A stretch of DNA of 64,000 nt from Myxococcus stipitatus (GTDB lineage Bacteria; Myxococcota; Myxococcia; Myxococcales; Myxococcaceae): NCBI RefSeq assembly GCF_038561935.1, contig NZ_CP102770.1, positions 6,448,001 through 6,512,000 of the forward strand. The letters run 5' to 3'. Made by a program: the position numbers and the translations under genes. The notes under the pieces are model-generated. The model saw only the letters and a program-made list of their open reading frames with translations. It was not told the origin of the DNA and did no database searches. Of this stretch, positions 1 through 64,000 are shown piece after piece (position 1 is the first letter of the stretch; each line of letters starts with the position of its first letter).

Positions 1-433
1 GCTCCTGGAAGTACGCCTGCAGCTCCACGACGTCCTGGGGAAACGTATCGGACGTATCCACGTGGCTGCGCCGCAGCGCCATGGCCGTACGGCCATCCGT
101 GCCGGGAGCACGCCCCAGTCCCAGGTCGATGCGCCCGGGATGCAGCGACTCGAGCGTGCCGAACTGCTCGGCGATGACGAGCGGCGAGTGGTTGGGGAGC
201 ATGATGCCCCCTGCGCCCACGCGAATGGTGGAGGTCCCTTGCGCGACATGGCCGATGACCACCGCCGTGGCCGCGCTGGCGATGCCCGTCATGTTGTGGT
301 GCTCGGCGAGCCAGAAGCGCTGGTAGCCCCACCGCTCGACATGTTGAGCCAGGTCCAGCGTCGAGCGCAGAGCCTCCCCCGCGTTGCTGCCCTGGCGGAT
401 GGGAGAGAGGTCGAGAACGGAGAAGGGAATCAT
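1..433 (-). CDS. Luciferase-like (LLM class) flavin-dependent oxidoreductase, partial
   Basis: The reverse strand opens with ATG at 433 and stays open to the window edge, so only about the first 144 residues are present and the C-terminus lies beyond base 1. The translation begins [15 protein letters not shown] and contains [38 protein letters not shown] and [19 protein letters not shown]. These are the standard blocks of the bacterial luciferase superfamily (MsnO8 subfamily): a TIM barrel that uses reduced flavin and O2 for monooxygenation. Substrate cannot be deduced. The gene is divergent from the acetyltransferase at 626, with about 190 bases between them holding promoter space for both. 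Identification of the family is firm; the exact role is unknown. Confidence 0.85.
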
Positions 434-625
434 CGGAGGGCCCCGGGGCGCACTCGCGGAACGAAGGACGGGACCGCCCCGTCCCGGGCAGGCATCACCC
501 CCGGCGCTCCTCCGTTAACCAAGGCGACGCGAATGCGCACGGGAAACGCGGCGAGGCACACGACCCCACGGCTGCCCTCTCCCACCGCACGCCTCTCCAT
601 GGAAGACTCTCCGCAGGGGTCCCTC

Positions 626-1399
626 ATGCACGAAGTCAGTCACGCTCGAATGGTGGAGCAGCTCCAGTCGCTGGGGGTCCGCGAGGGCGGCGTGCTCCTG
701 GTCCACACGTCCTTCAAGGCCGTGCGCCCCGTCGAGGGCGGCCCATTGGGGCTCATCGGCGCCTTGCGCGCGGCCCTGGGTCCACGCGGAACCCTGGTCA
801 TGCCCACGATGACCCGCGGAGACACTGTCTTCGACCCGACCTCGACCCCCACCGAGGACATGGGCATCACCGCGGAGCTCTTCTGGCGCCAGCCCGGCGT
901 GACACGAAGCACCCACCCGGGAGGCTCCTTCGCCGCCGAGGGCCCTCACGCCGCGGACATCTGCCGTCCCCAGCCGCTCTCGCCGCCCCACGGCCCCGAC
1001 AGCCCCGTGGGCCGGGTCCACGACCTGGGCGGGCAGATTCTGCTTCTCGGCGTGAGCCACGGAGAGAACACGACCCTCCACCTGGCGGAGGCGCTCGCAC
1101 GCGTGCCCTACTCCGTCTCCCATCCCTGCGTCGTCGAGGTCGACGGTGTCGCGAGCACGGTGATGCTCGCCGAGACGGACCACTGCTGCTCGCGCTTCCC
1201 GCTCGCCGACGGCTGGCTGCGCGCCCGAGACCTCCAACGAGAAGGCACCGTCGGCCACGCCCACGCACGGCTCTGTGACGCGAGGGCGGTGGTGGACGTC
1301 GCCGTGAAGCAGCTCACCGCCGAGCCCCTCACCTTCCTGTGCCCCCAGGACGCCGGCTGCGAGCAATGCGACCAGGCGCGCCTGAGCATCGGCGCGTGA
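626..1399 (+). CDS. AAC(3)-family N-acetyltransferase
   Basis: Predicted acetyl-CoA-dependent N-acetyltransferase of the aminoglycoside 3-N-acetyltransferase (AAC(3)/YokD) fold, 257 residues, which is the usual length. Family marks are LLVHTSFKAV near the N-terminus, LVMPTMT, the THPGGSFAAEG block that contributes to the active site, and LLLGVSHGENTTLHLAE. I chose ATG 626 because AGGGG lies at a good distance upstream; ATG 599 is in frame but has no ribosome site, and the open frame upstream of that is non-coding in style. The family includes antibiotic-resistance enzymes and enzymes acting on secondary metabolites. Nothing nearby tells which, so resistance should not be assumed. C-terminal cysteines (CPQDAGCEQC) are an unusual ending that could bind metal. 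Confidence 0.8.
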   Translation: MHEVSHARMVEQLQSLGVREGGVLLVHTSFKAVRPVEGGPLGLIGALRAALGPRGTLVMPTMTRGDTVFDPTSTPTEDMGITAELFWRQPGVTRSTHPGGSFAAEGPHAADICRPQPLSPPHGPDSPVGRVHDLGGQILLLGVSHGENTTLHLAEALARVPYSVSHPCVVEVDGVASTVMLAETDHCCSRFPLADGWLRARDLQREGTVGHAHARLCDARAVVDVAVKQLTAEPLTFLCPQDAGCEQCDQARLSIGA

Positions 1400-1403
1400 A
1401 GGC

Positions 1404-1736
1404 TCAGTCCTCCTCTTCCAGGTCGCGCTTCAGGCGGGACAGCAGGTTCACCGCCTCGGCCGCATAGGGGGAGATCCACCGGTCGTGGATCTCCTTGAAC
1501 GGCGTGGCGTTGAGGTAGTTCCACCGCACGCGCCCCTCGCGCACGGCGATGACCAGGCCCGCGCGCTCGAGGACCTTGAGGTGCTGCATCACCGTGCACC
1601 GGTCCAGCGTGGCCTCGAAGTGCGCACACAAGTCTCCCGTCGTCCGCGGCGCCGCCTTCAGCAGGTCCAACACCTCCCGCCTCCGTGAGTCCGCGAGCGC
1701 CTTGAAGATGAGGTCGTCCTTCTCCGCCCTCGACAT
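1404..1736 (-). CDS. ArsR-family winged-helix transcriptional regulator
   Basis: A 110-residue DNA-binding repressor. The sequence has IFKALADSRRREVLDLL at the start, then the helix-turn-helix region TTGDLCAHF…CTVMQHLKVLERAGLV and the wing VREGRVRWNYLN, which is the ArsR subfamily usually paired with SRPBCC/AHSA1 proteins. The metal-binding ELCVCDL motif of classical ArsR is absent, so metal sensing is unlikely. It is divergently transcribed from the SRPBCC gene at 1794, and a perfect inverted repeat spans its own start codon, which implies autoregulation. No Shine-Dalgarno sequence precedes the ATG, so the message may be leaderless or have a very short leader. The gene ends a few bases from the stop of the acetyltransferase (convergent). 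Confidence 0.88.
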   Translation of the reverse strand: MSRAEKDDLIFKALADSRRREVLDLLKAAPRTTGDLCAHFEATLDRCTVMQHLKVLERAGLVIAVREGRVRWNYLNATPFKEIHDRWISPYAAEAVNLLSRLKRDLEEED

Positions 1737-1754
1737 GTTATATTTCTATAACAT
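1735..1754. promoter_or_regulatory. Palindromic operator between arsR-type regulator and SRPBCC gene
   Basis: Perfect 8-base inverted repeat with a 4-base centre: ATGTTATA, TTTC, TATAACAT. It is a very AT-rich island in GC-rich DNA, begins inside the start codon of the regulator, and lies about 40 bases before the SRPBCC start. Each arm contains TATAAC, a good match to a -10 hexamer, so a bound dimer would block transcription both ways. Inferred to be the binding site of the adjacent ArsR-family protein. Confidence 0.7.
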
Positions 1755-1793
1755 ATCGTCGAACGAAACCCCACCCCCACGAGGAGCCATTCC

Positions 1794-2234
1794 ATGGAGC
1801 CCAAGTTCCAGGTGCAGTTGAAGATCCAGAAGCCGGTGTCGGAGGTCTTCGACGGCGTCGTGAATCCGCGCAAGCTCAGCGGCTACTTCGTGAAGACGGC
1901 CAGCGCGCCGCTGGTGTCGGGCACCACGGTGAAGTGGAGCTTCACGGAGGCTCCGGACGCGTTCGACGTCGTCGTCCGCGAGGTGACGAAGGACGAGCGC
2001 ATCACCCTGGAGTGGGAGGCCGCGGAGGGCGGCTACAACACCCTCATCGAGATGAACTTCAAGCCCATCGATGCCGGCAACACGCTGGTGCAGATTCGCG
2101 AGTCGGGCTGGAAGCCGGACGAGAAGGGCTTCAAGTCGTCGTACGACAACTGTGGGGGCTGGATGCACATGATGACGTGCCTCAAGGCGTACCTCGAGCA
2201 CGGCATCAACCTGCGCGAGGGCGGCGCCTACTGA
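1794..2234 (+). CDS. SRPBCC / AHSA1-like (START-fold) domain protein
   Basis: A 146-residue single-domain protein of the Bet v1/SRPBCC helix-grip fold. It starts with FQVQLKIQKPVSEVFDGVVNP, has a central WSFTEAPDAFDVVVREV strand pair, and ends with the typical amphipathic helix GGWMHMMTCLKAYLEHG. Proteins of this family bind hydrophobic ligands or co-chaperone Hsp90; bacterial members paired with an ArsR-type repressor are common and mostly uncharacterised. GAGGAG sits at the right distance before ATG 1794. It is controlled from the shared palindrome and runs convergently into rmlC. The ligand is unknown. Confidence 0.85.
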   Translation: MEPKFQVQLKIQKPVSEVFDGVVNPRKLSGYFVKTASAPLVSGTTVKWSFTEAPDAFDVVVREVTKDERITLEWEAAEGGYNTLIEMNFKPIDAGNTLVQIRESGWKPDEKGFKSSYDNCGGWMHMMTCLKAYLEHGINLREGGAY

Positions 2235-2256
2235 GCGGGCGCCACCCGGCGTGTCG

Positions 2257-2802
2257 CTAGAGCGAAGGGAGGACGGGCGCGTCCTTGAGACGCGGGGCGC
2301 GCAGGTCCTTGGGCGACATGAGCGGCTCGGACACCGGCCAGGGAATGCCGAGGTCCGGGTCGTTCCACGCGATGCAGCGCTCCGTCTCCGGCGCGTACAG
2401 CGTGGTGCACTTGTAATGGAAGTCCGCCGACTCGCTCGTCACGCAGAAGCCGTGGGCGAAGCCCGGCGGAATCCACAGCTGGCGGCGGTTCTCCGCGGAC
2501 AGCTCCACCGCCGCCCACTTCCCGAAGGTCGGCGAGCCGCGCCGGACATCCACCGCCACGTCGTACACGCGGCCCGAGAGCACCTGCACCAGCTTCCCCT
2601 GCCCTTGCGGCTCCTGGAAGTGCAGGCCGCGCAGGGTGCCTCGCGACGAGCGCGAGTAGTTGTCCTGGATGAAAGGCCCGGGGATGCCCGCGTCCGCGTA
2701 CCGCTTCGCGTGGAACAGCTCCATGAAGAAGCCCCGGTCATCACCGAAGACCTTGGGCTCCACCAGCAGCAGGTCCGGAATCTCCAACGGCGTCACCTTC
2801 AT
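2257..2802 (-). CDS. rmlC: dTDP-4-dehydrorhamnose 3,5-epimerase (RmlC)
   Basis: Third enzyme of dTDP-L-rhamnose synthesis: epimerises C3 and C5 of dTDP-4-keto-6-deoxy-glucose in the cytoplasm. 181 residues, the family length. Visible marks are [35 protein letters not shown] (containing the conserved substrate-binding Arg and the active-site His), and [11 protein letters not shown]. The start is the ATG that overlaps the rmlA stop by four bases (ATGA), implying translational coupling; the open frame extends upstream but only as an out-of-frame shadow of rmlA. It is the last gene of the rmlB-D-A-C run and serves the O-antigen genes that follow. Confidence 0.95.
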
Positions 2803-3680
2803 GACACCGCGCCCCGGTTCTCCGCGACGGCCAGCAGGTACTGCCCGTACTCGTTCTTCCGCATCGGCTCCGCCAGAGCCGTCAGCTGCTTCGCGTCGAT
2901 GTAGCCCATCCGGTACGCAATCTCCTCGGGACACGCCACCTTGAGCCCCTGGCGGCGTTCGATGATTTCGATGAAGTTCGAGGCCTCCATCAGCGAGCTG
3001 TGGGTCCCCGTGTCCAGCCACGCATAGCCCCTGCCCATCAGCTCCACGTCGAGCTGGCCCCGGCGCAGGTACTCCGCGTTGACGTCGGTGATCTCCAGCT
3101 CGCCGCGAGGGCTCGGCTTGAGCGCGGCGGCGATGTCGAGCACTTGGTTGTCGTAGAAGTACAGCCCCGTGACGGCGTAGTTCGACTTGGGCTTGAGCGG
3201 CTTCTCTTCCAGGCTCACCGCCCGGTTGTTCGCGTCCAGCTCCACCACGCCGTAGCGCTCCGGGTCCTTCACGTAGTAGCCGAACACGGTGGCGCCCGAC
3301 GTGCGCTTCGCCGCGTTGCGCACGCGCTGGCTCAGTCCATGGCCGTAGAAGATGTTGTCCCCCAGGATGAGTGACACGGGGGACGTGCCCACGAAGTCGC
3401 GGCCGATGACGAACGCCTGCGCCAGGCCCTCCGGCCGGGGCTGCTCCGCGTACTCGAAGCGCATGCCCCACTGCTCGCCACGGCCCAGCAGCTCGCGGAA
3501 GCGAGGCAGGTCCTGCGGCGTGGAGATGATGAGCACCTCGCGAATGCCCGCCAGCATCAGCGTGCTGAGCGGGTAGTAGATCATCGGCTTGTCGTGCACG
3601 GGCAGCAGCTGCTTGCTGACCACGCGAGTCAGGGGATACAGCCGGGTCCCCGAGCCCCCTGCGAGGATGATGCCCTTCAT
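2799..3680 (-). CDS. rmlA: Glucose-1-phosphate thymidylyltransferase (RmlA)
   Basis: First step of dTDP-L-rhamnose synthesis: glucose-1-phosphate plus dTTP gives dTDP-glucose. The nucleotide-binding signature [15 protein letters not shown] is at the N-terminus, followed by [18 protein letters not shown] and the metal-site region [12 protein letters not shown]; 293 residues is standard. I start at ATG 3680, which has GAGG five bases upstream and gives the canonical MKGIILAGG start; a GTG at 3686 adds two residues and cannot be excluded. It follows rmlD by 15 bases and overlaps rmlC, so it is in one operon. Confidence 0.95.
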
Positions 3681-3695
3681 ATCCACCTCTCGAAG

Positions 3696-4598
3696 TCAGG
3701 TTCCTCGCGCGGCCTTCCAGCTCGCGTGGAAACGGGAGAGCGACGTGGCCAGGTCCAGCGGCTTCTCGGCCAGCTCCGCGCGGGCCTTGTCCGTCTTGAG
3801 CCCGCTCTTCAGCGGCCGAGGACTGGGCAGCTTCAGGTCCGCCATGCGCGTGGGGATGACGAGCCCCGCGTCGAACCCGAACACCTCACACAGCGCCCGT
3901 CCGAAGGCCACGCGGTCCATCACCTCGCCGCCGCAGGTGTTCCACACCCCGCCGAGCTTGCGCTCGCCCAGCTCCACCAACATCCCCGCGACGTTGTCCG
4001 CGAGCGAGGGCGAGACAATCTGGTCGTCGAACAGCCGCACCGACTGCCCCTTCTCCAGGTTCGTCACCAGCCACGCGCCGAAGTTGAGCCGCCCCTCCAC
4101 CGGGGGCCACCCGTACACCACCGCCGTCCGGGCGATGGCGGAGCCCGGCGCGAGCACCCGCACCGCCTGCTCCGCCATGTGCTTCGTCAGCGCATAGGCG
4201 CCGCGCGGGTTGGGCACGGACGCTTCGTCGTACGGGCCCGCGTCACCATCGAAGACGTAGTCGGTGGACACATGGACCAGGTGGGCCCCCGCTGTCCGCG
4301 CGCCTCGCGCCACCGCCGCCGTCGCCTGCACGTTGGCCGCATACGCCGCCTCCACGTTCTTCTCGCAGGCGTCCACCTCCGTCATGGAGGCGCAGTGGAT
4401 GACGACGTCCGGGGCCGCCGTGGACAGCGCCTCGGCGACCTCCGCGTCGCGAGTGAGGTCCACGGAGACGTAGCCGTACGAGCCCCCCGTGCGCCGAGGC
4501 CCTCGCCCCAGGCCGACGACGGTGTGGCCCCGCGTCTCCAGCAGCGCGCAGGCGCGGCTGCCCACCAGGCCATTCGAGCCCGTGACGAGGAAGCGCAT
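3696..4598 (-). CDS. rmlD: dTDP-4-dehydrorhamnose reductase (RmlD)
   Basis: Last enzyme of dTDP-L-rhamnose synthesis, an extended short-chain dehydrogenase reducing the 4-keto sugar with NAD(P)H. The Rossmann motif VTGSNGLVGSRACALL opens the protein and the catalytic YALTKHMAEQ (YxxxK) is in the middle, with STDYVFDGDAGPYDE upstream of it. At 300 residues it is normal length. It starts one base after the rmlB stop and ends 15 bases before rmlA, so the four rml genes are a single transcription unit in the order B-D-A-C. Confidence 0.92.
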   Translation of the reverse strand: MRFLVTGSNGLVGSRACALLETRGHTVVGLGRGPRRTGGSYGYVSVDLTRDAEVAEALSTAAPDVVIHCASMTEVDACEKNVEAAYAANVQATAAVARGARTAGAHLVHVSTDYVFDGDAGPYDEASVPNPRGAYALTKHMAEQAVRVLAPGSAIARTAVVYGWPPVEGRLNFGAWLVTNLEKGQSVRLFDDQIVSPSLADNVAGMLVELGERKLGGVWNTCGGEVMDRVAFGRALCEVFGFDAGLVIPTRMADLKLPSPRPLKSGLKTDKARAELAEKPLDLATSLSRFHASWKAARGT

Positions 4599-4599
4599 G

Positions 4600-5625
4600 T
4601 CAGGCCTTCCCCTGGAGGCGGTGGCGGTACTGCGTCTCGAAGTATTGCCGGTACGCGCCGCTCATCACGCGCTCCCACCACGCGGGGTGGTCCAAGTACC
4701 AGCGCACCGTCTCCGCCAGCCCCTGCTCGAAGGTGTGCGCGGGCGTCCACCCCAGCTCCGCGCGAATCTTCGACGGGTCGATGGCGTAGCGCCGGTCATG
4801 CCCCGGCCGGTCCTTCACGTACTGGATGAGCGACTCGGGCTTGCCCACGAGGCCGAGAATCGCCTTCACGATGTCGATGTTGCGGCGCTCCGCCCCACCG
4901 CCGATGTTGTACACCTCGCCCGCGCGGCCCTTCTCCAGCGCGAGCAGCAGCGCCTGGCAGTGGTCCTCCACGTGCAGCCAGTCGCGCACGTTGGCCCCGT
5001 CGCCGTACACCGGCAGCGGCCTGTCGTGCAGCGCGTTGACCACCATGAGGGGAATCAACTTCTCCGGGAACTGGTAGCGGCCGTAGTTGTTCGAGCAGCG
5101 CGTCACCACCACGTCCATGCCGAAGGTGTGGTGGTAGGCGAGCGCGACCAGGTCGGAGCTCGTCTTGCTGGCCGAGTACGGGCTGGAGGGCTTGAGCGGA
5201 GAGGACTCGGTGAAGGCGCCCGTGGGGCCCAGCGAGCCGTACACCTCATCGGTGGACACCATCACGAAGCGCTTCACGCCCCGCGCGCGGCTGGCCTCCA
5301 GGAGGCGCTGGGTGCCCAGCACGTTGGTGGTGACGAAGACCTCGGGCCCGAGGATGGAGCGGTCCACGTGGCTCTCGGCCGCCAGGTGCAGCACGGTGTC
5401 GATGGCGTGCACCGACATCAGGTGCTCGACGAGCTCGCGGTTGCCGATGTCGCCCCGGACGAACACGTGGCGCGGGTCGCCCTCCAGGTCCGACAGGTTC
5501 TCGAGGTTGCCCGCATACGTGAGCTGGTCGAGGTTGACGACCGTCCAGTCGGGTCGCTCGCGTCGCAGGTACCTCACGAGGTTGGAGCCAATGAAGCCAC
5601 ACCCTCCTGTCACCAATACGTTCAT
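4600..5625 (-). CDS. rmlB: dTDP-glucose 4,6-dehydratase (RmlB)
   Basis: Second step of dTDP-L-rhamnose synthesis: NAD-dependent removal of water from dTDP-glucose. The NAD motif VTGGCGFIGSNLVRYL is at the N-terminus, LHLAAESHVDRSI and STDEVYGSLG follow, the catalytic YSASKTSSDL (YxxxK) is present, and RCSNNYGRYQFPEKLIPL is diagnostic of the dTDP-sugar subgroup. I set the start at ATG 5625 (MNVLVTGG), 341 residues, because it is the family start; the frame is open a further 21 codons. First gene of the rml operon, with about 120 bases of divergent promoter space to the glycosyltransferase at 5746. Confidence 0.94.
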   Translation of the reverse strand: MNVLVTGGCGFIGSNLVRYLRRERPDWTVVNLDQLTYAGNLENLSDLEGDPRHVFVRGDIGNRELVEHLMSVHAIDTVLHLAAESHVDRSILGPEVFVTTNVLGTQRLLEASRARGVKRFVMVSTDEVYGSLGPTGAFTESSPLKPSSPYSASKTSSDLVALAYHHTFGMDVVVTRCSNNYGRYQFPEKLIPLMVVNALHDRPLPVYGDGANVRDWLHVEDHCQALLLALEKGRAGEVYNIGGGAERRNIDIVKAILGLVGKPESLIQYVKDRPGHDRRYAIDPSKIRAELGWTPAHTFEQGLAETVRWYLDHPAWWERVMSGAYRQYFETQYRHRLQGKA

Positions 5626-5745
5626 GTGTCGCGGGCCTCGAGAGCTCGGAGAGTGTGCCTGCGTATCGGAGGGGGTGGCGACGGTCAAGGCGCTCGGGAT
5701 GCCCGCGCTTGTGTACGCCCCCCCGCGGCGCTAAGGGAGCCGGGC

Positions 5746-7359
5746 GTGAAAGAGAGCCACCGCAGCCCCTCGACGTCGACTCCCCGGGAAGTCCACCAGC
5801 TCGTGCCACGGCTCGCGTGGGGAGACGGGGTGGGCAACCAGGCGCGCTACCTCCAGGGCCTCCTGCGCGGCTGGGGTTACACCTCCGACATCTTCGCCGA
5901 GGACTGGGATGACGCGTGCAAGGACCAGGTCCGGCACGTGCGCGAGTACGAGAAGCAAGCTCGCCCGGACACCGTGCTCCTCATCCAGCACAGCTTCCAG
6001 TCGCGGCTCGTGCCACTCATCGCTCGAGTGCCTGGCCGCAAGGCCATCATCTACCAGAACGTGACGCCCGCCCGGCTGTTCGAGGGGTTCGAGCGCAAGG
6101 TGGCCGCCGCGTGCGACGCGGCCCGGGATGAGCTGCTGGAGCTGCGGCCACACGTCGAGCGGGCCTTCACCTATTCGAGGTTCAGCGCCGAGGAGCTGGT
6201 GGCCGCGGGCTATCGCTCCGTGGTGACGATGCCCTTCGCCATCGACTGGACCGCGTTCGACACGCCGCCGGACTCCGCGCTCCAGGCGGAGCTGAGCGAC
6301 GGCTACTCCAACATCCTCTTCGTGGGCCGAGCGGTTCCCAGCAAGAAGGTGGATGACGTGCTGCGCGTCTTCGCCGCGTACCAGCGTCTCTACCAGCCGC
6401 GCAGCCGGCTCATCATCGCGGGCTATCTCCACCGGGACAGCGCCTACGGCGCGTACCTGCACGGGCTCAAGGACGTCCTGGGCATCGAGCGCGTCGTGTT
6501 CATGGGCCGGGTGAGTCCCGCGCAGCTCTCCGCGTGCTTCGCGACGGCGTCGGCCTATCTCTCCATGAGCCGGCACGAGGGCTTCGGCGTGCCGCTGTTG
6601 GAGGGCATGTACCGCAACGTGCCCGTCGTGGCCTACGGCGCGGCGGCGGTCCCGGAGACGATGGGTGGCGCGGGCCTCACCACGCTGTCGGATGATCCCA
6701 CCGAGGTCGCGCAGCTGCTCGCCGTGCTGGACCGCAACCCCGCGCTGCGGGCGCAGGTGCTCGAGTCGCAGCGGGCCCGGCTGGGGGCGCTGTCGCAGGA
6801 GTTCGTCGCGGAGCAGGTGCGCGCGGCGCTGGATGACCTGCTGTCTTCCCGCCCCAGCGAGGTCGCCTCTTCGACGCCATCCGCCACCGTGGAGCTGGTG
6901 TGCCCCGGCTACACGATGCATCCCGAGGCGGAGGCGTCCCGGCTGACGCGGCGGCTGGCGGAGCGGATACCGGGCGCGCGTGTGCTGGCGCTGAGGCCGC
7001 GCGGCGAAGCGGCGTCGATGGAGCTGCGCGAGCAGCAGGTGGAGGGAGTGCCCGTGTGGCACTTCACGCCGGACCAGCCTTCGAGCCGGCTGAGCGACGT
7101 CCTTCCGGGCTCGTCGTCGCTGGAGACGGCGGTGCGAGTGTCGTCGGCGCCGGTGGTGCTGGTGGGGGTGGACACGCTCAGCGCGCAGGCGCTGCTGCCC
7201 TATCTGGGTGCGAGAGCGTGGGGTGTGCAGGTGGCGGGACAGCCCACCACGGCCCTGGAGTCCGCGCGGAGTCACCTGCGGGACCGCCTGGTGATGATGG
7301 GGTCCTCGGGCTCCGAGGCGGCCATCACGACGTTGTTGGAGGGGTTGCGTGCGCGCTGA
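5746..7359 (+). CDS. Glycosyltransferase, GT4 family (LPS/O-antigen)
   Basis: A 537-residue cytoplasmic glycosyltransferase of the GT-B fold. The N-terminal acceptor half contains WGDGVGNQARYLQGLLRGWG; the C-terminal nucleotide-sugar half shows NILFVGRAVPSKKVDDVL and then HEGFGVPLLEGM, the E-x7-E motif of GT4 retaining enzymes, followed by VVAYGAAAVPET. A further ~170 residues after the catalytic domain (from about 370) are not typical of the family and I do not recognise them. Start GTG 5746 is chosen for AAGGGAG six bases upstream; the frame is open far upstream but that part is a shadow of rmlB on the other strand. Divergent from rmlB, overlapping the next gene by 11 bases. Sugar specificity unknown; rhamnose is plausible from context. 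Confidence 0.85.
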   Translation: MKESHRSPSTSTPREVHQLVPRLAWGDGVGNQARYLQGLLRGWGYTSDIFAEDWDDACKDQVRHVREYEKQARPDTVLLIQHSFQSRLVPLIARVPGRKAIIYQNVTPARLFEGFERKVAAACDAARDELLELRPHVERAFTYSRFSAEELVAAGYRSVVTMPFAIDWTAFDTPPDSALQAELSDGYSNILFVGRAVPSKKVDDVLRVFAAYQRLYQPRSRLIIAGYLHRDSAYGAYLHGLKDVLGIERVVFMGRVSPAQLSACFATASAYLSMSRHEGFGVPLLEGMYRNVPVVAYGAAAVPETMGGAGLTTLSDDPTEVAQLLAVLDRNPALRAQVLESQRARLGALSQEFVAEQVRAALDDLLSSRPSEVASSTPSATVELVCPGYTMHPEAEASRLTRRLAERIPGARVLALRPRGEAASMELREQQVEGVPVWHFTPDQPSSRLSDVLPGSSSLETAVRVSSAPVVLVGVDTLSAQALLPYLGARAWGVQVAGQPTTALESARSHLRDRLVMMGSSGSEAAITTLLEGLRAR

Positions 7360-7897
7360 GGACCTGCTGACCGATGCCCCCTCGGCCGAAGCCGTGGCGA
7401 GGGAAACCCAGAAGCTGCCGGAGGCCTCCACCGAGGCGAAGGAGGCCCTGCGCCGCGCGCTGGAGTCCTCGACGCGGCAAGCGACTCCCGCGCCCTGGCC
7501 CACGCTGCTCCTGGAGGCGCGAGGGAAGATGGACAGCCGCTATGCCGGGCCGGTGACGTCACACCGAGGCGGCGTCTCGGGGCCCGCGCTGGTGCTCGCG
7601 AAGCGTGCGTTCCGGCTCCTCTTCCAGCCGTTCATCAACGAGGCGCTGCGCAAGCAGGTCGAGTTCAACGAGTCCATCCTCGATGCCCTCGCCACGATTC
7701 ACGACGTGCAGCGCGAGCACGCGCGGACGCAGGCCACCTGGCGACAGGAGGTCGAGCGGAGGCTCGCGCGCATCGAGGAAGCAGCCCGGGCGGGCACGGC
7801 CACGGCCCAGGAGCCCGCTGGAGCGAATGACACTCCGCCCGAGCCCTCACGAGGGCCCGGTGGAGGAAACACCCGACGCCGCTCGGGCCGACGCTAG
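7349..7897 (+). CDS. Small protein carrying the 'SHR…KR…FN' module shared with WbgA N-terminus
   Basis: A 182-residue protein with no catalytic domain that I recognise. It starts at GTG inside the end of the glycosyltransferase (11-base overlap). Residues 71–117 (SHRGG, then AKRAF, then LRKQVEFNESILDAL) closely match degenerate blocks in the N-terminal region of the large glycosyltransferase at 12432–16268. From memory such SHR/KR/FN segments are common, usually unannotated, in LPS glycosyltransferases and methyltransferases, where an amphipathic helix could touch the membrane. Residues 115–150 look like a coiled coil (VQREHARTQATWRQEVERRL). The tail is low-complexity and ends with GGNTRRRSGRR. 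It may be an accessory or scaffold for the O-antigen enzymes. Its stop codon interlocks with that of the convergent gene at the sequence CTAG. Confidence 0.6.
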   Translation: MRAEDLLTDAPSAEAVARETQKLPEASTEAKEALRRALESSTRQATPAPWPTLLLEARGKMDSRYAGPVTSHRGGVSGPALVLAKRAFRLLFQPFINEALRKQVEFNESILDALATIHDVQREHARTQATWRQEVERRLARIEEAARAGTATAQEPAGANDTPPEPSRGPGGGNTRRRSGRR

Positions 7898-10197
7898 CCG
7901 CCCGTCTTGCCCCACTGCCGCGTGGTCTTCACCACTTGCTTCACCCATGGGTGGACGGCGGGAACCGACTTGAGGGTCCGGTTGACCAGGTCCACCAGCG
8001 CATAGCGCGTGGGGCGCTCCTCGGCGCCATCCGGCGTCAGTCCGCTGGCGGCGCGCTTGAGCAAGCCGTGCACCGCGGGGATGCGCTTGAGCGTGGAGTT
8101 GAGCGTGTCCACCACGTTGTAGCGCAGGGGCACCTCCGCCACCGCCGCGACGACGGCCGAGGCCAGGGGCGGCTCCGCCGCCACCCGCTGCGAGTCCGAC
8201 GTCGACGACAAGAGCATGAACGCCGCCAGCTGGACTCCCTCCGGGAGCGGGCGGGCGAGGTTCTGGTGGAGCTGGAACACCAGCTCCTGGTGCCGGCGCG
8301 GATTGACGCCGGAGATCATCGACCCCTTGCGCCGCCGGTAGTGGAAGTGGAGCGCGTTGGTGACGAGGAAGCGGTGCCCCGCGTGCGCGAGGCGCAGGTA
8401 GAGGTCCCAGTCCTCGTAGCTCGTCATCTGCTCGTTGTAGCGGATGCGGTCGAACAGCGAGCGGCGCATCAGCGACGTGGCGCAGGACAGCCGGTTGGCC
8501 ACCATGCCCAGCGACGGACAATCCCCGATGAAGAGCGCGTAGTCGATGAAGCGCCGCTGGGCGCGAGACTCATCCGAGTCGAAGTACCCGGTGGACGGCA
8601 CCACCACGTCGAACTCGCGGTGGCGCTCCAGCGCCTCCACCGCCATCCGGATGAACGTGGGGCTGATGCAGTCGTCCGCGTCCAACGGCAGGATGTACTC
8701 CCCCGTGGCCGCGCGCAGGCCGATGTTGCGCGAGGCGGGCAGGCCCCGGTTCGACAGGTTGCGGATGAGCTTCACGCCGCTGAGGCCCGTCTTGGCGTCC
8801 TCTTCGATGCGCGCCAGCACCTCATGGTCGAACGCGCTCGTCGAGGCATCGTCCACGACGATGACCTCGAGCTCCGGGTAGTTGCTGGCGGCGACGCTCT
8901 CCAGCGTCTCCGGCAGGAAGCGTCCCAGGTTGTGATTGGTGATGAGGACGCTGACGCGGGGCAGTCCGGAGCGCCTGGCCTGAGTCGACACCTCGGGCTT
9001 CTTCCGCTCCTTCTCCCAGTACGGAACGTCCGCCGTCCACTCCACCGGGCGCAGCGTCGGCGAGCGCCAGGCGCGCTCCAGGGTCTCCACGAGCCCTTCG
9101 ACGGTGCCGTTGAACGTGTGGCAGTTCACCCCGTTGATGAAAGGGCTGCCCGGCGCGAAGGCGATACACGCCCCATTGAGCACCAGCGTCGCCCCTGCCC
9201 CGGACGCCTCGTAGGCGGTGAGGTTGACCGACTCGTAGTCAGAGGGAATGACGACGATGCCCTGCCGCATCATCTCGTCGCGGTCCTTGCTCGGCCCCGA
9301 GAAGATGAAGCGCGGCTTCAAGTCCTCCGGAATCAGCGACTGGACATAGGTCAGATAGGCCGCGTTGGCGGTGTGGCACGCCAGGACAGCGTTCCCTCGA
9401 TACTCAGGGAAGGCGCGCATGAAGGAGGCCGCGCCCCGGATGAACAGGTCCGAGCGCTTGAAGGGCTGGATCTTCGTGACGAAGAGCAGGTCCCGCTCTC
9501 CTTCACTCCGCAGCGGCACCAGCTCCGACTTGGGCGCCACGGGCGGAAACTCCTGAACGACCTTGTCCAGCCACGTCCGCGAGAAGCCGTAGTAGGCGCG
9601 ATTGAACTCGGCGATGCCCGGCACGTGCGCGACGACGAGGTCCGCGTCCAGCAACGCCTTGCGCTCGAACTCGAAGGTGCCCAGGCTCTCGCGGCTCAGG
9701 ACCTGCCGCTCGAACGGCGCGAGGATTCCCGCCGTCGAGTGCAGCCGCACCACGATTTCAGACTCCAGCAGGCCACAGCCCAGGAGCTTCTCCTGGATGG
9801 CACAGAACGCCCAGCCTCGGTAGTCGGGGAACTCGATGACGTCGAAGTGAGTCCCTTCCGCCGCCAGTCGCCGCAGGTGCAGCAGCAGCTCCATCGACTG
9901 CGCATGGCAGGGCGTGTCCGTGAAGGCGCCGGGCGGCGGATAGACACCCCCTTCGTCGAAGCTCACGTCCCACTCGGGACGGGACCTGGCGACGTGAGCC
10001 TTCACCTTGCCCTGGAAGTACTGCTCCACCTCGAGCGGGCTCACCGTCACGTAGGACGGGAAGAGCACGTGTATCTCCACGTCCTCGGTGCGCCGAAGCG
10101 ACTCCTCGATGAGGTTGTGGAGGATGCGGCCAATGCCGCCCGCCGTGAAGGGATACAGCTCATCCGTGACAAGACAGACGCGGCGAGGGCTCATCAT
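7894..10197 (-). CDS. Bifunctional glycosyltransferase (GT4 + GT2 fusion)
   Basis: 767 residues with two catalytic modules. Residues 1–~390 form a GT-B/GT4 domain: RVCLVTDELYPFTAGGIGR start, LLFVTKIQPFKRSDLFIRG, and IPSDYESVNLTAYEASG. Residues ~405–640 form a GT-A/GT2 domain: RVSVLITNHNLGRFLPETL, EVIVVDDAST, and PLDADDCISP, where DADD is the metal-binding D-x-D region. The C-terminal ~75 residues contain two copies of a 25-residue amphipathic repeat (RYxxVDxxNxTLKxxPAVH at 692 and 731), possibly for membrane or partner contact. The ATG overlaps the stop of the upstream methyltransferase/glycosyltransferase (ATGA), so the two are coupled. Likely adds two sugars to the O-antigen or related polysaccharide; substrates unknown. 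Confidence 0.85.
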   Translation of the reverse strand: MMSPRRVCLVTDELYPFTAGGIGRILHNLIEESLRRTEDVEIHVLFPSYVTVSPLEVEQYFQGKVKAHVARSRPEWDVSFDEGGVYPPPGAFTDTPCHAQSMELLLHLRRLAAEGTHFDVIEFPDYRGWAFCAIQEKLLGCGLLESEIVVRLHSTAGILAPFERQVLSRESLGTFEFERKALLDADLVVAHVPGIAEFNRAYYGFSRTWLDKVVQEFPPVAPKSELVPLRSEGERDLLFVTKIQPFKRSDLFIRGAASFMRAFPEYRGNAVLACHTANAAYLTYVQSLIPEDLKPRFIFSGPSKDRDEMMRQGIVVIPSDYESVNLTAYEASGAGATLVLNGACIAFAPGSPFINGVNCHTFNGTVEGLVETLERAWRSPTLRPVEWTADVPYWEKERKKPEVSTQARRSGLPRVSVLITNHNLGRFLPETLESVAASNYPELEVIVVDDASTSAFDHEVLARIEEDAKTGLSGVKLIRNLSNRGLPASRNIGLRAATGEYILPLDADDCISPTFIRMAVEALERHREFDVVVPSTGYFDSDESRAQRRFIDYALFIGDCPSLGMVANRLSCATSLMRRSLFDRIRYNEQMTSYEDWDLYLRLAHAGHRFLVTNALHFHYRRRKGSMISGVNPRRHQELVFQLHQNLARPLPEGVQLAAFMLLSSTSDSQRVAAEPPLASAVVAAVAEVPLRYNVVDTLNSTLKRIPAVHGLLKRAASGLTPDGAEERPTRYALVDLVNRTLKSVPAVHPWVKQVVKTTRQWGKTGG

Positions 10198-12209
10198 TGA
10201 ACGAACGCCTCCAGGACGCTGACGGCTTCGGCAACCAGGGCTTGTTCGTAGTCCGCCATCATCTGCATGAGCTCGGTGGGGGCACGCTCACGCAACGACA
10301 CCATCCGCTCGATGGCCGTGGTGACCACCTCCACGGAGTCCACGCCTGCGACCTGCGCGAGCTGTTGATAGGGATGCGAGTCCAGCGCCCCCAGGCTGAG
10401 CGGTCCGTGAACACACGGAATCCGCAGCGCGAGCGACTCCAGTCCCGTCATGGGCTGGCACTCGGAGAGCGACGCATTGAGGACGATGTCACAGCGGCGA
10501 ATCAGCTCGAACAGCTCGGTGCGGCTCGGACGCGAGACATGGTGGATGCGCCGAGAGGCCTTGAGCGGCTCGGGCAGCCGGTAGTTCGCCGTGACGTAGA
10601 CATCGCTGATGCGAGGCGAAGCCTGGCAAGCGAAGAGGTTGGTGTAGAAGTTCTTCCGCCAGTCGTTGGGCGTCGGGATGAGCGCGGTGCGCGTGAGGGC
10701 ACGCACCCGCGACGTCCGCTCCGCCTCCGACAGCTTGGGCGGCAGGTTGATGACCGTCTTGGGGAAGATCTCCCGCGCCAGCAGGTGCATGCCCGGCTTG
10801 ACGGTGGCCAGTCCATCGATGACGCCGCGCCGCTTCAAGTCGACGAGCTGCGCGAAGCTCTCGAGCTCGAACGTGTAATGGAACTGAGCCGTCGAGCCGT
10901 GCCACACCGAGAGGATGCGCACCGACGAGCCCATCGCCCGGCGCAGCAGCACCATGAAGTCGTGGGCGTTGTTCGAGTAGCCATGCACCATGACCGAGCG
11001 GCAGCCGCTGCGGTCGATGACCTCGATGGCGGCGCGCAGCTCCCGCTCATCCATGGGCCGCTCGGCGGTGATGGCGAGCTTCTGGCCCGGCAGATAGCCC
11101 GAGGCCGCGCGGATGCCGTGCCACTCCTGGTGGAACACCTGCATCACCCGCCCGAACTGCGGCAGGTCGAAGGCCCAGCGCGTGTCCAGCGCGGCGTTGT
11201 GGATGAACCCCGGAGGCGACGACGGAGGCGAGTAGCCCACGGGCGCGTCCGGGAAGGACACGCGCGAGGACCTCAAGCGCGCAAGGTCATCCGACAGCGA
11301 CTGGAGGCGCTGGCGGCGCTCGAAGCGCTCGGTCTCCACCGCGAGCTGCTCGGTCAGCTCCGTCACCTGGGCTTCCAGGTTCGCCGCGGGCTCCGACAGG
11401 GACTTGCTCGCGCGGCTCGCCCACTCCAACAACCGGGGCGTGGCGCGCGAGTGCAGCGCCTCGAGCGTCAGCGGCTGGGACTCGTCGCGCGGAGCCTCCG
11501 GGCCCAGGAGCTGGAAGTAGCGGCGCCCCTTTCCACCCTGGCGCTTGAGGACGTAGACATCGTGGGAATCCACGAGTCCCGGCCCGTGGTGCAGGTCCCA
11601 CCCCTCCGGCAGCAGGTCCGCGAACGCGTGGAGCCAGCTCCCCGGGTGCTTCGAGGCATCCCACACACTCGTGGGCATCAGCGGGTTCTCCACCAGCACC
11701 AGCATGCCGCCGGGGAGCACCAGCTGGCCCAGCGTCTCCAGAATCCCGGTGATGCGCTCGCTCGGGTTGTGCACAAGCGTGGAGACCGTGAAGACGACGT
11801 CGAACTTGCGCCCCTCCATCGCCACGAGCGGATCGTCCCCGCAGAAGATCCGCTCCTCGACGGGGAGCAGCGACGCGGGCGGATCCTGTCGGAGCGGCGC
11901 CGTCATCGACTCGGAGATGTCGTACCCGTGGTAGCGGACGCGGGAAAGCTGGGAGATGTAGGTCGCGTGGTGACCGAAGCCACAGCCAAACTCGAGGACG
12001 GACAGCGTCCGGTCCAGCCGGCGCTGCTCGGAGCGAATGAGGGTGGTCAGGACGCGCTCCTGCTGACCCCTCGCGATGTTTCCCTGTCCTTCCCGGACGC
12101 GCGCCAGTTCCCGATAGGAGTGGCCGTTGGTCGTCTTCCAGAAGTGGAGACTCTCGCTCATCTGGGCCGCGTCCCCAGCGGGGCCCTCGCTCTTGATGTC
12201 TTTGTACAT
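10194..12209 (-). CDS. Methyltransferase–glycosyltransferase fusion protein
   Basis: About 671 residues. The N-terminal half is a class I SAM-dependent methyltransferase: motif I VLEFGCGFGHHATYI at about 71, GYDISESM, FDVVFTVSTLVHN and LGQLVLPGGMLVLVENP. A coiled-coil-like segment (~300–350) links it to a C-terminal GT4-like domain with IPTPNDWRKNF, DVYVTANYRLPEPL and SLSECQPMTGLESLALRIPC. This suggests coupling of sugar transfer with O-methylation of the chain, as seen in chain-terminating enzymes, but that is inference. I chose ATG 12209 because it precedes the conserved part; ATG 12161 is also possible and a TTG at 12311 extends it without support. About 220 bases separate it from wbgA upstream; I see nothing else there. 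Confidence 0.78.
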   Translation of the reverse strand: MYKDIKSEGPAGDAAQMSESLHFWKTTNGHSYRELARVREGQGNIARGQQERVLTTLIRSEQRRLDRTLSVLEFGCGFGHHATYISQLSRVRYHGYDISESMTAPLRQDPPASLLPVEERIFCGDDPLVAMEGRKFDVVFTVSTLVHNPSERITGILETLGQLVLPGGMLVLVENPLMPTSVWDASKHPGSWLHAFADLLPEGWDLHHGPGLVDSHDVYVLKRQGGKGRRYFQLLGPEAPRDESQPLTLEALHSRATPRLLEWASRASKSLSEPAANLEAQVTELTEQLAVETERFERRQRLQSLSDDLARLRSSRVSFPDAPVGYSPPSSPPGFIHNAALDTRWAFDLPQFGRVMQVFHQEWHGIRAASGYLPGQKLAITAERPMDERELRAAIEVIDRSGCRSVMVHGYSNNAHDFMVLLRRAMGSSVRILSVWHGSTAQFHYTFELESFAQLVDLKRRGVIDGLATVKPGMHLLAREIFPKTVINLPPKLSEAERTSRVRALTRTALIPTPNDWRKNFYTNLFACQASPRISDVYVTANYRLPEPLKASRRIHHVSRPSRTELFELIRRCDIVLNASLSECQPMTGLESLALRIPCVHGPLSLGALDSHPYQQLAQVAGVDSVEVVTTAIERMVSLRERAPTELMQMMADYEQALVAEAVSVLEAFVQ

Positions 12210-12431
12210 GTGCCGATGTGAAACGACGCCGCCTACATGAACCGGAGGTGGGTTGTCAGCGGGGTTCCCGCAGAAACGCAACCATTCCCACGCTTGGCAC
12301 CGGTCAGGCAAGAGACGTGCTGAAAGTGAATGGTAAAAGCGCCCAGGGAGGACCCCGGTCGGATTGGCCTTCGTCCCATTCTCGGCTAACCGCCCGCCCC
12401 CCCGCCAGCCAGGCGTGCAACACCTTGCACA

Positions 12432-15400
12432 TCAGTCGACGGCGGAGCGAGCCGGCCTGGACTCCAGGGCCAGCAGGTTCTCCATCATCCGGTCCACCTC
12501 CTGCTCCCACGTGGTGCGGCGGACACGCTCGGCGGCTCGTGCTCCCAGTCGCACTCGCAGCTCCGGGTCCAGCACGGCCGCCCTCAGTCGCGCCAGCACC
12601 GAGCCCGGCGTCGGCGCCGCCAGCAAGCAGTTGCCACCGTCCTCCAGCAGCCAGTGGTTGGCGGGGTTGTCATTCGTCACCACCGTCATGCCGCACGCCA
12701 TCATCTCCAGCGGCAGGTAGGACGGGTGCCGGGTGAACATGAAGCACAACCCCACGTCACACTCGCGGTAGAGCGCCGCGGTGCGCTCGGCGGGGAGCAC
12801 GCCCAGGTTCGTCACCAGGCCCCGGACGCCGTAGGACTCCGGGTGCCACTCCGCACCCGCGGTGACGATCTCCACCGCGGGGCCCAGCTCCCGCTTGAGC
12901 CGCGTGAGCGCCGCCAGGCCCAGCTCGAAGCCGTTCCGCTCGTTGCCCGGGCGGCCGTAGAAGAAGACGCGCACGGGCCCGCGGCGCGGCGGACGGCGGT
13001 CATGGAAGGTCACCCCATCCACGGCGGGCTCGAAGGCGAATCCGCCCATGCCGTGAAGCGCCTTCACCGTGTCGCGCAGGCCCGGGGTGTTGAAGATGCC
13101 CTGGAAGCCCAGCTGGTACGTCTGCTCCGCCAGCGCGGACTGGGTGCCCGCGGCGAAGAACATGGGCTCATAGTCCTGGACGAAGTAGGTGCGCACGCCG
13201 GCACGGGGATGGCGCAGCACCTGGTAGACGGAGGTCCAGTAGGTGGCGATGGCCAGGTCACACGCGGGCAGCGACTCCAGGTCCGCCGCGCCGGCGAGGA
13301 CGCGGAAGGCCCCCGCCGCCTGGGGAAACACGGTGGCGGCCCGGGCCTCGAAGTCACCCGGGCTGGCCCCGGGCTTGTCGTACACGATGAAGTCGCTCTT
13401 CACGCCGTGGCGGCGGTGCATCAGGTCCGCGAAGCGGAACAGCGTGTGGATGCCCGCGTAGACATGCCCGAAGGCCGGGATGAACCAGGAGGCGGTGCGC
13501 ACCTTGCCGCGCGAGCGCAGGGCCGCCAGGGCCGCGGGAGCCTGTGCCCGAGACGCCTCCGCCTGCTCCGGCGTGAAGTCGAGCTCCCCCAGGTGCTCCA
13601 CCAGGTGACGCTGGGCGACCGCCCGCGCCTCCATCGCCGCGTCCTGCGCGCTGGGCACATCGTGCGTCAGCGTGCGCAGGGCCAGCGTCTCCCCCGTCTC
13701 TTCATGGTGGCGCAGGGAGCAGTCCGTGCCCAGCAGCGTGAGGTTGGGGTTGTAGAAGGGGTCGCCCCGCTCGCCGAGCCACGGGCGATATGACACGTAG
13801 GAACGCCAGTAATCGGATTCCGGAATGGCGTCCGCGCGGCGGCTGGCCGACTCGTGGTGGATGAGCCGCGCGTGCGGCGTGTACACCACGCGCAGGCCGC
13901 GCTGGTTCAAGCGCAGGCCGATGTCCACGTCGCTGCCGCACACCTGGAAGCGCTCGTCGAAGCCCTCCAGGGACTCGAACACGTCGCGGCGGAAGATGAC
14001 GCAGGCGCTGGTGACGGACAGCCAGTCTCGCGTCCAGTCGGTGTGCCCGAAGGGCGTGGAGATGGGGCCGTCCGGCAGCCGCCAGAAGGGATGGCCCGCC
14101 ATGCCGGTGATGCCCACCACCGCGCCCGCGTGCTGCACCGTCCCCTCGGGGAAGAGCAGCTTGCAGCCCACCGCGCCCACTTCGGGGCGCTGCGCCTGGG
14201 CCACCAGCTCCTCCAACCAACCGGAGTCCATCACCTCCATGTCGTTGTTGAGGAAGAGCAGCAGGTCCCCGGTGGCGCGCTTCGCCGCCCAGTTGTTGAT
14301 GGCCGGGTAGTTGAACGGGAAGTCCCACGTCAGCTTCACCAGCCGGGGGTCCGTGAGGCGCTCCAGCAGCGCGAAGGTCTCCGGCTGGGTGCTGTTGTTG
14401 GAGACCAGCAGCACCTCGAAGTTCGGATACGCGGTGCGCGCCAGCAGCCCGGGCAGCAGCAGCTCCAGCAGGTCCGGCCGGTCCTTGAACGGGACGATGA
14501 TGGACACCTTCGGCGTGCCCTTCACCGGGTAGCGGACGCGGTACTGGGTGGGCGCGGGGCTCGTCACCTCGGCCGACTCGCCCTTGCGCGCCAGGTGCTC
14601 GCGCAGGGCTCTTGCGCCCGCGTCCGTGGCCTTCGCCAGCCCCGCCTCCTGGCTGGAGAAGGACGCCGGGTTGGCGCGCCAGTGGTAGAGCAGCTTCGGC
14701 ACATGGCCGATGCCTCGCGCGGCCTCGCTCAGCCGCAGCATGAGGTCGAAGTCCTGCGAGCCTTCGAAGCCCTCGCGCACGCCGCCCACCGACTCGATCA
14801 GCTCCCGCCGCGCCACCAGGAAGTGGCAGACGTAGTTCACCGAGCGCAGCAGGTCCGGAGACCAGTCCGGCTTGAAGAAGGGCGCGGTCCGCCGCCCTTC
14901 CGAGTCCAGCCGGTCCTCGTCGCTGTAGATGACGTCCAGGGAGGGGTCCGCCGAGGCAGCCAGGACCATCTCCGCCAGCGCGTGAGGCGCCAGCGTGTCG
15001 TCGTGGTCCAGGAAGCCCACCCACGCCCCTGTCGCCACCACGAGCCCCGCGTTCGTCGCCTGGGCGATGCCTCCGTTGTGCTCCCGCGTCACCACGCGAA
15101 TGCGCGCGTCCTCGGATGCGGCTTCCCGCAGCATCCCCGCGACGTGAGGCGCCGTGCTGGCGTCATCCACCAGCACCCATTCCCAGTCGGGATACACCTG
15201 CGAGCGCACCGACGCCGCGCACTCGCGGAAGAAGGACTCGGGCGTGTTGTACACGGGCGTGACGAGCGTCACCTTGGGGCGAACCGCCAACGAGGCCACC
15301 GCCTCGCGCGCCCGGTCGAGGTCTCCCCGCTCCCGGCGCTCACACCAGCCTTCGTAATCCCCCAGCTCGGGGGGACGCGGCGGAGGCGTGCGAGTGCCCA

Positions 15401-16268
15401 GCACGCCCGCGAGCGCCAGCACCGCCTGCTCGTTGAAGCGCGTCTGCCGCCGCAGCAGCTCCGTCCAGAAGGGCCCCCCCGCCCGCAGGGCACGCGGCAG
15501 CGCCGTGGCCCGCAGCGGATCATTGCGCTCGACGAGCGAGGCAATCCACGTGGCGCCAGTGGCCTCGTCCGGAACCTGGAGCCCCGCCGCGCCGGCGATG
15601 GCCTCCACCATGGCCTCGTTCCACTCCGCCTGGCCGCGCAGGAGCCCTTCGAGCAACGGCCCCGCCGCGGAGAGGTAGGAGCGCTTGGCCGCCTCCACCA
15701 CGGAGCCCAAGGGCCCTCCCCGGTGCGAGCGCGCCACCTTCCAGCGCGTCGGGTCCACCCGAGGCTCCAGCTGCGCGCGCACCCACGCCGTCAGGTCCTC
15801 GCGAAGCCGCAAGCTCCGGTGCACCGAGAGGTACTCGAGCACCCGCACCACGGCCTTGTTGAAGTCCGCCTGCGGCCGCAGCGACTCGACATGGAAGGGC
15901 TGGAGGCCCTCGATGAAGGCGCGCTTGGTGGCGGTCACCACGCGGCCCAGCCGGGCGCGGTGGGAGTCCGGCACGGAGAACTCGTGAGGCACCGCCAGCC
16001 GAGCGGCCTCCTGCAGCGGAGAGAGCGCCAGCGCTCCGTCCGGCCGCGCCCGATGGAGCGCTTGCGTGAGGAGCTTCAAGGCGCCCTCGAGCGCCGTCAC
16101 GTCCTCACAGGCCTCGGGCAGGCACGGGCGCCGCGCATCCAGCAGCGAGCGCACCGCGGCCACCATTCGAGCCAGCTCCCCCGCACCCGGGGCAGCATCA
16201 GGCGCCCCCGCCTCTCCAGCGAGCTTCTCCAGGACCGTCTTCACCGACGTACCGCCTCTCTCGTTCAC
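12432..16268 (-). CDS. wbgA: Multidomain O-antigen glycosyltransferase (WbgA/RfbC type)
   Basis: A 1,278-residue cytoplasmic enzyme, matching in size and position the M. xanthus O-antigen protein WbgA (older name RfbC, about 1,276 residues as I recall). Residues 1–300 hold three degenerate SHR/KR/FN blocks. Residues ~331–560 are a GT2 domain (VTLVTPVYNTPESFF, VDDAST, DHDDTLAPHAL). Residues ~586–870 are a second GT2 domain (VSIIVPFKDRPDLL, FLNNDMEV). Residues ~920–1278 are a WsaF-like rhamnosyltransferase GT-B domain (ASWFIPAFGHVYAG, YFVQDYEPMFF, SYLPLEMMACG). It should build the rhamnose-containing O-antigen supplied by RmlABCD. Start GTG 16268 lacks a clear ribosome site; GTG 16244 (VKTVLEKL), after GAGAGG, is an alternative. 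Lies 52 bases after wzt, same strand. Confidence 0.92.
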   Translation of the reverse strand: MNERGGTSVKTVLEKLAGEAGAPDAAPGAGELARMVAAVRSLLDARRPCLPEACEDVTALEGALKLLTQALHRARPDGALALSPLQEAARLAVPHEFSVPDSHRARLGRVVTATKRAFIEGLQPFHVESLRPQADFNKAVVRVLEYLSVHRSLRLREDLTAWVRAQLEPRVDPTRWKVARSHRGGPLGSVVEAAKRSYLSAAGPLLEGLLRGQAEWNEAMVEAIAGAAGLQVPDEATGATWIASLVERNDPLRATALPRALRAGGPFWTELLRRQTRFNEQAVLALAGVLGTRTPPPRPPELGDYEGWCERRERGDLDRAREAVASLAVRPKVTLVTPVYNTPESFFRECAASVRSQVYPDWEWVLVDDASTAPHVAGMLREAASEDARIRVVTREHNGGIAQATNAGLVVATGAWVGFLDHDDTLAPHALAEMVLAASADPSLDVIYSDEDRLDSEGRRTAPFFKPDWSPDLLRSVNYVCHFLVARRELIESVGGVREGFEGSQDFDLMLRLSEAARGIGHVPKLLYHWRANPASFSSQEAGLAKATDAGARALREHLARKGESAEVTSPAPTQYRVRYPVKGTPKVSIIVPFKDRPDLLELLLPGLLARTAYPNFEVLLVSNNSTQPETFALLERLTDPRLVKLTWDFPFNYPAINNWAAKRATGDLLLFLNNDMEVMDSGWLEELVAQAQRPEVGAVGCKLLFPEGTVQHAGAVVGITGMAGHPFWRLPDGPISTPFGHTDWTRDWLSVTSACVIFRRDVFESLEGFDERFQVCGSDVDIGLRLNQRGLRVVYTPHARLIHHESASRRADAIPESDYWRSYVSYRPWLGERGDPFYNPNLTLLGTDCSLRHHEETGETLALRTLTHDVPSAQDAAMEARAVAQRHLVEHLGELDFTPEQAEASRAQAPAALAALRSRGKVRTASWFIPAFGHVYAGIHTLFRFADLMHRRHGVKSDFIVYDKPGASPGDFEARAATVFPQAAGAFRVLAGAADLESLPACDLAIATYWTSVYQVLRHPRAGVRTYFVQDYEPMFFAAGTQSALAEQTYQLGFQGIFNTPGLRDTVKALHGMGGFAFEPAVDGVTFHDRRPPRRGPVRVFFYGRPGNERNGFELGLAALTRLKRELGPAVEIVTAGAEWHPESYGVRGLVTNLGVLPAERTAALYRECDVGLCFMFTRHPSYLPLEMMACGMTVVTNDNPANHWLLEDGGNCLLAAPTPGSVLARLRAAVLDPELRVRLGARAAERVRRTTWEQEVDRMMENLLALESRPARSAVD

Positions 16269-16320
16269 ATCCCGGCCGTCGGGAGACGCGCCCCCTCGCC
16301 GCGCCAGTCAGCCCCGGATG

Positions 16321-17616
16321 TCAGGGATGACCACCGCCCGCGAGCGCGGACTCCACCGGCACCGGGACAGGCTCCACCACCCAGTGGTGCGCCGGACGGA
16401 ACACTCCGCGCTCGGCCACGTTCGAGCTCACCTCGAACGAGCGCCGCTCCGTGGACACCCCACCCGCCGTCCGCGCCGTCACCACCAGGACATACGTACC
16501 CGCCAGCAGGCCCAGGCGCTCCAGCACCAGGCGCATCCGCCCCGACGGCGGCAGCTCCCGGGGCAGCGGCACCGCCTCCAGCCGGGTGCTCGTCTCGTAC
16601 AGCGGGCGCCCATCCTGCGACTGGAGCGAGACCTCGAACTCCACGTCCTCGCAGCCGCTTCGGGCGGAGAAGTCCACGCAGACCTCCACGCCCATGTCGG
16701 GCGACAGGTTCTGCGCCTCCCCACCGGAGGCATCCACCAGCCGCAGCCCGGCGATGCGCACGGGGCAGTCCCCGCCCACCACCGAGTGGACCTCGGGCAG
16801 CGCGCCGCCGCCCTCCGTCAGCGCCGGGGGCGTGAAGGCCACCGACTGCGCCTCCGCCAGGGCAATGGCCTGCCGGTACTCGGTGACGATCTCCGAGGGG
16901 CGACCCACGCGGCGCACGTAGCCACCATCAATCCAGATGGCCAGGTCGCACCAGCGCTCCACGGTGGAGAGGTCATGCGTCACCAGGACGATGGTCTTCC
17001 CCTGCCGCTTGAACTCCGTCATCTTGGCGACGCTCTTCTTGCTGAAGTGCTCGTCACCCACGGCGAGGATTTCGTCGACGATGAGGATGTCCGGGTCCAC
17101 GTGCGTGGCCACCGCGAACGCCAGCCGCATGTACATGCCGCTGGAGTAGGTGCGCACCGGCTCGTCGATGAACTCGCCCAGCTCACTGAAGGCAATGATG
17201 TCATCCATCCTCGCCCGCACTTCCGCGCGCGACATTCCGAGGATGATGCCGTTGATAAGGATGTTCTCCCTGCCGGAGAAGTCCGGATGGAAGCCCGCGC
17301 CCAGGTCCAACAGCGCGGAGATGCGGCCGTTGATCTCCATGACACCCGAGGTGGGCGCATAGATGCCGGTGATGAGCTTCAGCAGCGTGCTCTTGCCCGA
17401 GCCATTGCGGCCGATGATGCCAACCGTCTTCCCTCGGGGGATGCGGAGGTTGATGCCGCGAAGCGCGGTGATGAGCCCCGCTTCCCGGGGCACGCGCTGG
17501 CCGCGCAACCAGCGCATCAGTTCGGATTTGAAGGTCGTGTACTCGCCCCGGATGGTCCTCTTCCGGAAGCTCTTCACGACATCGCGCATGACAATGGCGT
17601 CGAGGGGTTCCTGCAT
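16321..17616 (-). CDS. wzt: O-antigen ABC exporter ATPase (Wzt)
   Basis: Cytoplasmic ATPase of the Wzm/Wzt exporter that moves lipid-linked O-antigen across the inner membrane. Walker A is GRNGSGKST at 69–77, the signature region is YSSGMYMRLAFA, and Walker B is PDILIVDE. After about residue 260 there is an extra ~165-residue beta-rich domain (VRIAGLRLVDASGG, VSLQSQDGRPLYET), which corresponds to the Wzt C-terminal carbohydrate-binding domain that recognises the finished chain. This means export is of the cap-recognising type. The gene starts nine bases after the wzm stop and is followed by wbgA. Confidence 0.94.
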   Translation of the reverse strand: MQEPLDAIVMRDVVKSFRKRTIRGEYTTFKSELMRWLRGQRVPREAGLITALRGINLRIPRGKTVGIIGRNGSGKSTLLKLITGIYAPTSGVMEINGRISALLDLGAGFHPDFSGRENILINGIILGMSRAEVRARMDDIIAFSELGEFIDEPVRTYSSGMYMRLAFAVATHVDPDILIVDEILAVGDEHFSKKSVAKMTEFKRQGKTIVLVTHDLSTVERWCDLAIWIDGGYVRRVGRPSEIVTEYRQAIALAEAQSVAFTPPALTEGGGALPEVHSVVGGDCPVRIAGLRLVDASGGEAQNLSPDMGVEVCVDFSARSGCEDVEFEVSLQSQDGRPLYETSTRLEAVPLPRELPPSGRMRLVLERLGLLAGTYVLVVTARTAGGVSTERRSFEVSSNVAERGVFRPAHHWVVEPVPVPVESALAGGGHP

Positions 17617-17625
17617 GGCGACAGC

Positions 17626-18408
17626 TCAGATGGATTCCGCGAAGTCTTCGCGGCGGGATTCAAAGATGCTCGAGGCGCCCCACATGAGCACCAACGAGAA
17701 GACGGCCAACGCCGCCAAGGGCCCCGGGTCCGGCCACCGGTGCTCGTAGAAGATGGCCTGGTAGGACACGAGCAGGCTGGACATCGGGTTCAGCGTCATC
17801 ACCACATCACGCAGCGAGTCGTCCTTGATGGTGGAGATGGGGTACAGCACCGGCGTCATGAAGAACCACATCGTCAGCAGGTTGTTGACGATGTGCTGCA
17901 GGTCCCGGAACGTCACGTTGATGGCGGCCAGGATATAGGTGAGCGCCAGCGTGAAGATGAGCTGGATGACGACCACCGCCGGGAACGCCAGGATGTGCCA
18001 CGTGGGCGCCTGCCCGTAGAACAGCCCCAGCCCCACCATCAGCGGCAGCGACAGCAGGTAGTTGCTCAGGTTCGTCAGCACCACCGTCGTGGGCAACACC
18101 TGCGCCGGGAAGCGGACCTTCGTCATCAGGTCTCGCCGGTCGCTGATGGCGCTCGCGCCCCCACCCAGTGACGTGGAGAACCAGATCCACGGCAGCAACC
18201 CCACGAACATGAAGAAGGGGAAGTTGGGGATGTTCTGCTTCATCACGACGGTGAACAGCAGCGCGTACACCATCATGTGCAGCGTGGGGTTCAGGAACGT
18301 CCAGAGGAACCCGAGGAACGACCCCCGGTAGCGCGCCTTGAGCTCGCGCTGCACGAGGCTCAGGAGCAGTCCACGGTATTGGTAGAGTTCTCGGACGAGG
18401 CGAATCAT
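17626..18408 (-). CDS. wzm: O-antigen ABC exporter permease (Wzm)
   Basis: Inner-membrane ABC-2 type permease, 260 residues and about six membrane segments (for example MVYALLFTVVM, LLPWIWFSTSLGGG, IFTLALTYILAA, MWFFMTPVLYPIS). RDLQHIVNNLLTMWFFMTP is typical of polysaccharide exporters. Starts at ATG 18408 with a short AAGG upstream; the frame remains open upstream to 18717 but that portion lacks coding character and runs into the tRNA gene. It is the first gene of wzm-wzt-wbgA, and the ~220 bases upstream of it to the tRNA terminator should hold the operon promoter. Confidence 0.94.
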   Translation of the reverse strand: MIRLVRELYQYRGLLLSLVQRELKARYRGSFLGFLWTFLNPTLHMMVYALLFTVVMKQNIPNFPFFMFVGLLPWIWFSTSLGGGASAISDRRDLMTKVRFPAQVLPTTVVLTNLSNYLLSLPLMVGLGLFYGQAPTWHILAFPAVVVIQLIFTLALTYILAAINVTFRDLQHIVNNLLTMWFFMTPVLYPISTIKDDSLRDVVMTLNPMSSLLVSYQAIFYEHRWPDPGPLAALAVFSLVLMWGASSIFESRREDFAESI

Positions 18409-18630
18409 GAGGGGGCCTTCATATAGCAGGCCCCGAGTGCGTGCGAGGCAACCAGATGCACTCTCACGGTGACTCAGATTCCTGAGGGGCTTGTTCGCCC
18501 TCTCCTCAGCCAGGCCCGCCTCGCGGTGCGCTTCATGCTCGCCCCGCGGGACGATGAAACGTTCACCCAACCAGGCTTGTTCCGGGCAACCACCCGCACG
18601 CGGCCACATGCGTGTCACTGAGGAGGCGCG

Positions 18631-18666
18631 AAAAACAAAAAGGCCCCCTGGTTTCCCAGGAGGCCT
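18631..18666 (-). terminator. Rho-independent terminator of tRNA-Gly
   Basis: Read on the minus strand: an 11-base-pair stem (AGGCCTCCTGG pairing with CCAGGGGGCCT, one G-T pair) with a GAAA tetraloop, followed by TTTTTGTTTTT. It begins seven bases after the CCA end of the tRNA. Stem, stable tetraloop and T-run make this a textbook intrinsic terminator. It also insulates the O-antigen operon downstream from read-through. Confidence 0.92.
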
Positions 18667-18672
18667 TTGTTC

Positions 18673-18747
18673 TGGAGCGGGAAAAGGGATTTGAACCCTC
18701 GACCCTCGCCTTGGCAAGGCGATGCTCTACCGCTGAGCTATTCCCGC
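18673..18747 (-). tRNA. tRNA-Gly (anticodon GCC)
   Basis: Minus-strand cloverleaf beginning GCGGGAATAGCTC and ending TTCCCGCTCCA with CCA encoded. Acceptor stem GCGGGAA/TTCCCGC, D stem GCTC/GAGC, anticodon stem TCGCC/GGCGA around loop TTGCCAA (anticodon GCC), five-base variable region, and T loop TTCAAAT. Discriminator base T, usual for bacterial tRNA-Gly. Reads GGC and GGT, heavily used glycine codons in this DNA. No integrated element sits against its 3' end. Confidence 0.97.
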
Positions 18748-18828
18748 ATCAGGTACCGCAACCTCGTTCGCACCGCGTCAGCGCCGCGCCCGAAGTGAGA
18801 TGGGGTATACAGAGGCCCCCCGAACACG

Positions 18829-19518
18829 TCAAACACTTTTCGCAACCGGGGCTTCGTCGCCGCGCTTCGCGAGCATCGCGAGGAACGCTCGGAAGTAGAC
18901 GACCGCGCTCCAGACGGAGAACGCGCCGGACAAGTAGACGAGCACCTTGCCCACGAGGTTGTAGTCCACCGGCGCGCTGAACGAGCCGAGCGTGAGCGGG
19001 TGCACGTAGTGGACGCACAGCGAGATGATTCCGACGAGCTGGAGGGACGTCTTCCACTTCCCCTCCTGCCCCGCCGCGATGACCATGCCCTCGCTCGCGG
19101 CGATGGTGCGCAGCCCGCTGACGATGAGCTCACGCGCCAGCAGGACGATGACGACCCACGCGGCGATGCGGCCCAGGCGGACCATCATCACCAGCGCGGC
19201 CATGGCGATGAGCTTGTCGGCCAGCGGATCCATGAACTTGCCGACGACGGTGATGAGGTTCCACTTGCGCGCCAGGTAGCCGTCCACCACGTCGGTGATG
19301 GCGGCGGCGGCGAAGACCAGGCCCGCGAGCAGGGAGCTCAGCGGGTCGGCGTCGTACATGAGCCAGACGAACGGGGGGATGAGGAAGATGCGCCCCAGCG
19401 TCAGCATGTTGGGGAGGTTCCAGAACTCCTGCACCAACACGCTGGGCTTGCGCTCCGCGCGTCGGCGCGCCCGCTCCTCCCGCTTGCGCTGCTTGCGGCT
19501 CGCTCGGTCCGTGGCCAT
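18829..19518 (-). CDS. pgsA: CDP-diacylglycerol–glycerol-3-phosphate 3-phosphatidyltransferase (PgsA)
   Basis: Integral membrane enzyme making phosphatidylglycerol phosphate from CDP-diacylglycerol. The CDP-alcohol phosphotransferase motif D-G-x2-A-R-x8-G-x3-D-x3-D is intact at 79–101 (DGYLARKW…GKFMDPLAD). About five hydrophobic helices follow, including WVVIVLLARELIVSGLR, a PgsA-type block. The N-terminus carries a ~25-residue Arg/Lys-rich extension (RASRKQRKREERARRRAERK) longer than in most PgsA, probably cytoplasmic and lipid-facing. It lies 11 bases downstream of the TPR/AIM24 gene. Confidence 0.94.
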   Translation of the reverse strand: MATDRASRKQRKREERARRRAERKPSVLVQEFWNLPNMLTLGRIFLIPPFVWLMYDADPLSSLLAGLVFAAAAITDVVDGYLARKWNLITVVGKFMDPLADKLIAMAALVMMVRLGRIAAWVVIVLLARELIVSGLRTIAASEGMVIAAGQEGKWKTSLQLVGIISLCVHYVHPLTLGSFSAPVDYNLVGKVLVYLSGAFSVWSAVVYFRAFLAMLAKRGDEAPVAKSV

Positions 19519-19529
19519 GGCGGGCTCTT

Positions 19530-20963
19530 CTAGCGAACCGCGAGGGCGATGAGGGCAAAACCTTCACCGCCCAGCTCCACCGCCGTGCGCAAGGTCTCGC
19601 CGGTGGGGGATTTGAGCAGGGACACGACGCGGGGCGTGAGATTGCCCTGCCACCCCACCAGGTGCGTCAGCGGCACCGTCACCGGGGCCTCCGGGCGCAC
19701 CACCACCGAGCGCAGCGGCCCGGGCAGGCTCAGCAGCACCTGCCCCTGCCCTCGCAGGTGCACCAGGTCCAGGTCCGGCGCGATGTCCGACGGCACCCGG
19801 CCGTTCTCGAACATCACCGGCTCCTCGAAGGCGAAGACGTTCTCGTCCCGGAAGTAGGCGGAGTCCTCACCCAGGTCCACCGCGAAGAACTCGCGGTGCT
19901 CGGCCGGCTCCAGGTGCAGCACGCCCTTGCCGCGCGCCCGCACCATCCGGGCCGAGCCCTCACCGAAGGGCTTGTCCGTCGCCCTGCCCCGAAAGCGCTT
20001 CATCTCCGGCTGGAACACCAGCTGGCCCTGGAGCGCCACCATCCCCTCCAGGCGGGTGAGCAGCTCCCCGTCCACGACGATGCCGAACGAGCCCTCCGCC
20101 TGGATGAAGGCACCCTTCGAGCGCTCCGCCTCCAGCACCACCGAGGCCGCGAGCTTCGCCAGGACCTGCGCGGCGGAGGCCGGGGCAACGCGCGCGGCGA
20201 CCTGGGTGAGCTGCACCTTCGTCACGGGTACGGAGGTGGGCTCCGGCGCGGCGGCGGGCACGGACGGCTCCACCTCCTCGGGCGTCGCCGTGAGCACGGG
20301 CCCGCCCTCGCTCTCCGACAGCGCGCTGGGGCCTTCGTCCTCGGCGAAGCGGATTTCCTCCTCGGGCAGGGTCTCGTCCTGGGGCGGGGCCTTCTGCGGC
20401 GCCGGTGCGGGCGCGGGAGGCGGGGCTTCCACTCGCGCGGCGGACGCCACGGGGGCGGGCGTGGGCTTCGAGAAGTTCTCCCCGGCGATGGCGCGCGACA
20501 TCTTGTCCGCCATCGCGTCGCTGCCCGCGAGCAGGAAGTGCTCCCGCGCGCGGCCGTACTCGCCCATCTGCGCGAGCGCGAGGCCCAGGTAGTTCTGGGC
20601 CTTCTGGTGCTCGGGCGACAGGTCCGTGGCCGTCTCGAACTCGCGAACGGCGCGCTGGAGCGCGTTGGTCTTCAGGTACACGAGGCCCAGGTTGACCCTC
20701 AGCGTCGGGTCCACCGGGTTGTCGCGCACCAGCATCTCGTAGAGCTCGGCCGCGCGGTCGAACAGGCCCAGCTTGAAGTAGCAGAGCCCGAGCAGGTTCT
20801 GCGCTTTCTCGTTGCGAGGTTGGAGCTGGTGGGCGCGCTCCAGGAACTCCTTCGACTCGATGACCTTGTTGGCGGCCAGCAGCTCGCCACCGCGCTGGAG
20901 CTGCTGGAGGAACTCGTCGTCAGCGGGGCTCGTCTCCGCCCGCCCCTTCACGCGCGTCGTCAT
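19530..20963 (-). CDS. TPR protein with C-terminal AIM24-family domain
   Basis: 477 residues. The N-terminal ~150 residues hold about four tetratricopeptide repeats (AQNLLGLCYFKLGLFDRAAELYE, LRVNLGLVYLKTNALQRAVREFE, AQNYLGLALAQMGEYGRARE). A Pro/Ala/Glu-rich linker (~160–240) follows. The last ~230 residues form a beta-rich domain with AERSKGAFIQAEGSFGIVVDG and LVGWQGNLTPRVV, matching the AIM24/TRAP-like double-stranded beta-helix family. No signal peptide, so it is probably cytoplasmic. TPRs suggest a protein-binding scaffold; function is unknown. It overlaps the end of the lytic transglycosylase gene by 44 bases and precedes pgsA, so the three are co-transcribed. Confidence 0.75.
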   Translation of the reverse strand: MTTRVKGRAETSPADDEFLQQLQRGGELLAANKVIESKEFLERAHQLQPRNEKAQNLLGLCYFKLGLFDRAAELYEMLVRDNPVDPTLRVNLGLVYLKTNALQRAVREFETATDLSPEHQKAQNYLGLALAQMGEYGRAREHFLLAGSDAMADKMSRAIAGENFSKPTPAPVASAARVEAPPPAPAPAPQKAPPQDETLPEEEIRFAEDEGPSALSESEGGPVLTATPEEVEPSVPAAAPEPTSVPVTKVQLTQVAARVAPASAAQVLAKLAASVVLEAERSKGAFIQAEGSFGIVVDGELLTRLEGMVALQGQLVFQPEMKRFRGRATDKPFGEGSARMVRARGKGVLHLEPAEHREFFAVDLGEDSAYFRDENVFAFEEPVMFENGRVPSDIAPDLDLVHLRGQGQVLLSLPGPLRSVVVRPEAPVTVPLTHLVGWQGNLTPRVVSLLKSPTGETLRTAVELGGEGFALIALAVR

Positions 20964-21606
20964 TCTGGAAGTTGGGCTCGCGGGGACCGCTCTCAGCGGG
21001 CCGCTCGCGCTCCTTGTAGTGGTAGTAGAGCTGGAGCACCTTGCGGACGTACCCCTGCGTCTCTTCGTAAGGGGGCACCTTGCCGCCGTAGCGCTTCACC
21101 GCGTCCGGGCCCGCGTTGTAGGCGGCAATCATCTTCACCATGTCGCCGTCGAACATGTTGGCGAGCACCCGCAGGTAGCGCACGCCGCCCTCGATGTTCT
21201 CGCGCTCGTCGAAGATGTCCTTCACGTACATGTCCGACGCCGTTCCCGGCATGAGCTGCATCAGCCCGCTGGCGCCCTTGTGGCTCAGCGCGTTCGGGTT
21301 GAAGTTGCTCTCCGCATGCATGATGGCGCGCACCAGCGCCGTCGGGATGCGGTAGCGCAGCGCCGCCGCGGCGATGTGCGGGTCCAGGTCCGGAGGCGTG
21401 CGCGAGCGCCCCACCACCGGCGCGCTCTTCGAGGGAGCCTGGGCGAAGGAGCCCTTCATCTTCTTCGCCGCCTTGGAGCCCGTCGGCGGGACGTTCGTGT
21501 AGACGATGGTCCCGTCCTTCTCCACGTACCGGTAGATGGACTCGGACGCTCCCGCCCACAGCGGGAAGGCCAGCACGGTCAGGAGCAGCGCGGGAATGGC
21601 ACGCAT
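20920..21606 (-). CDS. Lytic transglycosylase (SLT domain) with DUF4124-like N-terminus
   Basis: A 228-residue exported peptidoglycan lyase. Signal peptide at 1–~20 (AIPALLLTVLAFPLWAGA). Residues 22–45 (IYRYVEKDGTIVYTNVPP) match the DUF4124 segment often preceding SLT domains. The SLT domain at ~75–200 has the catalytic Glu in HAESNFNP (E99), then GASGLMQLMPGTA and AAYNAGPDAV, all intact. It cleaves the MurNAc–GlcNAc bond with formation of anhydro-MurNAc. ATG 21606 has GGAGGG-like bases just upstream on the minus strand. Divergent from nadB with 87 bases between. Confidence 0.9.
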   Translation of the reverse strand: MRAIPALLLTVLAFPLWAGASESIYRYVEKDGTIVYTNVPPTGSKAAKKMKGSFAQAPSKSAPVVGRSRTPPDLDPHIAAAALRYRIPTALVRAIMHAESNFNPNALSHKGASGLMQLMPGTASDMYVKDIFDERENIEGGVRYLRVLANMFDGDMVKMIAAYNAGPDAVKRYGGKVPPYEETQGYVRKVLQLYYHYKERERPAESGPREPNFQNDDAREGAGGDEPR

Positions 21607-21693
21607 ATCGGCCCTCCAACCTTAGACACACGGAGGAAAGTCCTCAAGAAAACGCCTTGTTTCCGGCACTTACAGTCGTTAAGGCTGTTGGCC

Positions 21694-23283
21694 ATGCCCC
21701 ATCGGTTCGACTTCCTCGTCCTGGGCGGCGGAGTTGCGGGCCTCTCGTTCGCCCTCCAGGCCGCTCGCCATGGCACCGTGGCCGTGCTGACCAAGCGCGA
21801 GCGAGGCGAGAGCAACACCGCCTACGCCCAGGGTGGCATCGCCAGCGTCCTCGCCCCCACCGACTCGTTCGATGCGCACATCGAGGACACCCTCGTGGCG
21901 GGCGCGGGCATCTGCCACAAGGACGCGGTGGAAGTGACGGTGCGCGAGGGGCCCGAGCGCATCCGCGAGCTCGTGACGCTGGGCGCGGAGTTCAACCGCA
22001 ACACCTCCGGCGAGTTCCACCTGACGCGCGAGGGCGGGCACTCCGAGCGCCGCATCATCCACGCGGGCGACATCACCGGCCGCGAGGTGCAGCGCGCCCT
22101 GCTGGCGAAGTGTGACGAGACGCCCAACATCACCTTCTTCTCCAACACCGCCGCCATCGACCTCATCCTGGACCGGCGCCAGCCCCGCTCCGGCGCCAAC
22201 CGGTGCCTGGGCGCGTACGCGCTGCTGGAGAGCGGGGTCATCGAGCGCTTCCTCGCGCGGGTGACGGTGCTGGCCACGGGCGGCGCGGGCAAGGTGTACC
22301 TGTACACGTCGAATCCGGACGTGGCGACGGGCGACGGTGTGGCCATGGCGTACCGCGCGGGCGCGCAGGTGGCGAACATGGAGTTCTACCAGTTCCACCC
22401 CACCTGCCTGTACCACCCGGAGGCCAAGAGCTTCCTCATCAGCGAGGCCCTGCGCGGCGAGGGCGGCAAGCTCCGGCTCAAGGGCGGGCAGACCTTCATG
22501 GAGCGCTATCACCCGCTGGGCGCGCTGGCCCCGCGCGACGTGGTGGCGCGCGCCATCGACGCGGAGATGAAGCGCACGGGTGATGAGTGCGTGTACCTGG
22601 ACATGACGCACATGGGCCGGGCCTTCCTCACCGAGCGCTTCCCCAACATCTACGCCACCTGCAAGGCCTTCAACATCGACATGGCCGTGCAGCCCATCCC
22701 CGTCGTCCCCGCGGCCCACTACCAGTGCGGCGGCGTGGTGACGGACCTGCAGGGGCGCACGTCGGTGCCCGGGCTGTACGCCATCGGCGAGGTGTCCTGC
22801 ACGGGCCTGCACGGCGCCAACCGGCTCGCGTCCAACTCGCTGCTGGAGGGGCTGGTGTTCGGCCAGCGCGCCGTGGAGGCCAGCGTCGCGGAGCTGGCCT
22901 CGCTGCCCACGCCGCACGAGGACCCGCCGGAGTGGGACCCGGGCAGCGCGGTGGAGTCCGACGAGAGCGTCGTCGTCACCCACAACTGGGATGAGATTCG
23001 CCGGCTCATGTGGAACTACGTCGGCATCGTGCGCACGGACAAGCGGCTGATGCGCGCGCGCCGACGGCTGGAGCTGTTGCGCGAGGAGATTCGCGACTAC
23101 TACTGGCGCTTCAAGGTGACTCGAGACGTCATCGAGCTGCGCAACATCGCCGACGTGGCGCTGCTCATCGTCGACTGCGCCAGCCGCCGCAAGGAGAGCC
23201 GCGGCCTGCACTTCACCCTCGACTATCCCCACACCGACGACCACCACTGGCTGCGCGACACCACCCTTTCCCGGGAGCTGTGA
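21694..23283 (+). CDS. nadB: L-aspartate oxidase (NadB)
   Basis: Cytoplasmic FAD enzyme that oxidises L-aspartate to iminoaspartate, the first step of de novo NAD synthesis. The FAD-binding GGGVAGLSFAL is at residue 11, then SNTAYAQGGIASVL, the active-site regions HSERRIIHAGDITGREV and MEFYQFHPTCLY, and AHYQCGGVVTDLQGRTSVPGLYAIGEV with ANRLASNSLLEGLVFG. 529 residues is normal. ATG 21694 gives the canonical start; the frame is open about 290 codons upstream, but that is the shadow of the two genes on the other strand. Five bases before the rhomboid gene, so probably co-transcribed. nadA and nadC are not in the window. Confidence 0.96.
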   Translation: MPHRFDFLVLGGGVAGLSFALQAARHGTVAVLTKRERGESNTAYAQGGIASVLAPTDSFDAHIEDTLVAGAGICHKDAVEVTVREGPERIRELVTLGAEFNRNTSGEFHLTREGGHSERRIIHAGDITGREVQRALLAKCDETPNITFFSNTAAIDLILDRRQPRSGANRCLGAYALLESGVIERFLARVTVLATGGAGKVYLYTSNPDVATGDGVAMAYRAGAQVANMEFYQFHPTCLYHPEAKSFLISEALRGEGGKLRLKGGQTFMERYHPLGALAPRDVVARAIDAEMKRTGDECVYLDMTHMGRAFLTERFPNIYATCKAFNIDMAVQPIPVVPAAHYQCGGVVTDLQGRTSVPGLYAIGEVSCTGLHGANRLASNSLLEGLVFGQRAVEASVAELASLPTPHEDPPEWDPGSAVESDESVVVTHNWDEIRRLMWNYVGIVRTDKRLMRARRRLELLREEIRDYYWRFKVTRDVIELRNIADVALLIVDCASRRKESRGLHFTLDYPHTDDHHWLRDTTLSREL

Positions 23284-23288
23284 GCGAC

Positions 23289-24014
23289 ATGTCCTCCGGA
23301 CCGCGACACATCCTCGACGCACCTGGCGGTGGGCCCGAAGGCCGAGGTCCGAGCCACTCGTTCGGAACCCCTCCCCCGCCGCAGGCGCCGCAGCCCCGTC
23401 CCTGGGTCTGCTACGCCATCATCGGATTGTGCGTCGGCGTGTTCGCGCTGGAGGAGTTCGGCGTGTTGCCGTCATTCAGCGCCAACAAGCTTCCCCTGGG
23501 GGCTCTGTATGGCCCGGCGGTGCAGGCCGGACAGTACTGGCGGCTCGTGGCGGTGGCCTTCGAGCATGGAGGCATCCTCCACCTCGCCTTCAACATGTCC
23601 GTGGTGGTGACGCTCGGTTTCACGCTGGAGCGAGGCATCGGCAGCCTGCGCTTCGCGGGCCTGTCGCTCGTCACCGCGCTGGGTGCGTCCGCGTTCTCCC
23701 TGCTCTTCGACTTCGACAAGACGATGGTCGGCGCCTCGGGGATGATCCTGGGCTGGGCGGGCGCCATGCTCCCCATTGCCACCCGGCAGGGCCGGCGGGA
23801 GCTGGGCACCTGGTTGGTGCAGGTGGCCGTGCTCAGCCTGCTCCCCATGGTGAGCTGGTCCGGCCACCTGGGGGGATTCCTCTTCGGCCTGCCGTGCGGA
23901 ATCGCGATGCGGCAGGGGCGGCGGGTGTACGCGCTCGCGCTGCCCATCATCCTCTTCCTCACTGCGGTGGTGGCGCTCTACGCGGCCCACCCGGAACGAC
24001 GCGGAGCCTTCTGA
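23289..24014 (+). CDS. Rhomboid-family intramembrane serine protease
   Basis: A 241-residue inner-membrane protein with about six transmembrane helices. The catalytic serine is in VGASGMILGW (S150) and the histidine in SGHLGGFLFG (H193); the HLAFNM box supplies the oxyanion-hole Asn (N102), so the enzyme should be active. The first ~38 residues are a Pro/Gly-rich cytoplasmic tail. It cleaves membrane-spanning proteins within the bilayer; targets are unknown. It starts six bases after the nadB stop and is followed after one base by the LOG-family gene. ATG 23289 is chosen as the first start after nadB. Confidence 0.9.
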   Translation: MSSGPRHILDAPGGGPEGRGPSHSFGTPPPPQAPQPRPWVCYAIIGLCVGVFALEEFGVLPSFSANKLPLGALYGPAVQAGQYWRLVAVAFEHGGILHLAFNMSVVVTLGFTLERGIGSLRFAGLSLVTALGASAFSLLFDFDKTMVGASGMILGWAGAMLPIATRQGRRELGTWLVQVAVLSLLPMVSWSGHLGGFLFGLPCGIAMRQGRRVYALALPIILFLTAVVALYAAHPERRGAF

Positions 24015-24015
24015 G

Positions 24016-24609
24016 ATGGACGTGCGCAGTATCTGTGTTTTCTGCGGTTCCCGGCCGGGCAACCGCCCCGAGTACGCCGAGGCGGCCGAGCAGCTCGGCA
24101 CGGAGCTGGGCCGCAGGGGAATCACCCTCGTCTACGGCGGCGCCAGCGTGGGGTTGATGGGCACCGTCGCCTCCGCGGCCCTGGCCGCGGGCGGCAAGGT
24201 GGTGGGGGTGCTGCCCCAGTTCCTGGGCAAGCGCGAGCTGGCGTACCTGGGCCTCACGGAGTTCATCCGCGTGGACTCCATGCATGAGCGCAAGGCCCTC
24301 ATGGCGGCGCGCTCGGATGCGTTCATCGCCCTGCCCGGGGGCTTCGGCACGCTGGATGAGCTGTTTGAAATCACCACCTGGGCGCAGCTCGGCCTGCACG
24401 GCAAGCCCATGGGCCTCCTGGATACACGGGGCTTCTTCCAGCCGCTGGTGGCCCTCGCGCGGCACATGGCACAGGAGGGCTTCGTCCCCGAGGAGCAGGC
24501 CCTGCCCTTCGCGGTGAGCACCTCTCCGTCGGAGCTGGTGGACCGGATGATGGCCGGCCCCACGCTCAAGGTGACGGAGAAGTGGCTGAAGCGGCCCGAG
24601 CAGACGTGA
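24016..24609 (+). CDS. LOG-family (TIGR00730) nucleotide phosphoribohydrolase
   Basis: A 197-residue Rossmann-fold protein of the LONELY GUY family. ICVFCGSRPG, VYGGASVGLMG, MHERKALM and the signature PGGFGTLDE (107–115) are present. Family members release the base from nucleoside 5'-monophosphates (cytokinin-activating in plants; AMP or other NMPs in bacteria, as in PpnN-like roles). The R and the PGGxGTxxE residues of the active site are intact. In the nadB–rhomboid–LOG run it starts one base after the preceding stop. Convergent with the lipoprotein gene at 24628. Confidence 0.9.
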   Translation: MDVRSICVFCGSRPGNRPEYAEAAEQLGTELGRRGITLVYGGASVGLMGTVASAALAAGGKVVGVLPQFLGKRELAYLGLTEFIRVDSMHERKALMAARSDAFIALPGGFGTLDELFEITTWAQLGLHGKPMGLLDTRGFFQPLVALARHMAQEGFVPEEQALPFAVSTSPSELVDRMMAGPTLKVTEKWLKRPEQT

Positions 24610-24627
24610 CGGAAGGCGCGCCAGCGA

Positions 24628-25257
24628 CTACTGCGCGGACACCTTGAGCTCCGCCTTGCCCAGCGATGAGGCGAGGCGGAACGTCACCTGCTCCGTCCCG
24701 GGCGGGATGACGGGCTGGCCGGAGGACATCACCGTGGGGAACTGCACCTCGTAGCCGACCCAGAACACGCTCGTGTACGGGTAGTACGCGCGCATCTCCA
24801 GGTCCGCGCGCCCCAGCCGGCGGATGCGCACCGGCGTCACCTCGCCCGCGGGCGTCACCAGCGCCATGCGCCAGATGGACCGCTTGAAGTCGAAGTCGAG
24901 GTACCGGTAGTCGTTGACGTGCACGCCCAGGAAGAACTCGTGCACCTGGCCCGCCTCGGTGCGCTCCTCGGCGAGCAGTTGCTCCACCTTCGGGGGCGGC
25001 AACACCTGGAAGGCGGCCTGACGGCGCACACGCGCCTCGCGGAAGGTCTGCGTCTGGAGCGTGACGCCCGCGAAGAGACGCGTGTCGAACCCGTCGTAGA
25101 TCTCCTGGTTCGCCGAGTACTTGTCGAGCAGCGCCCGGTAGGCCTCTTCCGCGCCCTCGTCATGCAGCGTGGGGGCCTGCTCGCCAACGGCGGGAGGCAA
25201 GGAGGAGCAGCCGGACAGCATGCCCAGCAGCGCTCCCGTGGCGAGAAGCTTCTTCAC
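24628..25257 (-). CDS. Hypothetical lipoprotein
   Basis: 209 residues with a clear lipoprotein signal: KKLLATGALLGMLSGC, with C17 as lipidation site and Ser-Ser next, favouring outer-membrane sorting. No domain I recognise. The mature part is rich in aromatic residues (YRYLDFDFKRSIWRM, YYPYTSVFWVGYEV), suggests a beta sandwich, and lacks transmembrane helices. The GTG start overlaps the pyrE stop by four bases (GTGA), so it is translated with pyrE. Function unknown. Confidence 0.75.
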   Translation of the reverse strand: MKKLLATGALLGMLSGCSSLPPAVGEQAPTLHDEGAEEAYRALLDKYSANQEIYDGFDTRLFAGVTLQTQTFREARVRRQAAFQVLPPPKVEQLLAEERTEAGQVHEFFLGVHVNDYRYLDFDFKRSIWRMALVTPAGEVTPVRIRRLGRADLEMRAYYPYTSVFWVGYEVQFPTVMSSGQPVIPPGTEQVTFRLASSLGKAELKVSAQ

Positions 25258-25823
25258 GGAATGAAGTCCTTGCGGGTGAACAGCGTGAAGAGCCGGTGAC
25301 CCGCGGCTTCCACCGCTTCGCGACCGCCCTCCATCCGGTCCACCAGGGCGAAGGCGCCCAGCACCGTGAGGCCCTCGGACTGAGCACGCTCGATGGCCTT
25401 GATGGTGGAGCCACCCGTCGTCACCACGTCCTCGACGATGGCCACCTTCGCGCCTGTGCCCAGGCCGCTGAGCCCTTCAATCCACTGGCCGGTGCCGTGG
25501 CCCTTGGGCTCCTTGCGGACGATGAAGGCCGACAATGGATGGCCGGACAGGTAGCCCGTGAGGCTCACCGCCGACGCCAGCGGATCCGCGCCCAGCGTCA
25601 GCCCGCCCACGCCCACCGCCTCCGGCGCCTCGCGGCGGATGGCGTCCAGGAACAGGCGGCCGATGAGGAAGTGGCCCTCCGCCAGGAGCGCCGTGCGCTT
25701 GCAGTCGATGTAGAAATCCGACTCCTTGCCAGACGAGAGCACCACACGCCGACGCTCGAAGGAGCGCTGCGTGAGCAACTCCAGCAAGCGGGCCTTGTCG
25801 CGGGCGAGAGAATCCGTGAGCAC
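25254..25823 (-). CDS. pyrE: Orotate phosphoribosyltransferase (PyrE)
   Basis: Cytoplasmic enzyme of pyrimidine synthesis joining orotate to PRPP to give OMP. The PRPP-binding motif is VAIVEDVVTTGGST, and the N-terminal SGKESDFYIDCKRT block is conserved. 189 residues. GTG start at 25823 shares one base with the padC stop (TAGTG). It ends the bactofilin–padC run, an arrangement I recall from M. xanthus, so a housekeeping gene appears to ride in an operon for cell polarity. No other pyr genes are nearby. Confidence 0.94.
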   Translation of the reverse strand: MLTDSLARDKARLLELLTQRSFERRRVVLSSGKESDFYIDCKRTALLAEGHFLIGRLFLDAIRREAPEAVGVGGLTLGADPLASAVSLTGYLSGHPLSAFIVRKEPKGHGTGQWIEGLSGLGTGAKVAIVEDVVTTGGSTIKAIERAQSEGLTVLGAFALVDRMEGGREAVEAAGHRLFTLFTRKDFIP

Positions 25824-26989
25824 TACAGTCCCTCCAGGTACGCGACCAGCTCCGACGAATACCGAAGCTGCATCAACAACTCCGCGCGGCGCGACTCATC
25901 CAGCGACGCGAACACATCCGCCAGGAGCGAGAGGTCCTGGTTGATGGCCCCCAGCCGCTGCGAGACATCGCCCGCGAGCTCGTCCGCGTCGATCTCCTCC
26001 TCGACGCCCTCGGGTGCCAGCGAGTCCTCGGTGGCGAGCGCCTTGGCGAGCATGTCCGCCACGGCCGCGCTCAGGCGCCCCTGGGACTCCAGCTGCGCGC
26101 GCTTGGCCTCCAGCACTTCCGGGTCCACGGGCGTGGCGTGGATGGCCTCCGCCAGCGACATGAGGAGCGCGTCCTCGTCGGACAGGTCCGTGTGGACACG
26201 CGCCTGCACCGCGTCCCGCTTGAGGAAGCGCAGCGCCGCCACGCGCCGGAAGCCGCACACCAACTGGTAGCGCTCGCCACCCCGAGGCCGCACGTCCACG
26301 GGGAACAGCTGCCCCAGCCGAGCGATGTCCGTCGCCAGCCCGGACACGTCACCCTCCGGACGGAGGCGATGACCCACGTCGTCCTCGAGCCGCTCCAACG
26401 GCATCAGGACCGTCACCACGCGCCCCGCGAGCCGCTGCTCGGGAGCGGCCAGCAGCTCCAGTCCCGGCTCCTCATCGGCCTCCGAGGCATCGGACTCCGG
26501 CTCCGATTGCGCCTCGGACTCCGGGGACGGGGCCTCCGCCGACGCCGCGGCCTGCGTCGCAGGCTCTTCGGCCCGCGCCTCCGAGACAGGGGCCTCCTCG
26601 GTCCGCGCCTCCGGCTTCGGCTCCCCGCTGGAGTCTCCGGACTCCGGGGGGGACTTCACCTGGGACTCTTCCGACGAACCCACCGACGACTCCATGGTCC
26701 GCTCGGGCTCGCCCGCGCCGGGCGCCCCTTCCGCGGCGACTCCGTGGGACTCCACCGAGCCTCCCTCTGGCGATGCACCGCTCGCGTCCGTCGACGTGGC
26801 GGATGAGGAGCCTGGCTCCCCTTCCCCACCGTCGACACGCGCGGGTGCCGCGAACGAGGGCTCGCCCTGCGCGGCGACTTCGGAGCCACCGTCGCCACGC
26901 GCCGAAATCGCCTCGGGTGCCGACGACGAGCCACCCTCCGGAGACCCCGGCATCCCTTCCTCTCCGTCAACCCTGTGCTCGGCGTCCAT
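25823..26989 (-). CDS. padC: PadC-like ParB/Srx-fold adaptor of the bactofilin scaffold
   Basis: 388 residues. Residues 1–~180 are acidic, Ser/Glu/Pro-rich and surely disordered. Residues ~188–300 form a ParB/Srx-like domain ([45 protein letters not shown]); CGFRRVAA at 245–252 stands where ParB has its GERRxRA CTP-binding box. No helix-turn-helix DNA-binding domain follows, unlike true ParB; instead an acidic helical tail ends the protein. In M. xanthus, PadC links ParA to the BacNOP bactofilin filament that holds chromosome origins near the poles, and its ParB-like domain was shown to bind CTP (recalled literature). Identity here rests on domain, tail and placement directly after bacP. Confidence 0.88.
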
Positions 26990-27050
26990 GGTGGCACCCC
27001 TGTTTCGCGGACTCCCACGCCGCCTGCTCCGGCGGCGCGGGATGTGCGCT

Positions 27051-27743
27051 CTAGCGGGTCTTCTTCTTCACCACGACCTTCTTCTTGGCGCCAGCACCCA
27101 CTGAGAAGGGCGTTGGCGGCTCGGCAGAAGTCGTCTGCTCCACGGGCGGGGCGGCCGGACGCGACTCAACCCGAGGGGGCGGAGGCGGCGGCAGCGGCTT
27201 GCTCGCGGGGCGGGCGGGAGTCGTGGGCGTCGGCGCCGACGGGCGCGAGGCCGCGGGAGGCGGCGGCGGACGCGGCGGCGTGGGCGTGGCGGGACGCGCG
27301 GGAACGGCGCTGGGGCGCGCTGGGGCCGTCGTCGGACGCGTCACCGCGGCGGGACGCGCCACCACCGGGCGCTCCGACGGCAGACGGCCGGGCTCCACGT
27401 CACCCATGTCCACGCGGCCGCGGAAGCTGGCGCCGTCCACGATGATGACGCGCGGGGCGTGGATGTCCCCGACCATGCGTCCCTCGCGGGTCAGCTCCAC
27501 GCTCTCCGTGGCGTTGATGTTGCCCACCACCACGCCACTGACGATGGCGTTGCGCACCGCGACGTTGGCCTTCACCACGCCCGACGGCTCCACGATGAGG
27601 GTACGGCTGAGCGTCAGCTCGCCCTCCACGCGGCCTCGAACCGTGAGGTCCTCATCGCCCGTCAACCGACCGCTGATGAGGATGGAAGGCCCCACCACGG
27701 TGTTGTTGACGATCTCGTTGCTCAGCTCCTTCGGGGTGGCCAC
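27051..27743 (-). CDS. bacP: Bactofilin BacP (with long basic/proline-rich tail)
   Basis: 230 residues. Residues ~12–115 are a bactofilin beta-helix ([57 protein letters not shown]) with the regular G-x-I/V repeats of the family. The rest is an Ala/Pro-rich tail of ~110 residues ending in [11 protein letters not shown], a strongly basic end that could bind acidic partners such as PadC or the SgmX/SofG polarity proteins described for BacP in M. xanthus. GTG start, three bases after the bacO stop. The tail distinguishes it from the two short bactofilins upstream. Confidence 0.93.
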
Positions 27744-27746
27744 GAA

Positions 27747-28070
27747 TCAGCGCTCCTTCATGTCCATGTCGACGTTGCCCTTGAAGGAGGCGCCGTCGGC
27801 GATGAGGATGCGCGGCGCCTTGATGTCGCCCACCACGCGGCAGTCCGTCTTCAGCTCCACCTTGTCGCTGGCGACGATGTTGCCCGTCACCTTGCCGCCA
27901 ATCTCCACGTTCTGCGTCTCGATGTCCGCCTCGACGACGCCACTGCCCTCCACGTAGAGGCTCTCCTTGAGGGAGATCTTCCCCTTCACGGTGCCCTGGA
28001 TGACCAGGTCCTCGTCTCCGGAAATCTCTCCGTCGATGACGATGCTCGAACCGATGACCGTATTCGCCAT
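27747..28070 (-). CDS. bacO: Bactofilin BacO
   Basis: A 107-residue minimal bactofilin: an almost pure beta-helix domain (VIGSSIVIDGEISGDEDLVI, VEIGGKVTGNIVASDKVEL, DIKAPRILIADGASFKGNV) with very short ends. Bactofilins polymerise without nucleotide into cytoplasmic filaments on the membrane. ATG 28070 is the natural start (MANTVIGSS); the open frame upstream overlaps bacN in a different frame. It lies 55 bases from bacN and three bases from bacP. Probably co-polymerises with its neighbours. Confidence 0.93.
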   Translation of the reverse strand: MANTVIGSSIVIDGEISGDEDLVIQGTVKGKISLKESLYVEGSGVVEADIETQNVEIGGKVTGNIVASDKVELKTDCRVVGDIKAPRILIADGASFKGNVDMDMKER

Positions 28071-28125
28071 GAGTGTAGTCCGCCCTCTCGAAAGGTGTAT
28101 GCCGCGGCCACCCGCGGCGTGAGCT

Positions 28126-28467
28126 TCAGATGTCGTCCGGCAGCCGGACGTCCATCTCGATGGAGCCGTTGAACACGGCACCGTCCTCGATGACGATGCG
28201 CGGCGCCTTGATGTCGCCGGCCACCTTGGCCGAAGCGTTGATGGCCACGCGGGTCGAGGCATCGATGTTGCCGCTGGCCTCGCCGTTGATGGTCAACTCC
28301 TCGGCCCGGATGTCCGCCTGCACCTTGCCGGTGCTCTCGATGGTGAGGTGGTTCTTCAGGGCAATCTGCCCCTCCACCCGACCCTCGATGACAAGGTCCC
28401 CACCACCCGTGAGGCTTCCCTTGATGACGATGCCCTTGCCGATGATGCCCGTTTCACCCTGTGCCAT
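28126..28467 (-). CDS. bacN: Bactofilin BacN
   Basis: 113 residues, again mainly a beta-helix domain (GIIGKGIVIKGSLTGGGDLVI, LTINGEASGNIDASTRVAI, DIKAPRIVIEDGAVFNGSI). Starts at ATG 28467 and ends with the acidic DVRLPDDI. It heads the bacN-O-P-padC-pyrE-lipoprotein run. The first bactofilin gene lies 55 bases after the hydrolase gene, so transcription may begin further upstream. Confidence 0.93.
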   Translation of the reverse strand: MAQGETGIIGKGIVIKGSLTGGGDLVIEGRVEGQIALKNHLTIESTGKVQADIRAEELTINGEASGNIDASTRVAINASAKVAGDIKAPRIVIEDGAVFNGSIEMDVRLPDDI

Positions 28468-28522
28468 GCGGTGACCTCACCCAGAGCCTGCTCCTTCCGA
28501 GGAGCCGGCTGCCTTGATTATG

Positions 28523-29362
28523 TCAGAGATGCGCGGAGATCCAGCCGGAGATATCCCGGAACACTTCACCGCGCCCCACCTCGTTGAGCGGCTCGTGCTT
28601 CATGCCCGGGTACTCCTTGAACTTCTTGTCCGCCGAACCCGCCGTCTCGAAGAACACCCGCGCCGCCGCCGGAGCGGCGACTCCGTCCTCCGCGCCGCAG
28701 AGCACGAACAGCGGGACTTGAATCTTCGGCGCCAGCAACATCGCCTCCGCCTGCGCCTTGGTGGACTCGATGAACCAGCGCGGCGTGGCGATGGACAGGT
28801 AGAGCGGGTCTTCCTTCGTGGCGCGCTGGACCTCGGGGTCGCGCGTCAGGTCCTCCACCTTGAGGCCGGAGGCGATGCCCAGCCAGGGCACCAGCGCTCC
28901 CGCGGCGCGCGCCGCCATCACCTTCACGGCGGGGGGGGTGATGGCCAGCTTGAAGTACGGCCCCGACAGCACCAGTCCAGACAGCCCCTCCACGGTGCGA
29001 GCCCCCGCCCAGTGCGCCGCCATGAGGCCACCGTGGCTGTGGGCCAGGGCGAACGTCTTGAGTCCACCGGCCGCGCCACGCACGCGCTCCCAGAAGACCT
29101 CCAGGTCGTCGACGTAGTGCGGCCACTTCTCGCAGTAGGCGCGGCGGCCCTCGGCGCGGCCATGGCCCCGGTAGTCGAAGCCGTGCACCGCGAAGCCGTC
29201 CGCCACGAGGGCGTCCGTCACGTACTGGTAGCGGCCGAAGTGGTCTCCATAGCCATGCACCACCGCGACGTGTGCACGCGGCTGGGAGTCCGGGAGATGG
29301 GTCTTCCAGAAGAGCCGGGTGCCATCCCTGCTGGTGAAATAGCCCTCGTCGATGCGAGCCAT
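28523..29362 (-). CDS. Alpha/beta hydrolase (monoacylglycerol lipase-like)
   Basis: 279 residues, serine hydrolase fold of the lysophospholipase/monoacylglycerol lipase group (Hydrolase_4). HGYGDHFGRY is the oxyanion loop, AHSHGG carries the nucleophile Ser (Ala replaces the usual first Gly of G-x-S-x-G), CGAEDGVAAP supplies the Asp and GMKHEPLNE the His, so the catalytic triad is complete. FDYRGHGRAEGRR is typical of the group. No signal peptide; cytoplasmic. It follows a TPR protein by 12 bases and precedes bacN. Substrate is likely a lipid ester but is unproven. Confidence 0.88.
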   Translation of the reverse strand: MARIDEGYFTSRDGTRLFWKTHLPDSQPRAHVAVVHGYGDHFGRYQYVTDALVADGFAVHGFDYRGHGRAEGRRAYCEKWPHYVDDLEVFWERVRGAAGGLKTFALAHSHGGLMAAHWAGARTVEGLSGLVLSGPYFKLAITPPAVKVMAARAAGALVPWLGIASGLKVEDLTRDPEVQRATKEDPLYLSIATPRWFIESTKAQAEAMLLAPKIQVPLFVLCGAEDGVAAPAAARVFFETAGSADKKFKEYPGMKHEPLNEVGRGEVFRDISGWISAHL

Positions 29363-29374
29363 AGGGCTAGCAAC

Positions 29375-31252
29375 TTAGCGGCCCGCCGCACCCATGGATA
29401 GCGCCTTGAGCTTGCGCTCCAGCGTCTCCCGCTGCCCCAGGGGCTCGGCCGACTCGGGATCCAACGCCAACACCTCCAGCGCCCGGCGCCAGACTCCGGC
29501 GGCGTCCTCCCTTCGGGAGGCGCGCTGATAGGCGTCCCCCAGGTGCTCGAGGATGACGGGCTCGTCCGGAGCCAGCGACACCGCGCGCTCCAGCGCCTCC
29601 ACCGCGCGCGGGTAGTCCCCTCGCCGGAAGTAGACCCACCCGAGGGAATCCAGGAAGGCGCCGTCATCGGGGCGCAGCTCCAGCGCGCGAAGCACCAGCC
29701 GCTCGGCCTCGTCCAGGTCCTTCCCCGACTGCGCCAGGAGGTAGCCCAGGAAGTTGAGGGCGGAGGCGTGGTCCGGCTCCACGGCGAGCACGGCCCGCAT
29801 GCGCGCCTGGGCCCCCGCAAGGTCTCCGTGCCGCTCGCAGGCCGCGCCCAGCACGTAGAGCAGGGACTGGTCCCGAGGCGTCCGCGTCACGGCGTCGTTC
29901 AGCAGCGCGACCGCCTCGCCACCCCTCCCCTGGCGATGCAACGTGCCCGCGAGCGCGTCGTACAGCGAGGCCGAGACGCCTCGGGCCAGGCCCTCCTTCA
30001 GCAAGGACTCCGCGCGGGAGGGCGAGCCTCCTCGCTCGAGGGCGCGCGCGTACTCGGCACGCACCTCCAGGTCGTCCGGAGCGGCCTGGAACGCGGCCCG
30101 CAGGAGCGACAGGGCCGAGGCGTGCTGTCCCGCCAGCGACAGGCACCGGGCACGACGCACCCGGGCATCGGCGAAGACGTCCGAGCCCTCCGGCACCGCG
30201 GCGAAGTCCTCCGCCGCGTCCGCGAAGCGCCGCATCTTCTCGCGCACCAGGCCCGAGTAGTACGCCAGCCGAGGCTCCTGGCCATTCGAGGCACGTGCCG
30301 CCGCGAGGACAGCCACCGCGGCATCCGGCTCCCGCCCGGACAGGTAGATGAAGGCCACCCGGACCGCCGTCTCCGGCTCTCTCGACAGCGACAGGAGCCG
30401 GTCCAGATACGCCCGAGCCCGCACCAGCGAGCCCGCCTTCAGCGCCGAGCGCCCCGCCGCCAGCAGCACCTCCTCGCTGTCCGGCTCACGCTCCAAGGCA
30501 CGCGCCAGCGTCTCCTCCGAGCGCGCGGGGCGGCCGGTCTCCTCGTACAGCTTCGCCAAGGTCCCCAGCACCTCCACGTCGCCCGGGTCCCTGGTGGCGG
30601 CCTCCTTCAGCAGCCGCTCCGCGCGGAGGATGTCGCCGCGCTCGGCCAGGGCCAGGCCCAGCCTCCGGTAGCCAGACGCCTCTCCTGGAAGGGCTCGGGC
30701 CAGGGAGTCCACCACCCGCACGGCCTCGGCCACGGAGCCGGTCTCCAGGTAGAGCTGCGCGAGCACCAGATAGGCTTCCGGCTCGCGGGGCTTGAGCGCC
30801 ATGGCCCGCCGCAGGTGCAGCCGGGCCCGGGTGAAGCGGCCCGACTCCAGGAGGACGCGGCCCAGCAGGACGTGCGCCGAGTAGTACGCGGGAGAGCGCT
30901 CGACGGCGCGGCGCAGCTCGCGCTCCGCCTTGTCCAGGTCTCCCAGCCGCGCGTACTCCTCCGCCAGCCGGGTGAGCAGCAGTGGGTGCCCATCGTTCGT
31001 GGCCAGCGCCAACCTCAGCGAGTCCACCGCGGCCCGGTGGTTTCCCGCGTGGTGCGCCAGCCGGGCGCGCAGGAACTGGGTGTAGCTGGACGAGGAGGAG
31101 AAGGCCCCCTCGTCCGACGCCGCCGCGTCCATCGCCTCGCGCATCGCCTCCCGGTCCACGCGCGGACGCCGAGGCGAGGGCGCCGCCGCGACGGCCCCAG
31201 GCGCCCACAGGGCGGCGAGCAGGAGGAAGGCGAGGAGACGGGAGGAGCTCAC
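29375..31252 (-). CDS. Exported TPR-repeat protein
   Basis: 625 residues. Signal peptide at 1–~23 (LLAFLLLAALWAPGAVAA), then a stretch of about fifteen tetratricopeptide repeats covering nearly all the protein (for example EPEAYLVLAQLYLETGSVAEA and ALNFLGYLLAQSGKDLDEAE). Such all-helical solenoids bind proteins; in the periplasm they often belong to envelope or secretion assemblies. Similar to long TPR proteins common in myxobacteria. GTG start at 31252 without a strong ribosome site. Between the hybrid kinase and the hydrolase, same strand; partner unknown. Confidence 0.8.
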   Translation of the reverse strand: MSSSRLLAFLLLAALWAPGAVAAAPSPRRPRVDREAMREAMDAAASDEGAFSSSSSYTQFLRARLAHHAGNHRAAVDSLRLALATNDGHPLLLTRLAEEYARLGDLDKAERELRRAVERSPAYYSAHVLLGRVLLESGRFTRARLHLRRAMALKPREPEAYLVLAQLYLETGSVAEAVRVVDSLARALPGEASGYRRLGLALAERGDILRAERLLKEAATRDPGDVEVLGTLAKLYEETGRPARSEETLARALEREPDSEEVLLAAGRSALKAGSLVRARAYLDRLLSLSREPETAVRVAFIYLSGREPDAAVAVLAAARASNGQEPRLAYYSGLVREKMRRFADAAEDFAAVPEGSDVFADARVRRARCLSLAGQHASALSLLRAAFQAAPDDLEVRAEYARALERGGSPSRAESLLKEGLARGVSASLYDALAGTLHRQGRGGEAVALLNDAVTRTPRDQSLLYVLGAACERHGDLAGAQARMRAVLAVEPDHASALNFLGYLLAQSGKDLDEAERLVLRALELRPDDGAFLDSLGWVYFRRGDYPRAVEALERAVSLAPDEPVILEHLGDAYQRASRREDAAGVWRRALEVLALDPESAEPLGQRETLERKLKALSMGAAGR

Positions 31253-31295
31253 GCGAGACGAAGTCTAGCGCGGCCCCATCCCGCGTGCAGGCGGC

Positions 31296-33815
31296 TCAGC
31301 CCTCATCCGGAGGCGGTGCCCCCAGCTTCTCCAGCAGCTGCTCCACCGAGTCACTGTCCTGGCTCACATCCGCCACGGCCGAGCGGTATTCGGTGTCCGT
31401 CACCTTTTCCACATCCGGCAGCAGCCGGCTGATGACGTTGCGCGCCGCTTCCGCGTTGCACTCCGGGAGGACCACCACGAAGACGCCGCCTCCCAGGTGG
31501 GAGATGGCATCCGGGTGCCGCACCCGCTTGCGCATGACGTCCGCGATGTTGCCCGGAATCGACTCCACCGGCCGGTCCGGACGCAGCACCGCCAGGCTCA
31601 AGGCCCGGAGGTAACGCCGGCTGCGCGCCAGTTCCTGCTCCAGCCGCAGCAGAAGGCCCCGGCGGTCATGAAGCCCCGTGGCCGGATCGCTGCCCGTGCG
31701 CCGCTGGAGCGCCGGCTGCGCCTTCTCGCGCTCCATCTGCTCGCGTTCACCCTGCCGCAGCTTGAGCGCGCGGTCCGTGCGGTTGAGCAGCTCCACCGCG
31801 TTGAATGGCTTGCTCATGTAGTCCACGGCGCCCAGGTTGAGCGAGCGGACCTTCTCCGCGACGCCCTGGTGCGCGGACAGCAGGATGACGGGGATGTTCG
31901 CCGTGTCGGACGACGACTTCAGCGCCATGGCCGCGTCCAGACCATCCAGCTTGGGCAGGAACACGTCCATCACCACCAGGTCCGGACGCTGCGCACGCGC
32001 ACGCGCCAGGCCCTCCGCGCCATCCCGCGCCACCTCCACGCGGTACTTCGAGCGCAGCACCTCCGACAGCACGGCGGCGATCTCCGGCTCGTCCTCCACC
32101 ACCAGCACGCGAGGCTGCTCGTGGAGCGTCGCCGTCGCGACGGGCGGGCGGGGGTTGCGCGGCGCTTCCTGCGCCAGCGGCAGCGTGAAGACGAAGAGGC
32201 AGCCGTGCTCCGGCGGGCTCTCCGCCCAGATTTCGCCGCCGTGCAGCTCCACGAACTCCTTGCAGATGGCGAGCCCCAGCCCCGTGCCCTTGCCGCCGTG
32301 ACGGTAGCGGTCGAACACCAGGTGCAGCTCGTCCTGGGGGATGCCCACGCCGTCGTCCTGCACGGTCACCTTCGCCGCGTCGCCGTCCGGACGGCCCAGG
32401 CGCCGCGTGGACACCACCACCTCTCCGGCGTCGCGCGCGTGGTGGATGGCGTTGGTGATGAGGTTCTGGAGCACCTCGTGCAGCTTCACCTCGTCGCCGA
32501 TGAGCATCAGGCTGTCGGGGCAGTCCGCCCGGAGCACCACGCCGCGCTCGGCGGCGAGAATCTCCAGCTCGTTGACGGCATCGCGGCACAGCTGCGCGAC
32601 GTCCAGCACGCGAGGCTCGATGGACAGCCGCGCGGCCTCGCCCTTGCCCTTCTCGAGAAGCGACTCCACCAGGCCGAGGATCTTCTTGCCCTGGCGGATC
32701 ATCGCCTCCGCGGACTGCTTCTGCTGGGACTCCAGCGGCCCTTCCAGCAGGAGGCGGCCATGGCCCAGGAGCACCTGGAGCGGCGCGCGCAGGTCGTGGC
32801 TCACCACCGCGATGATCTCGTCCTTGAGGCGGTTGAGTTCCTTGAGCCGGCGGTTGGCCTCGAGCAGCTCGTGGTACCGCTCCACGTAGGCCATCTCCAG
32901 ATCTTCGCGCTTCTTCTTCACCGCCGTGTGCAGCCGCGCGTTGCGGATGGAGTTGGCCAGCACGCCCGCCACGGCCTGCGTGAACTCCTGCTCATCCCGG
33001 CCGAACGACGCATCCATGCGCGAGACGCGCAGGAACAGCGCGCCCAGCAGGTCGTCCTGGCAGATGAGCGGCTGGACGAGGATGGACTTCACGCCCAGGG
33101 GCACGATGGAGGTGCGCACCTCCGCCATCAGCGGATCCCTCTGAGCCTCCTCGATGAGCACCGGCTCGCGCGTCTCGAGCGCACGGCGCAGCTCCGGATA
33201 GCGCGCCACCTCGATGTCGAGCTGGACGAGGCTGGGGTCCTCCTGCGTCGCCACCACCTTGCCCGTGCGAGCGTGGCTGCCCTCCACCAGCACCACCGAG
33301 CACCGGTCCGTCCCGGTGACGCGGCCCACCTTGTCCACCGCGATGCGGAGAATCTCCTCCAGCTCCAGCGAGCTGGTGGCCGCCTGGGTGATTTCCAGCA
33401 GCATGCCCATGCGCAGCCGGACGCGCTCCTCGCGGTCCTTCAGGCGACCCGCCCGCAGCGCCGCCTCCAGGCGGGGAACGACTTCGTCCGCGCCGCGAAT
33501 CCAGTCATCCACCGCCAGGCGCTTGAAGGCCTCCGCCGAGCGCGAGCGGCCCACGTCCACCACCACGGGCAACCGCTGGAGGCGCTCCACCCGACGCAGG
33601 GACTCCAGCAGCTCTCCAGCGCGCTTGGCCGTCACCGACAGGAGGACGACCTCCGGCTGCAACGCATCCGCCAGCTCCGCCAGGCCACTCTCGCGTTCGG
33701 CCGTCGCGCAGTGGTAGCCGCTCGCCGTCAGCCGCTCCATCAGGGCGTCGCCGGATTCCTTCCCGGCCACCACCAGCACGCGTCCCCGCTGCTCCGCCTG
33801 CATCTCGACTCTCAC
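31296..33815 (-). CDS. Hybrid sensor histidine kinase (pseudo-REC–GAF–HisKA–HATPase–REC–degenerate GGDEF)
   Basis: 839 residues, no membrane segment. Order: a receiver-like domain (~12–120) lacking the phospho-Asp (VVLLSVT has Ser); GAF (~135–300); a coiled coil; HisKA with phospho-acceptor in VVSHDLRAPLQ (H340); HATPase with NLITNAIHHA, DDGVGIP and GKGTGLGLAICKE; a full receiver with VVMDVFLP (D617) and MSKPF; and a GGDEF-like end that begins DPATGLHDRRG but has GGGVF in place of GG(D/E)EF, so it cannot make c-di-GMP. Start GTG 33815 has GAGG six bases upstream; ATG 33803 is the alternative. Cytoplasmic phosphorelay protein, signal unknown. Confidence 0.88.
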   Translation of the reverse strand: MRVEMQAEQRGRVLVVAGKESGDALMERLTASGYHCATAERESGLAELADALQPEVVLLSVTAKRAGELLESLRRVERLQRLPVVVDVGRSRSAEAFKRLAVDDWIRGADEVVPRLEAALRAGRLKDREERVRLRMGMLLEITQAATSSLELEEILRIAVDKVGRVTGTDRCSVVLVEGSHARTGKVVATQEDPSLVQLDIEVARYPELRRALETREPVLIEEAQRDPLMAEVRTSIVPLGVKSILVQPLICQDDLLGALFLRVSRMDASFGRDEQEFTQAVAGVLANSIRNARLHTAVKKKREDLEMAYVERYHELLEANRRLKELNRLKDEIIAVVSHDLRAPLQVLLGHGRLLLEGPLESQQKQSAEAMIRQGKKILGLVESLLEKGKGEAARLSIEPRVLDVAQLCRDAVNELEILAAERGVVLRADCPDSLMLIGDEVKLHEVLQNLITNAIHHARDAGEVVVSTRRLGRPDGDAAKVTVQDDGVGIPQDELHLVFDRYRHGGKGTGLGLAICKEFVELHGGEIWAESPPEHGCLFVFTLPLAQEAPRNPRPPVATATLHEQPRVLVVEDEPEIAAVLSEVLRSKYRVEVARDGAEGLARARAQRPDLVVMDVFLPKLDGLDAAMALKSSSDTANIPVILLSAHQGVAEKVRSLNLGAVDYMSKPFNAVELLNRTDRALKLRQGEREQMEREKAQPALQRRTGSDPATGLHDRRGLLLRLEQELARSRRYLRALSLAVLRPDRPVESIPGNIADVMRKRVRHPDAISHLGGGVFVVVLPECNAEAARNVISRLLPDVEKVTDTEYRSAVADVSQDSDSVEQLLEKLGAPPPDEG

Positions 33816-33913
33816 AGTGAACCTCGCACCTGGGCATCCCTGATCGGGACACGCTGGGGAGGCTGCAAAAACCCGTTGAATGCGTAAGGGTTCATGGTTC
33901 GGATCCCGATCAT
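33812..33913 (-). CDS. Possible 33-residue leader ORF coupled to the kinase gene
   Basis: A short open frame from ATG 33913 (MIGIRTMNPYAFNGF…) ending with TGA at 33812, which overlaps the kinase GTG by four bases (GTGA), the same coupling pattern seen at many junctions in this window. Its codons have fewer G/C third positions than genes nearby, and no convincing ribosome site precedes it. It may be noise, a remnant of a longer gene, or a real coupling leader. I do not recognise the peptide. Confidence 0.2.
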   Translation of the reverse strand: MIGIRTMNPYAFNGFLQPPQRVPIRDAQVRGSL

Positions 33914-34223
33914 GCCGCCGTTCACGTCCGTGAGCCAGAGCGGCGCACACCCCGGGGCAACGAAGACTGAGAGTGCGGACCCGGAGGCGCCATGCCCCTC
34001 GTGGCTTTCCCGCAGGGATGCCCCTTGACGAACGCGTGAGTCTCCAAGGCCGTCGCCTGGTCGCCTCCCGTCCATTCGAGCATTCGTTCTCCGCGCATGG
34101 GACGGGCCGGCTATCACGTCGCGAGCCTCAGGAGGACGCCAATCGTCCCGGACCCAGGCTCCGGGTGCGATTCTGGAGGGGGTTGATGCCGGGAATGGTG
34201 CGAGCAAGGTAGAGTGCGGTGCC
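33914..34223. other. Intergenic region, divergent promoters
   Basis: About 310 bases between the kinase leader and the lipoprotein gene that starts at 34224. Base composition is slightly more even than in coding DNA. The minus-strand frame stays open through it but without coding character. It must hold the promoters of the lipoprotein gene (plus) and the kinase–TPR–hydrolase genes (minus). I see no clear hairpin or repeat. Confidence 0.5.
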
Positions 34224-35837
34224 ATGCTCCACTCAGCCTTGACTCGGCGTGCATGGCGATGCGCCTTCGTTCTTGTCTCCAGCCTGGCCACGGCGTGTGG
34301 CGATGACCCGCCCCCACCCACGCCGGACCCACCGCAGGTCGCGCTCACGGTCCCCGAAGGGAATGTCGCCGGCACGAGCCTCAAGCTCCGGGTCCAGGTG
34401 TCGGGCTGCGAGAAGGTCAACACCCTCAACATCTACGACCGGGACACCTTCCTCAAGGCGTTCCCCTACGTCAACGGTGACTCACCCGTCGAGCTGCTGG
34501 CGACGGACATCCCCTACGCCAAGCCACTGGTGGGCATCGCCGCGAGCCTCTCGCTCATCGCCGAGGTGGTGTGCGAGGACGGCCGCAAGAACACGTCCCT
34601 GCCCCAGCCCGCCATCTTCTTCCCCGTGGCCCGCGTGGTGGAGGATCCCCAGGGCAATCAGGTCTATGCCCATCCGCTCGCCGTCGATGGCTCCGGAAGC
34701 AATCAAAGCTTCCTGAGCTGTCTCAAGACGACCCCCGGAGGCATCGAGACGCTGCTGCGCCACAACGCCAGCGGAGCTCCAGCGGGCAGCGTCCAGGTGC
34801 CTACCTTCTGCAACGGGTCCACGGTCTTCACCCCGCGCCACACGGGCGTCGCGGGCGTCAACGCCACCAAGAAGCGCTGGGTGTACACCCCCGACCATGG
34901 CGCCTTCGCCATCCTCAGCGACGGCACGACCCTCCAAAGGACCTCGCAGACCCCCGTGGGCCTCAAGGTCAACGACCTGACCGTCGACCCCGTGAGTGGG
35001 GACGCCATCGTCCGGTCCAAGGAGGGCCTCATCTACCGCGTCAACCACATCTCGGACATCCAGGGCGCCAACGCGGTCAAGTGGCAGTACCAGCGGGTCC
35101 TCATCGGCGACCCCATCGGGCAGATTGTCATCCTCGACGGCAAGGTGATCTTCGCCAGCCACATCGCCTACCGGGACGACAACAGCGCGGAGGTCATCGT
35201 CGAGGAGCTTGATATCGCGACCGGCAACCTGCTCAAGACGACCATCGTCCGGAAGCGCACCACCGCCGTCATGATGCCCGTGGGTGGCTTCAGTGCGGAC
35301 GGGAGCACCCTCTTCCTGGGCTACCCCCTCCCCGAGGACAAGTCCGTGGTCATCGCCTGCTCCGCGACCTTGCCCGGCTGTGAGGATGCGACGTCGAAGT
35401 GGTCGACGGGCGCCCTGGCCGGCGAGATGAAGCAGATCACCACGTACGCCAATGGAACCCGCGTGGCCGCCGCGACCACCCAGCGCGTGTGGACGCTGGA
35501 GGCCGCGACGGGGATTGTCCGCAACCGGGAGACCCGCTCCATCGACGCCAACGGCGCGCTCCACGTGAAGTTCCTGCTGCCCGGCAATCCGTCCACGGAC
35601 CTGTTCTTCCTCAACGGCCCGGCGCCCCAGGGTTTGACGGCGACGCTTCCCGTCGAGCTGGTGGGGGTGGATCAGACGGCGGGGGTCAACGGAGAGGGCC
35701 GCGAGCTCTTCCGTTACCAGGTGCCTGTCTCCATGGGGGCCGCGTTCGACGAGACGGGGCGGCTCTGGATGCGCACCAACCAGAAGCTGCTGCTGCTCCA
35801 GCCGTCGTCGCAGTACCGCAGCGCCCGGCCTCGCTAG
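34224..35837 (+). CDS. Large hypothetical lipoprotein (beta-propeller-like)
   Basis: 537 residues. Signal ending LVSSLATAC with lipidation at C25, followed by Gly-Asp-Asp and a proline-rich spacer (PPPPTPDPP), typical of myxobacterial outer-envelope lipoproteins. The body has repeated strand-turn-strand blocks (WVYTPDHGAFAILSDGT, LTVDPVSGDAIVRSKEG, VGGFSADGSTLFLGYPL, GAAFDETGRLWMRT), which suggest a beta-propeller, though I cannot assign a family. Paired cysteines (SGCEK, VVCED) could form disulfides. It is alone on the plus strand between minus-strand genes. Function unknown. Confidence 0.7.
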   Translation: MLHSALTRRAWRCAFVLVSSLATACGDDPPPPTPDPPQVALTVPEGNVAGTSLKLRVQVSGCEKVNTLNIYDRDTFLKAFPYVNGDSPVELLATDIPYAKPLVGIAASLSLIAEVVCEDGRKNTSLPQPAIFFPVARVVEDPQGNQVYAHPLAVDGSGSNQSFLSCLKTTPGGIETLLRHNASGAPAGSVQVPTFCNGSTVFTPRHTGVAGVNATKKRWVYTPDHGAFAILSDGTTLQRTSQTPVGLKVNDLTVDPVSGDAIVRSKEGLIYRVNHISDIQGANAVKWQYQRVLIGDPIGQIVILDGKVIFASHIAYRDDNSAEVIVEELDIATGNLLKTTIVRKRTTAVMMPVGGFSADGSTLFLGYPLPEDKSVVIACSATLPGCEDATSKWSTGALAGEMKQITTYANGTRVAAATTQRVWTLEAATGIVRNRETRSIDANGALHVKFLLPGNPSTDLFFLNGPAPQGLTATLPVELVGVDQTAGVNGEGRELFRYQVPVSMGAAFDETGRLWMRTNQKLLLLQPSSQYRSARPR

Positions 35838-35845
35838 GCCGGTCC

Positions 35846-35873
35846 GGGAAGGGCTCGTCCGCGGGCCCTTCCC
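35846..35873. terminator. Hairpin between convergent genes (probable bidirectional terminator)
   Basis: A perfect nine-base stem, GGGAAGGGC pairing with GCCCTTCCC, around a ten-base loop, lying between the stop of the lipoprotein gene (35837) and the stop of tlyA (35881). No T-run follows on either side, so it may act with Rho or as an mRNA end-protecting hairpin. Confidence 0.5.
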
Positions 35874-35880
35874 TGGTGAC

Positions 35881-36621
35881 TCAGGGTCGCTCGGCGACGA
35901 GGAGCGCTTCCACGTTGCCAGCGGGCCCGGGAACGGGGGAGTCCATCACCCCGCGCACGGTGAGCCCCTGCTCGCGAACGAACGCCGTCACCGTGTCGAT
36001 GGCGTCCTGACGCGCGACGGGGTCCTTCACCACGCCGCCCTTGCCAACGCGGTCCGGCCCCACTTCGAACTGGGGCTTCACCAGCGCGGCGAGCAGCCCG
36101 CCCGGCTCCAGGTAGGTCAGCACCGAGGGCAGCACCTGCGTGAGCGAGATGAAGCTCACGTCGATGACCACCACGCCCACCTTCTCGGGCAGGTCCTCGT
36201 CCGTCAGGTAGCGCGCGTTGACGCGCTCACGCGAGCGGACTCGCGGGTCCTTGCGAAGCTTCTCGTGGAGTTGGCCGTATCCCACGTCGATGGCGTGCAC
36301 ACGCACCACGCCGTGCTGAAGCAGGCAGTCGGTGAAGCCACCCGTGCTCGCACCGATGTCCGCGCCGACCTTCCCCGCGACGTCCAACCCGAAGCGATCG
36401 ATGGCCGCCTTCAGCTTCAACCCACCGCGCGAGACATACGGCAGGACCTCCCCCTTGAGGCGCAGCTCCGCTTCCACCGGAACGAGCGAGCCGGGCTTGT
36501 CGACGCGCTGATCATCCACCACCACCTGTCCGGCGAGGATGAGGGCCTGGGCCTTGGTGCGAGACTCCGCGAGCCCGCGCTCCACCACCAGCACGTCCAC
36601 CCGCTCCTTGCGAGGCTTCAC
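35881..36621 (-). CDS. tlyA: TlyA-family rRNA 2'-O-methyltransferase
   Basis: 246 residues: an N-terminal S4 RNA-binding domain (RVDVLVVERGLAESRTKAQALI) joined to an FtsJ-like SAM methyltransferase (VGADIGASTGGFTDCLL as SAM motif, AIDVGYGQLH, VVVIDVSFISL, LVKPQFEVGPDRVGKGG). In other bacteria TlyA adds 2'-O-methyl groups to cytidines of 23S, and in some also 16S, rRNA, and affects capreomycin sensitivity. The GTG start overlaps the dxs stop by four bases; the pairing of dxs with tlyA is common in bacteria. Confidence 0.92.
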   Translation of the reverse strand: MKPRKERVDVLVVERGLAESRTKAQALILAGQVVVDDQRVDKPGSLVPVEAELRLKGEVLPYVSRGGLKLKAAIDRFGLDVAGKVGADIGASTGGFTDCLLQHGVVRVHAIDVGYGQLHEKLRKDPRVRSRERVNARYLTDEDLPEKVGVVVIDVSFISLTQVLPSVLTYLEPGGLLAALVKPQFEVGPDRVGKGGVVKDPVARQDAIDTVTAFVREQGLTVRGVMDSPVPGPAGNVEALLVAERP

Positions 36622-38369
36622 GGTCCCCTCCCCTCCAGCAACGCCCGCCCCGCGCGCAGCATCCCCGCGGCATCGAGCCCCAGCTCCGCGCGCTGCACCC
36701 GCGCATCACCATGGGGCATGAACGCATCGGGCATGCCCAGCACGCGGACGCGCGGAGAGACACCCCGCTCCGCGTAGAGCTCCAACACCGCGCTCCCCAG
36801 TCCTCCACGCATCGTGCCCTCCTCCGCCACGAGGACGGCGCCACACGAAGCGGCCTCGAGCAGCGCGGTCTCGTCCAGCGGAGACAGGCCCCGCGCATCG
36901 AGCACGCTCCACCCGGCCTCCTGTCGAGCCGCCTCGAGCGCCGCGAGCCCCAGGGGCCCCAACGTCACCACGGTCAACCGAGGCTTCTCCGCGCGCACCA
37001 ACCAGCGCCCCCCACGCACCGGCGCCGCATCCACATGCACCTCCGCGGGCAGCGGAGGCAGCGTGCCTCTCGGGAAGCGGATGACGGAGGGATGGGACGC
37101 ATCGAGCGCCGTCGCGAGCATGGGCTCGAAGTCCTCGCCCACCAGGGGTGCCCACAGCGTCAACCCAGGGAGAGGACGCAGCGACGCGACATCGTAGGTG
37201 CCCTGGTGCGTGGCGCCATCCGCGCCGACCAGTCCTGCCCGGTCGACAGCGAAGACGACGGGCAAGCCCGGCAGGCACACGTCGTGGATGATCTGGTCGT
37301 ACGCGCGCTGAAGGAAGGTGGAGTAGATGCAACACACCGGCCGAGCACCCGCGGCCGCGAGCCCCGCGCAGAACGTGACGGCATGCTGCTCGGCGATGCC
37401 CACGTCGTGCACGCGGTCCGGGAAGCGAGCCTTGAGCGCATTGAGCGCCGAGCCCTCCAACATCGCGGGCGTCACCGCCACGACGCGAGGATCTCTCGCC
37501 ATGGCCTCTTCGAGCGCCGACGCGAGCGCCTCGCTGTACGTGCGATGACCTCCCCGCGAGCGCACCAGCTTGCCATCGCGCCACTCGTAGGGGCCCATCG
37601 CATGCCCGCGCGTCTGGGCATCCGCCTCCGCCGGCGGGAAGCCCTTGCCCTTGAGCGTCAGCGCATGCACGACCACGGGACGGTTGGACGCCCGAGCCTC
37701 GCGCAGCGCCCGAATCAGCGCGTCCAGGTCATGCCCATCCACGGGCCCCACGTACGTGAAGCCCAGCCCCTGGAAGAAGTCTCGCGCGCCCCGAGTGCGC
37801 AGCAGCGAGGGGATGGCACCCACGTTGGCGCTGATGGACATCTGGTTGTCGTTGAGCACCACCACGAGCGGCAGGTGGCTGCCCCCCGCGTTGTTCAGTC
37901 CCTCGAACGTGAGGCCGCCGGTGAGACCGCCATCACCGAGCATCGCCACCACGTGGCCTCGGTGCCCCATCAGCCGACGGCCTTCGAGCACCCCCAGCGC
38001 CGCCGACACGGCCGTGCACGAGTGGCCCGCCAGCAGCGCATCGTGCGGACTCTCGCGCGGGTCCAGGAAGGGAGCCACGCCGCCCGCCTGCCGCAGCGTG
38101 TGCATCTGCTCCCGCCGCCCGGTGAGCAGCTTGTGCGCGTACGCTTGATGCCCCACGTCGAAGAGAATCGCGTCCGTGGGCGAGTGGAAGACGCGATGGA
38201 GCGCGACGATGAGCTCCACGGCCCCCAGCGAGGCACCGAGGTGCCCCCCCACCTTGCCGCAGATGGCGATGATGTCCTCGCGAAGCTCCGCGCACAGCCG
38301 CGGCAGGTCCGCTTCGGGCAGGGCCCGGACGTCCGACGGAGAAGCGATGCGCGCCAGCAGCTCGGCCAT
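36618..38369 (-). CDS. dxs: 1-deoxy-D-xylulose-5-phosphate synthase (Dxs)
   Basis: Thiamine-diphosphate enzyme joining pyruvate and glyceraldehyde-3-phosphate, the first step of the MEP isoprenoid pathway. VGGHLGASLGAVEL, FDVGHQAYAHKLLTGR, the ThDP motif GDGGLTGGLTFEGLNN, and GIAEQHAVTFCAGLA (catalytic Glu) are all present. 583 residues, somewhat shorter than the usual ~620. The ATG at 38369 shares a base with the ispA stop (TGATG), so translation is coupled; a TTG one codon earlier is less likely. With ispA it makes an isoprenoid-precursor operon. Confidence 0.95.
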   Translation of the reverse strand: MAELLARIASPSDVRALPEADLPRLCAELREDIIAICGKVGGHLGASLGAVELIVALHRVFHSPTDAILFDVGHQAYAHKLLTGRREQMHTLRQAGGVAPFLDPRESPHDALLAGHSCTAVSAALGVLEGRRLMGHRGHVVAMLGDGGLTGGLTFEGLNNAGGSHLPLVVVLNDNQMSISANVGAIPSLLRTRGARDFFQGLGFTYVGPVDGHDLDALIRALREARASNRPVVVHALTLKGKGFPPAEADAQTRGHAMGPYEWRDGKLVRSRGGHRTYSEALASALEEAMARDPRVVAVTPAMLEGSALNALKARFPDRVHDVGIAEQHAVTFCAGLAAAGARPVCCIYSTFLQRAYDQIIHDVCLPGLPVVFAVDRAGLVGADGATHQGTYDVASLRPLPGLTLWAPLVGEDFEPMLATALDASHPSVIRFPRGTLPPLPAEVHVDAAPVRGGRWLVRAEKPRLTVVTLGPLGLAALEAARQEAGWSVLDARGLSPLDETALLEAASCGAVLVAEEGTMRGGLGSAVLELYAERGVSPRVRVLGMPDAFMPHGDARVQRAELGLDAAGMLRAGRALLEGRGP

Positions 38370-39262
38370 CAAAACTTCCGCTCCACCACGTAGCGCGCGA
38401 GCGCCGCCAAGGGACCGTCCTCGCCCTCGAGGGGACGCACCGCCTCCACGGCCTGAGCCACCTGCTCCCGCGCCATCCGCCGCGACTCCTCCAGCCCCAC
38501 CACCGCGGGGAAGGTGAAGCGCCCCGCCTCCGCGTCCGCGCCCGCGGGCTTGCCCAGCTCCTCGCGCGTGGCCGTCACGTCGAGCACGTCATCGGCGATC
38601 TGGAACGCCAGCCCCACCGCATCGCCGTACATCTGCGCGCGGACGAGCGCCTCCGCGCCACCGCCTCCCGCGAGCACGCCCATGCGGCACGCGGCCCGGA
38701 TGAGGGCCCCCGTCTTCAGCCGGTGCATGCGCACCAGATAGTCCAGCTGCGCGGGACGGTCCTCGGCCGTATCGAGCACCTGCCCGCCCACCATGCCCGC
38801 AGCCCCCGCGGCCACCGCGAGCTCCCCGCACAGCGCTCCACGCACCGGCTCCGGCCCGTTGGCGAGCAGCGCGAACGCCTCCGTCAGCAGCCCATCGCCC
38901 GCGAGGATGGCCATCGCCTCGCCATACACCTTGTGGTTGGTGGGCCGGCCGCGACGGAAGTCGTCATCGTCCATCGCCGGCAGGTCGTCATGCACCAGCG
39001 AGTACGTGTGGATGAACTCCAGCGCGCACGCCGCATCTCCGGACAGGGGCGACACCAGCGTGGCACGCGCCACCGTGTCCGCGAAGGCGAGGCACAGCAC
39101 GGGCCGCAGCCGCTTGCCTCCCGCCATCAGCGAGTAGCGCATCGACTCCACCAACCGAGGCGGAGCCCCGGAGCTCGCGAGCCGCTCCGCGCGCTCGAGC
39201 AACAGCGATTCCACCCGCGCCTGCTGAGTCCGCAGGAAGGTATCCAGGTCGAAGTGGGCCAA
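38369..39262 (-). CDS. ispA: Polyprenyl (farnesyl/geranylgeranyl) diphosphate synthase, IspA type
   Basis: All-helical prenyltransferase condensing DMAPP/GPP with IPP. The first aspartate-rich motif is DDLPAMDDDDFRRGRP (92–), with the D-D-x4-D spacing of the IspA group; the second is FQIADDVLDVTATREELGKPAG. GGKRLRPVLCL supplies the IPP-binding residues. 297 residues. TTG start at 39262 with AAGGAG nine bases upstream; no ATG lies closer to the conserved region. Product chain length cannot be settled from sequence alone. The gene follows a response regulator by about 30 bases and leads to dxs. Confidence 0.92.
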   Translation of the reverse strand: MAHFDLDTFLRTQQARVESLLLERAERLASSGAPPRLVESMRYSLMAGGKRLRPVLCLAFADTVARATLVSPLSGDAACALEFIHTYSLVHDDLPAMDDDDFRRGRPTNHKVYGEAMAILAGDGLLTEAFALLANGPEPVRGALCGELAVAAGAAGMVGGQVLDTAEDRPAQLDYLVRMHRLKTGALIRAACRMGVLAGGGGAEALVRAQMYGDAVGLAFQIADDVLDVTATREELGKPAGADAEAGRFTFPAVVGLEESRRMAREQVAQAVEAVRPLEGEDGPLAALARYVVERKF

Positions 39263-39292
39263 GCGTCGATGCTCCTTGAGACGGATGGGAAA

Positions 39293-39673
39293 CTAGGAAG
39301 CCGGTGATGCCACCAGCTCGCGAATGCGGCGGACGAGCTTGTCCGTATCCAGGGGCTTGACGAAGTAGTCCGCGGCGCCGACTTCCCGGCCCCGTCGCTT
39401 GTCCTCCGAGTCGCCCCGTCCGCTGATGAAGATGATGGGGATGTCCCGGAAATGCTCGTTCTTCTTCACCGCTTTGCACAGCTCGAAGCCATCAATCCAG
39501 GACATGTTGACGTCCAGGAGGATGGCCTGCGGGCGGTGGAGCTGCAGTGAGGCAATCAGCCGCAGGCCGTTGGCCGCGAGTGTCACCTCGAAGCCCTCGT
39601 CCTCCAGGGCCGCCGCGAGCAGCTCCCGCGTGTCGCGGTCATCGTCGACAATGGTGATTTTCGGCTTCGACAT
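39293..39673 (-). CDS. Single-domain response regulator (CheY-like)
   Basis: 126 residues consisting only of a receiver domain: acidic pair DDD at 10–12, phospho-acceptor in ILLDVNMSW (D54), the Ser of FISGRG, and the conserved Lys in DYFVKPLD (K106). No output domain, so it must act through protein contact or in a phosphorelay; no kinase gene adjoins it. It sits between xseB and ispA on the same strand, about 24–30 bases from each. Confidence 0.93.
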   Translation of the reverse strand: MSKPKITIVDDDRDTRELLAAALEDEGFEVTLAANGLRLIASLQLHRPQAILLDVNMSWIDGFELCKAVKKNEHFRDIPIIFISGRGDSEDKRRGREVGAADYFVKPLDTDKLVRRIRELVASPAS

Positions 39674-39697
39674 GCCGGAGCCCAGGTCACGCGCCGC

Positions 39698-40054
39698 CTA
39701 GAACGGAACGTCATCCTCGGGAGGAGGCCGAGGAGCGGGCGCACGAGGCGCCGCCGGGGCAGGCGCGGGGGCCGAGGGACGGGCCGCCACCGACAGCGGG
39801 GCCACCACGTCCGCGCCATCCTCGTCCTGGAGGAGCTGCTCGATGCGCTGCTCTGCCTCGGTGAGCAGCTTCTCACCCCGGCGTACCAGCCGGATGCCCT
39901 CCTCGAACGCCTTGAGCGAGTCCTCCAGCGACAGGTTGCCGCTCTCCAGCCGGCCCACCGTCTCCTCGAGACGGGTCACGACGTCCCCGTACTGGCCAGG
40001 AACCTCGGTCTCCGCTGTCTTGTCCGCCTTGGACGCCTTGTCCGCCTTCGCCAC
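39698..40054 (-). CDS. xseB: Exodeoxyribonuclease VII small subunit (XseB)
   Basis: Small subunit of exonuclease VII, which degrades single-stranded DNA. The family core RLEETVGRLESGNLSLEDSLKAFEEGIRLVRRGEKLL is present at about 28–65 as consecutive helices, here quoted in parts: VTRLEETVGRLESG, LSLEDSLKAFEEGI, GEKLLTEAEQRIEQLL. 118 residues, longer than usual because of an Ala/Pro-rich C-terminal tail ending PEDDVPF, an SSB-tail-like acidic/hydrophobic end. GTG start. Lies 48 bases after xseA. Confidence 0.93.
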   Translation of the reverse strand: MAKADKASKADKTAETEVPGQYGDVVTRLEETVGRLESGNLSLEDSLKAFEEGIRLVRRGEKLLTEAEQRIEQLLQDEDGADVVAPLSVAARPSAPAPAPAAPRAPAPRPPPEDDVPF

Positions 40055-40102
40055 AGCCTTCCACCTCCCCGTTCGGGGCGCGGGACTCTAGAGGGTGGCC
40101 CG

Positions 40103-41824
40103 TTAGCAGTCCACCGGCCCTTTTACAGCCGTCACGGTGGCTTCGACTTCCTCACATCCGCCCAGCGTCCGGGCTCCATTCGCCGCGAGCTTGATGCCCA
40201 GGCGCTCCCCCACCTCCACGTCCGCCGCCGAGCGCACCACCCCACCATCACGCTGACGGAACACCACGGAGTAGCCGCGCGACATCACCTTCAGTGGACT
40301 CATCGCGTCCAGCCGTCCCTCGAGACGCTGGAAGCGCCGCTGCGCGTCCGCAAGCGTCCCTTGCTGGAGTGCCCGCAGTCGCGCCTGGTGGGCCGCCAGC
40401 CGGGCACGCTCCTTCGCGATGAGGGCCACGGGAGAAGCACGCTCCAGCCCCAGCCGCGCCGCCGACAACGTCGCCTGCCGCGAGGCCACACCCGCGCGAG
40501 CCGCTTCTGAAAGACGCGCGGCCAGCTTCAACAAGTGGGCACGTTGCTCGCCCAATCGGGCTTGAGGCCGGGAGCGCTGCAGTCGCTCCGCCAGCGCACG
40601 CAGCGACTCACGCCGCTCGCGCACCGCGGGACGCAGCACCCGCATCATCGCCTCCACCTGTTCGGACAGGTGCAGCCGCTGATGGTTGAGCATCCGCCTC
40701 GGGTCCTCCAGCTGGGAGGCGAGCTGGCCCTGGTACTCGCGCAGCTCCAGCACCCGGCGCTCCATGGCCCGCCGCAGCCGTCCCGCCTGCGTCGCCAGCG
40801 ACAGCTCCAGGTCCGCCAGCACGGGCGCCAGCCGCTCCGCCGCCGCGCTGGGCGTGGGCGCGCGCCAGTCCGCCACGAAGTCGGAGATGGTGAAGTCAAT
40901 CTCGTGGCCGATGGCCGACACCACCGGCACGGGTGAGGCGAAGATGGCCCGCGCCACCTCCTCCTCGTTGAAGGTCCAGAGGTCCTCCACCGAGCCACCG
41001 CCGCGCGTCACCACGATGACGTCCACGTCGGTGCGCGCCAGCCGGGCAATCGCCCGAGCCACCTCGGGTGCCGAGCCCTCCCCCTGCACGCGAGCATCCG
41101 CCAGCAGCACGCTCAGCCGAGGGTTGCGCGAGTGCAGCACGCGCAGGAAGTCCTGCAGCGCCGCGCCCGTGCGGCTCGTCACCACGCCGATGCGCTGAGG
41201 CAGGAACGGCAGCGGGCGCGGAGGCCGCACGCGGCGGTCGCCGATGAGGCCCTCCGCCGCGAGCCTCGCCTTGAGCTGCTCGAAGGCCAGCGCCAGCGCG
41301 CCCTCGCCCACCGGCTCCAGCCGTGTGACGATGAGGCTGTAGCGGCCCTGCGGCTCGTACAGGTCGACGCTACCCTCGGCCAGCACCTCCATGCCGTCGC
41401 GAAGCGCGAAGCGCATGCGCCCTGCGAGTGACGCCCACACCTTCGCATCGATGGAGGCGACGGGGTCCTTCAGCGAGAAGTACCAGTGGCCTCGCGCGTT
41501 CGCGCCGCGAAAGCCCGTCACCTCGCCGCGGACCAGCACGCGGGCGAAGCGCGACTCCAGCGTCTGCTTGAGCTGACGCGTCAGCTCACCGACCGAGAGG
41601 ACCAACCGCTCCGGCTTGGGCGGTGCCGCGGGCACTCCTTCGAGCGGCCCCAGGAGTCCCGTGCCATCCGCGTCCACCGGAGACGGGGGGGGAGGCGGCG
41701 CCTTCTTCGGCAACGCGACCACTCGAGGAGGAGGCGGCGCGGACGTCGCGCCGAACAAGTCCCCCTGGAATCCCAACGTGGCGGGCGGCGGAGACTCGCC
41801 GCCCGCGCCTTTGCGCTTCTTCAT
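40103..41824 (-). CDS. xseA: Exodeoxyribonuclease VII large subunit (XseA)
   Basis: Catalytic subunit of exonuclease VII. An N-terminal OB-fold (LSVGELTRQLKQTLESRF, GEVTGFRGANARGHWYF), the catalytic region (RIGVVTSRTGAALQDFL, VIVVTRGGGSVEDLWTFNEE, SAIGHEIDFTISDFVAD), a long coiled coil, and a C-terminal LKVMSRGYSVV segment are visible. 573 residues against the usual ~450; the excess is a ~75-residue Pro-rich N-terminal extension plus a longer tail. The ATG overlaps the stop of the FHA/TPR gene by four bases, tying this DNA-repair gene to the Tad-like operon. Confidence 0.93.
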   Translation of the reverse strand: MKKRKGAGGESPPPATLGFQGDLFGATSAPPPPRVVALPKKAPPPPPSPVDADGTGLLGPLEGVPAAPPKPERLVLSVGELTRQLKQTLESRFARVLVRGEVTGFRGANARGHWYFSLKDPVASIDAKVWASLAGRMRFALRDGMEVLAEGSVDLYEPQGRYSLIVTRLEPVGEGALALAFEQLKARLAAEGLIGDRRVRPPRPLPFLPQRIGVVTSRTGAALQDFLRVLHSRNPRLSVLLADARVQGEGSAPEVARAIARLARTDVDVIVVTRGGGSVEDLWTFNEEEVARAIFASPVPVVSAIGHEIDFTISDFVADWRAPTPSAAAERLAPVLADLELSLATQAGRLRRAMERRVLELREYQGQLASQLEDPRRMLNHQRLHLSEQVEAMMRVLRPAVRERRESLRALAERLQRSRPQARLGEQRAHLLKLAARLSEAARAGVASRQATLSAARLGLERASPVALIAKERARLAAHQARLRALQQGTLADAQRRFQRLEGRLDAMSPLKVMSRGYSVVFRQRDGGVVRSAADVEVGERLGIKLAANGARTLGGCEEVEATVTAVKGPVDC

Positions 41825-43560
41825 CGCGAGAGCTTCTCGACCCAGGTCTTCGCCTTCTCGTGGTACTCGTCGTCCGGAGGCGTCATCGCCACCACGTCCT
41901 TGAACTTGGGCAGCGCGTCCTCTGGGCTGCCGTCCTTCAGGGAGTAGGCCTGCAGGTAGAGGTCCTTCGCCTTCGTCTTCATCTCGCTGATGATGTTGCT
42001 GGCACCCGCGTGGCCCGGCTCGGCCTGCAGCGCGCGACGCGCGTACTCCATGGCCCGGGCCCACTGGCCGGCGGCCTTCGCGCCACTGGCGCTCTTGTAG
42101 AAGATGGTGGCCGCGCGCGTTCCCGCGTTGCGAGCCATCTTGCTGGTGCGCCCCTCGGTGATGTCTTTGTCCAGCGCGAGCAACTTCGACAGGCCCTTCG
42201 CGTCCAGGTCCTCGATGCGCTTGTAGAGGCCACCGAACTCGGTGATCTGCGCGAGCAGCTTCTTGCACTGCGCCGTCTTCGCCATGCACGCATTGAGGAT
42301 GGACACCGCGCCGGACATGTCGCCGTCACGGAACCGCTCGACCGCGGGCTCCCACGGCTTGGGCGCGGGACCAGTGATGACGGGCTTGGGGGCATCCCGA
42401 GCGGCGATGGCCCGCACGGCCTCTTCGTTGATGAGCTTCGCGTCGCGGTGCTCCGGGAAGGCCTTCAGGACGTCGTCCGTGATGATCTTCGCCTGGTCCA
42501 GCTGGCCACCATCCAGCGCCGAGCGGGCTTCGCGCGTGCGCTTGTCCGCGACCTCCGACAGCTCCCGCTTCGCCGCGTTCACCTGCTCGTAGAGGAACTG
42601 GCTCTCGCCCGCCTTCGCCAGGGCCGCCGCGGCCTTGCCCAGCTCCGTCTTCGCGAGCGCCTCGCGAGCGTCCGCCAGACGTCCCTGGACGGGAATCTCG
42701 CGCTCGGCATGGTCGAGGTAGTCCTTCACACCCGGGTACTCCGGCGCGCGGCTCTGCACTTCTTCCAGCAGGGCCTTGGCCTCCACCCACTTGCCTTCGC
42801 GCACCAGGTTCTTCGCGTCCTGGAAGGTCTTGCTCAGCGACTTGCGCTCGGCCTCCATCACACCGCGCTCGGCGAGCTCCTGGGCCTCCCGGTTCACCGC
42901 CCTCATCTTGAGGAATCCAAGACCGAGCAGGAGGACCAGGACGACACCACCGCCCAGCATCATCAGGCGCAGCTTCTTCTTCTGGGCCTCCGGGTCCGGC
43001 GGAGCATTGGCCGTCGAACGCGCGCTGCGCACCCGGCCGCCCTCCCCTCGCGGAGCAGGACGCGCGGGCGCGCCACCTCGCCCCGCGGCCGAGGACGGGC
43101 CAGGACGGCCGCGCGCGGGGGGGGCGGACACCACGTTCGTGGAGTTGGCGACGTCCTCGAAGCGCAGCTCCGTGTCGCCCAGGGTGATGACGTCCCCATT
43201 GGCCAGGGGCGTCTCGTCACCAATCGCATCGCCGTTGACGAGCGTCCCGTTGCCGGAGCCCAGGTCGCTCACCGTCCAGCCGCCGCCCGACTTGCGCACC
43301 ATGACGTGCTTGCGGGACACGGACGTGTCGGGGATGCAGATGGGGTTGTCGGTGGCGCGACCGATGACGTACTCGCCCTGCTCGAGCTGGAACTCCTCAC
43401 CCGACTTGGGACCGGCGACACACACCAGACGCGTGGAGGCGGAGACCGGAGCAGGACGCGCGGAGGGCGACGGCCTGCGGGCTGCTGGACGAGCTCCAGC
43501 CCCTCCCGAGGGCGTCCCGGAAGGAGGCCTGCGACGAGCAGGAGGGGAACCGTTGGACAT
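41821..43560 (-). CDS. FHA-domain protein with TM segment and TPR-like C-terminus (Tad-like locus)
   Basis: 579 residues. After a basic Pro/Ala-rich N-terminus, an FHA domain spans ~43–138 with all phosphothreonine-binding marks: GRATDN, SRKH and NGTLVNG. A Gly/Pro-rich linker leads to one transmembrane helix (~199–218, MLGGGVVLVLLLGLGFL), then a ~350-residue helical region with TPR-like pairs (AKNLVREGKWVEAKALLEEV, KAAGQWARAMEYARRALQAEP). So the FHA is cytoplasmic and the TPRs periplasmic. FHA components are part of many Tad and secretion systems and answer to Ser/Thr kinases, which abound in myxobacteria. 36 bases after the second FHA gene; overlaps xseA. Confidence 0.85.
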   Translation of the reverse strand: MSNGSPPARRRPPSGTPSGGAGARPAARRPSPSARPAPVSASTRLVCVAGPKSGEEFQLEQGEYVIGRATDNPICIPDTSVSRKHVMVRKSGGGWTVSDLGSGNGTLVNGDAIGDETPLANGDVITLGDTELRFEDVANSTNVVSAPPARGRPGPSSAAGRGGAPARPAPRGEGGRVRSARSTANAPPDPEAQKKKLRLMMLGGGVVLVLLLGLGFLKMRAVNREAQELAERGVMEAERKSLSKTFQDAKNLVREGKWVEAKALLEEVQSRAPEYPGVKDYLDHAEREIPVQGRLADAREALAKTELGKAAAALAKAGESQFLYEQVNAAKRELSEVADKRTREARSALDGGQLDQAKIITDDVLKAFPEHRDAKLINEEAVRAIAARDAPKPVITGPAPKPWEPAVERFRDGDMSGAVSILNACMAKTAQCKKLLAQITEFGGLYKRIEDLDAKGLSKLLALDKDITEGRTSKMARNAGTRAATIFYKSASGAKAAGQWARAMEYARRALQAEPGHAGASNIISEMKTKAKDLYLQAYSLKDGSPEDALPKFKDVVAMTPPDDEYHEKAKTWVEKLSR

Positions 43561-43596
43561 GACGAATCACCGACTTCCTAGAAAGAGAGCACCAGT

Positions 43597-45549
43597 TCAG
43601 AGCTCGTGCTCGAACGCCTTTTCCTTGGCCAGATTGTGGCAGCGATGCTCGGTGGTAGGGAAGCGTCTGCTGACCTCTTGCAGTGCCGCTCGGGCCTTCC
43701 TCGCGCTCCGGAACTGCACACTCTGCTGGAATTCCAGCATGAGCTGGGCACATTGGTGGTCCAGCTCGGCCGAGGCTTGTGACAGGTAGAACCGCACGTC
43801 CTCGTACAGCTCCGGCTTCGTGTCCAGCGCTTCCAGGGTCAACCAGGCGGCGCGGAACTGCTGCCAGGCGCGGAACAGGTTCTCGGAGCCTACGCCCTTG
43901 GCATCGAAGAACCGCCGCCCCGCCGACGCGTACTCGCGGGCCTGGGACAGGAGCTGCTCGGGGGGAAGCTCCGGCACCGGGATGATCTCCGCCCGCAGGT
44001 TCCAGATGCGCCAGGTCTCCTGACCCGGAGGGTTGCGGACGTTGTCGAACGCGACGGTGTTGAGCTCGCCGCGCTTGAGCGTGCCGACGGGGAGGATGAG
44101 CTCCAGCTCCCGCTCGGCGGTGGTGGTGGTATCCGGTGGGACCCAACCCAGGTTCACCCCGTTGAGGACCAGGCCCACCTCCTCCTTCGAGATGTCCTTG
44201 GCCTGGTAGCGCAACAGCGCCACGGCGCGGGTGGGCGCCACGAACTGGAACTCGAAGACCTTCTGGTCGGAGCGCTCCCAGCGCACCCCCTCCCCGAGGC
44301 CGAAGGAATCCGGCGTGGCCTCGACACCCAGGGTGGTCGGCTCGCGGCCGCCCGTCCCCGTATTCGCCCCACCTCCCAGGTAGACCGAGGCCGCCCCGCC
44401 CCCCACCGCCACGACACAAAGGAGCGCCAGGGAGGTCAGGACCTTGCGGGCCACCGAGAGGTCGCGCCACCACAGCACGAACTGGCCACCGCGGGTCCGC
44501 GCCAGGTCTCGCCTCTCCCGAGCCCGGTCGGCCGCCGTTGGCCCACTCGCGGAAGGCACGGGAGGCACCGGAGCCACATGCGGCTGCGGCCGCGCAAGCT
44601 GCGGGGGAGGAGCCGGGGGAGCGAGCGGCGCGGTCACGGGTACCCGGGTGATGCGCCGGGTGGACTCGTCGTCGACATCGACGGCGGTCGCCTCCTCCAA
44701 CAGCATTGCCACACCCTTGAGCGTGGGAAGCGCCAGCTCGGTGCGCTCTTCTGGCTCATCCGGTGGAAGCGCGGGGACAGAAGGCAGCGCTGGCGGAGCG
44801 AGCACATCCGTCCGCTCCAGGGCGGGAGGCAGCGGAACCGTCCCCAGGCTGGCCGAAGCGAAGGGATTCCCTCCGGTGAGGATGCCGACTTCCGTGTGCT
44901 CGTCGGCCAGCGACTCCATCACGGGAAGAAGTCTGGGCGCGCCGCCAGGAGGCGCGACGGTGGGCAGCGCCACCTCCGTGCGCTCCTCACGGTCCTCGAG
45001 CATGCCATCCGGCACAGGAGGAAAGCTCGGGGCCACGGAAGGCCCCGCCACGGTGGACAGCCCCAGCTCGGTGCGCTCTTCGAGGAACGACTCCGCCAGC
45101 ACGGGCACGGAGCGCGGCGCGACGGGCACTACCGCGGGAAGCTCTCCGGTGGAGAGGAACTCCTGACCGCTGGAGTCCAGGCTCACCGAGGGCAGCGGGC
45201 TCCGAGCGACGGGGACACGCCGGATGGGGCGTGTGGCGTCCTCATCACCCTCGGGAGGCACCCAGACGAAGGTGAACTCCACGGGGCCGACACCCAACCG
45301 GTCGCCGTCGCGGAGGAGCTGCTCACCCGTCAACGACCGACCGTTGAGCGCCGTGCCATTGGCGCTGCCGACGTCCTCGGCGAAGTACTGCCCACCCCGC
45401 ATGATGATGCGCGCGTGGTGTCGGGAGACACCATGGTCGTGCAACACCACGTCGTTCTCCGAGGTGCGGCCAATCTTCACTTCGGCCTGCTCGAAGACGA
45501 GCTCCCGTCCCTCCTGGAGCCCCTTGGTGATGGAGAGGAGGATGGGCAG
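43597..45549 (-). CDS. FHA-domain membrane protein of the Tad-like apparatus; apparent CTG start
   Basis: About 650 residues if started at CTG 45549. The FHA domain (GRTSEND, SRHH, NGTALNG) needs the upstream strands PILLSITKG and EGRELVFEQAEVKIG, which are encoded in frame before the first ordinary start (GTG 45480) and without any ATG, GTG or TTG. CTG 45549 lies four bases after the tadC stop, with GCGGGG upstream, so CTG initiation is the simplest reading. The linker (~100–300) carries five spaced motifs of the form E-(R/H)-T-(E/D)-(L/V), possible phosphothreonine sites. One transmembrane helix (~365–390), then a periplasmic beta-rich domain and a helical end. Part of the cpaB-tadB-tadC run. 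Confidence 0.78.
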   Translation of the reverse strand: MPILLSITKGLQEGRELVFEQAEVKIGRTSENDVVLHDHGVSRHHARIIMRGGQYFAEDVGSANGTALNGRSLTGEQLLRDGDRLGVGPVEFTFVWVPPEGDEDATRPIRRVPVARSPLPSVSLDSSGQEFLSTGELPAVVPVAPRSVPVLAESFLEERTELGLSTVAGPSVAPSFPPVPDGMLEDREERTEVALPTVAPPGGAPRLLPVMESLADEHTEVGILTGGNPFASASLGTVPLPPALERTDVLAPPALPSVPALPPDEPEERTELALPTLKGVAMLLEEATAVDVDDESTRRITRVPVTAPLAPPAPPPQLARPQPHVAPVPPVPSASGPTAADRARERRDLARTRGGQFVLWWRDLSVARKVLTSLALLCVVAVGGGAASVYLGGGANTGTGGREPTTLGVEATPDSFGLGEGVRWERSDQKVFEFQFVAPTRAVALLRYQAKDISKEEVGLVLNGVNLGWVPPDTTTTAERELELILPVGTLKRGELNTVAFDNVRNPPGQETWRIWNLRAEIIPVPELPPEQLLSQAREYASAGRRFFDAKGVGSENLFRAWQQFRAAWLTLEALDTKPELYEDVRFYLSQASAELDHQCAQLMLEFQQSVQFRSARKARAALQEVSRRFPTTEHRCHNLAKEKAFEHEL

Positions 45550-45553
45550 TGGA

Positions 45554-46441
45554 CTACCCCGCGAGCTCGCCGAAGAAGAACTGGAACACGATGGGCCCGA
45601 AGAGCACCATGAACACCGTCGGGAAGATGCAGGCGATGAGCGGGAAGAGCATCTTCACCGGCGCCTCACCGGCCAGCTTCTCCGCGCGCTGCGTCCGGTC
45701 GATGCGCATCTGCGTGGACTGGATGCGCAGCACCTTGCCCAGGCTCGTTCCCATCTTGTCCGCCTGGATGAGCGCGGTGACGAACGTCGTCAGCGAGGGC
45801 AGGTCCACGCGGACGATCATGCTCTTGAGACCCTCTTCACGCGTCTTGCCCATCTTGAGCTGCTTGAGCACGAGCTGAAGCTCTTCGCGAAGCGGACCCG
45901 CCTTGCCCTTCTCGACCACCTTGGCCAGCGCGGCGGTGAAGTCCAGACCGGCCTCCACCGACAACGTCAGGAGGTCCAGGTTGTACGGCAGCGCGCGGCT
46001 GATGAGCAGGTGGCGCTTCTTCACCTGGTCGTTCAGCCACAGCAGCGGGTAGTACATGCCGAAGAGCAGGAACAGCAGCGACCATGCCAGGTTCTGGCCG
46101 ATGCCGTTGACGATGATGAGGCCCATCAGCAGGCCCACCACGGCGCTCACTTCCTGGAGCGCCATCATGTCCTCGGGCTTGTAGCCCTGCGGCTCGCCCG
46201 CCTTGATGAGATTGCGGCGCGACTTCGCCTCGTAGCTGGGCCAGATGAAGCGGCGGTTGAAGGCGCCCAGCCGGCGGATGGCCACCGAGCCGAAGCCCTT
46301 CATGCCGCCCTGGGACTCGTCGCGCACCTCCGACAGGAAGCGCTCGAAGAGCACCTGGTACATGCCGAGTCCGAAGAAGCCCACGGCTCCGGCGAAGAGC
46401 AGCGCCGAGCTGCCGACCAACACTTGGGTCAGGAGATCCAC
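45554..46441 (-). CDS. tadC: Tad pilus inner-membrane platform protein TadC
   Basis: 295 residues with a T2SS-F (GspF) domain and four membrane helices (for example VLVGSSALLFAGAVGFFGLGM, LLFLLFGMYYPLLWL, IACIFPTVFMVLFGPIVF). YNLDLLTLSVEAGLDFTAAL and MVVRVDLPSLTTFVTALIQAD-like segments are typical TadC. With TadB it forms the platform on which the motor ATPase assembles the Flp-type fibre. GTG start with GAGGGG six bases upstream; 10 bases after tadB. The ATPase is not in the window. Confidence 0.92.
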   Translation of the reverse strand: MDLLTQVLVGSSALLFAGAVGFFGLGMYQVLFERFLSEVRDESQGGMKGFGSVAIRRLGAFNRRFIWPSYEAKSRRNLIKAGEPQGYKPEDMMALQEVSAVVGLLMGLIIVNGIGQNLAWSLLFLLFGMYYPLLWLNDQVKKRHLLISRALPYNLDLLTLSVEAGLDFTAALAKVVEKGKAGPLREELQLVLKQLKMGKTREEGLKSMIVRVDLPSLTTFVTALIQADKMGTSLGKVLRIQSTQMRIDRTQRAEKLAGEAPVKMLFPLIACIFPTVFMVLFGPIVFQFFFGELAG

Positions 46442-46451
46442 CGGGCACCCC

Positions 46452-47297
46452 TCAAATATCGATGTTGACGATGCGCCGGATGATGAGGATGCCCATCACT
46501 TCCATGATGGCGATCAGCACCACGAGGATCCACCCGAAGAAGTGGTTCATCATGGGCTCCATCAGGTCCGGCCGCATGTAGTTGAGCACCATGCCGAGCA
46601 CCGCCGGCATGGCCGCGACAATCCACCCCTGCAACTTGCCCTGCGAGGTGAGCGCGTCGATCTTTCCCTCGAGCCGGAAGCGCTCGCGAATCACCGTGGA
46701 GATGGTCTCGAACATCTCGGCCATGTTGCCGCCGAGCTGACGGGCGATGTTCGTGGACACCACCACCAGCTCCAGGTCATCGCTGCCCACGCGGCGCCCC
46801 ATGTTGATGAGCGCCTCCTCCAGCGGCACACCCAGCTTCACTTCCTTCACGAACAGGCCGAACTCCTGCGACAGCGGAGGCATCGCCTCGCGCGCCACAT
46901 GCTCGATGGCCTGCGGGAAGGTGAGACCCGCCTTGAACGCGTTCGCCATGGCCTGCAGCGCATCCACCAACTGGATGTTGAACTTCTTGATGCGCCGCTT
47001 GCGGTAGTGCTTGACCAGCAGCATCGGCAGGAAGAAGCCGAACACCGTGGCGACGACGGCCAGGATGGGGTTGAAGATGATGTACGACAGGATGCCCAGC
47101 AAGCACATGCACGCGATGTTGAGGACCAACATCTGCCGTGCATCGATGAAGAGGAACATGTCGCTCAAGTCGTTCATCGACTTGGCGACGTAGCGCTCCT
47201 GGTACTGCTCATACGCCTTCGACAGGACGCTGAAGATCACCAGGCTGAAGAAGAAGACCGAGCCGGTGACGAGGAGGAGGACGATTCCAGCAAGCAT
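46452..47297 (-). CDS. tadB: Tad pilus inner-membrane platform protein TadB
   Basis: 281 residues with a T2SS-F domain between membrane helices: two near the N-terminus (VLLLVTGSVFFFSLVIFSVL, ILSYIIFNPILAVVATVFGF) and two at the end (IVAAMPAVLGMVLNYM, WILVVLIAIMEVMGILII). VDALQAMANAFKAGLTFPQAI and SDDLELVVVSTNIARQLGGNM are the conserved TadB blocks. ATG 47297; 40 bases after cpaB. Partner of TadC in the platform. Confidence 0.93.
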   Translation of the reverse strand: MLAGIVLLLVTGSVFFFSLVIFSVLSKAYEQYQERYVAKSMNDLSDMFLFIDARQMLVLNIACMCLLGILSYIIFNPILAVVATVFGFFLPMLLVKHYRKRRIKKFNIQLVDALQAMANAFKAGLTFPQAIEHVAREAMPPLSQEFGLFVKEVKLGVPLEEALINMGRRVGSDDLELVVVSTNIARQLGGNMAEMFETISTVIRERFRLEGKIDALTSQGKLQGWIVAAMPAVLGMVLNYMRPDLMEPMMNHFFGWILVVLIAIMEVMGILIIRRIVNIDI

Positions 47298-47336
47298 GCG
47301 GGCGCTTCCCGGGGGCTGAGGGCGGCGAGGCGCCCG

Positions 47337-48152
47337 TTACTGGGCGCCAGCGGCGGCGGCCTTCTCGCCACCACCCTTGATGATCTGGATGATCTCCTGA
47401 CGCTTCTTCTCCAGCACGCGCGTGCGCTCACCGGACAGCAGCGTGCTGATGGTGGCGCGGCCGCGCTCCTCGATGAGGTCCACGTCGTCCTCGTTGCGCA
47501 GCGAGAGCGTCAGCGAGCCGAGCTCCGTCGCGAGCACCAGGATTTCGGCCTCTTCCGGCAGCACCATCAGCGAGACGTTGTTGTACTCGCGCTGGTTCTC
47601 CGGGATGAGGTTCACGTTGGTGGTACCAGTGATCTTGCCCGTGGCCACCACGATGATGTTCTGCAGCAGCGTGACGCCGACGTTCTCGTCCGTCTGCGGG
47701 TCGCGGAACGTGCCGATGATGTCGACGTGGTCGTTCGGGCGAATCCAGCCGCCGACGGCGGTGGCGTTCTTCGCGTCGATGGTCATCGCGCGCATCTTCT
47801 TCTGGACCTTCGACGACAACCGCTCGGCCGCCTTGGTCGTCTCGAACTGGCTCCACAGCAGCGGATCACCCGCCTGCAGCGCCACGAGCACCTTCTGGTT
47901 CACCACGTACGACGCCGAGTCCGGACGGACCACCGACGAGGTGACGAACTGCTCAGGCACGGAGCGCTGGGAGATCATCTCGAAGGTGATGACAGTTCCT
48001 TCGGGAATGTCCTGGGCCGCGACGACGACGGGGACCAGGTTCCAGCCACGGCGGACATCGGATTCCTTCTTCTTGATGGCGGAATACGCGATGACGCCGG
48101 CCAGAAGGCCGAGCACGAGCGCAACGACGAGCGGAGTCTTGCCCTTCAGCAT
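47337..48152 (-). CDS. cpaB: Flp pilus assembly protein CpaB/RcpC (SAF domain)
   Basis: 271 residues. One N-terminal membrane helix (LVVALVLGLLAGVIAYSAI) anchors a periplasmic SAF domain (VPVVVAAQDIPEGTVITFEM) and the CpaB core (AMTIDAKNATAVGGWIRPNDHVDIIG, LVLATELGSLTLSLRNEDD). In Tad systems CpaB/RcpC supports the secretin channel. First gene of the cpaB-tadB-tadC-FHA-FHA run; the 188-base space upstream probably holds its promoter. Ends Lys/Ala-rich. Confidence 0.92.
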   Translation of the reverse strand: MLKGKTPLVVALVLGLLAGVIAYSAIKKKESDVRRGWNLVPVVVAAQDIPEGTVITFEMISQRSVPEQFVTSSVVRPDSASYVVNQKVLVALQAGDPLLWSQFETTKAAERLSSKVQKKMRAMTIDAKNATAVGGWIRPNDHVDIIGTFRDPQTDENVGVTLLQNIIVVATGKITGTTNVNLIPENQREYNNVSLMVLPEEAEILVLATELGSLTLSLRNEDDVDLIEERGRATISTLLSGERTRVLEKKRQEIIQIIKGGGEKAAAAGAQ

Positions 48153-48340
48153 GGTTCAGGAACCTCCAAAACGGGGGGGCGCCGTTCGGCGGCAAAGGCG
48201 GTCAAGGGTGTAGAAATCTAGAAAGGCGCACCTTGGCGCCGATGGCGCGAGATGTTAGCCGTGCGATAGAGCAGGTGTCAAAACCACCTCCCGCGACAGC
48301 ACCGAATCCCGCGCCATCCTTGTTGGATTGGGCGTTTGCG

Positions 48341-49066
48341 TCAGCCCTTCGGGAGGTTCGCGATGCGCCGCTCATCCTCCGAGGTCAGCCCGTTGTACTC
48401 GGTGATGTTGTAGAGCGCGTCCTGGACGACGGTGATGTCGTCCTGGCTCTTGATGGCCTTGCCCTGCAGGAGCCGGAGCAGCGTTTGGATGTCCGAGTCC
48501 GTGGAGACGGGCCCCAGCCGGTAGGGGACACCTTCCTCGGAGGGCGCGCGCTTCTCGTTGAGGCAGTACATGTGGAGGGGCACGATGAACGGCTTCTCCT
48601 CGGTGCCCGCATCAGGGCCCGCGTCGATCCCGCCAGGGCCAATGCCGGTGGGCGGAATCGTGATGCGGATGCGGTCCATCAACATGCCGTTCTGATACCG
48701 GCTCGCTGACGCGCTCAGCATGACGAGGGCCGGCTCGAACGTCATCGTCACCGGGGCCCCCGAGAGGTTGCGCAGCGGCACGCACACCAGCACGCCCTGC
48801 CCCGTCCCCTGCGGCGCCACGCCGTTGCCGCAGTCCCCGTCCGCGTCGCTCGCGCCATACGGGTCGCCCGCAAGCTCGATTCCGGTGGGGAAGTTGAAGG
48901 GATTCCCCACAGGCTGCCCGGGGTCTTCACCAAAGCCCGGGCGCTCCTTGTTCACGCCCGCATCGAAGGTGATGGGGCCGCCGCCCCCTCCATTGTCACT
49001 GCACGCCAGCACCCCTGCCCCAACGCCCGCGACGACGACCATCCACTTCCAGGCCGCATGCGCCAT
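48341..49066 (-). CDS. Hypothetical lipoprotein of the Tad-like locus
   Basis: 241 residues. Lipoprotein signal WMVVVAGVGAGVLAC, lipidated at C22, then Ser-Asp-Asn and a poly-Gly spacer. The body contains DADGDCGNGVAP, a possible calcium or disulfide site, an Ig-like strand region (GVLVCVPLRNLSGAPVTMTFEPALVM), and an acidic C-terminal helix. No recognised domain. ATG 49066 has AAGGAG six bases before it; the open frame extends further but without a ribosome site. Outer-membrane partner of the apparatus is a reasonable guess from position. Confidence 0.72.
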   Translation of the reverse strand: MAHAAWKWMVVVAGVGAGVLACSDNGGGGGPITFDAGVNKERPGFGEDPGQPVGNPFNFPTGIELAGDPYGASDADGDCGNGVAPQGTGQGVLVCVPLRNLSGAPVTMTFEPALVMLSASASRYQNGMLMDRIRITIPPTGIGPGGIDAGPDAGTEEKPFIVPLHMYCLNEKRAPSEEGVPYRLGPVSTDSDIQTLLRLLQGKAIKSQDDITVVQDALYNITEYNGLTSEDERRIANLPKG

Positions 49067-49192
49067 TGCGCGCTCCTTGTCCTCGCTGTCGAGGCGGTGG
49101 CGAACCTTCCGGCCACGGGCCACCGCGTCACGAGGTGGCCCGAGACTGGCCGACTCCCGGGTCGTCGGCAACACCGGCGTGAGTCAAACCCG

Positions 49193-49939
49193 TCAGGGAA
49201 TGGGCGAAACCGCGGGTTTCTCGGCGGGAGGCAGGTCGGGATTGAAGAGCCCGCGCAGCACCAGTTCCTTGCCCCGGTCGTCGAGCAGCAGCACGGGCTG
49301 GCCGTCTCGCAACCCGACCAGTCGGATGCTGAAGGCGACGCCATCCGGCGTCACATGGACCCTCAGCGAGCCAGGAACCAACGGCTCGGCTGAGTCCCCG
49401 TCCGACTCGAGCCACACCACATGCGGGGCCACCGCGCGCAGCTCTCGCGTACGAATCCGGTCCAGGGACGGCCCCGCCACCTCGAGCGCCTTGCGCCAGG
49501 ACTCCACGTCGGTGGGAGCACCACCGTGCGCCTGAAGCTCCTGCACCATGGACAGGTGGACGCGGCGCCCCACACGAAGGATGGCCAGGTTCGCCGACTC
49601 CTCCGAGCGGGCCTCCGCGAGCGGGCGGCCATCCCCCGCACCGACAGCGCCCACCAGCGAGAGCAGCACCGCGCCCGAGGCCCAGAGCGGCGCGGAGCGT
49701 CCACGCACCAATCCCCAGACCAGGGGCACCACCCCCACCGCGGCGACCAGAGAGCCCGCGAGCAACAGCCACCGAGGCAACGGGCCCACATGGAACGGCT
49801 GGCCCAGCACCAGGAGGACGTGCCGCCACTCGGGCACCGCGACGTACAGCACACCCGCTGCCATGGCGAGGAACACCGCCGCGTGGAGCAGCCGCAAACC
49901 CACGGGCGATGACGCCCCCACCACGCTTCGGGTCGTCAC
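49193..49939 (-). CDS. Hypothetical inner-membrane protein of the Tad-like locus
   Basis: 248 residues. Three membrane helices in the first ~100 residues (AAVFLAMAAGVLYVAV, WLLLAGSLVAAVGVVPLVWGL, LWASGAVLLSLVGAVGA), then a soluble domain of ~145 residues with ESWRKALEVAGPSLDRIRTRE and a beta-rich end (VHVTPDGVAFSIRLVGLRDGQPVLLLDD). No family that I know. The GTG overlaps the stop of the pilin gene by four bases, so its dose is tied to the pilin; a role in pilin handling or platform assembly is possible. Confidence 0.65.
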   Translation of the reverse strand: MTTRSVVGASSPVGLRLLHAAVFLAMAAGVLYVAVPEWRHVLLVLGQPFHVGPLPRWLLLAGSLVAAVGVVPLVWGLVRGRSAPLWASGAVLLSLVGAVGAGDGRPLAEARSEESANLAILRVGRRVHLSMVQELQAHGGAPTDVESWRKALEVAGPSLDRIRTRELRAVAPHVVWLESDGDSAEPLVPGSLRVHVTPDGVAFSIRLVGLRDGQPVLLLDDRGKELVLRGLFNPDLPPAEKPAVSPIP

Positions 49940-50163
49940 GGGAACGGCAGGTTCAGCACGAAGTAAAAGGAGTCGTAGTAGATCTGGTACGAGCGCATGA
50001 ACAGGTCGATGACGTTCGACTGGACGTCATCGGACCAGCGGACCTTGACCGACGCGCCGACGACCAGCGCGACGACGAGGATCCAGTTCAGCATGGAGTA
50101 TTCGACCATGGCCTGCCCACGCTGGGAGGCGCGGAGGCGCTGCTGCGTCTTGGGGATGGTCAT
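49936..50163 (-). CDS. Flp-type (type IVb) pilin or pseudopilin
   Basis: A 75-residue protein with the hallmark of Flp prepilins: a basic leader (RLRASQRG), then Q-A-M-V-E-Y in which Gly is the cleavage residue and Glu +5/Tyr +6 are conserved, followed by a hydrophobic helix (SMLNWILVVALVVGASV). The mature protein would be about 57 residues with an aromatic C-terminus (YQIYYDSFYFVLNLPFP). It is the only pilin-like gene in the window and probably the fibre subunit or an adaptor. ATG overlaps the upstream stop (ATGA) and its stop overlaps the next start (GTGA). Needs a TadV/CpaA peptidase, which is not in the window. Confidence 0.82.
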   Translation of the reverse strand: MTIPKTQQRLRASQRGQAMVEYSMLNWILVVALVVGASVKVRWSDDVQSNVIDLFMRSYQIYYDSFYFVLNLPFP

Positions 50164-50984
50164 GGGTGGGTCTCCGAAGGGCCTGACTCGTCGGGAGCTT
50201 CCGTCCCGGGAAGGTCAGGGAAGATACGGTCAGCATACTCCAGCTGGACCTTGGGGGCCGATGGGGCGGGAAGCACCATGCGGGGCTTGGCGTCGATACC
50301 GTACTCCGCCACTTCCATCGAGTGGGCGATGCCTGGAATCTCCATCTTCGCCAACTGCATCAGCGGAATCTCGCGGCTGAGCCACATCCGCTTGACGACG
50401 GTCTTCTTCACGACCACTTCCACGGACACCGCCGACACGGTCCCCGCGAGCGTCATCACCCGCATCTCCTTGCTTGAGCGTAGCACGGGCTTGAGCCCCA
50501 CGGGCATGGGGGTCTTCTCGTCGTCGGGGTCCGGCATCTTGTCCTCGCGGCCCTGTTCCTCCATCTGCTTGAGGACGTGGTCCAGGGCCTCTTTCGAGTA
50601 CTCCTGCGGGCGATCCGTGGGGCCACCGATGAACAGACGGGAGATGGCGTCGTAGCGGATCTGCTCACCCTCACGGGCCACCAGCATCCGCATCTGCATG
50701 AGGGGCGCCTTCATCGCCGGATGCATCCCGGCCTCCATCTCCACCCACAGCGAGTCCCGGCCGGCCTTGTCCTTCTCCTCGCCCACCACGGCCATGCGCC
50801 AGTAGTAGACGCGATTGCCGCCCGCACCACCGTCGAACCGGTACGTCACCCAGTCGCCCACGCGCGCCGCACGTGCCCCCTTCGACAGGTGCGCCATGAC
50901 GGTGCGGGCCGCCGGATTCTCCTGCTGCGCCTGCGCCGGCGTCACCGCCAGCAGCAAGGCGACGATGGCCAACCCCACCCTCAT
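50160..50984 (-). CDS. Secreted hypothetical protein of the Tad-like locus
   Basis: 274 residues with a classic signal peptide (VGLAIVALLLAVTPAQA, cleavage before QQEN). The mature part contains YRFDGGAGGNRVYYWRMAVVG, AMKAPLMQMRMLV, and VVVKKTVVKRMWLSREIPLMQLAKMEI-like alternating strands, suggesting a beta-sandwich periplasmic protein. No recognised domain. ATG 50984 overlaps the upstream stop; the longer frame lies inside the neighbour. Translationally coupled on both sides, so a structural part of the system is likely. Confidence 0.7.
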   Translation of the reverse strand: MRVGLAIVALLLAVTPAQAQQENPAARTVMAHLSKGARAARVGDWVTYRFDGGAGGNRVYYWRMAVVGEEKDKAGRDSLWVEMEAGMHPAMKAPLMQMRMLVAREGEQIRYDAISRLFIGGPTDRPQEYSKEALDHVLKQMEEQGREDKMPDPDDEKTPMPVGLKPVLRSSKEMRVMTLAGTVSAVSVEVVVKKTVVKRMWLSREIPLMQLAKMEIPGIAHSMEVAEYGIDAKPRMVLPAPSAPKVQLEYADRIFPDLPGTEAPDESGPSETHP

Positions 50985-51757
50985 TTCCCCGCTCCCTTCG
51001 ACGCCTTCGCCTTCTGTTCCTTCTCCCAGGCCTCGCGACTCTTGCGGACGGCGTCGTCGTTGGGCACCGCGTCCAGACGGTCCGAACCCACCCACGTCTG
51101 CATGACGGTCGACATGCCCTCGTCCACCGAAGACACCGTCGTCATCACCTGTTCGCCCTTGCGCGCGTGCTCCATCGTCACCTGCGTGCCGCCGCCCAGC
51201 TTCGTCACCGACTGGCGCACGGGCTCATAGCCCTGGCGCGCCAGCTCCGCGCTCACGCGCTGCTGGACGTCGGACAGCTCACCCATCACCAGCGCCGAAC
51301 GATTCTGGGAGCCACCCGGGTCATCGCGCGCCGTCACGTCCTGGCTGTAGATGGTGCCTTCCAACGTCACCAGGCCCGCGGCTGGAGACTTCGGCGGGCG
51401 CGTCCACAAGTCTCGCAGTGCCGTGAAGCCCACCGTCTTGCCCTGATGGACGCGCAGCACCACACCGCGCTGCAGCCCCTCGCGCGTGAAGATGGCGGAC
51501 ACCACGGCCTCTTCCTCCTGGTCGCCCTCCACCACCGTCGGGTAGCCCTCATCGCGCCACTTCTTCGCGAAGTAGGCGACCACCTTCTTCATCGGGTCCG
51601 TCGTCGTGAAGTAGGCCAGCCGGTAGTACTCGCCCCCAATCACCAGGTCGTTGCCGATGCGCGTGTGAATCGTCCCGGGATAGACGGGCACCTCCTGCTC
51701 GGCCAGCGCCGGCCCCGTGGCCATGAGCGCCAACCCCAGCAGGAGGCGAACAAGCAC
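50981..51757 (-). CDS. Secreted hypothetical protein of the Tad-like locus
   Basis: About 258 residues. I start at GTG 51757, one base after the stop of the TadE-like gene, because it gives a signal peptide (LVRLLLGLALMATGPALA) directly; the longer frame overlaps the neighbour. Mature protein: VPVYPGTIHTRIGNDLVIGG, then YYRLAYFTTTDPMKKVVAYFAKKW, a motif seen in many secreted myxobacterial proteins that pair a short alpha/beta segment with 'DPMKKVVAYF'-type helices. Charged C-terminal helix (KSREAWEKEQKAKASKGAGK). Function unknown. Confidence 0.7.
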   Translation of the reverse strand: MLVRLLLGLALMATGPALAEQEVPVYPGTIHTRIGNDLVIGGEYYRLAYFTTTDPMKKVVAYFAKKWRDEGYPTVVEGDQEEEAVVSAIFTREGLQRGVVLRVHQGKTVGFTALRDLWTRPPKSPAAGLVTLEGTIYSQDVTARDDPGGSQNRSALVMGELSDVQQRVSAELARQGYEPVRQSVTKLGGGTQVTMEHARKGEQVMTTVSSVDEGMSTVMQTWVGSDRLDAVPNDDAVRKSREAWEKEQKAKASKGAGK

Positions 51758-51758
51758 G

Positions 51759-52937
51759 CTATTCCCCGCAGCGGATCTTGTTGTCCTGCTCATCCTTGTT
51801 CGTAGCCTCTTGCTGGGCATCAGGATCCGACGGGTCATCCGCCATGGCCTTCTTGCAGCCCATGAAGAACTCGCCGCGCGCCTTGAAGACCTTGATGTAG
51901 TTGCTGTTCTCGTACGTCATCTCGTCGCGGAACGGGGCCGTGTCGAAGCAGTCCGGACGCTCGTGGTCCAGCAGGCCGCGCATCGCGTGAAGGCCGCTGC
52001 TCGGGAGCTCTTCGTACTTATCCAGACCGTTGCAGTTCGACTTCTGGGCAGGAGAGATACCGTAGTTGCGAGAGACGACAAAGGTCCCCAGGAAGTTCGG
52101 CAGGAAGTTCCCCAAGAAGCCAAGCACGCTGCCGATGCCGCTCTCGCCATCCGGCGGAATCCCCAGGAAGGCCATCCGCTTCACCTGGATGTGGAGGCCG
52201 TGCGCGTCACTTCCCGAGCGGTGGTTGCCTGCTCGCCGTGCACGAACGATGGCGTCACCACCATCCGGCATGTGCCAGCCATTGGCGTACATCGAATAGC
52301 GCGAGCGAAGCTGCAGGTTGGAGAGGTCGTGACCGCCGAAGACATCCGTCTGGAAGAAGCCACCCGGGCCTGAGTTCTCATCCAGGTAGGCGCGAGGAAG
52401 GATGGCGTTCTGGAAGTTCATCTGAACCTCCGACTCCACCCACCCCTTGTTGTTGAAGCCCCAGGAGTTGAGCAGCGAGCCCGCGCCCCGGTTGAGCAGC
52501 CCGAACACGCCACTGGCGAAGGAGCCTCCCTCACCCGAGCTGCCAGGGCTCCCCAACATGCCGGACTCCAGGAAGGGAATCTCCTTGTTGGTGATCGTGC
52601 CCTGCACGTTGGCGTAGCGCGCGATGAAGGACCCCGCGGGGTTGTTGGGCTCCACGGAGTCCATGTCCTTGTAGCGCTCGATCAGCTCCTCGTGGGCCTC
52701 CTTGCGCGCATCCTCGAACGCGGCGTCGTGTTGCCCCTTGGCGAAGTCGGTGAGCGCGTAGCTGGTCATCTCCCAGACGGCGTAGCGCGCCATCTCCTGG
52801 AGCTTCAGCTTCGCCCGGACCAACTCCGTCAGGTACATGCTGAACATCAGGATCATCACGAGGAGGGGCACGGACAGCGCGAACTCGACCGTGGCACCAC
52901 CGCGATGAAAACTCTTGCGAGACATTCGGGTTCTCAT
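51759..52937 (-). CDS. TadE-like pseudopilin (long form)
   Basis: About 392 residues. The N-terminus has the TadE motif HRGGATVEFALSVPLLVMILMF: Gly before A-T-V-E-F, with Glu at +5 conserved for prepilin peptidase recognition. The hydrophobic helix is followed by ~350 residues, far more than the ~150–200 of ordinary TadE, including a Gly/Ser-rich region (SGMLGSPGSSGEGGSFASGVFG) and several cysteines near the end (SNCNGLD, RPDCFD, MGCKK, IRCGE). Start ATG 52937 has GAGG six bases upstream; the TTG at 52949 overlaps the previous stop. Likely a minor pilin at the fibre tip. Confidence 0.8.
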   Translation of the reverse strand: MRTRMSRKSFHRGGATVEFALSVPLLVMILMFSMYLTELVRAKLKLQEMARYAVWEMTSYALTDFAKGQHDAAFEDARKEAHEELIERYKDMDSVEPNNPAGSFIARYANVQGTITNKEIPFLESGMLGSPGSSGEGGSFASGVFGLLNRGAGSLLNSWGFNNKGWVESEVQMNFQNAILPRAYLDENSGPGGFFQTDVFGGHDLSNLQLRSRYSMYANGWHMPDGGDAIVRARRAGNHRSGSDAHGLHIQVKRMAFLGIPPDGESGIGSVLGFLGNFLPNFLGTFVVSRNYGISPAQKSNCNGLDKYEELPSSGLHAMRGLLDHERPDCFDTAPFRDEMTYENSNYIKVFKARGEFFMGCKKAMADDPSDPDAQQEATNKDEQDNKIRCGE

Positions 52938-52945
52938 CGCGGGCC

Positions 52946-55018
52946 TCAATGCGTGATGACCTTCGGGCCGAAGCCCTGGAGCGCACTCGGCAGCGAGTCA
53001 ATCATCTGCCCGACCACCGGAAGCTGATGGCGTCCCTGGAACACGGACGCCAGACGTGGGCGCCAGTACGGATTGAAGAAGTTGGGCTGCTCCGTCCAGT
53101 TGCCGGGGCGGTGGTAATAGCTCTGACCGCGCGAGAGGACGTTCATTCCCTCGAGGAGGCTGAGGAACTTCTTGCGCTTGTTCAGCATGTCCAGCCCCTC
53201 GGAGTCAGGCGTGAGGGCGAACTTCACCTTGCCTTGTTCATTCAGGAGCGCCGGAGCATTGGTCCCGGTGCCGTCCTTGTTCTCCCGGTTCACGACATCT
53301 TCGGGGGACTTGTTGAGATACAGCCACGCAGTGGGCTGGTTGAAGTCCTGCTCGCGCGTGGCCATCTGGCCCATGTTCGCATCCGCCGCGGGGTTGCACG
53401 TCGAGCCATACTGCCCCGGCTCGAAGTGCATGAACGGCGTCACACCGCCCCACGGATGATTGCCATCCTGGGCCGGGCGCACGTTGGCCGTGTACACGCT
53501 CACCTTGAACCAGCACCCCTTCAGGAGCTCGAGGACGCAGACCTTCTCCTCGTGGACCCCCACCTGACGCTCGGGCCCCTTGGGCGCCCTGTGCTGGCGC
53601 CAGTTCTCGCTGTTCTGGGGATAGTGGACGCGCCAGTGGACACCGCCGTTGACGCCTTGGGAGTCCTCCTGGTTCAGCGCCCAGACGCTCGGCTTGAACA
53701 TGCGCATGTACGGCACCTTGGTGCGCGAGGTGTCGCCGAGCCCCTTGCGGTTGTCGCCGAAGCAGCGGGTGTACGGGTCCTTGTTGTTGCAGGACAGCGG
53801 ATTGTCCGCCTTGCCCACGACCACGTCGACCTCGGCCGGCCCCAGCTTGAGCCAGTACAAATCGTCCGCGCCCATGTTGTCGCCCTGCGCCGTCATGCCC
53901 CAGGGGTAGAGGTTGTCGTTCCAGTCGCGGATGTAGTTGTGCTGAGAGCCTCCCCTGTCGATGAGGTTCTTCGCCGCCGGGAACGTCGCCGAGAGCATGC
54001 GCGTCTGTCCCATCTTCTGGAACTCGAACAGACCTGGCGCATTCACGCCGTTGTTGAGCATGTCTCGGATGAAGCCGAGCGCATCTGGCAGCGGCAGGAT
54101 GTCTCCCAGGCGGCGCGACGTGATGAAGCGCTCCGGACACGTCCCACCCGAGCTGCGGTCACACGAGTAGCGGGTGGCGTTGGTGATGCCGCCCATGGAG
54201 CGCTTGGCTCGCGCAATCGGGTCATTCGCCGCGCGGGCCTTCACATCCAGCGCACCGAAGGGGTTCTTCCATGTATTCGGGGCCAACGGCTTCCCGCCCG
54301 CGGCCGCGCTGTGCGCCTGGCTGAAGAGGCAAGTGGTATAGGCGCCCGTGATGAGCTGGCTCGCCATGGAGTTGAGGTTCGTGTCGTTCGCGTCCAGCAC
54401 GCCCTGCGTCGTCTGCAACACATGCGTGGCCGCCGACATCATCACGGCTTGTGACGTGAAATACATGGCGCCATTGAACACACGATGTGCTGGCACGACA
54501 TATTTCCCCAGCCACCTGTCAGGGTTGACTGCCTTCAAGACGCGCTGAAGCGGCTGGAGGAACGCCGTCTTGTACAGCGTGATGATCTTGTTGATCGCCT
54601 TGATGACCGGACCGATGTACGGAATCACCTCGATGATGGGACACAAGATGATCCACAACTTCTTGCGTTTGCCCGCGCACGGATTGAGGGTCTTCATGAA
54701 CCCGTAGAGGTCCGTGAAAAACGCCTCCGCTCCGTAGATGACGGAGATGAGCGAGTGCCACATCATCGCCGACACGTAGTGAGACACCTGCGTGCGGTTG
54801 GCGTACGCGTAGAAGTTGAACGCGCGCGCCTCCATGGCCGCCATGGAGTACGCGCCAGCATCTGCGGTGTTCTGCAGACGCACGCGCTCGTGCACGGTGT
54901 GGCCGATGTTGACCGTGGTCAGCACGGCGATGGACATGACCAGGACCATCAGCGCGGCCAGGACGAGAGCCTGGCCTTCCTGGCGACGGAAGCTCTGGCG
55001 GAGGATTTGAGTGAACAT
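52946..55018 (-). CDS. TadG-like protein (large pseudopilin)
   Basis: 690 residues, the largest minor-pilin-like protein here. RRQEGQALVLAALMVLVMSI is the TadG/TadE-type N-terminal helix with G-Q-A at the processing region; Glu +5 is replaced, as in TadG. Then NTADAGAYSMAAMEARAFNFYAYAN follows, typical of TadG-like N-terminal domains. A large extracellular domain has many aromatics and eight or more cysteines in pairs (NPCAGKRKK, SCNNKDPYTRCFGD, STCNPAAD, RYSCDRSSGGTCPE). No von Willebrand domain was recognised. In the killing-system context this is a candidate for prey contact; that is inference. Confidence 0.8.
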   Translation of the reverse strand: MFTQILRQSFRRQEGQALVLAALMVLVMSIAVLTTVNIGHTVHERVRLQNTADAGAYSMAAMEARAFNFYAYANRTQVSHYVSAMMWHSLISVIYGAEAFFTDLYGFMKTLNPCAGKRKKLWIILCPIIEVIPYIGPVIKAINKIITLYKTAFLQPLQRVLKAVNPDRWLGKYVVPAHRVFNGAMYFTSQAVMMSAATHVLQTTQGVLDANDTNLNSMASQLITGAYTTCLFSQAHSAAAGGKPLAPNTWKNPFGALDVKARAANDPIARAKRSMGGITNATRYSCDRSSGGTCPERFITSRRLGDILPLPDALGFIRDMLNNGVNAPGLFEFQKMGQTRMLSATFPAAKNLIDRGGSQHNYIRDWNDNLYPWGMTAQGDNMGADDLYWLKLGPAEVDVVVGKADNPLSCNNKDPYTRCFGDNRKGLGDTSRTKVPYMRMFKPSVWALNQEDSQGVNGGVHWRVHYPQNSENWRQHRAPKGPERQVGVHEEKVCVLELLKGCWFKVSVYTANVRPAQDGNHPWGGVTPFMHFEPGQYGSTCNPAADANMGQMATREQDFNQPTAWLYLNKSPEDVVNRENKDGTGTNAPALLNEQGKVKFALTPDSEGLDMLNKRKKFLSLLEGMNVLSRGQSYYHRPGNWTEQPNFFNPYWRPRLASVFQGRHQLPVVGQMIDSLPSALQGFGPKVITH

Positions 55019-55033
55019 GGTGTGTGCGTCCTC

Positions 55034-56053
55034 TTACAGGCCCCAGTCGGGGTTGAGGTGCATGACCCACTTCCGATGGAAGTTGGACTGCATGCGCATG
55101 GAGTAGGTCGCCGTCAGTGGCATGAAGTAGCGCTTGCCCACGAGGCTCGAGACCAGCGGGATGCTTCCGGTGGCGAGTCCCCAGAGCACCCACATCTCTG
55201 GGGCGTAGAGCGAGTCGTAGCCCTGCTCGTGCTCGATGCCCCGCGCACGTGCCACGAGCCCGGAGATGTTCCCATCCGCCATCATGTTGGCGCGCGGGTC
55301 CAGCGTGGCCCGGTCGATGGCGCCTCGCAGCGCCACGTTGGATTGGGACGCGTACCACGCGGTGAAGATGATCCAGTTCGCGAACGGGATCTTCATCTCG
55401 TAGAAGTAGCGCAGCCGGATGGTGAGCCGCGTCGCCTTGCGATACACGAGCTCCGAGCTGTCCGGCTCCGGGAGGTTGAAGAACTTGCGGATGTTGTTCT
55501 CGAGCGAGGGCACTTCCGGAAAGCTGTCCGCCCCGTCGAAGTCCAGCTCCTGCCAGTTGTAGCCGGTCCGCAGCTTCCAGATGGTGTCGATGGGCGTGAA
55601 GTACGCCGGATTGACGGTGTCCACGCGGATGAGGCCGAACAGGTTCGAGCCGTTCACCGTGCGAGGCACCCGGCCGCCGCCGAAGTTCAGCGTGCGCATG
55701 GCCGAGTCGTAGATCTGATGGATGGCGAAGGTCTTCGCCAGGTTGCCGATGTCATCGGTGCGGCCCAACGTCGGCAGCAGCGCGATGATGGCCGCGTCGT
55801 GCATGCGCTCGTTGTTGCCGTTCCACACGATGCCGGCCCGTGCCGCCTGGTACGCGGCGTACTCGGTCATCAACTTCGCGTGCTGAATCAGCGTGAGCTG
55901 GATGATGCCCAGCGTCATGAACACCGCGAGCGGCATGATCATCGCCGCTTCGACCGCCGCCTGACCGGATTGCCGGCTGGCGGTCCCCCGCGACCGCCCT
56001 TCCTGTTCCATTCCCATGGCGCCATTATCGCGATCAGCGCCCGCATGACGCAT
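55034..56053 (-). CDS. TadE-like pseudopilin
   Basis: 339 residues from ATG 56053. After ~30 residues of leader, SRQSGQAAVEAAMIMPLAVFMTLGI gives the TadE motif (Gly then Q-A-A-V-E) with Glu +5 and a hydrophobic helix. The rest is a large extracellular part (IYDSAMRTLNFGGG, AGIVWNGNNERMHDAAIIALLP). The start is uncertain: ATG 56017 or 56011 would give a more usual leader, and the strong AGGAGG at 56084–56089 (read on the minus strand) is too far from any of them. It follows the anti-sigma gene by 58 bases and is the first gene of the pilin half. Confidence 0.78.
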   Translation of the reverse strand: MRHAGADRDNGAMGMEQEGRSRGTASRQSGQAAVEAAMIMPLAVFMTLGIIQLTLIQHAKLMTEYAAYQAARAGIVWNGNNERMHDAAIIALLPTLGRTDDIGNLAKTFAIHQIYDSAMRTLNFGGGRVPRTVNGSNLFGLIRVDTVNPAYFTPIDTIWKLRTGYNWQELDFDGADSFPEVPSLENNIRKFFNLPEPDSSELVYRKATRLTIRLRYFYEMKIPFANWIIFTAWYASQSNVALRGAIDRATLDPRANMMADGNISGLVARARGIEHEQGYDSLYAPEMWVLWGLATGSIPLVSSLVGKRYFMPLTATYSMRMQSNFHRKWVMHLNPDWGL

Positions 56054-56081
56054 CGGTCAAATGGACAGCGGCCGAGGTATC

Positions 56082-56112
56082 AACCTCCTAAAATCTAAAA
56101 ATCGCGGAGGTT
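56082..56112 (-). promoter_or_regulatory. AT-rich hairpin masking an AGGAGG ahead of the TadE-like gene
   Basis: On the minus strand, AACCTCC directly after the anti-sigma stop can pair with GGAGGTT 17 bases on, closing an AT-rich loop (GCGATTTTTAGATTTTA). The right arm contains a consensus Shine-Dalgarno, AGGAGG. It could modulate translation of the pilin genes, mark the end of the anti-sigma message, or hold a promoter. No start codon lies at normal spacing from the AGGAGG. Confidence 0.4.
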
Positions 56113-57572
56113 TACTCGGCGGGCTTGGCATCCGCCGCGTTCTCAGGCGCGCCTGAGACAGGCGTCTCGCTCAAGCGCCGCCGCGCCGCCTGCGCGGCTT
56201 GAGACCCCGGTGATTCCGCCAATACTTGTTGACAGGCCGCGACACCCGCCGCGCGGCGCCCCAAAGCCAGCTCGGCGTCACACACGCGGCTGAGCAAATC
56301 CATACGCGTTGAGCCGGTCGCCCCCGCGTCGAGTGCGAGTCTGAGCAGACTCACCTCTTGGGCCCGGTTGCCCGCGCGGTAGGCCTCCTGGGCCAGCCGG
56401 GACAGCTCCGCGACGCTTTGCCTTGGCGCCGGGGCCGCCTGGTCGTCCGACTCCTGTTGGGGCTCGGCGGCAGGCGCGGCGCGAGCCTCCAGGGAGACCT
56501 CCCCCTTCGCCTTCTTCGCCGTGGGCAGGCGCGGCTGCTGGGTGCGCGAGGGCATCTCCTTCGCGGTCTCCACCGGCGCAGGGGGCGCCTCCGCCAGGGC
56601 AACGCGTCCGGTCGCCTGGTCCACGGGGGCGGGCGCGCTGGCCGCCACACCACCTCGTGCCAAGGGCTCGGTGACGGACTCCAAGGCCGGCGCACCGGGG
56701 GCTTCATCCCAGGACTTCGCCGGCCCCCCCAGCACCTCGGCCCGGGAGGACTCCTGCTTCGAGCCACCACCGCCCAGCCGCAGCGCATCGCGAGGAGGAC
56801 TCGGCGCTGTGGCCACCGCGGCCGAGGGCACGTTATCCAGCGCCGCCGCACCCTCCACATCCAGGTTCGGCGCCATGCGGCCAGGCGCCTTCTCACGGCT
56901 CGCCTTCTGGGCGGAAGGCGCCTGGGCCTTCCGCTCATCCGCGCGGCGACGGGGCCCTACCCCACCGCCACTGCCCGCCTCCTCCCAGCCTTGCGCGCGC
57001 TCCGCCTCCGCGCCTTCCACGTGCGCGGCCTCCTTCGCGAATGCCACCGCGTCCTTGTCGCCACCGTACTGATTCGCGTCCGCCAGGGCCTGCGCGGGCG
57101 CCTCGGCGAACGGGGCAGCGGCCGTGGGCTTGGCGACGGTCCCGCCCATCGGAGGAGGAGGCGCATGAGCCGCCTCCATCCGCTTCGCCTCCACGGAGGA
57201 CAGATGGGGCCGCGTCAGCTCCGGCGAAACGGCCATGAAGGTCAGGACACTCAAGGTGCCCGCGGAGGCAAGCCCGACGACGGGCAGCAGCCAGCGGCGC
57301 CAGCGCGAGGGCTGGGGCACGGGCCCCGCGGCGGCACGGCGCGCGGACTGCTGCGCATAGGCCAGCAGCGACTCCAGTCCCGCGTCCGGCGCGGGCTCCT
57401 CGGAGAGCTGGGCCATGGTGACGCGCACACCACGAATCTCGTTCAGCGTCTGCGTGCAGCGGGGGCAGCCCTGCAGATGGGACTCCACCACCTGAGCCTC
57501 CGAGACGGGCAGCTCGCCATAGGCGAAGTCGAGGAGGCGGTCCTCGTGCGCATGGACGTTCTGCGGCTTCAT
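56112..57572 (-). CDS. Anti-sigma factor with zinc-finger domain and long Ala/Pro-rich extension
   Basis: 486 residues. The N-terminal ~45 residues are a zinc-finger anti-sigma domain: H32-x3-C36-x2-C39 in SHLQGCPRC, the zf-HC2 motif. One membrane helix at ~94–114 (WLLPVVGLASAGTLSVLTFM). Then ~280 residues of low-complexity Ala/Pro/Glu/Lys sequence, and a C-terminal TPR-like region (AQEAYRAGNRAQEVSLLRLAL, ALGRRAAGVAACQQVL) in the periplasm. It should hold the ECF sigma factor at the membrane and release it on an envelope signal sensed by the TPRs. Start ATG overlaps the sigma stop (ATGA). Confidence 0.88.
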   Translation of the reverse strand: MKPQNVHAHEDRLLDFAYGELPVSEAQVVESHLQGCPRCTQTLNEIRGVRVTMAQLSEEPAPDAGLESLLAYAQQSARRAAAGPVPQPSRWRRWLLPVVGLASAGTLSVLTFMAVSPELTRPHLSSVEAKRMEAAHAPPPPMGGTVAKPTAAAPFAEAPAQALADANQYGGDKDAVAFAKEAAHVEGAEAERAQGWEEAGSGGGVGPRRRADERKAQAPSAQKASREKAPGRMAPNLDVEGAAALDNVPSAAVATAPSPPRDALRLGGGGSKQESSRAEVLGGPAKSWDEAPGAPALESVTEPLARGGVAASAPAPVDQATGRVALAEAPPAPVETAKEMPSRTQQPRLPTAKKAKGEVSLEARAAPAAEPQQESDDQAAPAPRQSVAELSRLAQEAYRAGNRAQEVSLLRLALDAGATGSTRMDLLSRVCDAELALGRRAAGVAACQQVLAESPGSQAAQAARRRLSETPVSGAPENAADAKPAE

Positions 57573-58246
57573 CCCACCACCGTCCTTCCATCCTCGGCGA
57601 GGTCGCCGTCCACGCCCAGCTCCGCGAGCCGGCGGCGCAAGCCATCGAGCGCGTAGCGCATCCGGCTCTTCACCGTGTTCTCGGAGACACCCGTCACCTC
57701 CGCGATGTCCTTGAACGGGATGCCGCTGTACTCACGCAGGACGAACACCTCGCGCTGCTCCTCCGGCAGGGCCGCCAGGGCCCGCTCCAGCAGCGGGCGC
57801 AGGCGCGCGTTGAAGGCCCCCCGCTCGGGGCTGGCTCCGGAATCCGGCAGCGCATCCGACAAGGCGCGGCCCTCCTCGCCATTCTCCCCCTTCACCGGCG
57901 ACTCCAGGGACGCGGCCTGGCGGTAGCTTTCTTTGCGCGCGCTGTCCACACAGAGGTTCCTCGCGATGGTGTAGACCCAAGTCGTGAACCGGGCCTTCGC
58001 CTGGTATTCGCCGGCGCTGCGTACCACCTTCAGCCACGTCTCCTGCAGCACGTCCTCCGCCCGTGCGCGTTGGCCGACGAAGCGCAGGATGAAGTTGAAC
58101 ACCGGTGTCCTGTGCCTGCGCACCAACGCCTCGAACGCACGAGCGTCTCCCGCCTGGAAGGCGAGCATCAACCGCTCGTCTGAGGTCTCCGGTCCCAACA
58201 CTCCCCCATCGCTCGTGGAGCCACGCTCACTCCGGCCCACCCTCAA
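57569..58246 (-). CDS. ECF-type RNA polymerase sigma factor
   Basis: 225 residues. Sigma region 2 (FEALVRRHRTPVFNFILRFVG, AEDVLQETWLKVVRSA, RFTTWVYTIARNLCVDSARK) and region 4 (ALAALPEEQREVFVLREYSGIPFKDIAEVTGVSENTVKSRM, quoted here as PEEQREVFVLREYSG and DIAEVTGVSENTVKSRM) are complete, with no region 1 or 3. TTG start at 58246 with AAGAGGG six bases upstream. It is encoded directly before its anti-sigma factor and the pilin genes, so it is a good candidate to switch on the Tad-like locus, its own operon included. No -35/-10 pair was confirmed. Confidence 0.92.
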   Translation of the reverse strand: MRVGRSERGSTSDGGVLGPETSDERLMLAFQAGDARAFEALVRRHRTPVFNFILRFVGQRARAEDVLQETWLKVVRSAGEYQAKARFTTWVYTIARNLCVDSARKESYRQAASLESPVKGENGEEGRALSDALPDSGASPERGAFNARLRPLLERALAALPEEQREVFVLREYSGIPFKDIAEVTGVSENTVKSRMRYALDGLRRRLAELGVDGDLAEDGRTVVG

Positions 58247-58282
58247 CCCGAGCCCTCTTAACGGGCGACGGTGCGCAAGGGT

Positions 58283-58690
58283 CTAATCCGGTCGTGGCTT
58301 CCGGTAAGTGGCGAGAATGACAGGGAGCGCGACGACTGTCACCAATGCGGCCTGGGCCAGCAGGACGGTCGGCAGGGGCCGCTGGACATGGACCTGGAGG
58401 GAGCGGCCAAGCGCCAGGCCCAGCAGGATGCCCGTCGCCGTCCGCACACCGTTGGAACCCGAGGCCGGGCGAAAGCGCCCCACCGCCCAGTCCACCAGCG
58501 CGGGAAGCGTGAGGAGCAGCACCACCGGCACGTCCCACTCCCACGACAGGGGAGCCCGCGCGGCGAACAACCCCACCATCGAGGCCAACAGCACCGGGTA
58601 CGTCCCCAGGCAGCGCGCGCACACGCGCACTCCGCCGAGCAGGTACGTGCGGTTGTACTCATCCGGGTGATGGTGACTGAGCCAGAACAC
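58283..58690 (-). CDS. DUF2085 small membrane protein
   Basis: 135 residues. The DUF2085 signature is visible: [16 protein letters not shown] followed by [11 protein letters not shown], with His and Cys residues placed as for metal binding. Three to four membrane helices ([48 protein letters not shown]). GTG 58690 is chosen because GGAGGGG lies six bases before it; it overlaps the end of the ABC ATPase gene by 32 bases. Function unknown across the family. It is the last gene of the operon that runs from 62478. Confidence 0.82.
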
Positions 58691-59711
58691 CGACGGCCCC
58701 TCCAGACTGTGGCGCGGGTGTGGACTGCCGGGACGCGTCTTCCGCCAGGAAGCATGCGGCGAAGTGCCCGTCCGGCAGCGGATACAGCGGCGGGGACTCG
58801 CGCCGGCAGCGCTCCATGGCGAGCGGACAGCGCGGATGGAACGTACACCCCGGAGGAGGCGCCAGCGGAGAGGGCGGCTCTCCCGGCACCAACATGCGCG
58901 TGCGAGTCTTCCCCGGGTCCGGCACCGGCACTGCCGCGAGCAGCGCCTGGGTGTAGGGATGGCGAGGACGGCTGTACAGCGCACGCGCCGGCGCCAGCTC
59001 CACGATGCGCCCCAGGTACATGACCGCCACGCGGGTGGACATGTGCTCGACGATGTTCAGGTCGTGCGCGATGAAGACGTAGGTGAGGCCCCGCTCGCGC
59101 TGCAGGTCCACGAGCAGGTTGACGATTTGAGCCTGGATGGAGACGTCGAGCGCGCTGATGGGCTCATCGGCCACCACCAGGTCCGGGCGCAAGGCGATGG
59201 CGCGAGCGATGCCCAGCCGCTGGCGCTGCCCACCGGAGAACTCGTGTGGATAGCGCCCGAGCGCCTCGCGAGGCAGTCCCATCGCATCCAGCAGCGACGC
59301 GACCTCGCGCTCCCGCTCTCCCGGACCTCGTGCGAGGCCGTGGATGTCGAAGGGCTCGCCCAGGATGTCGCGCACCGTCATCCGAGGGTTGAGCGACGCA
59401 TACGGGTCCTGGAAGACGAACTGCATCCGCCGGCGCAGCGGCCGCAACTGGCGCTGCGACAACCCCGTGAGCTCCTGCCCGTCGAAGCGGACCGAGCCCG
59501 CGGTGGGGTCCACCAGCCGAAGCAACGCGCGGCCCAGCGTGCTCTTGCCGCAGCCGCTCTCCCCCACCAGCCCGAGCGTCTCGCCCCGGAACACATCCAG
59601 GCTGATGCCGTCCACGGCCTTCACCGCGCCGCGCGTGCGCTGAAGCAAGCCCCCGCGCACGGGGAAGTGGACCGCGACATTCCTGGCCTGAAGCAGCGGC
59701 TCGGAGCTCAT
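58659..59711 (-). CDS. ABC transporter ATPase, dipeptide/oligopeptide type (DppF/OppF-like)
   Basis: 350 residues. Walker [17 protein letters not shown]-loop [14 protein letters not shown], signature [17 protein letters not shown], Walker [15 protein letters not shown], and the C-terminal oligopeptide-transporter domain [12 protein letters not shown] with a [14 protein letters not shown] cysteine cluster (iron–sulfur in some family members). ATG 59711 overlaps the stop of the DppD-like gene by four bases. No permease or binding-protein genes adjoin, so the membrane partner is elsewhere. Confidence 0.92.
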
Positions 59712-60733
59712 GGCGCGGGCACCGGATGATGACAGGCCACGAGCTGGCCTCCGCGCTTCACCTCGAGCACCGGCGCCACTCGAACGCACTCCTCTCGCGC
59801 ACGCTCACACCGCTCACGGAACGCACAGCCCGACGGCAAGCGCCCCAGCGCGGGCACCATGCCGGGAATCGCGCGCAGCCTGCGGCGGACACTTGAGCCA
59901 CTCCCCTCCACCTCGCCGCCCAACGCGGGAAGCGAGCGCAGGAGGCCCGCGGTGTACGGATGGGCGGGACTCGCGAACAGCTCCCGCACCGGCGCCTGCT
60001 CCACCACCTTCCCCGCGTACATCACCACCACCGTGTCGCAGCTCTCCGCGACGACGCCCAGGTCGTGGGTGATGAGCATCACCGCCATTCCGCGCTCGGC
60101 CTGCAGGCGCTTGAGCAAGTCCAGGATCTGCGCCTGGATGGTGACGTCCAACGCCGTGGTGGGCTCGTCCGCGATGAGCAGCGCCGGGTCACACGCCAGC
60201 GCCATCGCGATCATCACCCGCTGACGCATTCCGCCGGAGAGCTGATGAGGCCAGGCATCCACGCGCTCGCCCGGCGCGGGAATGCCCACCTGCCTCAACA
60301 TCTCCACCGCGCGCTCCCGCGCCTGTGAGCGAGAGGCGCCCAGGTGGTGCCGGACTCCCTCGGCGATCTGCTCGCCCACCGTGAAGACGGGGTTGAGCGA
60401 CGTCATCGGCTCCTGGAACACCATGGCCGCATGACGTCCTCGCACGCGCCGCAGCTCCTCGTCGGAGAGCTTCAGCAGGTCGCGTCCCTGGAAGAGCACC
60501 TCTCCCGCCGCCACCCGAACGGGAGGCTGGGGCGCGAGGCGCAACACGGACAGCGCGGTGAGGCTCTTTCCACAGCCGCTCTCCCCCACCACGCCCAGCG
60601 TGCCGCCCGGAGGCACCGAGAAGGACACGCCTTCCACCGCGCGCACCGGCCCCTCGTCCCGCGACAACTCCACGGTGAGTCCCCGGACGTCCAGCAGGGG
60701 GCCAGCGTGCGTGGGCGACGCGGCGTGCGTCAC
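59708..60733 (-). CDS. ABC transporter ATPase, dipeptide/oligopeptide type (DppD/OppD-like)
   Basis: 341 residues. Walker [17 protein letters not shown]-loop [14 protein letters not shown], signature [17 protein letters not shown], Walker [15 protein letters not shown], and [14 protein letters not shown] with a [14 protein letters not shown] cluster. All ATP-site residues are intact. GTG 60733 overlaps the stop of the GspE-N gene by four bases. Forms a heterodimer with the next gene, coupling ATP hydrolysis to peptide (or nickel/heme) uptake or, less usually, efflux; substrate unknown. Confidence 0.92.
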
Positions 60734-61716
60734 TTCTTCGCCAGCTCCTCCAGGAACTCCACCTCCTGGATGAGCCCCTTGCGGATGAGCAGGCGGATGA
60801 GGCTGGCCACCATGCGCGCGGGCTTCACCTTCTCCGTGTCCAGCACCGCCTCGTCGCCCCGGGACATGCGCTCGAGGTCGTCCAGGATGGCCAGGTCATC
60901 CTCGGAGAAGTCCGGCGTCGGCGTGAGGGCCAGCGCGGGTCGGGAGCCCTTCGCGGCGCCACCGAACAGCACCACCGGCACCCTCGGTCGCGGATCCTCG
61001 TCTTCCGCGCCCAGGGCGGGCGGAGGCGGAGGACGCGCGGAGGGCTTCACGCCCAGCAGGTCATCGAGTGAGTCCCCTCCCGCCCCTGGCCCAAGCGCTT
61101 CGGCGGGGGGAGGAGGCGGTGTGCTGGGCCGGCGCGCGGCGGGAGCGGCGGCGGGTGGAGCTCTCACGGCGGGGGGCTTCGGCGTCTCCGGCATCTCCCA
61201 CTCCAGTGGCGTCCCCGCGGCGAAGTCGGAGTGGCCCAGGCCCTCCTCCTCCAGCGGCATCGCCTCCACGATGTCCAGCGGCTCTCCCCGCGCCCGGGCC
61301 AGCGCGGTGTCCAGGTCGTCCGACGCCACGACGAAGACCCGCACCTGCTTGCGGAGCTGGAAGCGCAGCTCATCCACCAACGTCAGGTCTCCGGGGTCTT
61401 CCACCCCGACATGAATGCGCTCGCTGCGCCCCTCCACCTCCAGGCGGAACAGCAGCACCCGGTGCTCCGTCTGGAAGTCCAGGGACACCAGCGAGGACAC
61501 CTCGGAGGGAATCTCCTCGGGCAACTCCACGAAGGGCAGGCCGTGCTGCACCGCCAGCGCGCGGGCCACGTGCATCGGCGCGCAGAGGCCCTGGGCCACC
61601 AGCGTCTCGCCCAGGCGCATCTGGCCTGGAGCGCCTCGCCTGCCGAGCGCCACCCGCACCTGCTCCTCCGTCACCACCCCCGCCTCGACGAGCAGCTCAC
61701 CAATCTTCTTGCGCAT
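60730..61716 (-). CDS. Stand-alone GspE N-terminal (MshEN-like) domain protein, 328 aa
   Basis: Residues ~1–145 match the N-terminal domain of GspE/PilB ATPases (T2SSE_N/MshEN): [22 protein letters not shown], then [34 protein letters not shown] and [19 protein letters not shown]. The family motif R/K-(L/I)-G-x-x-L-V binds c-di-GMP in several PilB-type proteins; Arg and Gly are present in the second copy here. A Pro/Ala-rich linker (~175–270) and a short C-terminal helix domain ([22 protein letters not shown]) follow. No ATPase domain. Ten bases after a homologous gene and overlapping the ABC ATPase start. Confidence 0.83.
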
Positions 61717-61725
61717 GACGAAGGG

Positions 61726-62478
61726 CTACCGCTTGACCTTGGCGAGGTACTCCTCGCGGGAGAACACGCCCTTCTCGATGAGCAGCTCCACCATGGCCTT
61801 GAGGGCCGCGACCTCCTTGCGCTGCACCTCCTCCACGCTGCGCAACAGCTCCGCGGGGCTGCCTCCCGCTCCACCTCGGGCGGGCTCCGGCGCCGGCGCG
61901 GGACGCGCGGCGGCGGGAGGGGGCTTGGGCGCGGACGCGACGGCGGCGGCCGCCGGGTCCAGGTCCTTGAGGTTCTTCACCACCGTGCGGCCCTGGGCGT
62001 CCACCACCTTGAAGTTGGTGTCCGCGTCCTCCAGCTCCATGTTCTGCTCGTAGAGGCGAGCAAAAGCCCGGGCGATGGAGGAGCGCCCCGCCACGTTCGG
62101 GACGATGCGGCACTTGGCCACCGCGCGAAGCTCGTCCAGCATCCGCACGTTGAGCGGGTCGCTCATCGCGACCACCAGCGTCTTGCCCTCGTCGCGCAGC
62201 TGCAGCGGCAACACCGAGAAGTCCCGCGCCGTCTGGACCGGAATCTTCGCCTTCACGTGCGGCGGCAGCACCTGCACCGAGTCCAGGTTCACCGCCGGCA
62301 TCCCCAACTGCTTGGACAGCGCACGCACCAGGATGTCCTCGGAGACGAGGCTCATCCGGACCAGGATCTCCCCGAGCTTTCCGCCCCACTTCGCCTGTTC
62401 GGCGAGCGCGGCCTTGAGCTGGCTCTCCTGGAGCACATTCGCCTTGATCAGCAGTTCTCCGAGCTTGATCTGTGCCAT
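61726..62478 (-). CDS. Stand-alone GspE N-terminal (MshEN-like) domain protein, 250 aa
   Basis: Paralog of the next gene. Residues 1–~150: IKLGELLIKANVLQESQLKAAL, KLGEILVRMSLVSEDILVRAL, LGMPAVNLDSVQVLP and VAMSDPLNVRMLDELRAVA, two MshEN-type motifs in tandem as in PilB/MshE, with Lys for the usual Arg. Then KVVDAQGRTVVKNL, an Ala/Pro-rich linker, and the same closing helix (VELLIEKGVFSREEYLAKV) as its paralog. No ATPase. Starts the five-gene run that ends with DUF2085. Could report c-di-GMP or tether to a type IV pilus-like motor; unproven. Confidence 0.83.
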   Translation of the reverse strand: MAQIKLGELLIKANVLQESQLKAALAEQAKWGGKLGEILVRMSLVSEDILVRALSKQLGMPAVNLDSVQVLPPHVKAKIPVQTARDFSVLPLQLRDEGKTLVVAMSDPLNVRMLDELRAVAKCRIVPNVAGRSSIARAFARLYEQNMELEDADTNFKVVDAQGRTVVKNLKDLDPAAAAVASAPKPPPAAARPAPAPEPARGGAGGSPAELLRSVEEVQRKEVAALKAMVELLIEKGVFSREEYLAKVKR

Positions 62479-62537
62479 GTCGTAGGGGGCACTCTACCCG
62501 ACTCCAGCCTCGGCGCTCCTTCTTCGTGCCTGACAGG

Positions 62538-63368
62538 TCAGGAACCCGGCACTGGGGGTGCTGGCGACTCATGCCCAGCGGCTGGCAGCTCCCTCCCCAC
62601 CTCATCCACCTCGACGACCTTCGCGCCCTCGGGCGGGGTCAGCTCATAGAGCGTCAGGTCCGGCCGGCCATTCAGCTTGATCTGCTGGTAGCGAAGCTCC
62701 AGCCGCGTGGCCGCCTGCTTCGCGACCAGCTCCACCTTGCCCGGGAAGATGAGCCCCCCGCGCTCCAGGAAGTCGTCGAAGCCCAGGTCGTACCCCGGCA
62801 CGCCCCGCACCTCGCTCTTCACCACGCGCAGATACTTGGGGTGAACCCGGAGCACCTGGGTGGCGGCGCCCCGGTAGAGCGTCAGCACGTAGACCCCCTC
62901 CTTCGTGTCCAGCTCCAGCGTCTTGCGCTCCGCCGGGATGAGGGGCACCTGGCCCAGCATGATGGCCACCAGCTCCTCGCCTGGCAGGACGACCGGGAGG
63001 AAGCGCGAGACGTTCTGCGGGCTCGCCGGGCCCTGGTAGAAGGTGTTCCCCTCGGACTGGTACAGCCCGAAGCGCGTCCCGTCCCCGACGAGGGAGGCGA
63101 GCGGCCGGTTGAAGAAGTCGAACGTCTCCAGGTGCAACAGGGCGGGCCGGGTGACGGCGAGGAACATCCCGATGGTGCCGCTCTGCTGGGGGGACTCGAC
63201 ACGCAGCTTCGCGTCCCCCTCCAGCGTCACGACATTGTCCTGGTTCCGCCGGACATGTTGATAGACGACGTCGGCGTCGGTGAGCTGCCCTTCCGGCCCG
63301 AACTCGATGCGCTTGGGGCAGGCCGAACAGAGCACGACCAGGAAGATTGCGGCGGCTGCGCGGTTCAT
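62538..63368 (-). CDS. DUF4292 outer-membrane lipoprotein
   Basis: 276 residues. Signal AAAIFLVVLCSAC with lipidation at C17. The body matches DUF4292/LolB-like lipid-binding sheets: VVTLEGDAKLRVESPQQSG, GMFLAVTRPALLHLETFDFF and GTRFGLYQSEGNTFYQG, then a beta-rich end. LolB-type folds carry lipoproteins or lipids at the outer membrane. The C-terminal tail is Pro-rich. Divergent from the MotA/TolQ gene with 43 bases between; 59 bases before the MshEN-like operon on the same strand. Confidence 0.8.
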   Translation of the reverse strand: MNRAAAAIFLVVLCSACPKRIEFGPEGQLTDADVVYQHVRRNQDNVVTLEGDAKLRVESPQQSGTIGMFLAVTRPALLHLETFDFFNRPLASLVGDGTRFGLYQSEGNTFYQGPASPQNVSRFLPVVLPGEELVAIMLGQVPLIPAERKTLELDTKEGVYVLTLYRGAATQVLRVHPKYLRVVKSEVRGVPGYDLGFDDFLERGGLIFPGKVELVAKQAATRLELRYQQIKLNGRPDLTLYELTPPEGAKVVEVDEVGRELPAAGHESPAPPVPGS

Positions 63369-63411
63369 ATGTCCTAGTCTGGGCCATGGCGCCCTGCCAG
63401 GTCACCCACCA

Positions 63412-64000
63412 ATGAGCCTGAACGACATCCTGCATTACCTCCGCCTCGGCGGCGTCACCTTGGCGCTGCTCATCCTCGCTTCCGTGGGCGCGCTCATCGT
63501 CGCCGTCGAGCGCCTCATCGCCCTGTGGGGCGTCAGCGAGCGCTCCCGCCTGCTGGGCGAGGCGGTCAACAAGCACCTGCTGCGCGGAGACGTCGTCGCC
63601 GCCCGCACCGCAGCCGAGCGCTCGAACGCCGTCGCCGCGGACATCTTCCTCGCTGGCTTCGACCGCTGGGAGCGCACGCGCGCCTCCGGGGGCGCGGGCG
63701 TGGAGGCCGCCGTGGAGCGCGAGCGCGCCCAGGTGGGCCTCAAGCTGCGCCGCAACCTGTGGATTCTCGCCACCATCGGCTCCATCACGCCCTTCGTGGG
63801 CTTGTTCGGCACCGTGGCCGGCATCATGCGCTCGTTCAAGGACCTGGGCCTGGACGTGGAGTCGGGCGGCACGGGAGGCACCGGCGCCGTGATGACGGGC
63901 ATCTCCGAGGCGCTCGTCGCCACCGCCGTCGGCATCCTCGTGGCCGTGCAGGCCATGGTCTTCTACAACTACTTCCAGGCCCGGCTGTCGCGCGTGCTGG
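63412..64000 (+). CDS. MotA/TolQ/ExbB proton-channel family protein, partial
   Basis: Starts at ATG 63412 and runs off the right edge (at least 196 residues present). One N-terminal helix (TLALLILASVGALIVAVERLI), a cytoplasmic segment (RSRLLGEAVNKHLL), then the core helices ATIGSITPFVGLFGTVAGIM and GISEALVATAVGILVAVQAMVFY, the diagnostic TolQ/ExbB motifs with the conserved Thr and Gly residues. It pairs with an ExbD/TolR protein to turn proton flow into work on the outer membrane; the partner should follow beyond base 64000. Whether it is TolQ, ExbB or a gliding-motor (AglR-like) protein cannot be decided from this part. Confidence 0.92.
   Translation, partial: MSLNDILHYLRLGGVTLALLILASVGALIVAVERLIALWGVSERSRLLGEAVNKHLLRGDVVAARTAAERSNAVAADIFLAGFDRWERTRASGGAGVEAAVERERAQVGLKLRRNLWILATIGSITPFVGLFGTVAGIMRSFKDLGLDVESGGTGGTGAVMTGISEALVATAVGILVAVQAMVFYNYFQARLSRVL

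Follow-up and report, generated by a model that had tools for sequence, protein, structure and literature searches.

Coiled-coil scaffolds in O-antigen synthesis have been published for a few enterobacterial systems, in which they sit on the chain terminator, at least in the systems covered by PMC11231755. In its probable way of working, the small protein considered here comes closest to WbdD, the protein of E. coli O9a and of Klebsiella O3 and O5, and there to the coiled-coil scaffold part; in the sections of PMC11231755 and PMC3482155 that deal with it, the WbdD region adjoining the membrane recruits the WbdA polymerase. Like WbdD, the small protein belongs to a cluster of the ABC-transporter type and has a long helix, although a predicted one. 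Unlike WbdD, it has no kinase, methyltransferase or terminating domain (a Pfam scan of its 182 residues gives nothing above the cut-off, kinase and methyltransferase domains included), and it is not a WbdD. Another point of comparison is Alg13/Alg14, a two-gene glycosyltransferase made up of a catalytic and a non-catalytic subunit. Here too a catalytic glycosyltransferase has a separately encoded small partner, as far as gene overlap can tell, but that partner is predicted to be a helical rod and not an Alg14-like fold. The WsaF-type rhamnosyltransferases (WsaF_N and WsaF_C domains) are related to the large enzyme of the locus, WbgA, whose C-terminal catalytic part matches WsaF_C (Pfam, 2.8e-30); the module described below precedes that match. 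In Myxococcus xanthus, O-antigen is made by an ABC-transporter-dependent pathway requiring Wzm/Wzt, and its importance in motility and development is stated in the title of reference 37 of the same paper (PMC7484181).

The window analysed is a 64,000 nt stretch of the Myxococcus stipitatus genome, and its relevant features are collected in Table 1. WbgA has as neighbors an ABC-2 permease and a Wzt_C-containing ABC transporter ATPase, an arrangement that fits the wzm-wzt-wbgA gene order of M. xanthus. The rml-like set fits a rhamnose-containing O-antigen, as well as the WsaF-like domain in WbgA. The large methyltransferase protein is, from its domain arrangement, a candidate chain terminator with spacer, of the published WbdD kind. 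Near the beginning of the window, part of an open frame (~515–1399, forward strand) resembles by eye an AAC(3)-type aminoglycoside N-acetyltransferase.

Table 1. Positions of the features discussed, numbered from the first base of the window
Feature	Position	Strand	Description
Stand-alone module protein	7349..7897	+	ORF of 182 aa beginning with GTG; no domain recognised
Module within stand-alone protein (residues 71–117)	7559..7699	+	First part of predicted helix 77–153
GT4 glycosyltransferase gene	5746..7359	+	537 aa if GTG at 5746 is the start; Pfam Glycos_transf_1, 8.9e-19
Four genes, dTDP-rhamnose set by eye (rmlC, rmlA, rmlD, rmlB)	2257–5688	-	Divergent from the GT4/stand-alone pair
Methyltransferase protein, 705 aa	10194–12311	-	Pfam methyltransferase; by eye a coiled coil, then a glycosyltransferase-like part
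WbgA, 1278 aa	12432..16268	-	Module region; behind it, two GT2 domains and one GT4 domain (WsaF-like)
WbgA module copy 1 (residues 98–151 by profile)	15816..15977	-	
WbgA module copy 2 (residues 177–231 by profile)	15576..15740	-	
WbgA half module, copy 3 (residues 261–289 by profile)	15402..15488	-	C-terminal half of the model only

By profile comparison, the 182-aa protein and the N-terminus of WbgA share a helical module, ~45 residues long, that is homologous in the two. A preliminary description of this DNA had pointed to a resemblance between residues 71–117 of the small protein and residues 102–290 of WbgA (bases 15399–15965); its coordinates for these segments and for the 182-aa ORF are all correct, and the sharing of a module between WbgA and a protein in which no catalytic domain is recognised is real, with reciprocal profile scores far above those of shuffled sequences. 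With a profile built from 50 stand-alone segments and lacking any row from WbgA, copy 1 reaches 33.7 bits (E 8.6e-9) and copy 2 reaches 24.5 bits (E 6.4e-6), as against 10.5 bits for the best of 20,000 shuffles of WbgA residues 1–340; copy 3, at 9.9 bits, is not significant by this profile. In the reverse direction, the 182-aa protein reaches 34.1, 33.6 and 29.9 bits with single-copy profiles of WbgA-type copies 1, 2 and 3, respectively, the best of 20,000 shuffles scoring 10.7 bits. A profile confined to 11 segments of the second stand-alone type (see below) finds copy 1 (E 1.3e-4), while missing copy 2 (6.3). Profile–profile comparison, suggested earlier as a check, gives hhalign probabilities of 96–99%. 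A caveat to all of these profile results is that the segments were collected with a profile (A3) mixing stand-alone and WbgA kinds.

When the 49-residue stand-alone segment alone was searched against the whole genome (E limit 10), there were six matches, including itself and a second stand-alone protein (53% identity, E 4.5e-6 to this segment) encoded ~1 Mb away. Three were the WbgA copies (copy 2, E 2.2e-4; copy 1, E 0.006; copy 3, E 1.1), and one more, at E 2.1, is probably due to chance; its ORF resembles by eye a CCA-adding enzyme. Credible matches are confined to three genes in this 10-Mb genome. The claim that WbgA has three copies needs some revision: copies 1 and 2 are full modules, but the third is only half of one, since it covers model positions 22–51 of 56, or roughly the second half. 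This half module is found by profiles made from copy 1 only (0.026) or copy 2 only (1.5e-5), and the arrangement of two and a half tandem copies is also seen in WbgA relatives.

The core of the module consists of [S/T]-H-R and a G, followed by a helix with a K and Q-x-x-[F/W/L/A/Y]-N. All 94 full-module segments, which comprise 63 distinct cores, place the K exactly 18 residues ahead of the Q; this spacing is absent from the half module. A proline nine residues before the Q is present in 39/50 stand-alone, 21/21 copy-1, 21/23 copy-2 and 22/22 copy-3 segments. Among 27 aligned proteins there are 21 invariant columns, 17 of which fall within residues 71–111; the C-terminus of the stand-alone protein varies in both sequence and length. 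The most conserved face of the helix points in a similar direction in the two stand-alone types and in WbgA copies 1 and 2 (31, 357, 341, and 349 degrees, respectively). The signal is modest: out of 5000 permutations per group, 87, 71, 217, and 78 reach it (343 of the pooled 20,000), with 5 to 11 non-redundant sequences per group, and copy 3 gives none (4062 of 5000 permutations). In one module-bearing GT2 enzyme (genome G017, locus L205, 6237–9020, reverse strand), the linker joining copies 1 and 2 contains a tandem repeat of ~18 residues resembling GRDASAGATHEREGAQGF, and copy 2 of the same enzyme has lost the SHR part.

At curated cut-offs no Pfam, NCBIfam or PHROGs family covers the module, and the N-terminal ~320 residues of WbgA have no Pfam or NCBIfam match; the module can be regarded as a family without a name in these three collections. 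No PDB chain matched it in sequence at useful E-values, and no description of it was found in the literature searched, in which subscription papers were sparsely represented. For the 182-aa protein, AlphaFold2 (a monomer model) predicts a single 77-residue helix, from residue 77 to 153, and no globular domain. Blocks within residues 81–150 have mean pLDDT of 91–98, and the whole model 77.0, with a pTM of 0.36. The WbgA N-terminus is modeled as helical at the copies, at low confidence (mean pLDDT 60.9; three sequences), and a fold search with this weak model returned nothing usable (best E 0.81).

The gene most closely tied to the stand-alone gene is the one directly upstream. In the window, the GT4 gene, whose own GTG start is preceded by AAGGGAG, overlaps the stand-alone gene by 11 bases, the stop codon of the former falling within the first codons of the latter. 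For loci found via the module, and with the start codon closest to the GT4 stop chosen in each case, all 32 distinct genomes examined, drawn from the 63 that have an orthologue, show a GT4-like gene whose end overlaps the beginning of the orthologue: by 11 bases in 29 genomes (one with a TTG start), by 14 in two, and by 4 in one. The second stand-alone type has a 4-base overlap with another GT4-like gene in 12 of 12 loci, counted in the same way. Between the two GT4 proteins of this genome, identity is no higher than 25%, over a stretch of 113 residues. Among the orthologues, the module begins 60–61 residues from the start in nearly all rows, and at 69 in one (G045). A pair of catalytic and non-catalytic genes is conserved, then, in these 32 genomes and 12 second-type loci. 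There is also a locus (L085, the same as L097) in which the stand-alone protein has no GT4 gene ending upstream; its gene precedes an ORF resembling, by eye, the methyltransferase protein of the window. The preliminary description had tied the small protein to WbgA. By gene arrangement the tie is to the GT4 gene instead; a functional link is more likely with this neighbor, the link to WbgA being one of homology. Overlap of genes indicates co-expression, not a complex.

Orthologues of the 182-aa protein (best E ≤ 1.7e-35) are present in 63 of 96 genomes of the host family. WsaF_C, the C-terminal domain of WbgA, accompanies the orthologue in 38 of the 63 genomes and occurs in 5 of the 33 that have no orthologue; the two are therefore associated. 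The module profile was run against 16 of the 53 genomes that lack WsaF_C, and 15 of these 16 have an orthologue. In 11 of the 15, another long open frame (755–950 aa) carries the module; the three of these that were scanned are all GT2 enzymes, so module-bearing enzymes without WsaF_C do exist. The other four (G004, G005, G007, and G032) have an orthologue and no module-bearing long frame at E ≤ 0.001, and the sixteenth genome, G003, has a single match, of the second stand-alone type to judge from the orthologue search. Module-bearing long frames without an orthologue occur in G049, G080, G087 (where the frame runs off the contig), and G091, and a genome outside the family, G122, has such a frame and no stand-alone match; these five are drafts, 86–98% complete, so absence may be a gap in any of them. 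It seems that the stand-alone protein and the module-bearing large glycosyltransferases often co-occur, and that neither needs the other. Since each is found without the other, and since the second stand-alone protein is encoded ~1 Mb from the first, a reading in which the module is particular to WbgA, or to the O-antigen cluster, is ruled out.

On sequence grounds, then, the module is a building block of myxobacterial polysaccharide glycosyltransferases, occurring both fused to large enzymes and as small proteins that show no recognised catalytic domain and whose genes overlap GT4 genes. Because its gene overlaps that of a sugar transferase, the small protein is most likely a helper subunit holding such enzymes in place. 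As a working model, the small protein would be made by translational coupling with the GT4 gene and would form a non-catalytic, rod-shaped subunit of the enzyme encoded there. Its module may dock onto a helical partner, either another copy of the module or a shared inner-membrane component, and in this way the GT4 enzyme could be held together with multi-domain ones, WbgA among them, where lipid-linked O-antigen is built. We put the chances of this model as a whole at about even. Docking and membrane contact, both proposed for the module in the preliminary description, are plausible roles for it. A more elaborate version, in which GT4-coupled helical plugs would pair homotypically with the tandem copies in WbgA, as a kind of assembly code, and the resulting bundle would gather separately encoded glycosyltransferases into a single complex at the export site, is unlikely. 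A GT4-coupled subunit with no recognised catalytic domain of its own, having its module in common with multi-domain enzymes, would represent another route by which O-antigen enzymes are assembled.

The module might instead be only a membrane anchor, an in-plane amphipathic helix tying its enzyme (or the GT4, by way of the small protein) to the inner membrane with no helix–helix docking. The helix does combine K/R with hydrophobic residues, and WbdD has a membrane-associated amphipathic helix, as described for the systems in PMC11231755. Many loci also end in a strongly basic tail, and for this reason the anchor role is a live rival, possible if on the doubtful side: of 26 orthologue loci, 11 have a net charge of 5 or more within the last 15 residues, and of 10 second-type loci, 9 do. 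The tail is missing, however, from the other 15 orthologue loci. In WbgA the strongest hydrophobic-moment windows do coincide with copies 3 and 1, but in the 182-aa protein they lie at residues 21–49, outside the module. Moreover, the invariant residues include polar K, Q, and N, with the K–Q distance conserved as well, and a plain membrane helix would need neither. Self-association, with the module forming a homotypic helical bundle through which the small proteins would oligomerise and the tandem WbgA copies would bundle within one chain, has in its favor the conserved helix face, the one intact long helix predicted, and the tandem arrangement of two full modules and a half one among relatives of WbgA; there is also a precedent in WbdD, a trimer with a C-terminal helical bundle in the structural account of PMC3482155. 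Against it, the third copy amounts to half a module and shows no sign of the conserved face, and we consider self-association an unlikely explanation.

That the 77-residue helix is a spacer, setting chain length as a molecular ruler in the way of the WbdD coiled coil, is improbable. Its predicted length and lack of interruption would suit this, and such rulers are among the published features of ABC-transporter-dependent O-antigens (in the systems treated in PMC11231755); the published ones carry a terminator, however, and the 182-aa protein has no terminating enzyme domain, the methyltransferase protein of the window being the better candidate. A small gene with a module of the WbgA kind, no recognised domain and a variable C-terminus could also be what is left of a larger module-bearing enzyme, without function, but the occurrence of orthologues across most of the family genomes (63/96), the near-constant overlap, and the 21 columns invariant in 27 aligned proteins make such a remnant very improbable. 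Hardly credible at all is a similarity due to chance, or to the general likeness of amphipathic helices and coiled coils. Short helical segments of simple composition can look alike, and copy 3 by itself is weak in the own-genome search, but a chance origin is contradicted by the 20,000-shuffle controls, the reciprocal profiles, and the genome-wide specificity. Nor is the similarity a general amphipathic-helix artefact, which the preliminary description had named as what would undo it: the invariant residues are specific, partly polar and at fixed spacing, and only three genes are credibly matched. Of the readings weighed here, the docking subunit coupled to the GT4 enzyme is the one we prefer.

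Within the phylum, a match at E ≤ 0.001 is found in 96 of the 195 genomes searched; the host family accounts for 91 of them. Among 80 genomes of the phylum outside this family, 27 have a match at E ≤ 1, and the only clear ones are G105, G122, G152, and G153, with E-values of 5.1e-20 or lower and the next genome at 0.035. Three of these four had contributed rows to the query. G105, from another family of the phylum, has a single module ahead of a GT2 domain. A half-match in G153 (L092) was rejected as chance, the protein being MraZ-like by eye. In G128 another profile gives a match at 8.5e-4, in a frame of 34 aa that contains a stop; the search of the 80 genomes gives none there. A search of genome contigs found 26 loci, all under myxobacterial names (Myxococcus, Corallococcus, and allied genera) except for one labelled Comamonas sp. 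KCTC 72670 (BNCN01000007.1, L117), a name that looks wrong.

Plasmids searched with the true module gave three matches, the best at E 2. An approximate consensus gave one lead, at E 1e-4: a methyltransferase (L144, 8767–9972) on plasmid CP026659.1 of Deltaproteobacteria bacterium Smac51. It differs from the modules above in that the myxobacterial profiles score it at only 6.6–7.9 bits (E 1.0–1.8). Its N-terminus has a helix-like K/R segment that, like the module, ends in Q-x-x-F-N, and may possibly be a distant relative of it; and its gene, like the stand-alone gene, overlaps a GT4 gene, in this case by 4 bases.
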